From the IMG/VR virus record IMGVR_UViG_3300034018_000459, positions 1-34,937 of that record: a stretch of 34,937 nt of DNA; one strand, 5' to 3'. This document shows, piece by piece, positions 1 through 34,937 of the stretch. Under the pieces are notes generated by a model. The model saw only the letters and a list, made by a program, of their open reading frames with translations. It had not been told where the DNA came from and ran no database searches. This DNA is from a virus. The translations under genes and the position numbers were made by a program. Position 1 is the first letter of the stretch. Each line of letters begins with the position of its first letter.

Positions 1-127
1 TAATAAGTTGTTTTGATGACTCCCAAAATTCTCTTTTATCCTTGAGCTCTGCTTGCAGAATTTGCAGTGCCACGCATACCGGCATGCCTCTCTCAATCAC
101 ATACCAAGCGGCAACCTTAACCAGTCT
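1..127. repeat. Left copy of 127-bp terminal direct repeat
   Basis: Bases 1-127 are identical to 34811-34937. The length equals a common maximum assembler k-mer, so this most likely marks a circular contig and not a packaged terminal repeat. Joining at the repeat gives a 34810-bp circle and restores an intact 59-aa gene across the junction. Confidence 0.95.
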
Positions 128-151
128 CTCATCCGCTTGCTGATCTGTCAT
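1..151 (-). CDS. 59-aa unknown protein, 5' part (gene crosses contig ends)
   Basis: The ATG is at 151-149 and overlaps the stop of the upstream PAS-HisKA gene as ATGA, which suggests translational coupling. Reading runs off the left end of the window and continues at 34810 on the circular molecule, ending with TAA at 34784-34782. The whole protein has 59 residues, begins MTDQQADERLVKVAAW and ends LIQDGVCI. It looks alpha-helical and charged, with no signal peptide or membrane segment. Its last 17 nt overlap the start of the spanin-like gene. I do not recognise the family. Its place in the lysis end of the operon says little about function. Confidence 0.6.
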   Translation of the reverse strand, partial: MTDQQADERLVKVAAWYVIERGMPVCVALQILQAELKDKREFWESSKQLI

Positions 152-714
152 AACTCCCGAGCTGCTTTCTTAACAAGTGCCTTGATTGCATCATCAAGCT
201 TGTTCACTGAACTATGAATCATGCCAAGCAGTTCCTTGCGATCAACATCGCTTGCGACTTGATGCTGCATGAGCATATTCACAAGGCCTGCTATGTTGGT
301 AAGTGGTTGGCGGAGCTCATGAGAAAGCATAAAGCGAAACTCCTCAAGTAGGTTCTTTTGCCGCTCATGCTCATGCGAGCTTATTGATGTAACATCGACT
401 ATCTGAATCCCGACAAAGTGTAGAGTATCATCAATCGCAAAGCAATTCCAAACATTATATCTATCGCTTGCGTTCTTCTGCCTGGTCCGAGCATACACTC
501 TTGAAGGCTCAGGAGAATGCTTGCGAGCTCTTTCAATTGCCTCAATGAAATCTTGCTTGTCACCTTCAATGCTTATGATGTCGGTGATCTTTGTCGGCTT
601 GATATGGCTGACATAGTTCTTGAAGAGCTCGTTGTTGGTGTATATCTTCCCATCACTATCAGTTACGACATAGAAGAGGTCGATTGAATGTTCTAGGATG
701 AAGAGCGAAGACAT
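148..714 (-). CDS. PAS-HisKA protein without ATPase domain (truncated sensor kinase)
   Basis: The product has 188 aa. Residues about 10-110 read as a PAS sensor domain: FYVVTDSDGKIY near the start, and a WNCFAIDD strand with a VGIQIVDVTS ending, typical of PAS before a kinase. Residues 120-185 form a HisKA (DHp) dimerisation and phosphoacceptor helix pair with a classical H-box, FMLSHELRQPLTN; the phosphoacceptor is His132. The protein stops right after the second DHp helix, so the HATPase_c domain (N, G1, F, G2 boxes) is absent and no ATPase ORF lies downstream. It cannot autophosphorylate as it stands. It could dimerise with host kinases, act as a phosphate sink, or bind response regulators; this is inference. 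It overlaps the upstream membrane-protein gene by 22 nt and the next gene by ATGA, so it is a normal operon member and not an obvious fragment. Confidence 0.85.
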   Translation of the reverse strand: MSSLFILEHSIDLFYVVTDSDGKIYTNNELFKNYVSHIKPTKITDIISIEGDKQDFIEAIERARKHSPEPSRVYARTRQKNASDRYNVWNCFAIDDTLHFVGIQIVDVTSISSHEHERQKNLLEEFRFMLSHELRQPLTNIAGLVNMLMQHQVASDVDRKELLGMIHSSVNKLDDAIKALVKKAAREL

Positions 715-1175
715 GCAGAGAGTTCGCTATAAAGGTTATTCCATGCACCCATCGAGCTCCATGCCCATTGCACTGTGAGGTAAATTGTAAAAGTCAACAG
801 CATGCCCATGATTGGCGCATCCATTGTCGGCTTATACTCGGTGAACTCAGTGCGAGGCTTAATGATTATTTTTGCCTCTGGCTTAGGAGCAAGCAAGAAT
901 GCAGATGTGCTTGGTTGAATTGTATCGCTTGCGTAGAATTGTTGCATCGGCTTTGGCTCTGGCACTGGCTCATCGGCAGCAATCTCGAAAGTTTGCCCCC
1001 ATTGATTAGTGCAATATTGCTTGCCAAAGATAGTGAATTTCTCCATTGACTTATACACAACCTGCGACTCTAGTTTAATTACATGATGATGCGTATGGAC
1101 TTTGCAGCCAATACCCACCACGCACCCTTCATCGAGTGTCGTATAAGTTGAGTCTCTTCCGTCATCCATTGTCAT
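693..1175 (-). CDS. Membrane protein of the lysis cluster
   Basis: I start the gene at ATG 1175 (MTMDDGRDS) or the near in-frame ATG at 1169, because longer upstream readings run through the holin-like gene. The product has about 160 aa. The N-terminal half is soluble and has the cluster HTHHH and two cysteines near VVGIGC. A proline-rich stretch (PVPEPKP) follows, and a hydrophobic segment around MGMLLTFTIYLTVQWAW near the C terminus could span the membrane. It sits between the holin candidate and the PAS-HisKA gene and overlaps both. A role in lysis or envelope interaction is inferred from position and membrane anchoring only. Confidence 0.6.
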   Translation of the reverse strand: MTMDDGRDSTYTTLDEGCVVGIGCKVHTHHHVIKLESQVVYKSMEKFTIFGKQYCTNQWGQTFEIAADEPVPEPKPMQQFYASDTIQPSTSAFLLAPKPEAKIIIKPRTEFTEYKPTMDAPIMGMLLTFTIYLTVQWAWSSMGAWNNLYSELSACLRSSS

Positions 1176-1365
1176 TTGCTTTTGGTATGTATCCTGCTGC
1201 GACCATTGCCGCCACAATAGCTGCAAGTGTCTCTGTTGTGATCTGCTTGAAGATAAGAGCGAAGACCGAACTAAGAATAACCAAACTGCCAATTGTTGGC
1301 CGCCAATGCTTGATGATAATATCAAGCACTTGCCTTGGCTTACTTACTTTCTTTCTTGTTGTCAT
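1162..1365 (-). CDS. Holin-like small membrane protein
   Basis: The product has 67 aa with a basic N terminus (MTTRKKVSKPRQ). It has two predicted hydrophobic helices, roughly residues 24-40 (TIGSLVILSSVFALIF) and 45-60 (TLAAIVAAMVAAGYI), and a short polar tail. Size, two-helix topology and position just downstream of the lysozyme fit a class II-type holin that would permeabilise the inner membrane and release endolysin. Small two-helix membrane proteins are not diagnostic, so this call rests mainly on context. The stop overlaps the start of the next membrane-protein gene. Confidence 0.6.
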   Translation of the reverse strand: MTTRKKVSKPRQVLDIIIKHWRPTIGSLVILSSVFALIFKQITTETLAAIVAAMVAAGYIPKANDNG

Positions 1366-1447
1366 TTCCCCACATGTGATTAAAAACGTATGATGATTTT
1401 AATTTCTCAACAAACTGCTCGAAGGTTAGATCCATTTCATCAAGCAT
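1340..1447 (-). CDS. Possible 35-aa ORF between lysozyme and holin
   Basis: An ORF starts at ATG 1447 and reads MLDEMDLTFEQFVEKLKSSY, then a short basic tail, ending at TAA 1342-1340. It fills most of the 119-bp gap between the lysozyme stop and the holin-like start and overlaps the latter by 26 nt. The acidic-amphipathic composition looks protein-like. The ORF is short and could be chance; in-frame TTG codons upstream could extend it. Confidence 0.4.
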   Translation of the reverse strand: MLDEMDLTFEQFVEKLKSSYVFNHMWGNDNKKESK

Positions 1448-1484
1448 CACAAATGGCTCTGTCTTATGCCTGAGCAAATATCTA

Positions 1485-1940
1485 TTATACAACTGCTGCA
1501 AAATATAGTTCTGCTTCTTTTTTCCTTCTTCTTACAAGGCCACGAGATACCTCACCGCCTGCCCTGTTCCACTTGGCGAACTCAGCTGCAATCTTCGGAT
1601 CTTTCGGGTTGGCTTTTACAAACCTCAACAGCTGCGACTTAGCAAGGTTGCCTGCGCCGAGGTTAAAGCAGAAACTTACAAGGGCATCGAACTGGTTCTG
1701 GTTTACCTTGGTTGTATTTAGCAGTCCAAGCACGCTGCCCTCAAACTCCTTAAGGTGATCCTTAAGCAGCTGATCAGCTTGGTCTCGGGTTATGGTCTGC
1801 CCGAGCTTCACCTTGCTGCCATCTGCATAGTATGTTGCGCCGTAGCCAATGGTAGGCACTCCTGCAGAGCAGAGGTAACTGGTAAGCCGCAAGCCCTCAA
1901 ACTCCTGTATGAGTCGGATGCCGTTGTCAGTTAATTTCAT
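1485..1940 (-). CDS. Endolysin, GH24 (T4/lambdoid-type) lysozyme
   Basis: From ATG 1940 the protein has 151 aa and starts MKLTDNGIRLIQEFEGLRL, the usual N terminus of RrrD-like phage lysozymes; a longer reading from 1979 adds 13 unrelated residues. The catalytic Glu is E15 in EFEGLR, followed by GVPTIGYGAT with the conserved active-site Thr, the FDALVSFCFNLG helix, and RRRKKEAELY near the C terminus. It hydrolyses the N-acetylmuramic acid to N-acetylglucosamine bond of peptidoglycan. I see no signal peptide or SAR segment, so it should need the holin. The start overlaps the upstream structural gene by 14 nt. Confidence 0.93.
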   Translation of the reverse strand: MKLTDNGIRLIQEFEGLRLTSYLCSAGVPTIGYGATYYADGSKVKLGQTITRDQADQLLKDHLKEFEGSVLGLLNTTKVNQNQFDALVSFCFNLGAGNLAKSQLLRFVKANPKDPKIAAEFAKWNRAGGEVSRGLVRRRKKEAELYFAAVV

Positions 1941-2421
1941 ATTGGAAAATAGCGTGGCAAGTTCCTGATGCTGTAACAAGTGAGGTATCTTCTGACCCCA
2001 TTACAATTCTCCCTTGTGTAGTACTTGCTGATCTTACTGCACCATTAAATTGCTTGGTAATATTGCTTGAAGATAATGAACCAGAAGGGCCACCAGTTGT
2101 TGTTGCAAAAGGTAAAGTAAATTGAACACTACCAATATTATCGCTTGAAAAATCAACCTCAATGTTTAAAGATATTGAGCAAGTTACAAGATTGCCAACT
2201 CTTGAATAAAATGCAGCACTTGAAGTAACATCTATAACAGCCCCACCAAATGTACTAAATGTCGGTGTCCAAGTTCCGCTACTTAGAATGTTCCCAAGTT
2301 CAATCTGCTTTGATGTTCCTTCAGGTGATTGCGATGTGTCGCTCACATCTACGATATATAATAAGTCTGCATCAACCGCTGTGGTCAATGTTCCTAAGTC
2401 GGTAATTTTTACTCCTGCCAT
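1927..2421 (-). CDS. Tail fibre-associated structural protein
   Basis: I start at ATG 2421, giving 164 aa beginning MAGVKITDLGTLTTAVDADL; the reading from 2472 would overlap the upstream gene further. The N-terminal block (ITDLGTL, DLLYIVDVSD, a GTSKQI-type motif) is a pattern I know from capsid-distal tail proteins of phages, where it caps a beta-rich domain. The rest is Ser/Thr-rich beta sequence with a WTPTFSTFGG motif. It follows the receptor-binding gene cluster and precedes the lysozyme. A tail fibre or tip decoration role is inferred. Confidence 0.55.
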   Translation of the reverse strand: MAGVKITDLGTLTTAVDADLLYIVDVSDTSQSPEGTSKQIELGNILSSGTWTPTFSTFGGAVIDVTSSAAFYSRVGNLVTCSISLNIEVDFSSDNIGSVQFTLPFATTTGGPSGSLSSSNITKQFNGAVRSASTTQGRIVMGSEDTSLVTASGTCHAIFQYEIN

Positions 2422-2615
2422 GATTCGAATATTATAGGTTTGTAAGTTATCAAAGGTAAGGCTTTCACCCAATCAATTGAGCACTGCTCAACTTCTTCGA
2501 TGCTGATTATATGATTGCCGTCAGCATCCATGATTGGGTTAAAGTAATTGTCGGGCATGAACTGTATGCCAATAAGGCTCTGAGCCTCTTCGTATGTGAG
2601 TAGGTAAACTTTCAT
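2409..2615 (-). CDS. Small protein, possible fibre chaperone or accessory
   Basis: The product has 68 aa beginning MKVYLLTYEEAQSLIG and is mixed alpha/beta with no membrane segment. The ATG at 2615 overlaps the stop of the preceding LamG-like protein as TAATG, and the end overlaps the next gene. Small genes embedded in tail-fibre clusters often encode fibre assembly factors, but nothing in the sequence proves that here. Confidence 0.6.
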   Translation of the reverse strand: MKVYLLTYEEAQSLIGIQFMPDNYFNPIMDADGNHIISIEEVEQCSIDWVKALPLITYKPIIFESWQE

Positions 2616-3379
2616 TACACTTGGCGGGATAAGGTTGTTTGGAATGCTTGTACTGAGGTGTACAATGATGCTACTTCAGTAGGATTCAATCCGATTCCGA
2701 TAGTTGCAAAAGCTAATTGTCTATTAGTGTATAAGATATTTGCTCCTCCCATTCTTCCAATGTTAAGTGTAGAAATGTTAGGGCTTATAACAACAGCAGA
2801 TGTATTTAATTGAATTCCATTTTTAAACAATCTTGATGTGTTGCTTATAATCGTTCCAGTAAAAAATCCTAATGCCGAGCCAGTTGATGCAACAGCAGGA
2901 TTTCCAAATCCAGCAGTTGGTGAATTTGTACTCGTTAAACCAGCACTGATATAATATCTATCTGCTGCGGTATTTCCAGCACCTAAGTCTACTGATTGTG
3001 CAGTAGCTAAATTGCTTCTTGAATAAATTGATAAATGCCCTGATGCAATTGGATTTGTGTTATAGAATGTATTAGCAAATGTATTTAATGCGTTACCTAA
3101 AATCCCATTTGCCGAGTGAGTCCAACCACCACTAAATGTCAAGTAAAATGCTGCAGTTAATGGTCTCGGGTCTTTCAAATTCCAGCGATGGCTCGATGCG
3201 CTTCCGCCTACCATCGGATAAATCGCATTCATCTTTGCCCAAGTACCATTGTTTTTCATCGATGTAACCAATGTGCAAATGGCAGATGTAATTGTGGCAT
3301 CAGTAATTCCTGACGCACTTAGGAATGCCACCGCATCAGGGTCACATCCATAAGAATATGGGTTGACTAAAAAACTCAT
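2615..3379 (-). CDS. LamG/concanavalin-like tail tip protein
   Basis: The product has 254 aa and starts MSFLVNPYSYGCDPDAVAFL. An N-terminal helical stretch (residues 15-60) with TWAKMNAIYPMVGG is followed by a Gly/Ser/Asn-rich beta region. The latter has features of a LamG or concanavalin-type jelly roll (LTFSGGWTHS, a RLFKNGIQL strand, LNIGRM, RQLAFATIGIGL). Proteins of this form are common beside tail fibres in Bacteroidota phages and are probable glycan-binding or receptor-binding parts. ATGA overlap with the large fibre gene supports co-translation. Confidence 0.6.
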   Translation of the reverse strand: MSFLVNPYSYGCDPDAVAFLSASGITDATITSAICTLVTSMKNNGTWAKMNAIYPMVGGSASSHRWNLKDPRPLTAAFYLTFSGGWTHSANGILGNALNTFANTFYNTNPIASGHLSIYSRSNLATAQSVDLGAGNTAADRYYISAGLTSTNSPTAGFGNPAVASTGSALGFFTGTIISNTSRLFKNGIQLNTSAVVISPNISTLNIGRMGGANILYTNRQLAFATIGIGLNPTEVASLYTSVQAFQTTLSRQV

Positions 3380-6057
3380 GCGTAGTTTCCGATTAACATA
3401 ACCTTCAATCCTTTTGCAGTACCATCACCAATCTGGTCTATGTCGATTGTAATCTGGGCATCATCGGCAAGTGCCGTGTCACTTATCACTGGAGGAGTGG
3501 CAGCCGTTGTGCTTGTTGTTTCAGTATTGTCGATTGTCAGCTTAGTGCTTAGAATGCTTGCACCGCCTTCGTTTATGTCAACAGTGAAGATGCTGCCACT
3601 TGCTTGAGCCGTTGTAAGTGATGCTCTTACCGCTGTTAGTGTCACCGCTCTTGGCATTCTAAAAGTAATCTTTGCCGTTCCTGCTGTCAGCGCAGTGGTC
3701 TCATCGGATGCTGCAACAACTAACTCGAACGGAGTTGCAAGATTGCCGCTTCCAAGTATCGAAGTGGAGTTGATTGTCTTGATGTTTACACCACTCGACA
3801 AAGCATCTTGCTTGCCGTTGAATGTTGTCCAATCAGCTGTGCTTAGCGCACCTCTATTGGCAGCACTTGCCGTTGGTAGGTTAAAGGTGTGAGTATCTGT
3901 TGCAGATGATATTCCAAAGTCAGTGCCCGATGTTCCAACTGCTAAGTTTTGCACTTGAGCCGTTAAGCCGTTAAGCGCATTGATGCCAGTGGAGAAAGTC
4001 GTAATGACTTGGCAAAGGTGATTGTCTTCTGTGTGCAGTGTGATTGTCTTGCTGCTATGTATCACGTACACTCTTACTGCAAGCCTATCAGCTGCAAGAA
4101 GTACTGTGCTTGGTACTGCAACCGCCGTTGTGTATAGGTCAATCTGAGTGCCATTGGTGATGAACTCAGGATTTGCAGAGCTTGATGCAAGCAGTGTCAA
4201 TGTTCCTGCGCTAAGCTTGTAAAGCTCAATGTAGAATCTTGGTGTACCTCCGTTGCTATTTGCACTAAAGTACATTTCGAAGTTCCAATTTCCTGCGGGA
4301 ATAGCCAACTGATTAGGTACACTCGCATCGGTAATGAAAGACTGAATGTAACCATCGGCATTGATAGTGAAGTCTGTTCCTGCTCCAATTACTGGAGTGC
4401 CGCTCATCTGCTTAAATGCCACACCTCCAAGTGTACCTTGAGCAACAGATCCGTTGAGGTAGTAGCTAACACTTGAACCTCCTCCGCTTGATGTCGGAAA
4501 GTTTGCAAGTTGACCATCACCTCTGATGTATTGCGTTGAAAGCCCTGCCGCTGCCACCGCTAATGTTCCGCTTGTGGTTACTGGGTTGCCAGTGACAGAA
4601 AATGCAGCAGGCATCGTAAGGTCTACCGATGTAACAGTGCCCGTTGGCAATGTAGGGAATGGAGTCGGTGTTCCAGTGCCATCAAGGTAGTCCGCATTTG
4701 TTCCTGTCGGCACATCAAACTTGCCATCGAAGGTGTTCCAATCTGTTGAGGTTAGATATCCGTCAGTGCTGCCATCAGCTTGAGTGATGCTGATATCTGG
4801 AGTTGCTCCTCCGCTTGATGCGATTGGTGCAGTACCGCTTACCGATGTAACTCCACCAACTGTTACAACTGCCCAAACAGCTGCACCGATTGTATCATCA
4901 GAGCATAGGTAAACAGTTCCATCATCCAAGCTCCAACGTGAACCAACTACAAATCCCTTGGAGCTGTCATCAGTTACTTGAGGTACTGATGTAAAGTTGT
5001 GAGTCACATCGCGAATGGTGAAGCCGTCTTGCTGCATGTAGTACAATCGACCTGCTTCCCATTTAAGCTCATAACTTATTGAGCATATTTGCGCTGTGCC
5101 CTTCGCTCCGCCATTGCCTGCATCGGTAGTTCCTTTGCGAAAGAATGCGCCGTTGTCAAAGGATAGCCCTGCGCTTCCAGTGAATGCAATGTCATTGGTT
5201 GTGCTGTTGCCTTCGTCGGTAACTTCCTGCAAGTCGGGTGTCGTACCACTTCCGCCTGGCACATTTACCTCGACCACTCCAGGTGATGTGAGTGATGCTG
5301 TAACTCCTGCGCCTGTGAAGTTTAAAGTTGTTGTGTTTGTGCTTACGTTAGTGCCTTCCTCTTTGGTGATTAGCGGAGTTCCGCCACCACCACCTATTGC
5401 CACCAATGGATCTGCTTCTGTTCCGTTGCCGGTGATAGTCACCCCATCAACAGCAACCTCCGTCAAGCATGGTGTGCAAGGTTGAAAGTCAGGAAGCGGA
5501 ATGTCACCCGTTGCACAGATGTCATAGCAGCCATCTTCTGTGGTTGTGATCACTTGGATGTCGAAGTCCACAGTAACACAAGCAAACTCGTAGTTGGCTG
5601 TTAATGTTTTAATCTCGTTAATGTAACCGCTAGGAATTACTTCGTAATTAATCACTCCAAGGTTCTGCTTGAATTGTGGATCAGTGCCACTAGTCAGCTT
5701 GTAGATTCTTGAAGCAAGCCAGTCCTGAGCATCATCTCCATCGCATGGCAGATGGCTCTTGCGAACCACAGCATAAGCAGTCAGCGGAAAAGAGGTGACG
5801 TACAACTGCTTGCAGCCACTCATCTTGTAAGCATCCGTCTTTGCAACAGTCACCTTGCCTCTCTTTGCCCAGAACAATGTGCCTTGCTTTGCATCGAAGT
5901 TAGTAACTACCTCCGCTTGACCATTGCCGATGTAGTGCACCCAAGCCTTCTCGTTGCCGTTTGCATTAAGCTCGCAAAGTCCAAACTGCTTGTCAAAGAT
6001 ATTGGCTACCTCAACACGTTGGTTGAGCCGCTCGATGATGGTCTTAAGTAAATTCAT
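3376..6057 (-). CDS. Large tail fibre protein
   Basis: The product has 893 aa. The first about 200 residues form a distinct N-terminal domain likely to attach to the tail. A glycine hinge (GGGGGTP) follows, then a long repetitive Ser/Thr/Gly-rich shaft. Recurring elements include GTVTSVDL, a PVTTSGTLAV type element, LTSTDWNTFDGK and its near copy LSTADWTTFNGKQ, all typical of trimeric phage fibre shafts. The C terminus (about residues 790-893) is a compact beta domain. The fibre probably determines host recognition. Internal repeats make this the most likely place for misassembly or recombination. It is followed by two smaller tail-tip genes. Confidence 0.8.
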   Translation of the reverse strand: MNLLKTIIERLNQRVEVANIFDKQFGLCELNANGNEKAWVHYIGNGQAEVVTNFDAKQGTLFWAKRGKVTVAKTDAYKMSGCKQLYVTSFPLTAYAVVRKSHLPCDGDDAQDWLASRIYKLTSGTDPQFKQNLGVINYEVIPSGYINEIKTLTANYEFACVTVDFDIQVITTTEDGCYDICATGDIPLPDFQPCTPCLTEVAVDGVTITGNGTEADPLVAIGGGGGTPLITKEEGTNVSTNTTTLNFTGAGVTASLTSPGVVEVNVPGGSGTTPDLQEVTDEGNSTTNDIAFTGSAGLSFDNGAFFRKGTTDAGNGGAKGTAQICSISYELKWEAGRLYYMQQDGFTIRDVTHNFTSVPQVTDDSSKGFVVGSRWSLDDGTVYLCSDDTIGAAVWAVVTVGGVTSVSGTAPIASSGGATPDISITQADGSTDGYLTSTDWNTFDGKFDVPTGTNADYLDGTGTPTPFPTLPTGTVTSVDLTMPAAFSVTGNPVTTSGTLAVAAAGLSTQYIRGDGQLANFPTSSGGGSSVSYYLNGSVAQGTLGGVAFKQMSGTPVIGAGTDFTINADGYIQSFITDASVPNQLAIPAGNWNFEMYFSANSNGGTPRFYIELYKLSAGTLTLLASSSANPEFITNGTQIDLYTTAVAVPSTVLLAADRLAVRVYVIHSSKTITLHTEDNHLCQVITTFSTGINALNGLTAQVQNLAVGTSGTDFGISSATDTHTFNLPTASAANRGALSTADWTTFNGKQDALSSGVNIKTINSTSILGSGNLATPFELVVAASDETTALTAGTAKITFRMPRAVTLTAVRASLTTAQASGSIFTVDINEGGASILSTKLTIDNTETTSTTAATPPVISDTALADDAQITIDIDQIGDGTAKGLKVMLIGNYA

Positions 6058-6515
6058 GGTTTGCTTATCTGATTTGATATTTGCTCAACAAGTAAGTCTG
6101 CATGGAGTTGCAACATTCTATCTTGCTCCTCTTTTGTTGGTTTAAATATTGTGCCGTAAAGTTTCTCAAGTCCTGCCACCTTTCCTGCTTCATCTGCAAC
6201 AGTGTAAATGGCTGTGTCAAATCCTTCCAAAATAACTGTTGTTTGGTCTGTTGCAAATGACCTCTTTAAAAATCCTGTGAGCTCCAAAGGTGGTCGGCCA
6301 TTCTTTGCTTTTAACTTTGCGTATGCAGGAGAATATGGAACAGTTGGAAGTGAATCGCCTGCTTGATTTTTACCTCCATTTTTTCCAGTGCCAAAGATTC
6401 GAATATACATTTCACGGCGCATATCAAGCACTGCAAAATACAAAGGAGTAAAGCCAGAACTCCATTCGGAGAACAGCCCGTCAATTCTTTCGCTTATCTC
6501 CTTTGGTGTAGCCAT
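6054..6515 (-). CDS. Head-tail or tail-completion protein (HK97 gp10/gpG-like)
   Basis: I start at ATG 6515 (MATPKEISERIDG), which overlaps the upstream stop as TAATG. The product has 153 aa. An N-terminal helical part is followed by PYSPAYAKLKAKNGRPPLELTGFLKRSF, split here by a short linker, the pattern of phage virion-morphogenesis or tail-completion proteins in which a Y-S-P-x-Y and L-T-G-x-L motif precede a beta sheet. It would act at the neck or tail terminator. The family is assigned from motif memory only; the late position next to the fibres is unusual for this protein. Confidence 0.5.
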   Translation of the reverse strand: MATPKEISERIDGLFSEWSSGFTPLYFAVLDMRREMYIRIFGTGKNGGKNQAGDSLPTVPYSPAYAKLKAKNGRPPLELTGFLKRSFATDQTTVILEGFDTAIYTVADEAGKVAGLEKLYGTIFKPTKEEQDRMLQLHADLLVEQISNQISKP

Positions 6516-7561
6516 TATGGAAGTGCTGTGACGTACTTCATATTTCTTCTGCAATCAAAGCACGTATTGTCGCTTGGCAGTCGCATGTTCTGCAACATCG
6601 CCGTGAGCTCTTCGCTGTATCTCGTTGCTGCTATATCGCGCCCTGCAATCATTCCATCGTTGGCATCGGCAGTTGCAAATGGCTTGCTTCCTATGTTGAT
6701 GCTGACAGTTGTATTGACACGCTGATTTGGTGACACGCTCAACCCGTAGTTATATATCTCGACCGCCGTTGCATAAGCAAGCGGCATCGCCATCAATCCT
6801 CCAATCGAGCACAGCCAAGCTTCACGATCGCAGTTGACATTATAAACTAAGCTCATCCCTTGCGTGTACTTCTTTGACTTGGAACTAATCACATCATCGC
6901 CGCTAACCGTCAACTCAATACCGACAGCATCCACGAATGGGCAGATGTGCGCACCTCTTACATTGCCTGAGCAATCGAAGCAGTGCCCCTTCTTAGGAAC
7001 CATCTTAGTGGTGTCGTATAGAGATTCATAGACAAATGCCAGATCTAACTTTCTGCGATTGGCCTTGAAGGTCTTGCCGATAAACTGCTCAACCGCTTCC
7101 GATTGGTAGAAGAAGGAATCAATCAGCTTCAAGGTGCTCATGTCGTAGACAAAAATCTCGACAGGAGTATTCATTGTATAGATGTCAATCTTAAAATTAG
7201 ACAGATAGAAGTTCAGAAAGCTTTCGGTGTTCGGGTCGATTGTGACTCTGATGCCTGTGTACTTTGCTGCACCTACTGCTAAGTCCACATTGCTTGCATT
7301 GCTCACCACTTGACCGATGCGCTTTGACTCAACAACGGTGTCGGCTTTCATCATCGGTGTTAGCCTTGATAAGATATCTGTTGACATCTTTCGCCAAGCG
7401 AATGCTCGCTTTGCTTCAAACAATTCAACTCCGCTGTTGTATTGGTCAGTAATTAGCTGCCCGAGTAAAGTCTGATTAATGCCGAGATCATCGATGTAAA
7501 GCCCAGTTGTTGGCTCTGGTCTGTCGCACCCCTGAAGACCGAGAAGAGATTCGTAGCACAT
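6515..7561 (-). CDS. Cysteine-rich structural protein of unknown role
   Basis: The product has 348 aa and is the first gene after the capsid terminator, with its own TATCTTTG motif 18 nt upstream. It has a helical N-terminal third (residues 40-90) and a beta-rich middle. Two CFDC motifs (C194/C197 and C334/C337), plus H193, C207, C244 and C251, could bind zinc or form disulfides. I do not recognise the family. Position between capsid and tail-completion genes suggests a connector, minor head or adaptor protein. Confidence 0.65.
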   Translation of the reverse strand: MCYESLLGLQGCDRPEPTTGLYIDDLGINQTLLGQLITDQYNSGVELFEAKRAFAWRKMSTDILSRLTPMMKADTVVESKRIGQVVSNASNVDLAVGAAKYTGIRVTIDPNTESFLNFYLSNFKIDIYTMNTPVEIFVYDMSTLKLIDSFFYQSEAVEQFIGKTFKANRRKLDLAFVYESLYDTTKMVPKKGHCFDCSGNVRGAHICPFVDAVGIELTVSGDDVISSKSKKYTQGMSLVYNVNCDREAWLCSIGGLMAMPLAYATAVEIYNYGLSVSPNQRVNTTVSINIGSKPFATADANDGMIAGRDIAATRYSEELTAMLQNMRLPSDNTCFDCRRNMKYVTALP

Positions 7562-7579
7562 TGGCTGTTGATTTTTTTA

Positions 7580-7587
7580 CAAAGATA
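7580..7587 (-). promoter_or_regulatory. Candidate promoter -7 element TATCTTTG
   Basis: The minus strand reads TATCTTTG, matching the Bacteroidota -7 consensus TAnnTTTG. It lies between the capsid terminator and the 348-aa gene, whose ATG begins 18 nt further on. No good -33 TTG is visible; the upstream space is the terminator hairpin. The same octamer occurs inside several genes, so this is a position-supported guess. Confidence 0.45.
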
Positions 7588-7590
7588 AAT

Positions 7591-7616
7591 AAAAAAGGAG
7601 AGGCTTGCACCTCTCC
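7591..7616 (-). terminator. Intrinsic terminator after the major capsid gene
   Basis: On the minus strand a perfect 7-bp stem GGAGAGG/CCTCTCC with a 6-nt loop is followed by TTTTTT. It lies 26 nt downstream of the capsid stop codon. Stem, loop and T-run are all directly visible. Confidence 0.85.
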
Positions 7617-7642
7617 CCGTTTTCATTGTTGCACTTAAAAGA

Positions 7643-8692
7643 TTAAGGTGCTGGGTTTACGATAGACACGCAGTTAACATAGTTAACACCTGCATATTTG
7701 TCTGATGCCTCGTAGATATCAGTTGGCAATGTTGCGATGATCCCAGTTGTAGTTAATACAATTGATAAGTTACCGCAGTCATCCTTCATAGTCAAGTCAA
7801 CTGGAACTCCTGCCGGTGTGAACACCAACGTCTTAGAGTAGTTGCTTCCTGCTGTTGGAGTGATGCCAGTGTTCCAATCTGCTAAGTTGAAAGACAACCA
7901 CTGGATCGCTCCTGCTGTTGTAATCAATGCAGATGTTTGGTCACCTTGAGCAGCTGCCAAACGTGAATCATAAGCAAAGCCGAAACCGTTCTGCTGAGTG
8001 ATTGCAAGTAAGTCAATGCCGTACTGAGTGCAGCAACCTGCTGCCATCGCGTTTGCATAACGCTGCATTGAAGCTCCACCGAATGCAATTGGCGCACTTG
8101 GATAGTTAGCCATGCGTGTTGCTTGCTGAATGTCAGCGATTGCAAATGCGTTAGGCTCGTTAGATGTGATCATCGTTGCAACCTCTAAGCAGTCACCAGT
8201 AACTGTGTAGAATCCTTCTACTTCAGTTCCCCAAGCACCGATTGCAGCAACAGCTTGAACAGCTGCGGCAGATGCCACCTTGCGATCAAGCACATCCATT
8301 AAGCGCATGATTGACTCAAGCACATAGCGGCTGTTCTCTTGGCAATGGCGAGCGATGTCCGCTGCACTGATTAATTGAGAAGCAGTGTACGTGTCAGTTG
8401 TTTCAACTGTGTAAGTTGTAGTTGAATCGCCGTAAGTGTTAGCAGAAGTACAAGTAAGGATGTCAGCACCTTCCTCAACTTCCGTCTCAGGCAAACGCTG
8501 AATCCAACGAGCTTGAACGGTTTTCAATTTACCTTGACCAGGTGCAACCTCTGTGCGGATTAACTTCGCGTTCTCAGGAGACAAAAGGAATTCAAGGAAT
8601 GGAAGTTGTTCGCGTTGACCAACCTCTAAAAATAATTCGCCCAGTGACATTTGCACGTTAGGGCATTCTGAAAGTATTCTTGAAATAGACAT
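7643..8692 (-). CDS. Major capsid protein (probable)
   Basis: The product has 349 aa and starts MSISRILSECPNVQMSLGEL. The evidence is contextual. It directly follows the scaffold gene, sits alone between two intrinsic terminators with its own promoter-like motif, and has the size and alternating helix/strand composition of HK97-fold capsid proteins. A long helix lies about residues 110-150 (ISAADIARHCQENSRYVLES), with a beta-rich C terminus. No protease precedes it. Several cysteines, including a CC pair (AMAAGCCTQYG), are notable. I cannot name a precise family. Alternatives such as a decoration protein are less likely given length and the lack of another candidate. Confidence 0.75.
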   Translation of the reverse strand: MSISRILSECPNVQMSLGELFLEVGQREQLPFLEFLLSPENAKLIRTEVAPGQGKLKTVQARWIQRLPETEVEEGADILTCTSANTYGDSTTTYTVETTDTYTASQLISAADIARHCQENSRYVLESIMRLMDVLDRKVASAAAVQAVAAIGAWGTEVEGFYTVTGDCLEVATMITSNEPNAFAIADIQQATRMANYPSAPIAFGGASMQRYANAMAAGCCTQYGIDLLAITQQNGFGFAYDSRLAAAQGDQTSALITTAGAIQWLSFNLADWNTGITPTAGSNYSKTLVFTPAGVPVDLTMKDDCGNLSIVLTTTGIIATLPTDIYEASDKYAGVNYVNCVSIVNPAP

Positions 8693-8799
8693 GATAGTCG
8701 TTTTTTATTGTAGAATTTTGAGCAACGTATTCTGAAGGCTGTTGCGTTGATGCCTACTTTTTTGCAGCTGAAAGTCCTGCCGACTACCATAGAGAATCA

Positions 8800-8807
8800 C
8801 AAAGGTA
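8800..8807 (-). promoter_or_regulatory. Candidate capsid promoter -7 element TACCTTTG
   Basis: The minus strand reads TACCTTTG immediately after the T-run of the upstream terminator. It matches TAnnTTTG and would start a leader of about 100 nt before the capsid ATG at 8692. A clear -33 TTG at standard spacing is not seen; a TTG lies 25 nt upstream inside the hairpin loop. Confidence 0.5.
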
Positions 8808-8808
8808 T

Positions 8809-8843
8809 AAAAAAAAAAGCCGCACTACCTAACAAGTGCGGCT
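8809..8843 (-). terminator. Intrinsic terminator between scaffold and capsid genes
   Basis: The minus strand forms a perfect 9-bp stem AGCCGCACT/AGTGCGGCT around an 8-nt loop, followed by at least nine T residues. It ends transcription coming from the scaffold gene and so separates the capsid gene from upstream late genes. Confidence 0.9.
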
Positions 8844-8871
8844 CAAAACTAAAAAACATTAATACCCTTTA

Positions 8872-8879
8872 CAAAGATA
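8872..8879 (-). promoter_or_regulatory. TATCTTTG motif just upstream of the terminator
   Basis: A TAnnTTTG match sits 3 bp past the scaffold stop codon and about 28 nt before the terminator stem. If active it would give an RNA of only about 50-60 nt ending in the hairpin. It may be fortuitous. Confidence 0.25.
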
Positions 8880-8881
8880 GA

Positions 8882-9703
8882 TTATTTTGTGTAGAATCGA
8901 GGATTGATTCCTTTTAATTTTTTCTCTCCTGCTGTTTCCATTTGCGGAATCAATGGACTGCGCATTGGAATCTTTGCCCCTGCATGTGGATTCTTTTGGA
9001 TGATGCCTGCCTCTGTTGCTTCCTTGATTAGCACATCGGACATTGTCAAGAATGATCCTGCTTTCTCCTTGCTCTTAAGCCGCTCGCCGGTTGCTTTGTC
9101 TTTAACCACAAATGCACCATCTTCCTCAAGGTCGATTGCATACTTATCTGTAACGGCCGACTTAAAGCCGCGAATGGTGTACTCGTTAACACTTGGATCA
9201 AGCTTTAATGCGCTGAGCTCTTTCTCGAATGAGCTGTTAATCTTGCTAGTCTTGATGTCTGTTGCCACTTGCACCTTGTAAGATTCAAACTGTTGCATCA
9301 CATCTTGGCGAGCTGAGTCAAGCTCATTGCTCTTGCGCTCAAGAGACTTGTACTTTTTCTCCCACTCTTGCAGGAGTGCCTCTGAGCCGTTGCCAGATGC
9401 GCGCTTCTCCCACTCTTCGCGCTGCGTTTCGAATGAGCTCTTTGCTTTCTCTGATGCGCTGCGAATTACTTCCTCAACCTTCTGCCCTTTAAAGTCTTCA
9501 TCGGTGAGCACTATGCCAAACGGCTCAAATGCTTTGCGTGTTGCATTGGCGATTGTACCTGTAAGCTTGCCAATCTTGCCGCTTACTTCTTCCTGCTTAA
9601 TCCAGTTTTCCTGGAACTTTTCTTTTGCGGCTTCGAGATCCGCTGCTTCTTCGAGGTTTAGGAACTTCAAGAGCTCCAGTGCTTCCTCCTGTTTGATTGC
9701 CAT
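8882..9703 (-). CDS. Capsid scaffold protein (GP20-like)
   Basis: The product has 273 aa and starts MAIKQEEALELLKFLNLEEA. It is highly charged and helical, with a long coiled coil at about residues 85-160 (EEWEKRASG, LLQEWEKKYKSLERKSNELD). A C-terminal region of about 80 residues has basic patches (KIPMRSP, EKKLKGINPRFYTK) that could contact the capsid. Composition, length and place before the capsid gene match phage scaffold proteins of the minor structural GP20 type, which guide shell assembly and leave the mature head. No fused protease is seen. Confidence 0.8.
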   Translation of the reverse strand: MAIKQEEALELLKFLNLEEAADLEAAKEKFQENWIKQEEVSGKIGKLTGTIANATRKAFEPFGIVLTDEDFKGQKVEEVIRSASEKAKSSFETQREEWEKRASGNGSEALLQEWEKKYKSLERKSNELDSARQDVMQQFESYKVQVATDIKTSKINSSFEKELSALKLDPSVNEYTIRGFKSAVTDKYAIDLEEDGAFVVKDKATGERLKSKEKAGSFLTMSDVLIKEATEAGIIQKNPHAGAKIPMRSPLIPQMETAGEKKLKGINPRFYTK

Positions 9704-9818
9704 AGTCTATTGTTATTGGTTGTAGTTTCAATTCTCTTGCACCTCGCTTGATCAATTCAGCTGCGAGTACATCAGAGGCACGCTTGATTGTGCCATCGCT
9801 CATGATGTAGTAAGTCAT
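9597..9818 (-). CDS. Small basic-tailed ORF overlapping the scaffold start
   Basis: From ATG 9818 the reading gives 73 aa beginning MTYYIMSDGTIKRASDVLAA and ending in a basic tail (RRSSGSRSRKRK). The first two thirds lie in the gap between the gpF-like gene and the scaffold. The last 107 nt overlap the scaffold start in another frame. A TATCTTTG motif ends 4 nt before the ATG. The N-terminal half looks protein-like; the basic tail is dictated by the overlap. I do not recognise it. Confidence 0.45.
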   Translation of the reverse strand: MTYYIMSDGTIKRASDVLAAELIKRGARELKLQPITIDYGNQTGGSTGALEVPKPRRSSGSRSRKRKVPGKLD

Positions 9819-9822
9819 GAAG

Positions 9823-9830
9823 CAAAGATA
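9823..9830 (-). promoter_or_regulatory. Candidate promoter TATCTTTG upstream of scaffold block
   Basis: A TAnnTTTG match lies in the 25-nt gap after the gpF-like gene and only 4 nt from the next ATG (9818), so a transcript from it would have almost no leader. No -33 TTG is evident; the upstream sequence is T-rich. Confidence 0.4.
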
Positions 9831-9843
9831 TAAAACTTTTTGA

Positions 9844-10755
9844 TTATGTAAAACCTTCTGCCTTCGCTCTTGCAATAACACTTGCAGGAACTCGCTGCTT
9901 AATCACTGGAACAAGGAAGTGGCGGCATGGTCCCCATCCTCCAAGGAATGTGAAAATGCTTTTTGAGTCAGTGCCCTCGATGCGCCCATCCCATGTTCCA
10001 TTGCGAATGTCGTTGATGCCTGCGCTATTCTTGCCATCACCCCATGCTTCAATCTCGCCTCTATGAAATATCTGCCCTTCGCGATGTGCGCAGAATGGTC
10101 TTGTTGTTGCAATCTCCCCCCCAAGATATTGATAGTATTCAACTCCTAATTCTAAATTGACAGCCGCTGCATAGCTTCTGTCGGCAATGGCTTGCGCCGT
10201 TCCGGCAACATTGCGCACGTTAGCAAGTAGCCTTCCATCGTTCGCGTCTGTTCCCTCAATCACTCCTTGCAATGCTTTGACCGCTTCGCGCAGTGGAGCA
10301 CGAGCCGCGACATTTGCAGTCAGCTGCTCAAGGAATGGCTGCGTAACTCTTTCGCGAAGTCCTGAGCCAAAGAAGGCATTGATTGCATTCTGCTTGGAGA
10401 TGTTAAGAAGCTGCTTCTGTACTTTGTCTGGTTGAAATGAAGCATCAATCTTCTTTGCAATCTCGTCAGTAAGCTGCACGCTTTCATCGATGGAAGCAAG
10501 AAAGGATTGCACAGCATCTCGGTACTCGCCGCCTGCAAGCACCTTGTTGAGCTCCTCGGTGATCAGTCCAATCCTTCGTATGTTGTCTTCTGTTTGCGCA
10601 ATGTTCCCATCGGCATCGACATCCATCTCGGCAAGCAAAGGACCGAGCTTGCGCCAAGCATCTCGCTGCGCTCGCTCTGCCGCTGTTGCAAGTTCCTCGG
10701 GAACATTCTCAAGGAGTTTAATCTTATTCTTAACGAGTTCCTCAAACGATGCCAT
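9844..10755 (-). CDS. Mu gpF/SPP1 gp7-like minor capsid protein
   Basis: I start at ATG 10755 (MASFEELVKNKIKLLENV), overlapping the portal stop by 14 nt; the product has 303 aa. The first about 180 residues are helical. The C-terminal domain has the gpF hallmark: a Tyr-rich segment (VEYYQYLGG), TTRPFCAHREGQIF with conserved R, C and H, then GGWGPCRHFLVPV, in which Cys and His are conserved. These proteins bind portal inside the head and help assembly or DNA ejection. The portal-gpF-scaffold-capsid order supports the call strongly. Confidence 0.85.
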   Translation of the reverse strand: MASFEELVKNKIKLLENVPEELATAAERAQRDAWRKLGPLLAEMDVDADGNIAQTEDNIRRIGLITEELNKVLAGGEYRDAVQSFLASIDESVQLTDEIAKKIDASFQPDKVQKQLLNISKQNAINAFFGSGLRERVTQPFLEQLTANVAARAPLREAVKALQGVIEGTDANDGRLLANVRNVAGTAQAIADRSYAAAVNLELGVEYYQYLGGEIATTRPFCAHREGQIFHRGEIEAWGDGKNSAGINDIRNGTWDGRIEGTDSKSIFTFLGGWGPCRHFLVPVIKQRVPASVIARAKAEGFT

Positions 10756-12649
10756 TAAGTAGAGTTTGCTGCGCCTGTGCAATTGGGTCAAGTGTCACTG
10801 CAATCTTCTCAGCTGCCTTTGCTCTAAGTGCTGCAATCTGCTCAGACATCGGTAGGTCAAGAAATCTTTCTGCGCCCTCTGTCGGGATGAAGTCTCTGAT
10901 GAGCTCCATGATTAGTTGCGGTCCAGAGTTATGCAGCACATCTTGCCACTTCTCAACAGTGCCGCTTGCAAGTCTTGCAAGGATATCGGCATTGCTCATA
11001 AGTAGCAACTCATCTGCATTGATGATAAGGTCGTAAACTGCACTGGTCTCTTCATCGGTGTAGTGGATTGCTCTGATGTAATTGTAAACATTGGAGAACG
11101 TAATCGATGGCGGCACTCCTGCTTTCACTCCTTCGCTGATCACAGCAAGGTAGTCGCTTGGTGTGCTGATGTCGAATGAGGTAGGGTACACAAGGTTCAC
11201 TCCGCCAAACAAATCACCGTAGCGCATCTTGCCCATTGTCACCAAGCAGAATTCGTATATCGTGAATAGCTGATCGCTGATAGGCTTAATGAAAGCATAA
11301 AGGCTTCGAAGCTTGTTTAAGCTTCCTGTTGCAGTCGATGACTCTCCGATAGTTCCACTTTCATCGCTTGAAGGCAAGTGCAGGATACGTCTTGATTTAG
11401 CCATCTGCTGCTCAATCTCTGCGCGCAGGAATGTAAGCGTGTCCATTGGAGGACTTACAAATTTCAAGTACTCGCCACTGAGTCCGCTGTCACCTTCGCT
11501 TAGCGATGTCTTTGGCTTAATCAGTAGCATACCGGTAGGACTGAATCGGCTCTTTACTCCGCTGCCTGAGCAGCTGCCGCATGTGCGATAGCCGCCGTTG
11601 ACTGCATCGAATATCTGCCCATCATTACATTTGTTTCCTTCGCGATCAATGAACTCGCATATCTCACCAAGTGCCACCATGAAAGGGAATGCGCTTGTTG
11701 CCTTGCTCATCTGCAAGTAGGACTCATCGAGAACAACCTGGTCAAGCAATGGTACTGCCGTAATAAATGGCGATTGGAATGCAATCTCATCATTGATAAG
11801 TTGAGGTGCTCCCATCAGCTTGATACATGGCACATAGCCAAGGTTGTGCTGAAAGTAAAGCACAGGCTCGCTGAATGTCATGTCGCTCTTCTTGCCTGTC
11901 TGCTCAATCTTATAGATGGCGTTCTGGTCGTACAAGTATAGCACGATACCTGTCTCCTCCATCTTACTGCCGTTCTTTACGTAGCTGTGGTCATCGCTGA
12001 TCACCAAGTAGTACTCACCGAACTTCTGCCCGACAATGTTCTTGCAGTTGTAGTATGTTGGCATTGGGCGAAGCAGCTCGTTGCCAATCACTGGCTCATT
12101 GAACTCATCATCATCCAAGTACTCGATGTCATCTGGATAAATCGCAATGATACCATTGGCATCAACAAGCTTCAAGGTTGGAAGCATGTTCTTGATAAAC
12201 ATCTCCAAGCTGCCGAACTTTTCAATCTCGTTGTTGACGAATCGCTGAAAGGTCTCATCACCAAAACGCTCATCAAGTTCCTCGTTGTATCGGATGCTCC
12301 AGTTCTGATCGGCGAATGCTCTGCTAATGGTAGATCTAAAGTCCTCAAACACGCTCAAGGTTGTTGCCTTGTAGTTTGCTTTAATATACAAAGCCTGCGC
12401 ATCCGTTTGATTGGGAGCACGCACCGAAAGCAAATGCTCAGGATAAACATCGGAGCGGCTATGCGGCAAGATGCTGTCATACATCTTAGCGGCATAATTG
12501 TACCCGCTCCAATATTCTGGATACTGAGTTGATGCTCGCTGCTTAGTGATAGGATTGAGCGGAGTCGATTGTGTCATCTGCTCCCAACCCTTCCGCTTAG
12601 CCGCGAATCGGTTAACTATCTTTTGAATGTCCTCAGAGCTTAGTGCCAT
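10742..12649 (-). CDS. Portal protein
   Basis: The product has 635 aa, rather long for a portal. Supporting features are its place before the gpF-like gene, the ALYIKANYKATTLSVFEDFR region, a central beta region (residues 160-280), and a long C-terminal helical part with DYLAVISEGVKAGVPPS followed by IRAIHYTDEE. This profile fits portals of Bacteroidota siphophages. It forms the dodecameric ring at the packaging vertex. Unusually, residues 331-360 hold C331, C341, C357 and C360 (ending TCGSCSGSG), a zinc-ribbon-like insertion resembling DnaJ CxxCxGxG repeats. Confidence 0.8.
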   Translation of the reverse strand: MALSSEDIQKIVNRFAAKRKGWEQMTQSTPLNPITKQRASTQYPEYWSGYNYAAKMYDSILPHSRSDVYPEHLLSVRAPNQTDAQALYIKANYKATTLSVFEDFRSTISRAFADQNWSIRYNEELDERFGDETFQRFVNNEIEKFGSLEMFIKNMLPTLKLVDANGIIAIYPDDIEYLDDDEFNEPVIGNELLRPMPTYYNCKNIVGQKFGEYYLVISDDHSYVKNGSKMEETGIVLYLYDQNAIYKIEQTGKKSDMTFSEPVLYFQHNLGYVPCIKLMGAPQLINDEIAFQSPFITAVPLLDQVVLDESYLQMSKATSAFPFMVALGEICEFIDREGNKCNDGQIFDAVNGGYRTCGSCSGSGVKSRFSPTGMLLIKPKTSLSEGDSGLSGEYLKFVSPPMDTLTFLRAEIEQQMAKSRRILHLPSSDESGTIGESSTATGSLNKLRSLYAFIKPISDQLFTIYEFCLVTMGKMRYGDLFGGVNLVYPTSFDISTPSDYLAVISEGVKAGVPPSITFSNVYNYIRAIHYTDEETSAVYDLIINADELLLMSNADILARLASGTVEKWQDVLHNSGPQLIMELIRDFIPTEGAERFLDLPMSEQIAALRAKAAEKIAVTLDPIAQAQQTLLNGIV

Positions 12650-12703
12650 TTGGTCTTTCCATTATGTTAGATCCACAAGATTTTGATCGGCAGTAGTTTG
12701 GTT

Positions 12704-13276
12704 TCATCGGTGTAGGATTGAGATGCCACGCCCTTCGGTTGTGTTAAGCGTGACATTGTTATAATTAAAATGCTTTGCGTATTCGACTAGCTTTCTTGGT
12801 CCATCCAAGTGGATCGTGTCATGGTAAACAATCACGCCGCCTCTTGCAACCAACTTCTCAACAAGCTTAAACTCTGGAAGCACATGCTCGAAGCTGTGAT
12901 CGCCGTCAACAAAGATAAGGTCGAAATGGTTCTTAGGCAAGTTATTCAACTCCTCAAGTGAGTTGCCCAGGATGAAGTCAATCGACTTACCACCCTCTGC
13001 CATGTATAGCTTTGTTGCATCTGTTCTATAATCATTGATGTCGATGCCAACATACTGCCCACCCTTTGGCAATGCCTTGATAAGATGCTGCGTTGTCTCA
13101 CCTTCAAACACTCCAATCTCAAGCACAGTCTTGTACTTGCTCATCTTGATGATACTTGCCATAAATTCGCCGCACTCATCCTCTGAGTTCCAGTCGTGAC
13201 GAGCAACCTCTGTGAAAGTCTCAGTGGTCACAATTGCTTTCTTTGGTCTGCCTCTCTTTGGTTTATCGTTTGCCAT
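12704..13276 (-). CDS. AT-hook plus class I SAM methyltransferase
   Basis: From ATG 13276 the product has 190 aa (an ATG at 13282 adds two residues). Residues 5-14 contain KPKRGRPKK, an AT-hook-like minor-groove motif. Residues 45-185 form a Methyltransf_24-like Rossmann domain: motif I VLEIGVFEGETT (51-62), an acidic GIDIND after the second strand, and IFVDGDHSFEH (121-131). No catalytic DPPY or PC motif of DNA methyltransferases is present, so the target is more likely sugar, protein or a small molecule. It overlaps the glycosyltransferase gene, suggesting joint modification of a glycan. Substrate unknown. Confidence 0.8.
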   Translation of the reverse strand: MANDKPKRGRPKKAIVTTETFTEVARHDWNSEDECGEFMASIIKMSKYKTVLEIGVFEGETTQHLIKALPKGGQYVGIDINDYRTDATKLYMAEGGKSIDFILGNSLEELNNLPKNHFDLIFVDGDHSFEHVLPEFKLVEKLVARGGVIVYHDTIHLDGPRKLVEYAKHFNYNNVTLNTTEGRGISILHR

Positions 13277-14219
13277 CTGCATATTTGTTTTGTGCTATTC
13301 TGCTTATTAGGTAGATATGTCTTTTGCCAATTGCCTTGAAGTCTGCTGCAAGCATCCTGTCAAGCCAGTCGATGTAAAATCTTGGAGTGAATCCTGCGCC
13401 GCCGTAGTAGCTTTGCAAGTAGTAGTTCTCAGTAATATCTTGGAAGCTCAAGCCTCTCTGCATCGCGAAGTGAATCATACCACCTTCGCTGCTATCGTTT
13501 TTAGTGTAAGCCTTAAGCGCAGGATCAATGCCATGAATCGCAAGTGCGACATTCATGTACAACTCATCTGGCTGCCCACCGCCCCACTTCATGCGGAGGT
13601 CTTTGATGGGGATCGGATTGTTGAAGTACAAGTCTTTGGCAGTGCGATAAATCGCTTCTGCCTGTGAGCCTTTCACTATCCACTGCATGGAGCTGTTGAT
13701 GGCAGGCATCACGTAGGACTCAAGCAAGTTGAAATGCGCCCACATCTTATCCGCCCACGCCCACTGCATCTCCTTGAAGTCTCGCCCTTTGTCTATGGTG
13801 TGATACCCAACGCAATGGCTTATGTAATCTTTGCCCGACTGAGTTAATTCGTCAATCATCGGCTGAATGTCTTTGACTGCAATCGCATCTACATCAAGGT
13901 AGAGGTTGCGGTCGTATGGCAAGTATTTATATAAATTCACTTTCACCTTGCCGGGATCAAGCTTCTTGTTGGTGTAGATGTCCTCAAGTGCAATGTGCCC
14001 AATGTGGTTGATGTATTGCATCAAGTCATGGCAGTGCGACAATGCCTTAATCGGATCATCAAACAGCACTGTGATCTTGACATTCGGGCTGTGCTTTCTG
14101 ATGCTAAATGCAAGGTTGTAAGCAGCCCAATAATATTGCGGCTTGCCGAATGCAAGAAGCACCACCCCTGTTGAAGGAGTGATGCTCTGAGTGGTAGTAG
14201 ATGTCGATTGCTCGTTCAT
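13263..14219 (-). CDS. GT8-like glycosyltransferase
   Basis: I start at ATG 14219 (MNEQSTSTTTQS), overlapping the tail-protein stop as TAATG; the reading from 14273 would overlap it by 55 nt. The product has 318 aa. GVVLLAFGKPQYYWAAYNLA (19-38) matches the nucleotide-sugar binding start of GT-A folds. LYLDVDAIAV (107-116) holds a DxD metal motif at 109-111. WGGGQPDELYMN near residue 225 resembles the GT8 acceptor and DxxxxN region. It probably transfers a sugar from a nucleotide donor. With the neighbouring methyltransferase it may decorate virion proteins or modify host polysaccharide. Confidence 0.75.
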   Translation of the reverse strand: MNEQSTSTTTQSITPSTGVVLLAFGKPQYYWAAYNLAFSIRKHSPNVKITVLFDDPIKALSHCHDLMQYINHIGHIALEDIYTNKKLDPGKVKVNLYKYLPYDRNLYLDVDAIAVKDIQPMIDELTQSGKDYISHCVGYHTIDKGRDFKEMQWAWADKMWAHFNLLESYVMPAINSSMQWIVKGSQAEAIYRTAKDLYFNNPIPIKDLRMKWGGGQPDELYMNVALAIHGIDPALKAYTKNDSSEGGMIHFAMQRGLSFQDITENYYLQSYYGGAGFTPRFYIDWLDRMLAADFKAIGKRHIYLISRIAQNKYADGKR

Positions 14220-14755
14220 TAGAATACACCTGGAGGCGCATCGTATTGCGCAGGAATGTTTTTGTTTCTCCAAGAGAATGTTACCTCATAACGCTGAAGC
14301 TCGTTGTTCTGCTCAGGCAAGATGAAGTTTGCAGATGTCGTGATACCAACTGGAGCAGTAACATAAAGTACCTTTCCGCTGTCGCACATGTACGCAAGTA
14401 TCCAAGAGATACGGCGATTGTTAACATCGTTCCAGAATACGCTGTTGCCATCAGTCACGTTAGCATCGTACAAAGTCGCTGTGCGATCTTCGTTGATACG
14501 GATTGATGTACCACAACCGATTGGTGAATCAACAGTGATAGGTGAACCAGCAGGAAGTGCAAAGCGGATGTCGCTGATCATTCTGGCTTCGCCAGATGCA
14601 AGCAACGCATCAACCTCAACAGCATCTGAAGGATCAACAAGCTCAGTGCCACAAGCACCGACAATGATAGCGGAAACTCCGCCGAGTTTATATTCGTTGC
14701 AAAGCACCAAGTCGTGCTCTAGCAAGGATGTGTCGCAATAGGATACACAGGCCAT
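14219..14755 (-). CDS. Probable major tail (tube) protein
   Basis: The product has 178 aa and starts MACVSYCDTSLLEHDLVLCN. Beta-rich composition, moderate size, a C-terminal YEVTFSWRNKNIP strand and a separate promoter-like motif with an 80-nt leader suggest a highly expressed structural protein. In a siphophage the obvious missing part is the tail tube. The gene lies after the tape measure and tail-tip genes, not before them, so the call rests on composition and elimination. Four cysteines in the first 35 residues are unusual. Confidence 0.5.
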   Translation of the reverse strand: MACVSYCDTSLLEHDLVLCNEYKLGGVSAIIVGACGTELVDPSDAVEVDALLASGEARMISDIRFALPAGSPITVDSPIGCGTSIRINEDRTATLYDANVTDGNSVFWNDVNNRRISWILAYMCDSGKVLYVTAPVGITTSANFILPEQNNELQRYEVTFSWRNKNIPAQYDAPPGVF

Positions 14756-14831
14756 TTGTAAAAAGAGTTTGTATTGTTGTTTCGCTGTTGGATAGGTCGC
14801 GGCAATACACCTACTTGGTCTCTATGTTTGA

Positions 14832-14839
14832 CAAAGTTA
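14832..14839 (-). promoter_or_regulatory. Candidate promoter TAACTTTG before the tail protein gene
   Basis: A TAnnTTTG match overlaps the stop codon of the upstream 545-aa gene and precedes an 80-bp gap to the ATG at 14755. The leader contains the potential stem TAGGT/ACCTA. No well-placed -33 TTG is visible. Confidence 0.45.
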
Positions 14840-16474
14840 CAAAATAAATTCTTGATATAAGTTAACAGAATTTTCAGTTGTCAATCTTTGCTCATCCTGC
14901 GCCAACAAGAATGGCTCATCGGCATTGTCTAAGATACTCGGCAAGCAGTCAGCATCAGTGTTGCTGCAAATGGTCTTGCGCACCTTAGATGACTTAAGTG
15001 CCAGGTCGATGTTCAATGCTCCAAGTTCGTCTGCATCGTTGTATTCGATGTCTGGAAACTCGCCATCGATGGCATAGTACAAGTCGCCGTTCACATAGCA
15101 ATTGTCGTAGTAGAAGATGGTGCTTAAGAAGTCGAGCACATACTCAGGCAATCTGCCGAAAGCAAATGTCCACTTCTTCTCGCGGTCAACGTAGGTGGTT
15201 TGATATCTGCCGGAAGCGAAGCGGAAGTTGTTAACCTCTGTTTGATACTGCGCTCTGAACTTGCGGCCTTCCAATCGGATGGCAGGCAAGAAGCTACTGC
15301 CGCCAAAGGCAAGGTTGAACTGGTCCTCTGCGTTGCAGCCTTCAATCTTAAAGTACTTGCACTCATCATTGTAATCGCCAATGGCAAGCACATCGGAGTA
15401 CAGATCCCACTGAATGGAATCATTCTCGATGCTTATCTCCACAAGGTTGATGATGGCAGCGGCAGGAGCTCCGCCAAACTCTTGCACCAATATCTCAAGT
15501 GGGTTGTTGCCATCGGCAGTGATAAGCACAGTCTGGTATCCAGTGCCAAAGAACTGCTCTTGGTTTCCGCCAATGACTGCATAGATGCGCACATTAGTGC
15601 GGCTCGCAATGAACACGCTCACATAGTACTGCAAGCCATCGCAAAGATCGTTGCTTATGTTCTGAGTGATGCTTGCTGAATCGCTTGCTAATGGTAGATT
15701 AAACTCCGCCTGTCCTTCGCTCAATGTCACTAACGCAGTAGCCGTCCATCCTGCCACTCCTGCCGCATCTCTAAACACCCCATTGTAAACATAGTTCTGC
15801 CCACAGGTGTTGGTGCAGAAGTCGGTCATGGCTAATCGATAGCAGCCTGCCCCAAGTGAAACATCTGTCAAGTCGAATGCCGTTGTGATTTTATTGTCCT
15901 TCACCGTGTAAAGCGGCGCAAGGATATCAACAGTCTCCAATGTCTCAGCATCCACGATTGCAACCTTCATCTGATTCGCTGATGCAAGGCCGTACACATT
16001 GATGCCGCTTGTGCTTAGGCAGCCCTTGAAGCTATCACTCCCAAAGCACAATGTCACGCTGTCATTGGTCATCGTTGGATTGGCGAAGTACAGCGTATAA
16101 GTGCCAGGCAATGTAAGCACATAACTGCTTGAGCCATTAAGCCCAACCGTCAAGCTTCCTTCATCCAATGTCAAGATCGTGAACGTCACCTGGTATAGCT
16201 GATAGATGAAGTTGGTTCTTAGCAGTTGGCAGTAAAGCCCTCCAACATCTAATGTAGTTGAGCACACTTGCCCATCGACAGGAACGCCCCAACCACTTTC
16301 GATTGTATCGTACTTAAACAGCACCGACAAGTCGCAAGGTGTCGACTCCACCTGGAAGAAGATCTGATCATTGAAATCGATAAGCTGCTTGTAATCACCG
16401 CCGCAATCTGGGCAGTCAACAACAGTGTTGCTTGTGAAGATAATAGGCTGATTCGGTATGGAAGTAAAGCTCAT
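14837..16474 (-). CDS. Tail tip/minor tail protein
   Basis: The product has 545 aa and begins MSFTSIPNQPIIFTSNTVVD. It is beta-rich and has many cysteines (CPDCGG near residue 21 and TNTCGQNYV near 225), which may form disulfides. A carbohydrate-binding-like beta sandwich is plausible at about 225-345 (VYNGVFRDAAGVAGWTAT, an N-x-x-F-x-x-GWT pattern). The C-terminal region (RYQTTYVDREKKWTFAFGRLP shortened here) resembles distal tail domains. The start overlaps the 675-aa gene as ATGA. It is likely a distal tail or tip component. Confidence 0.6.
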   Translation of the reverse strand: MSFTSIPNQPIIFTSNTVVDCPDCGGDYKQLIDFNDQIFFQVESTPCDLSVLFKYDTIESGWGVPVDGQVCSTTLDVGGLYCQLLRTNFIYQLYQVTFTILTLDEGSLTVGLNGSSSYVLTLPGTYTLYFANPTMTNDSVTLCFGSDSFKGCLSTSGINVYGLASANQMKVAIVDAETLETVDILAPLYTVKDNKITTAFDLTDVSLGAGCYRLAMTDFCTNTCGQNYVYNGVFRDAAGVAGWTATALVTLSEGQAEFNLPLASDSASITQNISNDLCDGLQYYVSVFIASRTNVRIYAVIGGNQEQFFGTGYQTVLITADGNNPLEILVQEFGGAPAAAIINLVEISIENDSIQWDLYSDVLAIGDYNDECKYFKIEGCNAEDQFNLAFGGSSFLPAIRLEGRKFRAQYQTEVNNFRFASGRYQTTYVDREKKWTFAFGRLPEYVLDFLSTIFYYDNCYVNGDLYYAIDGEFPDIEYNDADELGALNIDLALKSSKVRKTICSNTDADCLPSILDNADEPFLLAQDEQRLTTENSVNLYQEFIL

Positions 16475-18498
16475 CGAAGTATCTTGTTTGATTTAAGTTG
16501 TATGGAAGCATCCTGCTTGATGATGCTCTTTATGTCTACCTTGTTGATGTATCCCTCAATCACTCGCAGCGGATCATCGAACTGCCCGAACTTAATCGGT
16601 CGTGATGTGTTATCCAGTATCGCCTCAATCTCCTCCATGCGAAGTGGTCGGTCGAAGGAGTAATCTAAGCGGCGCACTGAGTTAGGGTCAACATCCACCA
16701 ATGCTGTTGGTTCAAATGGAGTTCCTTGAATGTAGACATTGGTTGCTCTTGTTTGGCCGTTGTAAGTTGCAGTGTTTAAGATTCCTTGGCCAACTGGAGA
16801 AATAGTACCGCCTGCCGCAAAGTTTCCAAAGATATCAATGCGTATTAAGTCAGTAACATTGCAAGCAACATTAACATCGAAGTCGCAATACATATCAAGT
16901 CCACCTCTGACACTTTGAGAGATTGCTCCTAATGTAGTTTGAAGCAATGCAGCTGATGAATCAAATCTGCGCACCATTACTTGAAAACTTCTTAATCTGT
17001 TAGGATATGCTCCAAGCAAAGTCATCTGAAGTGCTATACTTCCTTTAACATTATAAAGTCCAGTATATGGCACTGTATAACTTTGGCCATCAAATAAGTT
17101 ATTAGGGTCATAGAACTGATTGCCGAATGGAATATATGTTCCATTGTACGTGCTGTAATCTAAGTTGCTTCCTGCATCAATAAGCCAAAATGGTTCTGAA
17201 CCTAAAGCATAATTCGAGTTAGCAATTACAATCGTGTCGAATGGATTGAAGCCGACAGATAGATATTGAAACAAGCTGTTAGGAAAACCGCCTAGCCAGT
17301 TCTGTGACACTTGCTCGTTAATATAGTCAGCATTGTAAACATGCCCACCATATCCAAGTGGATCTTGGTCATCGGCAAATATCATATTGCTTGGCCCAAA
17401 GAAATTGCAATCCACTAGCACCATTCCTAAGTCGTACTGGTCATTGTTAAACCTGAAGATATCATCAATCACATTGGTGTCAAATACAACATCTCCGCTT
17501 TTTAAGTTCATCACGTTGCCTGTATTGCACTCTCCGAGGATACCAAAGGTCTCATCTCTAAAACCTCGAAAGGCAATCTGCGGGAATGTGCATCCTCCGT
17601 TTCCGCCATCGCACTCGGATGGATATAAGAATGGCTCAGATCCAAAATTTACAGCCGCATAAAGCTGAGACTTATCAAATGCCATCTTTATTTTTGGCTG
17701 ATCGTATAGGTTGCAACTTTCGCCAAGCTGTTGGAAGTAGTCGTAATTTTCAATGCGAAGCAAAGGCCTTCCATTTGCTTGCCTCTCAATTACCATCCCC
17801 AATCTTATCTTCTTGTTCAATGCCTCGTATAACTTATCAAAGGTCATCTGTGTTGGTGATTGGTTTGGCGTTCTTATCGCCAAGCCGTTTGTCATCATCA
17901 GCGTTTTGCCATAGCCATCTATGTCTATTTGATTTGCAAAGTAATCGCTTTCAAAGTCCACGAAGTTATCGCTCATGCAGCTCACAAGGAACTTGAGAGC
18001 ATCGTAGATCTTGATGCAACCTACAAGGTTAACAACATCGAAGTCTCCAGTGGCAGGATTGAAAAACGAAACATCGTAAACAGTTGGCGGCACTGCCGTC
18101 TGCAAGTTCTTGGTGATGTCAGAGTTGGAGTAAAAGGGAATGCTCTTGTTGTTGTTTATCTTGGTGCTGAAGCTATCATCGTAAATCTTTGTCTTCACCT
18201 GGCACTTATCCAATTCAAAGCTACACTCACTTACAATGATGTAACCATTTGCCAATCGCTTCCAGATGCCAGCACATTGATATTGCACCTCAACATCAAT
18301 TAGCGAACAGCCACCTGTATCAACTAAATTCTGGAAGATGTACTCATAAACACCTCCAACAAAGTTCAAGTCATTGTCGAAGGATACGATGCGTGCGTTG
18401 ATAGTTTGGTCGAGTGATACGCTAACACCGAACTCCTCTGCATTGGTCGGCTGCCCTCGGTCAGCTCCATCGATTAGGAACTTAATATCTACTGCCAT
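16471..18498 (-). CDS. Tail tip/baseplate hub protein
   Basis: The product has 675 aa and starts MAVDIKFLIDGADRGQPTNA. Its first 200 residues are beta-rich, with repeated FDND and IYDDSF turns as in distal tail or hub proteins (gp27/gpL-like). The position immediately after the tape measure (10-nt overlap) is where distal tail and tail-associated genes lie. The middle has a possible jelly-roll (residues 420-590). No peptidase motif is recognised. It probably forms the tail tip ring with the next gene product. Confidence 0.6.
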   Translation of the reverse strand: MAVDIKFLIDGADRGQPTNAEEFGVSVSLDQTINARIVSFDNDLNFVGGVYEYIFQNLVDTGGCSLIDVEVQYQCAGIWKRLANGYIIVSECSFELDKCQVKTKIYDDSFSTKINNNKSIPFYSNSDITKNLQTAVPPTVYDVSFFNPATGDFDVVNLVGCIKIYDALKFLVSCMSDNFVDFESDYFANQIDIDGYGKTLMMTNGLAIRTPNQSPTQMTFDKLYEALNKKIRLGMVIERQANGRPLLRIENYDYFQQLGESCNLYDQPKIKMAFDKSQLYAAVNFGSEPFLYPSECDGGNGGCTFPQIAFRGFRDETFGILGECNTGNVMNLKSGDVVFDTNVIDDIFRFNNDQYDLGMVLVDCNFFGPSNMIFADDQDPLGYGGHVYNADYINEQVSQNWLGGFPNSLFQYLSVGFNPFDTIVIANSNYALGSEPFWLIDAGSNLDYSTYNGTYIPFGNQFYDPNNLFDGQSYTVPYTGLYNVKGSIALQMTLLGAYPNRLRSFQVMVRRFDSSAALLQTTLGAISQSVRGGLDMYCDFDVNVACNVTDLIRIDIFGNFAAGGTISPVGQGILNTATYNGQTRATNVYIQGTPFEPTALVDVDPNSVRRLDYSFDRPLRMEEIEAILDNTSRPIKFGQFDDPLRVIEGYINKVDIKSIIKQDASIQLKSNKILR

Positions 18499-21251
18499 GA
18501 GTATCTCGAATCTTGTTGGTTAATGTTCACAACCATGTTGCGCTGCTTCAGAGTCTTGTTGATTATTTTCAACTCCTTCTCCATGCTCTTGCTGTTTAGC
18601 GATGCGTTCACCGTTATGCCGTCCTTGCCTCTTCTGCCTGCCGAGTAACCCATCAATGCAGGGCGCACATATCGTTCGTCAATCATCCTGCGGAAAGCCT
18701 CTGTTGAGGTATTCATCGCATCAAGCTCACGGCGATGCTTTGCCGTCTGCCGTCTGTTCACCATGTACTCACCTTGCTCGGCTTCGATTAATGTACCGCC
18801 TTGGCTGTGCAATCTTCCTCCAATCAATCCGCCCTTCTCGAACTTTGGCAATGGCTTGGCTGCAACAGCTGCCGCTTGAATTGCTCCAGTAACTCCAATA
18901 AATGCAGCAAGGATTGGATTCGGTGGTGTTGCACCGAGTGCTGATATAATACCTTTTGCCGTGTTGATTCCAATCTGGAATAATGCCAATGCTTTGTCTT
19001 GCCTTGCCTGCTTTGTTTTCTCAGCTGCAATGGCTGCTGCTGTTCTTTTCTCAAGTGCTACTCTTTGTTTTTGCTTATCTCTCTCAAGAGCATCGCTTGC
19101 ATTAATTGCATTTAGTTCAGCTTCGCTTGTTGCTGTAACCTCTGCAATCCTGTTCTCCGAATTAACTTTGCTTAATTCGTTCAACGCATTAAAAACATTT
19201 ACAACTTGATCAGCATATTGAACAGCTAAATCAATTCGCTTATCAGTCTCCGACTTTGTCTCCGCTGTGATAGCTTGCTGTGTCTCAGCATTAATTAACT
19301 CGAGCTCACTTGCCAACTGCTTCTCATCCTTGATTGTGTCCTTTGCCGTCTGTATACGCTTCGCTGCTTCTATGTTGATCAATGCCACTCTACGCTCCAA
19401 GCTACTGCCCTCCTCAATCTCCAATGTCTTGAGCTCATTGATCTGCGTTTGCACTGTTGCCGCTGAGATGTCTGTCTTAACCTTGCCAATCAATCCGGCA
19501 TAGCGTGTTGCAATCTCGAGCTCACTGAGTCCTAAGCTTTTCGCGAATGATAGCTCGATTTTCTGCTGCTCTTCCAGTGCTGCAAGTTGCTGCTGCAAGG
19601 TTGCGCCCTCCGCCGCCTTAGCAAGTTCAAGCTTATCCTTAAACAGCTTCTCGTTTGCCGCTTTGTCAATCTCTGCCAACTGCACTTGCTCTTGTGCTCT
19701 TATCTCCGCAATGGTTCTTGCAAGTTGCTCTTGAGCTTTTATCTCTTCCTCACTGCCTGCCTTAAATCTTGCCGCTGTAAATGTTTTCTGAAGCTCGATG
19801 ATCTTGTTGTTGTTATCATTTAGAATCTTGCTCTGCTGATCCAATGAAGCAACAAATGCATCGTTGGCAGCCTTATCTAAATCTTCCCTTGCTTTCTTCT
19901 GTTCTTCTGCCGCTTTCTTTGTTGCCTCTAATGCTTTTGCGTTTGCAGCATCTTGCAATGCCTTTGCCTTATCATTTGCCTTTTGCTGTGCATCGTTTCT
20001 TTCATCTTGTTTAATGATGTCCACCTCAGTTTTAACGGCATTGATGTTAGCATTTCGTTTTGCTTCAATGTCTGCTTGTACTGCATTCCTTGTTTTGGTA
20101 CTGGCATTTAACTCAGCTTGCGCCGCCGCTAACTTATTAGCTGTGCTTTGCTTGATTGACTGCTGCTCATTGGCCGCAAAGCCTGACTGCTTCTTTTGTA
20201 AATCCTCAACTGCCTTTTGCTGCCCGGCAACAACTGCATCAAGCTTCAATCTTTCGACAATTAAGCCCTTGGTATCTTTGATATTGTTCTGGACAGCATC
20301 TCTATTCAACTTATTAATCTGCGCTTGCTGTGCGCTTAGCTTACCTTGTGACACCGCAAGCTTATCATTCAAGTCCTGCTGTGCAATAGCTGCATCGCTT
20401 AAGAATCCTTTAGTCTTCGCAAGCTCCGCATTGGCTGACTTCTGCGCAGCCTCGAATGCCCTTGTTGCATCCGATGTGCCGCTCAGCGCATCCTTAATCT
20501 TATCGAAGTTCTCAATCAGTGCAATCAATCCAAACACAAGTGCTCCCACTCCTGTCGCTGCCAGTGCCAATCGAAATGCTTTCATCAAGCCTGTCGATGT
20601 ACCAACAACAACATTGTATGCCGCAGTTGCCGCTGTGAGCACCGCTGTCTTAACCGCACTCTCCTCCTTAATCAAGGATGACAATTGCTGTACTCCATTG
20701 GCAACAGCTGTGGCCGCTGTGACTCTTGCAATAACCTTTTGCAAGTCTTCGCTTTCTGCACCAAATAACGCCGCCAATCCACTTGCCGTCTCAAAGCCCG
20801 AAGCCAGTGCTTGTGTTGCACCAACAGCCGCATCAAACTTAAACGTGTCCGATGCAAGTATCTTCACTCGGTCTCTTGTATCACCAATCTGATCCTCGAG
20901 CTTTGCCGCTGATATTAGCAACTGGTTGAATGCCTCAGTGCCGTCTTGCCCTGCAATCTCTAACTGAGCAAGCTCGCCCTTCAATGCTCTTAGCTGACCA
21001 GTCAAGCTCTTGCCCGAGTTGTTTAAACCATCGATGGCCTTTGTCTGATTGTCGAGTGACTTCTTTACTTGTCCGCTGCTGAATGCCGCCTCAAAGGATT
21101 TGCCTATCGCATCGAACTGAGTCTTGACCTTCTTTGCGGAATCAGTTGCTCCCTGTACTACCTTATCGTTAATCTGATTAATCTCGTTGACGGTCGCCTT
21201 AAGACTGGATGTTTCCGCTTCATAAGCGACTTGAATAGTAGCTGTTGCCAT
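18489..21251 (-). CDS. Tape measure protein
   Basis: The product has 920 aa and starts MATATIQVAYEAETSSLKAT. It is dominated by Ala/Lys/Gln-rich coiled coil (residues 30-150 and 270-690). A hydrophobic segment at about 225-250 (LAATGVGALVFGLIALIENF) is typical of tape measures that enter the host membrane. A second hydrophobic stretch lies near 780-815 (LFQIGINTAKGIISALGATP). A conserved late motif, FEKGGLIGGRLHSQGG, matches phage tape measures. At roughly 1.5 angstrom per residue it implies a tail near 135-140 nm. It directly follows the chaperone frameshift ORF (TAATG overlap). Confidence 0.9.
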   Translation of the reverse strand: MATATIQVAYEAETSSLKATVNEINQINDKVVQGATDSAKKVKTQFDAIGKSFEAAFSSGQVKKSLDNQTKAIDGLNNSGKSLTGQLRALKGELAQLEIAGQDGTEAFNQLLISAAKLEDQIGDTRDRVKILASDTFKFDAAVGATQALASGFETASGLAALFGAESEDLQKVIARVTAATAVANGVQQLSSLIKEESAVKTAVLTAATAAYNVVVGTSTGLMKAFRLALAATGVGALVFGLIALIENFDKIKDALSGTSDATRAFEAAQKSANAELAKTKGFLSDAAIAQQDLNDKLAVSQGKLSAQQAQINKLNRDAVQNNIKDTKGLIVERLKLDAVVAGQQKAVEDLQKKQSGFAANEQQSIKQSTANKLAAAQAELNASTKTRNAVQADIEAKRNANINAVKTEVDIIKQDERNDAQQKANDKAKALQDAANAKALEATKKAAEEQKKAREDLDKAANDAFVASLDQQSKILNDNNNKIIELQKTFTAARFKAGSEEEIKAQEQLARTIAEIRAQEQVQLAEIDKAANEKLFKDKLELAKAAEGATLQQQLAALEEQQKIELSFAKSLGLSELEIATRYAGLIGKVKTDISAATVQTQINELKTLEIEEGSSLERRVALINIEAAKRIQTAKDTIKDEKQLASELELINAETQQAITAETKSETDKRIDLAVQYADQVVNVFNALNELSKVNSENRIAEVTATSEAELNAINASDALERDKQKQRVALEKRTAAAIAAEKTKQARQDKALALFQIGINTAKGIISALGATPPNPILAAFIGVTGAIQAAAVAAKPLPKFEKGGLIGGRLHSQGGTLIEAEQGEYMVNRRQTAKHRRELDAMNTSTEAFRRMIDERYVRPALMGYSAGRRGKDGITVNASLNSKSMEKELKIINKTLKQRNMVVNINQQDSRYSWQ

Positions 21252-21532
21252 TACTTCTGAGCTTTGATGTTGGCCTCAAATTTACGCAAATAAAAGTCAA
21301 CATCACCACTCATCATCTCATTATACTCAACAACGCTGCCGCCGCTCAATATCATCACCTGCTCCCTCATGTAGTCGCCTGCTTTTTGCGCCCTGACTCT
21401 CGGTGAGAACTCAGCCGGAACAAGGACTCTTTGAGATTTCTTTGCTGCACCAGGTTGTACTCCCATAAAGTCTGAAAGTCTTCGGGAGACATACTTAACA
21501 AGGGCATCAGCGGATCGATACCCAAGCCGGAG
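21251..21532 (-). CDS. -1 frame extension of the tail assembly chaperone (gpT-like)
   Basis: The -1 frame relative to the 208-aa gene is open from before the slippery site to TAA 21253-21251. After slippage it adds 93 residues beginning LRLGYRSADALVKYVSRRLSD, giving a 247-aa fusion (join 21993-21532 and 21532-21254). An internal ATG at 21466 could make a 71-aa protein alone, but the open reading upstream of it and the heptamer favour a G/GT-type frameshift product. Such fusions bind the tape measure and recruit tail tube subunits. The next gene is the tape measure, as in lambda. Confidence 0.75.
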   Translation of the reverse strand, partial: LRLGYRSADALVKYVSRRLSDFMGVQPGAAKKSQRVLVPAEFSPRVRAQKAGDYMREQVMILSGGSVVEYNEMMSGDVDFYLRKFEANIKAQK

Positions 21533-21993
21533 AAAAAATCTTTCGCACCTCCCTTGCTCAGCTGCTCAAATAACTCAAGCTTAAAGTTGTGGATGTCGCT
21601 GTTCACGATGTCGGGATTCTCATCGTCTCTGATGATCCAAGTCGCTGCGATGTTAAGCAAGATGTCGCGATGTATCACCGTGTCCTGCCGCTCACGTATC
21701 ACATGGATGTATGCACCAATCAGTGCCGCGTTCTTTGGATTGCTGAGCCCTGCGCCCAATGCTTTCTCCATCTCTGTAAGTATCAGCTCCATCTCGCCGC
21801 CGCTGACTCCAGAGCTCAACCGCTCGAGCAGACTCATCGACATGCTGAAGCGTTCCAGTGGTAGGTTGACTTCTTTCGGGAAGCGATAGTATGTGTGACC
21901 CTCGTGAGTGAATACCTCAACGAGGTTGTGCGTTGTTTTCTTACTGCCCGAGAAAGAACGCAGTAGTCCTTTTAATCCTTTGATGTACTTCAT
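21367..21993 (-). CDS. Tail assembly chaperone (gpG-like, frame 0)
   Basis: The product has 208 aa and starts MKYIKGLKGLLRSFSGSKKT. It is helical and acidic in the middle, without membrane segments. Location just before the tape measure, the overlapping -1 ORF and the slippery heptamer T TTT TTC at codons 153-154 identify it as the zero-frame chaperone. Non-shifted ribosomes read 54 further codons and end at 21367. The start overlaps the upstream FlbD-like gene by 53 nt, which is large; a later start cannot be excluded. Confidence 0.75.
   Translation of the reverse strand: MKYIKGLKGLLRSFSGSKKTTHNLVEVFTHEGHTYYRFPKEVNLPLERFSMSMSLLERLSSGVSGGEMELILTEMEKALGAGLSNPKNAALIGAYIHVIRERQDTVIHRDILLNIAATWIIRDDENPDIVNSDIHNFKLELFEQLSKGGAKDFFSGLGIDPLMPLLSMSPEDFQTLWEYNLVQQRNLKESLFRLSSHRESGRKKQATT
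21532..21538 (-). promoter_or_regulatory. Programmed -1 frameshift slippery site T TTT TTC
   Basis: On the minus strand the zero-frame codons GAT TTT TTC TCC contain a perfect X XXY YYZ heptamer (T TTT TTC). The -1 frame is open on both sides until 21251. No E. coli-type Shine-Dalgarno stimulator is obvious upstream; GC-rich sequence downstream could fold. Confidence 0.75.
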
Positions 21994-22198
21994 GTATTGA
22001 TTCTTTTACAAATAGTTGGCTGCCGTTCTGCATCATGATCACCGTGTCCAATTTATCATCAAACACATAGTTGATTTGATCGGTGTTAATAAGTAGGTCT
22101 GTCCATCCAATCTCTTCAGCTGTTAAGTCCTTGAGCTGCTCATCCTCTGTGTCCATAAACTGGATCAGCTTCGTTTGCACATGGATGAAGCCTGCCAT
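21941..22198 (-). CDS. Small FlbD-like protein
   Basis: From ATG 22198 (TGA of the previous gene is one base upstream) the product has 85 aa beginning MAGFIHVQTKLIQFMDTEDE. The stretch LLINTDQINYVFDDKLDTVI followed by MMQNGSQLFVKESIHEVHQR resembles the FlbD fold: N-x-x-x-I near the start, D-T-V-I in the middle, and G-x-x-x-x-V-K-E-S with E-V at the end. FlbD proteins are flagellar regulators in bacteria; here the fold is more likely a virion or assembly component. It lies between the Zn-binding protein and the tail chaperone. Confidence 0.55.
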   Translation of the reverse strand: MAGFIHVQTKLIQFMDTEDEQLKDLTAEEIGWTDLLINTDQINYVFDDKLDTVIMMQNGSQLFVKESIHEVHQRIKRTTAFFLGQ

Positions 22199-22199
22199 G

Positions 22200-22400
22200 T
22201 CACCAGTATCCGAATGGGCACTCTGCATCTTCCACTCTGGTCTTAGCAGGAAGGAAGCAGCCGCAAGCATTGCATGAGTTAAGCACCGTGTCTCGATGTT
22301 GGCAAAGCTTGCAGATGGCACTGCGTGTCTTGCTGATGTCGTTGTTCTTGCCTCGTAGCATGTACCACCAACCTTCGATGATTGCTCTAACCTTGCTCAT
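22200..22400 (-). CDS. Small zinc-binding protein
   Basis: From ATG 22400 (ATGA overlap with the upstream stop) the product has 66 aa. It has CKLCQHRD, SCNACGCFLPAKTRV and AECPFGYW, with cysteine spacing typical of a small zinc finger. I recognise the CGCFLxAKxRVxxxxCPxGxW pattern from many Bacteroidota phage genomes, where it sits near the terminase. Function is unknown; binding to nucleic acid or packaging proteins is possible. Confidence 0.7.
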   Translation of the reverse strand: MSKVRAIIEGWWYMLRGKNNDISKTRSAICKLCQHRDTVLNSCNACGCFLPAKTRVEDAECPFGYW

Positions 22401-22723
22401 GGAATAACCACAGGACTTAGCCCAACCGAAACAGCCGAGAATGATAAGCACTTGTATATATCGCCATCGACTGTGATGTCTTGCTGCACTCCGTCTATTG
22501 TTACCCATATCGTATAGCCTTGAAGTGGATCGAGTTGAATGCCTTCGATGGTGATGTAGCCTTCCGCATCACTGGTTGCAGTAAACTGCATTATCTTCTG
22601 CGTGGCATTGTGTTGCAGCCAAACAGTGAACTCTGTCTCAGCTTCAACTATGCCAAAGCTGAATTCTGTCAGGCAGGCGTTCACATAACTGCCTGCATCA
22701 TAACATGGTGAACATACGCTCAT
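22397..22723 (-). CDS. Small beta-rich virion-type protein
   Basis: The product has 108 aa and starts MSVCSPCYDAGSYVNACLTE. It has four cysteines (C4, C7, C17 and a late C), then beta strands ending in a valine-rich tail. It overlaps the terminase stop as ATGA and the next gene likewise. The composition resembles a small Ig-like or decoration domain. No family recognised; a head or tail accessory protein is a guess from context. Confidence 0.55.
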   Translation of the reverse strand: MSVCSPCYDAGSYVNACLTEFSFGIVEAETEFTVWLQHNATQKIMQFTATSDAEGYITIEGIQLDPLQGYTIWVTIDGVQQDITVDGDIYKCLSFSAVSVGLSPVVIP

Positions 22724-23997
22724 AGGTATCTCTTAAGTATTGCGTTGACAAAGTAACGAAAACAATCCAAGAAGTCGGCACGCTCGGATAAAATTCTTCT
22801 GTTCGATTTGATGATGCTGCCGTTAGCATCGCACTGCACTTGCTTAGCATCGAACACAAACCCTTTGCAGCGCACCGAGTTGGCTCGGATGTCAAGCTTG
22901 CGCAGTGCTGCATTGCAATCGATGCGGCTGTTGTAGTGGGTTGGATTCGCCGGTATGATGATCTGCGAATCACTGAGATGCAGCCGCCGTTTTATCTGCG
23001 TGTAAGCACTCGAATTGTCACGCTGTTGCACTGTGCCACCTTTGCCCATCGCATCGCCTGTGATTCGCAGCAAGCCCATTGGGATGCCCATGCGCTCGAT
23101 GTGATCACAGAACGCATCAACGCTGCCCTTCTCAATCTTAATCTCGTCAACCACAACGCAGCCACGAGGTAGCTGTTGGATGACCAGTGCGCAAAGTGGG
23201 TTGATGTTGAAATCGACTGAGATGAAGATTGGTATATTGCGATTGAGCACAACGCTGTCATCGATGTGCCGCTCGTCCTGCCACTCGTACAAGAATGGAT
23301 TAGCAACATCATCGAGTATGTCCCAATCACCTTCCACGAAACGCTGATACTGGACCGGAGGCAACTCCTTCAAGCTCTCCAGGTACTCGGCAGGGATGTG
23401 CGGATTGTCGGTGATCTTACTCGGGATGTAGCTCCACTTCTCTGGTAGACTGTTATCTCGGTACCTGTCGTAGATGATTGACTTCACCCAGTTGTTGGCA
23501 GGGTTGCACGTTGCAAGGCAAACGATTGGCGGCTTGCCATGCGCCTTGTTCCAACTGCCGATGCGCTCCTGCACCTTGTAGAAGGTAAGCTCTTGCAGCT
23601 CGTTGACCTCATCGAGCCCTGCGCCGTTAATCTCGAGACCGCGAAACCTGTTGAGGTCCTTATCATCGTCAAAGCTTTCCGCCATGAAGATAAGCTCACT
23701 GCCGTTGTTGAAGGTCACTACATTGGTATCTCTATTCCAACTCTTGATATGCGCATTGAGCCCATCGCTGAGCAGTCCAGTGAAGCTCGGGAAGGTAGTA
23801 CGCTTAAGGTCGGGCAAGCTCTTGCGAATTATCGCCCAGCGACTTCCGCCGTAGTGCAATGCGAGATGACTGATGGTAAGCAGCAGCCAGTAGGTCTTGC
23901 CGCCTCGAATCGCGCCTCCGAAAACAATCACACGCTTCTCGCCGTTAATCGCCTGGTCGAATGCAACTGTCTGTGTCTCGGTCAGCGTGTAGCTCAT
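22720..23997 (-). CDS. terL: Terminase large subunit
   Basis: The product has 425 aa. N-terminal ATPase: Walker A GGAIRGGKT (27-35), Walker B strand LEINGAGLDE with D129/E130, and a CNPANNW coupling region near 164-170. C-terminal RNase H-like nuclease: D262 in ISVDFNINP, D315 in RITGDAMG, and D408/D411 in RADFLDCFRYF. It translocates phage DNA into the head and cuts genome ends. The type is close to terminases of Bacteroidota siphophages. ATGA overlap with the small subunit gene. No truncation. Confidence 0.95.
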   Translation of the reverse strand: MSYTLTETQTVAFDQAINGEKRVIVFGGAIRGGKTYWLLLTISHLALHYGGSRWAIIRKSLPDLKRTTFPSFTGLLSDGLNAHIKSWNRDTNVVTFNNGSELIFMAESFDDDKDLNRFRGLEINGAGLDEVNELQELTFYKVQERIGSWNKAHGKPPIVCLATCNPANNWVKSIIYDRYRDNSLPEKWSYIPSKITDNPHIPAEYLESLKELPPVQYQRFVEGDWDILDDVANPFLYEWQDERHIDDSVVLNRNIPIFISVDFNINPLCALVIQQLPRGCVVVDEIKIEKGSVDAFCDHIERMGIPMGLLRITGDAMGKGGTVQQRDNSSAYTQIKRRLHLSDSQIIIPANPTHYNSRIDCNAALRKLDIRANSVRCKGFVFDAKQVQCDANGSIIKSNRRILSERADFLDCFRYFVNAILKRYL

Positions 23998-24299
23998 TCA
24001 CTCTTTGGCTCGGTGCGAATGATCACCAACGGCTCAGTGCTTGTGATGTTGGTGTCGGTCGTTTGCTTAGGCTTGCCGTAGCCGCGGTCAAGAAGCATCT
24101 CTGCCGCCTTGATATCTCCGCGCAATGCCTTGGCTTCAATTGCCTTAAGGATGCGCTCAGCTGTGCTCAGCCCATTCTTCTCATCACCCAAGATGTCGGC
24201 CATAAGCTTGCTCAGCTCGGGCAGCTTCTTGGGGCGGCCGTTAGGGTTTCCCGTCTGGCCTTTCTTGAACTTATGTTTCTCAATGTCCTTGGCTGCCAT
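23994..24299 (-). CDS. terS: Terminase small subunit (DUF5681-type)
   Basis: The product has 101 aa and starts MAAKDIEKHKFKKGQTGNPN. FKKGQTGNPNGRPKK (residues 11-25) is the DUF5681 signature, a basic DNA-binding motif often found in small terminase subunits. A helical region (residues 40-72, ERILKAIEAKALRGDIKAAE) follows. The gene overlaps terL by ATGA. It would recognise the packaging site. The start abuts a perfect tandem 11-mer. Confidence 0.8.
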   Translation of the reverse strand: MAAKDIEKHKFKKGQTGNPNGRPKKLPELSKLMADILGDEKNGLSTAERILKAIEAKALRGDIKAAEMLLDRGYGKPKQTTDTNITSTEPLVIIRTEPKSE

Positions 24300-24320
24300 T
24301 GTGCTGTATTTGTGCTGTAT
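24299..24320. repeat. Tandem 11-bp repeat directly upstream of terS
   Basis: TTGTGCTGTAT occurs twice in direct, abutting copies (24299-24309 and 24310-24320), ending at the terS start codon. A TerS binding or translational role is possible; it may be coincidental. Confidence 0.6.
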
Positions 24321-24454
24321 CAGTTTCGCTTCTTAAACTTAGCCGCTTCTGCGTTAGCAATTGCCACCGCTTGCTGTGGTGAGTAGCCTTCATCAATTAG
24401 CTTCTTGATGTTCATCTGTATGATTTGTGGCGAGTCGCCTGCGAATAGTGGCAT
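24320..24454 (-). CDS. Conserved 44-aa phage protein
   Basis: ATG 24454 to TGA 24322-24320 encodes MPLFAGDSPQIIQMNIKKLI followed by a GYSPQQAVAIANAEA helix and a basic end. This is the short family MPL-x(6-9)-N-I-x(5)-GxxxxQAVAIA known from very many phage genomes, usually near DNA-packaging or replication genes, with no known function. It is below usual ORF length cutoffs. A TATCTTTG motif ends 5 nt before its ATG. Confidence 0.85.
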   Translation of the reverse strand: MPLFAGDSPQIIQMNIKKLIDEGYSPQQAVAIANAEAAKFKKRN

Positions 24455-24456
24455 GA

Positions 24457-24762
24457 TTACAAAGATAGTGTTTTGCTTCGTTTGATATCGTCCTCAGTCA
24501 ATTTCAATCTTACAACCTTGTTGTAGATTATCACATCGGCAGTCTTGTAACCTGCATCGCTGTCACGCAATACTCCGATAAGATATTCATTGGGCACTTC
24601 CATCTGGATGCTTTCCGATGCTTCCATGATCTTCTGCATTGCCTTAAGCTTGAATGTCACCTCAACATCTTGCACTGATCCTGTCGGTGTCAAGTAGCCA
24701 GTGAAGGTGTCATCCTGTATGCGCATGTATCCGCTTCGCCATCTGTTAGCAGCCATAGTCAT
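24457..24762 (-). CDS. Hypothetical protein (about 101 aa)
   Basis: Likely start is ATG 24762 or 24756 (MAANRWRSGYMRI); the longer form from 24804 overlaps the previous gene by 59 nt. The protein has beta-rich centre (DDTFTGYLTPTGS, VEVTFKLKAMQKIMEASE) and ends KTLSL. Family unknown. The candidate promoter of the 44-aa gene overlaps its last codons. Confidence 0.6.
   Translation of the reverse strand: MTMAANRWRSGYMRIQDDTFTGYLTPTGSVQDVEVTFKLKAMQKIMEASESIQMEVPNEYLIGVLRDSDAGYKTADVIIYNKVVRLKLTEDDIKRSKTLSL
24460..24467 (-). promoter_or_regulatory. Candidate late-block promoter TATCTTTG
   Basis: A TAnnTTTG match ends 5 nt before ATG 24454, ahead of the packaging/late genes. A transcript from it would be leaderless or nearly so. 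No -33 TTG at good spacing. Confidence 0.4.
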
Positions 24763-24931
24763 CTGTGCGTTTTGATTTGTACTGCTCAAGGTATGCGTAA
24801 ACAAGTCGCTTGATATCTGCTTTCTTGCTCTTAGGTATGCGCAGAGTCACGTTGCATGTCTCTTCGCCGTACTTAAATGGCGGACCTGCACCGGCTCTCT
24901 TGCCGCCTCGTCTTTCAATCTTCTGTTCCAT
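24746..24931 (-). CDS. Small basic RHH-like DNA-binding protein
   Basis: From ATG 24931 the product has 61 aa. ERRGGKRAGAGPPFKYGEE is followed by NVTLRIPKSKKADIKRLVYA, which matches a ribbon-helix-helix pattern (beta strand VTLRIP, then two helices) with a basic Gly-rich N-terminal arm. Such proteins are common small regulators in phages. It may regulate early-to-late switching; no operator is identified. Confidence 0.65.
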   Translation of the reverse strand: MEQKIERRGGKRAGAGPPFKYGEETCNVTLRIPKSKKADIKRLVYAYLEQYKSKRTDDYGC

Positions 24932-25175
24932 TGGCAGCAAATATAGGAATTAACTTTTGATTGTGCAATTTTAAAGTTCTAATCCACTTAGCGCATCGGC
25001 TTAGGTAGTAGGAGTAGACGATGCTTTCTGGATGGGCATTCATCAAGTGCTGCCTGAAGCTCTCATGTGTTCGCTGAGTTGAATGATATGTCACGCAGCC
25101 ATCGACTATCTTGCCTTCAATCGGATACCACTCATTCATGGTCTTGATTATCTTCTGCTCAGTTGTCAGTTCCAT
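24915..25175 (-). CDS. Hypothetical protein (86 aa)
   Basis: The product starts MELTTEQKIIKTMNEWYPIE, with a helix-rich C-terminal part (ESFRQHLMNAHPESIVYSYY, LSRCAKWIRTLKLHNQ). The layout suggests a winged-helix-like fold, but no family is recognised. The start overlaps the VRR-NUC stop by 17 nt. Confidence 0.65.
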   Translation of the reverse strand: MELTTEQKIIKTMNEWYPIEGKIVDGCVTYHSTQRTHESFRQHLMNAHPESIVYSYYLSRCAKWIRTLKLHNQKLIPIFAANGTED

Positions 25176-25494
25176 AGTTGATGATCTCTAAAAATTCTGC
25201 TTCACTTCTTACAATGTGGTACTCGTGGCCCAGTGATCTGCAAAGCTTTTCGAAGGTAACTTGTTGAGGTGACTGTCTGCCGGTGTCGGTCTTCCACTCA
25301 ATCCAACATGTCTTGCCTTCTGGCTTGAGGTAGCACATGTCAGCAACTCCTGCGATGACTCCCATGGCTTTATTCATTGCACCCTTGATGCCGTTGATGG
25401 AGTTGTTGTTGATGGCAAAAATGCGGCCACGCAGGTCTGGGCGTGCGTTCCAAAGGTTTTGGAAGGCTCTCGCTTGGGTTGCAACCTCACTCAT
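25159..25494 (-). CDS. VRR-NUC domain nuclease
   Basis: I start at ATG 25494 (MSEVATQARAFQNLWNARPD). An earlier ATG at 25551 would translate the repeat array into CPSCPSCP, which looks non-coding. The product has 111 aa. GVIAGVADMCYLKPEG then CWIEWKTDTGRQSPQQ is the VRR-NUC core (D, then E-x-K, then a Q of the SxxQ motif). It is a PD-(D/E)XK endonuclease, usually a structure-specific or Holliday-junction nuclease in phage replication. The adjacent putative origin fits. Confidence 0.88.
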   Translation of the reverse strand: MSEVATQARAFQNLWNARPDLRGRIFAINNNSINGIKGAMNKAMGVIAGVADMCYLKPEGKTCWIEWKTDTGRQSPQQVTFEKLCRSLGHEYHIVRSEAEFLEIINYGTDN

Positions 25495-25498
25495 AAGT

Positions 25499-25525
25499 GG
25501 ACAGCTTGGACATGATGGACATCCT
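25499..25525. repeat. Three tandem GGACA-led 9-mers
   Basis: GGACAGCTT, GGACATGAT and GGACATCCT abut in phase at 25499, 25508 and 25517. The first is an exact copy of the box that recurs through the region. Confidence 0.7.
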
Positions 25526-25550
25526 TGAAATAGCAAGATGCCTCTCCGCA

Positions 25551-25571
25551 AACCTTAGTGGCTCTAAGGTT
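25551..25571. repeat. Perfect 8-bp dyad in the putative origin
   Basis: AACCTTAG and CTAAGGTT pair around a 5-nt spacer TGGCT. No T-run follows on either strand, so it is not an obvious terminator. Confidence 0.7.
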
Positions 25572-25620
25572 ATAGACGAAGTGGACAGCTTGGTGCAAAA
25601 AAAACACCAACTTAGTACTA

Positions 25621-25666
25621 ACATGTGTGCGTGTGTGTGTGTGTGTGTGCATGTGTGTGTGTGTAT
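25621..25666. repeat. 46-bp alternating purine-pyrimidine (GT) tract
   Basis: Every step from 25621 to 25666 alternates purine and pyrimidine, mostly GT with single GC and AT interruptions. Such tracts favour left-handed Z-DNA under negative supercoiling. It is flanked by inverted GGACAGCTT boxes (25583-25591 and 25694-25702). Confidence 0.85.
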
Positions 25667-25740
25667 CTGTTATTTATTAGTTTTTTTAGTAGTAAGCTGT
25701 CCATATCGTCTGAGCACTTAGAGTGCCAAAGGTTTTGAGA

Positions 25741-25768
25741 GGACAGCTTCAAAAAAACAAAGCTGTCC
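25741..25768. repeat. Inverted GGACAGCTT pair with 10-nt A-rich loop
   Basis: GGACAGCTT (25741-25749) and AAGCTGTCC (25760-25768) form a perfect 9-bp dyad around an A-rich spacer. No terminal T-run follows in the minus direction. Confidence 0.75.
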
Positions 25769-25790
25769 AAGGCTGTCCAAAGGTGTCCAC
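25761..25790. repeat. Three tandem 10-bp iterons
   Basis: AGCTGTCCAA, GGCTGTCCAA and AGGTGTCCAC follow each other with exact 10-bp period (one helical turn), ending at the primase-helicase stop codon. Same-face spacing suits cooperative binding by an initiator. Confidence 0.75.
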
Positions 25791-27920
25791 TTACATAGGA
25801 TTTCGAGTGACATAGTACATCATAACCTTCGATTTATTAATAGTTCTGCGATCTTTTTTAAATCCTAATGCTGTAAGTATCGAGCCAATACGTTGAGTGT
25901 TAAGGTAGTTAAACTTGGTATCAGCCATCAAGTATTGTTGAATGTCGGTAAGTGTCATCCACTCGCCTAAGCCTGTTGATGATCCAGGTGTAAGCTTCTT
26001 GGATATCAAATCATCTTCTGGAGTTGAAAGCTTATACATCTCTGTTGCTGCGTTAAGCCTTTCGATATCTTCTTTAAGTATTGTGTACTCTGCGCCTCTT
26101 TGGAACATGCAGAACAGTTCACGCCAAAGAGCTTCTTTGTCGCACTGGTTATAAAGGTCATGGTCAATGCCAAGGATGTGGATGGGCATGATGCGTCTGT
26201 TGCCTGTTGGATCGCTAAGTATCTGCATCTCGTTAGATGTTCCGCAGAATACTGCGAGCCTTTTTAGATCTACTGAAACACGACCATAAGGCTCTCGCAC
26301 GTTGATAAATTCTTTAGATGTCAGCTCCTTCATTCGCTTCTCTTCGCGCTTGGACTTACCACCGTACTCATCATCATTGATTATCAATCTGCCGCACATA
26401 AGTATCTCATCGTCTTTGCCTGCATCCATTTTTGATTCAGCGTATAGGTATCGAATCTTTTTAGGAAGCAGGTATCTAAACCAGTGAGTTTTTCCAGTGC
26501 CCTGCTTTTCTCCGCAGAATACAAGTACGAGCTCTGACTTATTACCGTATGCAGATGCAACAACTGAAAGCAACCATCTAAGAATAAAGAAGTCGGCATC
26601 TTGAGTGTCAGTTATTATGCTGCTAAGAAGTAGCTGAATGTTTGGCCATTGGTCATTGTTATATTCATAGAGCTCTGATTCAAAAAACTCATGTAGTGGA
26701 TTATAAGATTGAACACGATTGGAAAATATTATCGATGTGACCAGGTCCTTGCTTGACTCTTTGAATATTGCTTTGGAGTCAAGGAAGATGCTGTTGATGT
26801 CACTATCATCAATCGCCTTGTAAGACAGTTCAATCTTTCGAGTGATAATATTCCTGCGCAGATCGTAGGTGTTGACAAATGCTGCGATGTCGGTGCTTAT
26901 GCTTTCCGATTTGTACTTGATATCCTTGCTTACTATCTGCTCGACTATCTCTTTCGACTCTTGGGGAGTTATGCCAGACACCTCGAGCGACTTGACAATG
27001 CTATCAGCTGAGAGCCCTGCGGCTCTTTGCGATGTGGCATGGCGCATGATGGCCTTGCTGTGCTCGGTGTATATGTCGATGCCGTTCTGCTTTGCGAGGT
27101 AGTATATTGAGCCGATGCTTGACTTCTTGCCTTTGGACTCGTTGTGGTTCTTAAGGCAAGCATCGAACTGGCTATCGCAGTCGATGGAGTTGTACTTGGA
27201 TGATGTGGCAGATAGGGTATGGAAGTGCTCTCTGCCTTGCTCTCCAAATTCGGAAACAAGGCCATAGCAGATGCGAATCCAATCGGAGTAATCCTCGCAA
27301 AGGTTGAGGCCTTTCTGATCCATCTGCGCAATCATGGAGTCGAAGTCGGTTTTTATTACTACTACCTTTTGCTGTTTGTACTCCTTCTTCTTTGGCAGGT
27401 ACTTCTTGAATGTTGCTGAGTTTGGGTTTTGAATAAGTGCAGGATCGTAGGATATAAAGCGAGCTCTAGATACGTTCTTGCCTGACTGGTCCACGATAAG
27501 TTGGTACTCGTTGTATAGGTATGCAGCGATGGCATTGAAGGCATCAAGATGCCGAGTGCCGTCAATCTTAACTATTAGGCATAGGCCCTTGCCGCTGATG
27601 GATATAAAGGCAGCAAGTATATAAGGGTCAGCACCTATTCGGTTCTTTGTAGCAACGGCATCATCGAGGTTGTCGATGTCTATTGCGATTAGGTTGGAGT
27701 GCTTACGGATTGCATCATCCTTGCGAGCTGCGAATGATCCGCTAACTGTGACCAATGGTGCGGTCTTTTTTTTGAGTTCTTTTATCTCCTTGTTAGGAGC
27801 GTTGCGCACTTCGAGTGCGATGTCTTGCCATCTGCCTGAGCGCACTCCTTCGAGGAAGTTATCAAATTCGATGTCGGTGTCTTGGGTGTCATGGATGTTC
27901 TTATAGTGTGAGATGAGCAT
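25791..27920 (-). CDS. Primase-helicase, BT4734/VirE N-domain plus VapE ATPase
   Basis: The product has 709 aa. Residues 20-170 match the BT4734/VirE N-terminal domain, an archaeo-eukaryotic-primase-like fold: AARKDDAIRKHSN, LIAIDIDNLDD with acidic residues at 81-83, ISGKGLCLIVKID, and SRARFISYDP. Residues 195-280 look like a PriCT-2 helical linker. Residues 440-650 form a VapE-type P-loop helicase: Walker A GEKQGTGKT (470-478), Walker B LIINDDEYGG (512-521), and a FCGTSNE sensor. A winged C-terminal region follows. It should prime and unwind phage DNA. It overlaps the SF2 helicase gene by 20 nt, and its stop touches the iterons. Confidence 0.88.
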   Translation of the reverse strand: MLISHYKNIHDTQDTDIEFDNFLEGVRSGRWQDIALEVRNAPNKEIKELKKKTAPLVTVSGSFAARKDDAIRKHSNLIAIDIDNLDDAVATKNRIGADPYILAAFISISGKGLCLIVKIDGTRHLDAFNAIAAYLYNEYQLIVDQSGKNVSRARFISYDPALIQNPNSATFKKYLPKKKEYKQQKVVVIKTDFDSMIAQMDQKGLNLCEDYSDWIRICYGLVSEFGEQGREHFHTLSATSSKYNSIDCDSQFDACLKNHNESKGKKSSIGSIYYLAKQNGIDIYTEHSKAIMRHATSQRAAGLSADSIVKSLEVSGITPQESKEIVEQIVSKDIKYKSESISTDIAAFVNTYDLRRNIITRKIELSYKAIDDSDINSIFLDSKAIFKESSKDLVTSIIFSNRVQSYNPLHEFFESELYEYNNDQWPNIQLLLSSIITDTQDADFFILRWLLSVVASAYGNKSELVLVFCGEKQGTGKTHWFRYLLPKKIRYLYAESKMDAGKDDEILMCGRLIINDDEYGGKSKREEKRMKELTSKEFINVREPYGRVSVDLKRLAVFCGTSNEMQILSDPTGNRRIMPIHILGIDHDLYNQCDKEALWRELFCMFQRGAEYTILKEDIERLNAATEMYKLSTPEDDLISKKLTPGSSTGLGEWMTLTDIQQYLMADTKFNYLNTQRIGSILTALGFKKDRRTINKSKVMMYYVTRNPM

Positions 27921-29403
27921 TGTATAATTGATTTAGCATTGTTTTTAGTTTTTCATCTACAAGCTTTTTGTTGAAGTGATTAAATCTTCTGTTTTTTTGC
28001 TTGCACCAGAGCCTGGCAATTTCGTGATTCTTTTTTTCAATTTCGATATAGTTCTCCTCATTAATTTCTTTTAATGTCTTTTTAGCAAGCAGGGCAACAT
28101 GTTCGACTGCAACAAATAGGGATCTGTATTCTTTGTGGTGCATATTCATAGCAATGAGCTTCTTGATATCGATGGCATTGCCCATCTCGATAAACTCCTG
28201 AATGCCTTCATCAAGCACAACCACCTTGGGGAACTCATAGCCGCAAGGGAAGAGCATGCCGAGATGTTGCGCATCGCATATCATCTTGGAGGTGTGCAAG
28301 AGAGCAGCGCACTTGGGGCATTCTTTTACAGGAGCAACTCCATTGCCTGGCTTTTTTGGATTGTGGAATATCTGCTCCCATTCACGAGGTGAGGACCAGA
28401 GGCCATGTGTTGCGCAGTTGCCACCAAGGTCGATGATGTTAAATGCGAGCTTGATTGGATGCGGCCTTGCACCTCTGCCGCACATTTGCAGCCAGAGCGG
28501 CATGGATGCTGTTGCCTTGTTAACGATGACGGTCTCGATGTCGGGCTGATCAAAGCCTGTTGTTGCAATGCCGATGTTGTTAAGTATGGCATTGGGAGTG
28601 TTGGCAAACCACTCGAGCACTTCGGCTCTGTCTGGTGAGTCAGCATCTAGGTGCTTAGAGTTGAATCCTTCTGCAATGAAGGCGGCATTGACTGCTTTGG
28701 AGTGCTCGACATTGCAATTAAAGATGATTGTCTTTTGGTCAAGGGAGTGCTGCTTGTAGGCATTGATTGTTGTGTCGATGTACTTGGGGCTTTTATACAT
28801 GGATCCCATCTGCGCCTGGTCGAAGTCGCCTGCTTTCATCTTCAGCTTTGCTCGGTCGACAATCTGAGCCGCGGAGTATGTCTGCTCAGGGCAAAGGAAG
28901 CCCTGCTCAATCAGCTCTGGTATGTCGATGCCGCACACTATGTCGGTGAAGTAGTTGCGCAGTGGGTTGGTCTTCTTGGCGGCAAGTGGAGTGGCAGTGA
29001 AGCCGATGATGAAAGGCTCTTTGAAGTGCTCAATCACCTTGGTGAAGTTCCCGATGTGGCACTCGTCAACTATCACCATTCCGATGTTCTGGAAAAGGTG
29101 CAGCCGCTTGTGAGCCGACTCCACCATTGCGACATACACGCGAGCATGTTGGATGGACTTCATTCCTGCAACTACTTTCTGCACTGGAAGGTTGATAGCT
29201 TTGCTCGCTTGTGTGAGCAGTTCTTCGCGGTGCACGAGTATCAAGACATCCTGCGTACTTCGAGCGCAGTAGCGGTCACATATCGCAGCGAAGCATACTG
29301 TCTTGCCTCCGCCTGTTGCGAGCTGAGCAACCACCTTGCGATGGATGCGCAGCTTCACAGCAATGTTGTTAATGAATCGCTCTTGGTAGGGTCGGAGAAT
29401 CAT
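27901..29403 (-). CDS. SF2 DEAD/DEAH-type helicase
   Basis: The product has 500 aa. Motif I ATGGGKT (29-35), motif II VDECH (112-116), motif III GFTATP (134-139) and motif VI QMCGRGARPH (306-315) are all present. A C-terminal segment has C362, C365, C376 and C387 in a zinc-finger-like layout. It resembles RecG/UvrB-distant ResIII helicases of phages (T4 UvsW-like functions: branch migration, origin unwinding). It belongs to the replication operon ahead of the primase-helicase. Confidence 0.92.
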   Translation of the reverse strand: MILRPYQERFINNIAVKLRIHRKVVAQLATGGGKTVCFAAICDRYCARSTQDVLILVHREELLTQASKAINLPVQKVVAGMKSIQHARVYVAMVESAHKRLHLFQNIGMVIVDECHIGNFTKVIEHFKEPFIIGFTATPLAAKKTNPLRNYFTDIVCGIDIPELIEQGFLCPEQTYSAAQIVDRAKLKMKAGDFDQAQMGSMYKSPKYIDTTINAYKQHSLDQKTIIFNCNVEHSKAVNAAFIAEGFNSKHLDADSPDRAEVLEWFANTPNAILNNIGIATTGFDQPDIETVIVNKATASMPLWLQMCGRGARPHPIKLAFNIIDLGGNCATHGLWSSPREWEQIFHNPKKPGNGVAPVKECPKCAALLHTSKMICDAQHLGMLFPCGYEFPKVVVLDEGIQEFIEMGNAIDIKKLIAMNMHHKEYRSLFVAVEHVALLAKKTLKEINEENYIEIEKKNHEIARLWCKQKNRRFNHFNKKLVDEKLKTMLNQLYNAHLTL

Positions 29404-29633
29404 TTCGAGTAGTGGTATTGATAATAGTCTTCTGATCTATAATGAAATTGATCTGGAAATACTGGATCAAATAAACTTCCTTGCCCAAAAGCATATCTTA
29501 TCTGCTCCTTTTCCATTTCTTTAGCATTTTTTTTAAATTCTGAAATAGCGATTACATCCAATCTGCCATGTTCCTTAATGTGCTTTCTGAGTTCGTCAAC
29601 TAACCACTCAACTGCTGTCTGTTTTCTTTTCAT
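29400..29633 (-). CDS. Small conserved Bacteroidota-phage protein (77 aa)
   Basis: It starts MKRKQTAVEWLVDELRKHIK and has the KEMEKEQIRYAFGQG motif. The pattern TAVEWL then AKEMEKEQI with A-x-x-x-G recurs in phages of Flavobacteria and relatives. Helical and soluble; function unknown. Stop/start overlaps both neighbours by 4 nt. Confidence 0.8.
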   Translation of the reverse strand: MKRKQTAVEWLVDELRKHIKEHGRLDVIAISEFKKNAKEMEKEQIRYAFGQGSLFDPVFPDQFHYRSEDYYQYHYSK

Positions 29634-29860
29634 AATTTATCAATTTGTTTTTTAACTTCTTGCCAGTAATATCTATCAATTCTATACAATCCTTGTTCTG
29701 TTAAATGATGATTAAGTATCTCATCAACTGCAATCAATGCGCATTGCTTTTGATTTTCCTCTCTTTGCGCTTCGTCATATCCTGTTTGATTGTGAAAATC
29801 AGAATGAGCAACTCCTCTATATTTCTCTACTAATTCCTTTGCTTTCTCTTGTGGGCTCAT
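29630..29860 (-). CDS. Small conserved Bacteroidota-phage protein (76 aa)
   Basis: It starts MSPQEKAKELVEKYRGVAHS and has QKQCALIAVDEIL and YYWQEVKKQIDKL. I know this KAKELV then CALIAVDEIL then YWQEVKxxI layout from many Flavobacteriia phages, usually in tandem with the preceding family. Function is unknown. Confidence 0.82.
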   Translation of the reverse strand: MSPQEKAKELVEKYRGVAHSDFHNQTGYDEAQREENQKQCALIAVDEILNHHLTEQGLYRIDRYYWQEVKKQIDKL

Positions 29861-30114
29861 TGGTATTTCTTTTTATAAAGTTGCTCACCTACGGGCTTTC
29901 CGAGGCCGATGTTTCCTCTGCTGATTTCCTGAGCGCACTCGTTGCAGATATCGATTATCATCTGCTTCTCGTTTTTCAGCTCTTCCTCGCAGTAGATTGC
30001 GATGTGCTCGAAGGCCATTGCAAGCACAAGTGCGTACTGGTCTTCTGATTCTCTGTACGAATCGGCTCTGTCATTGCAGAGCTTTTGGATTCTTCTCAAT
30101 GGTGTAGATGTCAT
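29857..30114 (-). CDS. Hypothetical protein (about 85 aa)
   Basis: I start at ATG 30114 (MTSTPLRRIQKLCNDRADSY), because the longer reading from 30195 overlaps the upstream gene by 125 nt. The product is helical and acidic, and ends with a GEQLYKKKYQ tail. C-x-x-C like residues (IDICNECAQE) occur once. No family recognised. It overlaps the previous gene by 44 nt. Confidence 0.6.
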   Translation of the reverse strand: MTSTPLRRIQKLCNDRADSYRESEDQYALVLAMAFEHIAIYCEEELKNEKQMIIDICNECAQEISRGNIGLGKPVGEQLYKKKYQ

Positions 30115-30379
30115 AAGGTGTTGATGATTTATAATTGTTTTTAAATCTTCCAGGTGTGCTCCATACAAGCTCGACATACTTGGTATCTTCGGCAAGGCTT
30201 ATGAATACCGTTGCATCATCGAAGTGGTTATACATCATTTTCAGATGCTTGAAGTTTGTCTCTAGATATATGAAGTCGCGATGCAGGAAGTAATACATCA
30301 CATTTGTAAAGGAGTAATTCTCAAAGCCCTCTGTGGACCAGGTAGTCTCTGATAAGCGTTTCGGCAGTTCGTATTTCAT
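30071..30379 (-). CDS. Hypothetical protein (102 aa)
   Basis: It starts MKYELPKRLSETTWSTEGFE and is mixed alpha/beta with aromatic-rich segments (YFLHRDFIYLETNFKHLKMM). The start overlaps the RecE-like nuclease gene by 59 nt, which is large; a later Met (MYYFLHRD) is possible. Family unknown. Confidence 0.55.
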   Translation of the reverse strand: MKYELPKRLSETTWSTEGFENYSFTNVMYYFLHRDFIYLETNFKHLKMMYNHFDDATVFISLAEDTKYVELVWSTPGRFKNNYKSSTPYDIYTIEKNPKALQ

Positions 30380-30884
30380 CTGCTGTATGTCGGTGGATAA
30401 ATAGTTCGCCTTTGAACTTATTGGGCACTCCTATGTAGTAGAAGTTTGCAGGATCGAATCCAGTGAGGTACGAATACCAAACAGCTTGGATGTGGTTGTA
30501 GTGCTTGGTCATGTCGGAGGCGAATGCTCGCAGGTTGGTGCAGGAAGTTGTCTTGATGTCGGCATTGATGGAGTACATTGGGCAGTGTAAGTCGAGGATG
30601 CCCTTTGCTGCCACCTTGCGCCCATCGATGTCGATGCTCTTGATGAAGGTGATCTCCTTTGCTGACTTCTCGAATATCAAGCGTAGCATTGGATGCTTAA
30701 TTATGGTATCGTAGATCAGCTTGGCATTGGGCGGCATGTCCTTGGGCTCTGTCTCAAGGAGATTGCGATGGAACTCCGCGCCTCTCTCGAGAGCACCGGC
30801 AGCGTATTGGATGCTGCCAGTGTAGTGCCTCTTGATGCTTGATGCGTTGATGGCTTCGATGCTGTTGTAGATGTCGCGGCTCAT
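30321..30884 (-). CDS. RecE/Cas4-like PD-(D/E)XK exonuclease
   Basis: The product has 187 aa and starts MSRDIYNSIEAINASSIKRH. Features: ASSIKRHY near the start, H39 in RGAEFHRNLL, E77 in KEITF, D98 in KGILDLHCP, and D109-x-K111 in ADIKTT, a PD-(D/E)XK core. YNHIQAVWYSYLTG supplies the motif Q/Y helix. It matches the putative exodeoxyribonuclease VIII (DUF3799) family that pairs with an annealing protein in phage recombination. It follows small early genes and precedes helicase genes. Confidence 0.85.
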   Translation of the reverse strand: MSRDIYNSIEAINASSIKRHYTGSIQYAAGALERGAEFHRNLLETEPKDMPPNAKLIYDTIIKHPMLRLIFEKSAKEITFIKSIDIDGRKVAAKGILDLHCPMYSINADIKTTSCTNLRAFASDMTKHYNHIQAVWYSYLTGFDPANFYYIGVPNKFKGELFIHRHTADEIRTAETLIRDYLVHRGL

Positions 30885-31078
30885 AGTTCAATAGTTATTT
30901 CGACAAGAAGGAAGTTATTATCTTCATCAAATTCATATACTAATTGAGCAACTGGTCTAATTGTCCATTCATTTTCATACCAAAATCCAATACATTCTCC
31001 TTTTTTTGGTAACGATGGCATTGACCCTTCAAAATATATTTTATCTTCTTCAAGATCGTATACTTTGATTTTTATCAT
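30881..31078 (-). CDS. Hypothetical protein (65 aa)
   Basis: It starts MIKIKVYDLEEDKIYFEGSM and is an acidic all-beta-like small protein with a GFWYENEWTIRPVAQLVYEF segment. Overlaps by 4 nt on both sides support it as a real operon gene. No family recognised. Confidence 0.65.
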   Translation of the reverse strand: MIKIKVYDLEEDKIYFEGSMPSLPKKGECIGFWYENEWTIRPVAQLVYEFDEDNNFLLVEITIEL

Positions 31079-31290
31079 TGCTCCAGTGCTCTTTTATCCA
31101 ATGGAATAAATCCACTACCGTTGCCATGTACTACCTTGATGAAGTCAACCTCAACCTTTGCGGAGTTGACAATCACCTGGGCTATGTCTGCGATTGCTTT
31201 TGCTTTGTCGAGCTCCATGTCGTTCTCTTTGAGCATTTCGATTATTTCGAATAAGTGATCTCTTAGGTCTTCGATTTTATTGCGTGCCAT
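31075..31290 (-). CDS. Small conserved phage protein (71 aa)
   Basis: It starts MARNKIEDLRDHLFEIIEML. Helix-rich, with DKAKAIADIAQVIVNSAKVE and VDFIKVVHG. This MARNKIEDLR-type family with AKAI-x-x-x-AQVI-x-x-S-AKVE is widespread in Bacteroidota phages; function is unknown. The start overlaps the HNH gene by 28 nt. Confidence 0.75.
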   Translation of the reverse strand: MARNKIEDLRDHLFEIIEMLKENDMELDKAKAIADIAQVIVNSAKVEVDFIKVVHGNGSGFIPLDKRALEQ

Positions 31291-31868
31291 AATTTATTAA
31301 GGGTTTTAACTGCTTGTTGAATTGGTTGAGGATATTTGGTGATTCGATTGCGCTCCATGTTTTCCACCTTGGTGATTGCTTCAAGGTTCTCGATGGCGAA
31401 GTTGCCGATGTCCTTGTCGATGAATGTGACTATCATGTGCGGCTCAAGCTTGCCATGGTGCTCCTCGTAGATGTGCCGATGCTTGAGTACCCACTTGCGA
31501 GGCTCTGCAATCTTTATGTAGGTGTAGCCATCTTCATCGATGCGCTCTGATGCAACAGTCTTGTGATTGTGGGGCTGATGCCCTTTCTTGAACTGCGACT
31601 CCTTGCCTCCGATGTCAAGGCCTTTCATGCCCTTGTTCCAAGGCTGATGTCCTTTGTGGAACTGCGTTGCTTGGTTGCCTTTCTTGAGTCTGCCACTTGC
31701 TTCTGTTGCGAGGTACTCGGGAGTCTTATGCAGTTCCATTGCGAAGGCTTTATTGTAGCACTGGTTGATTGTCTTGCCAGTGATAAATGCCACCTCTTTT
31801 GTGGACCGATGCGGATAGTATTCAATCAGCAACTCGGTCTCTTGCATTGTCCAGTTACAGCGACTCAT
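31263..31868 (-). CDS. HNH endonuclease (homing-type)
   Basis: I start at ATG 31868 (MSRCNWTMQETELLIEYYPH); the longer form from 31970 overlaps the upstream gene. The product has 201 aa. The N-terminal helix-turn-helix (LIEYYPHRSTKEVAFITGKT) is followed by FHKGHQPWNKG and FKKGHQPHN repeats and an HNH core (RHIYEEHHGKLEPHMIVTF, then DIGNFAIENLEAIT). This is the layout of phage-borne HNH_3 endonucleases that spread into new sites. It sits within the early operon with normal overlaps and no visible intron. Confidence 0.85.
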   Translation of the reverse strand: MSRCNWTMQETELLIEYYPHRSTKEVAFITGKTINQCYNKAFAMELHKTPEYLATEASGRLKKGNQATQFHKGHQPWNKGMKGLDIGGKESQFKKGHQPHNHKTVASERIDEDGYTYIKIAEPRKWVLKHRHIYEEHHGKLEPHMIVTFIDKDIGNFAIENLEAITKVENMERNRITKYPQPIQQAVKTLNKLWHAIKSKT

Positions 31869-32082
31869 AGTATGCGAGCCCTCCGCTGTCTCCTCCTGTG
31901 TCGGTTGGCTTAGGTTGCCTTTCGTACATCGCTTGTTGGCCGTCATGGTAGCCATGTGAGTAGGCATCAATCATTGCATCTTTTACCTTATCCTTGAGCG
32001 GCTGCTCTTTTGGCGGCATGATTTCGTCGAGGTAGCGTGTGAGCTCATTGAACTCATCGGCCATGTTTTGCAGTGTGATCAT
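31855..32082 (-). CDS. Hypothetical protein (75 aa)
   Basis: It starts MITLQNMADEFNELTRYLDE and has helical segments, with YSHGYHDGQQAMYERQPKPT near the end. The gene overlaps the previous one by 4 nt and the HNH gene by 14 nt. No family recognised. Confidence 0.6.
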   Translation of the reverse strand: MITLQNMADEFNELTRYLDEIMPPKEQPLKDKVKDAMIDAYSHGYHDGQQAMYERQPKPTDTGGDSGGLAYYESL

Positions 32083-32735
32083 CGGATTGCTTGTGTTTTA
32101 CGTTCAACTATTTCGATGCCGCGTATCTCTGCGATGTTGGTGATCTCCATCGCTTTTGGCAGCTTGCGGAGTAACTCGGACACATCAAACATCTCTGCTT
32201 GCATAAGTGTCCAGAGCAGTGTCATCCAATCAACCTCGCCCACTATCTCCGCTTTTTTGGTGATGCGGATGTTCTTGGTGTGGTCAAGCTCGAGTGTGGT
32301 TGTTGTTGTTGCATCGGTGAAGGTGGCGAAGATGTTACTCACATCGCTCGTGCTTGCTGACATCAGCGCATCGGCTGCTTCCTGTGCAATCTTGGCATCT
32401 GCTTCTGCCTTCTTGCGCTCAAGGTCGTTGGAGTAGTCAATCATCATCGCCTTGCGCTGCTCGATGTAAGCCTTAAGCGGAGCAGTGGCATCTCGCTCAA
32501 CATCCATGACTGATTTCTTGTAGACATCAAGCGGACTTGTTACCATCTTGCGGTTGGTCTCGATGTGCTTGATAGCATCATTGGCTGCCTTGATTGACTC
32601 TGCGCTCATGTCGTAGCTGAGCTTGTCTTCAATGGCTTGTGGTGCACCTTCAATCATGCTCTGAGCACGAAGCACCTCTGTCGAGTTCAGTGACTTGTAG
32701 AACTCGGATATGTTCTCTATATTTACTGCGTTCAT
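32079..32735 (-). CDS. Coiled-coil recombination-associated protein
   Basis: The product has 218 aa and starts MNAVNIENISEFYKSLNSTE. A long helical segment (residues 45-125) contains NRKMVTSPLDVYKKSVMD and ATAPLKAYIEQRKAMMIDYS, the pattern (R-x-x-x-T-x-P-x-D-x-x-K, then PLK-x-x-x-E) of phage proteins that accompany single-strand annealing systems. A beta-rich C-terminal part (residues 150-218) follows. It lies just after the SSB-like gene. Role in recombination or replication is inferred. Confidence 0.65.
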   Translation of the reverse strand: MNAVNIENISEFYKSLNSTEVLRAQSMIEGAPQAIEDKLSYDMSAESIKAANDAIKHIETNRKMVTSPLDVYKKSVMDVERDATAPLKAYIEQRKAMMIDYSNDLERKKAEADAKIAQEAADALMSASTSDVSNIFATFTDATTTTTLELDHTKNIRITKKAEIVGEVDWMTLLWTLMQAEMFDVSELLRKLPKAMEITNIAEIRGIEIVERKTQAIR

Positions 32736-32764
32736 AGTGTATATGTTAGTGATTGTTTTTAATG

Positions 32765-32787
32765 AAGGGCGGCTGATTACCGCCCTT
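32765..32787. repeat. GC-rich hairpin downstream of SSB-like gene
   Basis: AAGGGCGG and CCGCCCTT form a perfect 8-bp stem with a 7-nt loop, 9 nt past the stop. A related hairpin follows the 75-aa gene at 33772-33790. Neither has a strong T-run in the minus direction, so they may be weak terminators or 3'-end stabilisers. Confidence 0.7.
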
Positions 32788-32796
32788 TGTTATTTA

Positions 32797-33444
32797 TTAG
32801 AACGGAAAGCCGTCATCTTCAGTCTCTGCTTCAACTGAAGCAGGAGTACTTAGAATACTACCAATTACCACTCGAGGTAATGGCTTTGACACTCTCGCAA
32901 TCCACTCATCGCTCATCTTGATCTTATCTTGGATAAACTCGGGCAGCTGATTGAATACATCCTCATCATGCTCTTCTGTGTTGTAGCATATCGGAGTATT
33001 AAATGCAGGAGGGCAAACCATTCCTTTTGGCACTGGACTCATGCCGATGATGTTGGCATATTTGCTGTCTCCTTTTTCAACGTGAGTGATGTTCACTAGG
33101 CAAGCTCTGCCAAGCAGCGTGAAGATATCGAAGTCTGATGCAATCTCGTTGGTCATCTTCTTGCCTGCCCAAGCTTCGATGTCGCGGCGAAGTACTGCCT
33201 TCTCATTCATGCTTAGGTTGTAGATGCTGCGAGCATAGAACGGCTTCTCGCCTTCGCCACGTTCAAATTCGTGTAGTTCGGTAGGCAGTTCAAAGATGAA
33301 TTGCACTTTGCGTTTTTTGCCTGGAAACTGACCAGTTTGCATCGTTGTTCCAAGGTCAACGATTTGGTAACATCTTGCAACAAATGCGCCTTCTGGTGCA
33401 ATTGCTCGGGAGGTGTTATTCCCTGATGGGGCTTTTAGTGCCAT
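32797..33444 (-). CDS. Phage SSB-like DNA-binding protein
   Basis: The product has 215 aa and starts MALKAPSGNNTSRAIAPEGA. It matches a known phage family: VARCYQIVDLGT, KRKVQFIFELP, YNLSMNEKAVLRRDIEAW, FDIFTLLGRACLVNITH, and YANIIGMSPVPKGM. An acidic tail ending in DDGFPF mimics the protein-recruiting tip of bacterial SSB. It probably coats single-stranded DNA and recruits replication proteins. It is followed by a hairpin and the coiled-coil gene. Confidence 0.85.
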   Translation of the reverse strand: MALKAPSGNNTSRAIAPEGAFVARCYQIVDLGTTMQTGQFPGKKRKVQFIFELPTELHEFERGEGEKPFYARSIYNLSMNEKAVLRRDIEAWAGKKMTNEIASDFDIFTLLGRACLVNITHVEKGDSKYANIIGMSPVPKGMVCPPAFNTPICYNTEEHDEDVFNQLPEFIQDKIKMSDEWIARVSKPLPRVVIGSILSTPASVEAETEDDGFPF

Positions 33445-33446
33445 AG

Positions 33447-33734
33447 TTAGAATTGATTTATTAATTGATTAAAAGATACTTGAGTGTTGTGCAGTGTCTT
33501 CTGATACATTCTGAAGAACTCGTTAACATCCGATGGATGATAAGTGCGAACCGATTCATGTAGGCCTTGCTGCATCTCCTTGGAGTATTGGCGAACAAGC
33601 ACAAGAGAGTTCTTGTCGCATCTTTGAAAGAGTCCTTGATGGCAGCCATCTTGCACAATGGTTAACATGATTCCAGATAAATGATCGTAGTTAAAAAACT
33701 GCGTGTTGTCGTGTGATTTGAAAAATGTGTTCAT
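33447..33734 (-). CDS. Small early protein (95 aa)
   Basis: It starts MNTFFKSHDNTQFFNYDHLS. The composition is rich in His, Phe and Gln, with helical C terminus (DVNEFFRMYQKTLHNTQVSF). No membrane segment or known motif. It starts 12 nt downstream of the leader element it shares with the preceding gene, and ends 3 bp before the SSB-like start. Confidence 0.6.
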   Translation of the reverse strand: MNTFFKSHDNTQFFNYDHLSGIMLTIVQDGCHQGLFQRCDKNSLVLVRQYSKEMQQGLHESVRTYHPSDVNEFFRMYQKTLHNTQVSFNQLINQF

Positions 33735-33746
33735 GAGTGAAAGAGT

Positions 33747-33764
33747 AAATGAGTGAATGATTGA
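33747..33764 (-). promoter_or_regulatory. Leader element of the 95-aa gene (copy B)
   Basis: The minus strand reads TCAATCATTCACTCATTT, 12 nt before the ATG. It differs at one of 18 bases from copy A (34039-34056), 13 nt before the first early gene. Shared position suggests a translational or operator element. Confidence 0.55.
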
Positions 33765-33771
33765 AATATAT

Positions 33772-33790
33772 GGGCGGTGATTAGCCGCCC
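33772..33790. repeat. GC-rich hairpin downstream of the first early gene
   Basis: GGGCGG and CCGCCC form a 6-bp stem around TGATTAG, 7 nt past the gene stop. It is the counterpart of the 32765-32787 hairpin, sharing stem and TGATTA loop sequence. Confidence 0.7.
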
Positions 33791-33797
33791 GATTATA

Positions 33798-34025
33798 TTA
33801 TCCTTTAAAATATCCAGTGTCAATTCCTAAGTCAAAACAATACAACTTGTATTTAGTCTTAAGATTTATAAAAGTATCCTCGTCGATATTTAATTCTCTT
33901 TTCGTTTGCATTATATTAATTGCAACTGTTAAAGCATCCTTATAATTTGCCATTTTAAGAATGTCAAGCATTGCGTGACTATCGCAACTATAAGCTCCTG
34001 ATGTAATCGGTGATAAATTTTTCAT
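33798..34025 (-). CDS. Small early protein (75 aa)
   Basis: I start at ATG 34025 (MKNLSPITSGAYSCDSHAML); the longer reading from 34124 would cross the promoter. The protein is helical, with NYKDALTVAINIMQTKRELN and a TKYKLYCFDLGIDTG tail. No family recognised. It is the first gene after the early promoter, a position often used for host take-over factors, but nothing in the sequence shows this. Confidence 0.6.
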   Translation of the reverse strand: MKNLSPITSGAYSCDSHAMLDILKMANYKDALTVAINIMQTKRELNIDEDTFINLKTKYKLYCFDLGIDTGYFKG

Positions 34026-34038
34026 GATTAAATGATTA

Positions 34039-34056
34039 AAATGAGTAAATGATTGA
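34039..34056 (-). promoter_or_regulatory. Leader element of the first early gene (copy A)
   Basis: The minus strand reads TCAATCATTTACTCATTT, 13 nt before ATG 34025. See copy B at 33747-33764: 17 of 18 bases agree and the distance to the start differs by one base. Confidence 0.55.
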
Positions 34057-34068
34057 CTGATTGTTTGA

Positions 34069-34097
34069 CAAATGTATATCTTTATTTGATACCACAA
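34069..34097 (-). promoter_or_regulatory. Early promoter: TTG-N18-TACATTTG
   Basis: On the minus strand TTG (34097-34095) lies 18 nt before TACATTTG (34076-34069), matching the Bacteroidota pattern TTG and TAnnTTTG with normal spacing. It lies in the gap after the spanin-like gene and would give a leader of about 35-40 nt before ATG 34025. This is the only candidate with both elements. Confidence 0.6.
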
Positions 34098-34153
34098 TGC
34101 ACTAACAAAACTATTTACACGCAATTATCCTAACTCGCTGACACACAAGCAGA

Positions 34154-34798
34154 TTATTTTCTACTTGCTCCCAATCCGAATCCAATGATTGCACCAACTC
34201 CCACCTTGAATGCAGTTGTTTGATGCCACTTTTTATCTTGCTTGATGTAGATGTTGCTCATGCCGGTGATGGCCACATTGGGATTGTCGACTCTCAGGCG
34301 GACCACCGTATCCTTCTTTTTAAGCAGCCTATTCACGAAGCCAGTGCGCATGGTGTCGCCCACTGCATAGGTGAACTTTGCAGGAATGGAGATGCTGTCG
34401 AGTTGCAACCACCCTAGGCGGTTGATCATGCCGCCGATTGTGTACCACTCGGTTGTTTTAAGGAATGGCTTTGGCAGTTGGATGTATGGCTTCTTATCAA
34501 TCATCACAGTATCGCCAAGCAGGATCTCGGTTTTGATAATTGTCCTGGTCTCAATCTTTACAACCTCGCTTGCGTTCTTTACTTTCACTTCGAGCTCTGC
34601 GATTTGCTGTGCTTGTTTGGCTGCATCAGATGAGCCCTGTGCGATTATCTTCTTCTGTGAGGCGATAAGTACGCTGTCCTCATATATCGTGTGCTTAAGG
34701 CGATAATCGGACTGTGCCCCATCGCCGCAAGTTTTTAGCAGTAGGAATAGAAGCACTATGATTGTGGCAAAGCTGATGTACTTATATACAGACTCCAT
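34154..34798 (-). CDS. Spanin-like membrane-anchored coiled-coil protein
   Basis: I start at ATG 34798 (MESVYKYISFATIIVLLFLL); the reading from 34906 extends into the 59-aa gene. The product has 214 aa. A transmembrane anchor at about 8-22 is followed by a coiled coil (residues 28-85, KQAQQIAELEVKVKNASEVV), a beta-rich periplasmic domain, and a C-terminal hydrophobic segment (AFKVGVGAIIGFGLGASRK). This layout is common at the end of Bacteroidota phage lysis cassettes. It may act like a unimolecular spanin or membrane-linked tail-independent factor; no lipobox is seen. Confidence 0.65.
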   Translation of the reverse strand: MESVYKYISFATIIVLLFLLLKTCGDGAQSDYRLKHTIYEDSVLIASQKKIIAQGSSDAAKQAQQIAELEVKVKNASEVVKIETRTIIKTEILLGDTVMIDKKPYIQLPKPFLKTTEWYTIGGMINRLGWLQLDSISIPAKFTYAVGDTMRTGFVNRLLKKKDTVVRLRVDNPNVAITGMSNIYIKQDKKWHQTTAFKVGVGAIIGFGLGASRK

Positions 34799-34937
34799 CT
34801 TGTATGAGTTTAATAAGTTGTTTTGATGACTCCCAAAATTCTCTTTTATCCTTGAGCTCTGCTTGCAGAATTTGCAGTGCCACGCATACCGGCATGCCTC
34901 TCTCAATCACATACCAAGCGGCAACCTTAACCAGTCT
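34782..34937 (-). CDS. 59-aa unknown protein, 3' part
   Basis: This is the right-hand copy of the gene that begins at 151-149. The window ends inside it, so the first eight codons are missing here. Positions 34811-34937 duplicate 1-127, and 34810-34782 supply the C terminus (LIQDGVCI and TAA). Confidence 0.6.
   Translation of the reverse strand, partial: RLVKVAAWYVIERGMPVCVALQILQAELKDKREFWESSKQLIKLIQDGVCI
34811..34937. repeat. Right copy of 127-bp terminal direct repeat
   Basis: Exact duplicate of 1-127; one copy should be removed to make the 34810-bp circle. Confidence 0.95.

Follow-up and report, generated by a model that had tools for sequence, protein, structure and literature searches.

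A kinase-less PAS–DHp protein with an invariant histidine is a core gene of the lysis module in a clade of phages

A clade of uncultured phages, which probably infect Bacteroidota, encodes, as a core gene of its lysis module, a short protein that joins a PAS domain to the DHp hairpin of a histidine kinase and ends where the ATPase (CA) domain would start. We analyzed the gene for this kinase-less protein, hereafter the stub, in a viral DNA of 34,937 nucleotides (IMG/VR record IMGVR_UViG_3300034018_000459; "the window" denotes this whole stretch) and in its relatives. The candidate phosphoacceptor, His132, is invariant among all distinct complete stubs aligned. The reading that we tentatively favor, which falls a little short of being probable, is that the stub is a PAS-gated phosphoacceptor acting in trans on host two-component signalling late in infection.

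The stub reading frame runs on the minus strand from 714 to 148, and the reverse complement yields a clean 188-aa protein with the H-box S131-H132-E-L-R-Q-P; the plus strand over 148–714 is closed by many stops. The original prediction, which had placed an operon-embedded gene with an intact H-box (His132 in SHELRQP) at these positions, thus describes a real open reading frame on the minus strand, with the H-box in the reverse-complement translation. Both of the overlaps that it had named are present, namely 22 nt with the upstream ORF (693–714) and an ATGA overlap with the downstream gene (148–151), so that the stub is embedded in an operon. The major genes of the window all lie on the minus strand, and because of the perfect 127-bp terminal repeats the window is probably a complete circular genome. 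Among the structural genes, positions 12704–14273 hold an O-methyltransferase-like gene followed by a gene that looks glycosyltransferase-like by eye, and both occur in 10/10 near-complete relatives.

Table 1 Coordinates of the stub gene, its domains and the neighbouring features in the window.
Feature	Position	Strand	Remarks
Direct terminal repeat, 127 bp	1..127 = 34811..34937	.	Two identical copies
ATGA-coupled downstream gene, 59 aa	1..151 + 34782..34937	-	Wraps the record ends through the terminal repeat
PAS-DHp stub gene	148..714	-	188 aa; ATG start; TGA stop = 148-150
DHp/HisKA helical hairpin, residues 113-187	154..378	-	Pfam HisKA and AF2 helices 113-150, 156-187
Gln136 codon CAA, H+4 position	307..309	-	Thr/Asn in HisKA phosphatases; Gln 89, Ser 3, His 1 in relatives
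His132 codon CAT, predicted phosphoacceptor	319..321	-	Invariant in 93/93 distinct relatives
PAS domain, residues 9-109	388..690	-	Ends in DVTSI (DIT-type) motif; AF2 blocks pLDDT 81-88
Upstream ORF, about 160 aa from ATG	693..1175	-	Hydrophobic C-terminal segment; 22-nt overlap with stub
Holin-like membrane protein, 67 aa	1162..1365	-	Putative role
Endolysin (phage lysozyme)	1485..1940	-	PF00959 E=1.1e-42; phrog_7 endolysin
Spanin-like gene, N-terminal membrane segment	34154..34798	-	DUF6549 E=0.0014, below cut-off; putative spanin, judged from anatomy

HMM searches bore out the PAS and HisKA domains that had been proposed from the sequence of the window. Pfam HisKA (PF00512) matches residues 129–179 with E=5.8e-9 and 36.3 bits against a cut-off of 26.9, and it also exceeds the cut-off in the relatives L235, L213 and L194. 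The Pfam PAS match of the stub is weak (PAS_9, E=0.1, below cut-off); the NCBIfam PhoR/PnpS models (TIGR02966, NF046044) span residues 15–182 and thus PAS and DHp in the order found in kinases. The AlphaFold2 model, computed from an alignment of 35 diverse relatives, reaches a mean pLDDT of 76.6 (57 when the alignment held 27 close relatives only) and contains two long antiparallel helices, 113–150 and 156–187, with a pLDDT of 65–81, weaker than the PAS part. Residues 9–109 adopt a PAS fold in this model, with ARNT PAS-B (4xt2_B) as the best match (Z 13.7, rmsd 2.0, 100 residues), and the best full-length Foldseek matches are PAS/LOV histidine kinases, e.g. 4gcz (E=2e-6). Since the rows of the structural alignment (VIA-align) span the PAS part only, support for the DHp fold comes from HisKA homology and the predicted helices. 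No HATPase_c domain follows the H-box, as had been claimed, and the protein ends after the DHp hairpin; the HisKA model has 66 positions, so the stub stops where the DHp ends and the CA domain would start.

HATPase_c, whose presence in a corrected assembly would have spoken against the original prediction, is absent from the whole 34.9-kb window and from 17 related contigs, several of these records being fragments. Likewise, Response_reg is absent from the 18 records, several of them fragments. The same searches recovered HATPase_c in 14/14 and Response_reg in 12/14 control genomes. A split kinase with its CA domain elsewhere in the phage is ruled out by the absence of HATPase_c from the window and the 17 related contigs. 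As the phages carry neither a CA domain nor a receiver, any phosphate, and with it a partner, must come from the host.

Scanning IMG/VR with the stub protein revealed 110 stretches that encode relatives; among the best 80 of these, 79 encode 188 aa with an identical ATGA junction and the remaining one is cut by the end of its contig. The H-box pattern SHExRQPxxNIxG matched this stub family only, and the wider pattern SHExRxPLxxIxG reached homologues of 188–189 aa with the same end at 50–66% identity. With the most divergent of these homologues as query, at least 291 IMG/VR stretches were found to encode relatives. In all 131 distinct full proteins with the family H-box signature, the C terminus lies 56 or 57 residues past the His, a count for which the regular expression itself demands HE-x-R-x-P and loci cut by a contig end are left out. 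Apparent 60-aa versions arise from GTG starts or from a short stored stretch; the exception, L206, is a single frameshifted stub copy among many contigs. The wide pattern also caught full-length kinases with an ATPase G-box; these read (S/T)HExRTPL, and the G-box-bearing viral-contig kinases of the pattern sample carry Thr at H+4 in 9/9 cases. The homologues of the family are stubs and not full kinases. A dN/dS of 0.084 for the whole gene (0.066 for the PAS half and 0.111 for the DHp half, dS ~1) indicates that the stub gene is under strong purifying selection. The claim that the gene is not decaying therefore holds, with the same end in 131 distinct proteins and a dN/dS of ~0.08. Sequencing error or decay is ruled out by the conserved family, its shared length and end, this dN/dS and the conserved synteny.

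All near-complete relatives (10/10) encode the stub within a nearly identical gene set, and the order lysozyme, holin-like gene, membrane ORF, stub, 59-aa gene and spanin-like gene is kept at 50–66% stub identity. For a test of presence that is independent of the stub, contigs were chosen by their major capsid protein (MCP), and the resulting 32 long contigs were subjected to a profile search, which found the stub in 25/32. Four of the seven misses (G027, G030, G043 and G047) are contigs that stop short of the lysis region or barely enter it, and a fifth (G031) has no similarity to the window phage. The remaining two, G018 and G025, carry a very divergent 175-aa stub (hhalign probability 97%, E=6.5e-11; BLASTP against L235, E=2e-18), and G038, among the 25 matches, encodes a 162-aa stub; each of these two versions occurs in two contigs. 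The stub thus belongs to the core of the clade's lysis module, and every long MCP-selected relative with a lysis region encodes it. The lysis context described in the original prediction is strengthened by this result, as the stub is locked in the lysis module throughout the clade. G018 keeps the stub although its endolysin is not the lysozyme but one of another type, peptidase-looking by eye. This swap separates close relatives, with the replacement at 5545..5116 on the minus strand of L444 (G018) versus the lysozyme of L447 (G025), and a stub in both. A homologue of the 59-aa gene follows the stub in the main clade (41–97% identity, usually ATGA-coupled); it is missing from L235, G018, G025 and G038, all of which have the stub, and no family match was found for the 59-aa protein. 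The stub also occurs on longer contigs, G024 with 52,227 bp and the L398 contig with 62,297 bp, compared with a norm of 34–38 kb; these two may be larger relatives, concatemers or chimeric assemblies.

The host is likely a member of the Bacteroidota, judging from a helicase whose best matches are Cellulophaga and Flavobacterium phage helicases (36–38% identity), gene starts without clear Shine-Dalgarno sequences and primase domains that include BT4734-like_N. A tblastn search of the INPHARED phages gave no match to the stub, capsid or portal of the window and no sequence relative of the 175-aa version, and the L235 query hit partial pieces only, in unannotated Listeria and Enterococcus phage records. 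Plasmids gave one weak partial match. A scan of genome contigs with two short patterns, aimed at the nearest host kinases, matched no relative. Among viral structure models, Foldseek retrieved PAS-like proteins of 172 aa from phage phi18:3 (E 3.5e-3) and 240 aa from phi19:1 (E 1.4e-2), which by their length look like Cellulophaga phage phi18:3 gp090 (L459:39102-39620) and phi19:1 gp108 (L461:6203-6925). Both gp090 and gp108 have a hydrophobic N-terminal segment, lie near endolysin or lysozyme genes and show no Pfam match. On the strength of these models, PAS-fold proteins may recur in the lysis modules of Bacteroidota phages.

Residue conservation was counted in an alignment of 93 distinct complete stubs with identities down to about 23%, most of which had been retrieved with patterns that lie outside the H-box. 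All of them (93/93) have His132, even the versions at 22–27% identity in which Pro137 and further residues of the H-box are lost; Glu133 occurs in 92/93, Gly143 (H+11) is invariant, and the H+4 residue is Gln in 89, Ser in three and His in one, with Thr or Asn in none of the 93. Synonymous variants occur at the codons for H132 (CAT/CAC), E133, R135 and G143, which places the constraint on the protein. Part of the H-box is dispensable in the shorter versions, since the 162-aa version of G038 has Lys in place of Glu and the 175-aa versions have lost Arg135, Gln136 and Pro137. In these very divergent stubs (L443:1103-1588 of G038, LNHKLRSSS; L447:6759-7283 of G025, IHHELLSHHS) the H-boxes are degraded and the His is kept. 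The G025 stub (IHHELLSHHS) is histidine-rich and might bind metal.

In the HisKA kinases CrdS, HK853, HK1190 and HK4262, the kinase activity depends on the Glu next to the His and the phosphatase activity does not, while Thr or Asn at H+4 is required by the phosphatase activity alone (PMC3510030). Stubs keep what a phosphoacceptor needs, the His and the Glu, and never the phosphatase residue, which would favor a phosphoacceptor over a phosphatase. The concentration of invariant columns around the H-box, the low dN/dS and the conserved lysis-module neighbourhood also speak for this reading, and precedents exist in ChpT for a DHp dimer that shuttles phosphate without using ATP (PMC3433190) and in PIT4 for a phage protein directed at host kinases (PMC10714779). 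Under this preferred reading, the stub would dimerise via its DHp hairpin, and His132 would be phosphorylated in trans, either within a mixed dimer, by the histidine kinase of the host, or through back-transfer from one of the host's response regulators. The state of the PAS domain would gate the phosphate exchange at His132, and in this way a two-component pathway of the host would be diverted or rewired late in infection, at about the time when the lysis genes are expressed, a timing suggested by gene order only. The original prediction had suggested three possible actions, namely mixed dimers with host kinases, a drain of phosphate from a response regulator and the timing of lysis. A more specific version, which we regard as doubtful, is a lysis-timing device made of histidine-kinase parts, in which the PAS domain would sense the condition of the infected cell, phosphate would pass between the DHp His and a host two-component pathway, and the host phosphorelay would thereby tune lysis or late host physiology; the stubs would then form a phage-specific, kinase-less class. 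Against any phosphoacceptor reading, the conserved His could have a non-phosphoryl role.

Another explanation is competitive binding, in which host kinases would dock with their CA domain or dimer interface onto the conserved H-box as a decoy and be blocked, no phosphoryl transfer being required. In a deep alignment (A2), 14/21 columns are invariant at positions 124–144 compared with 34/167 elsewhere (Fisher p=2.8e-5), and this unbroken conserved block, covering all helix faces, is more than packing alone would give. A docking surface would fit such a block, DHp hairpins are dimerisation modules, and several Pseudomonas kinase domains are bound by the phage protein PIT4, which changes the pathways concerned (PMC10714779). 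However, no DHp domain is reported for PIT4, and the strict invariance of the His is more easily explained by chemistry than by docking. We consider competitive binding rather unlikely.

The stub could also act as a phosphatase that binds a host response regulator and strips its phosphate, like the isolated DHp of EnvZ or NtrB. The DHp of NtrB or EnvZ alone is sufficient for this activity and confers a constitutive phosphatase phenotype in vivo (PMC3510030), and the DHp of the stub is complete. The residues at H+4 nevertheless speak against it, with Thr or Asn in 0/93 relatives and no measurable phosphatase activity in CrdS N375Q (PMC3510030). Moreover, the CrdS phosphatase does not need the Glu and needs the His only partly (PMC3510030), yet stubs keep both almost always. 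On this comparison a simple phosphatase is less likely than a phosphoacceptor, and we give it a low probability. The Gln at H+4 may be no more than a legacy of an ancestor that already had it, and Gln is found at this position in some kinases in nature, e.g. FixL.

We judge equally improbable a sensor or scaffold confined to the lysis module, in which a PAS-driven dimer would act on the holin, the ~160-aa membrane protein or the 59-aa protein and time lysis without host partners. Its position between the holin and spanin-like genes is fixed clade-wide and kept through the endolysin swap, the coupled 59-aa gene lies downstream throughout the main clade, and PAS-fold proteins may adjoin endolysins in two cultured Cellulophaga phages. 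Such a role, however, leaves the invariant phosphoacceptor His unexplained, a residue that is solvent-exposed in known DHp domains, and the stub persists in the four relatives that lack the 59-aa gene. Finally, the chance that the stub is the decaying remnant of a captured and truncated full kinase, to which the frameshifted L206 copy, one of many contigs, could be fitted, is practically nil given the equal length and end of the 131 signature-bearing proteins, a dN/dS of 0.08 and synteny kept at 50–66% identity.

Phage control of host two-component signalling has so far been known from a few unrelated inhibitors, and the open-access literature (PMC) yielded phage inhibitors of two-component systems and no description of a PAS-DHp phage family that lacks the kinase domain. 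The stub, by contrast, is a sensor and putative phosphoacceptor that derives from a kinase, has no kinase domain, carries an invariant His and is a core gene of the lysis module throughout a phage clade. If the stub does exchange phosphate with the host, it would link the host signal state to late infection and provide a natural stand-alone DHp tool. As a putative kinase-derived phosphoacceptor, it is a new version of a known protein type rather than categorically new. With PAS-sensor HisKA kinases of the PhoR/PnpS type it shares the PAS domain, the DIT-type motif, the DHp hairpin and the SHE(L/I)R-P H-box, but it has no HATPase_c/CA domain and no membrane segment, measures 188 aa and carries Gln at H+4. 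The full-length histidine kinases of phages and other viruses (PHROG 10912, BFVD) are related by distant PAS/HisKA homology and keep the ATPase domain that the stub lacks. The isolated DHp domains of EnvZ and NtrB, which are laboratory constructs, resemble it as a DHp alone of about the same extent, whereas they have Thr or Asn at H+4 and are phosphatases, and the phage family has Gln, Ser or His. PIT4 of Pseudomonas phage LSL4 is likewise a phage protein aimed at host histidine kinases, as is predicted for the stub; it is an early gene, is not reported as PAS or DHp, and kinase binding is shown for PIT4 only. Spo0B and ChpT keep a CA-like C-terminal domain, whereas the stub has none, ends 56–57 residues past the His and adds a PAS domain. 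What they have in common with the stub, for the latter by sequence only (His 93/93, no CA), is a histidine kinase-like DHp with a conserved His and no working kinase domain. Spo0B and ChpT pass phosphate by means of it without being autokinases. The ChpT DHp dimer is unable to use ATP and still shuttles phosphate (PMC3433190).
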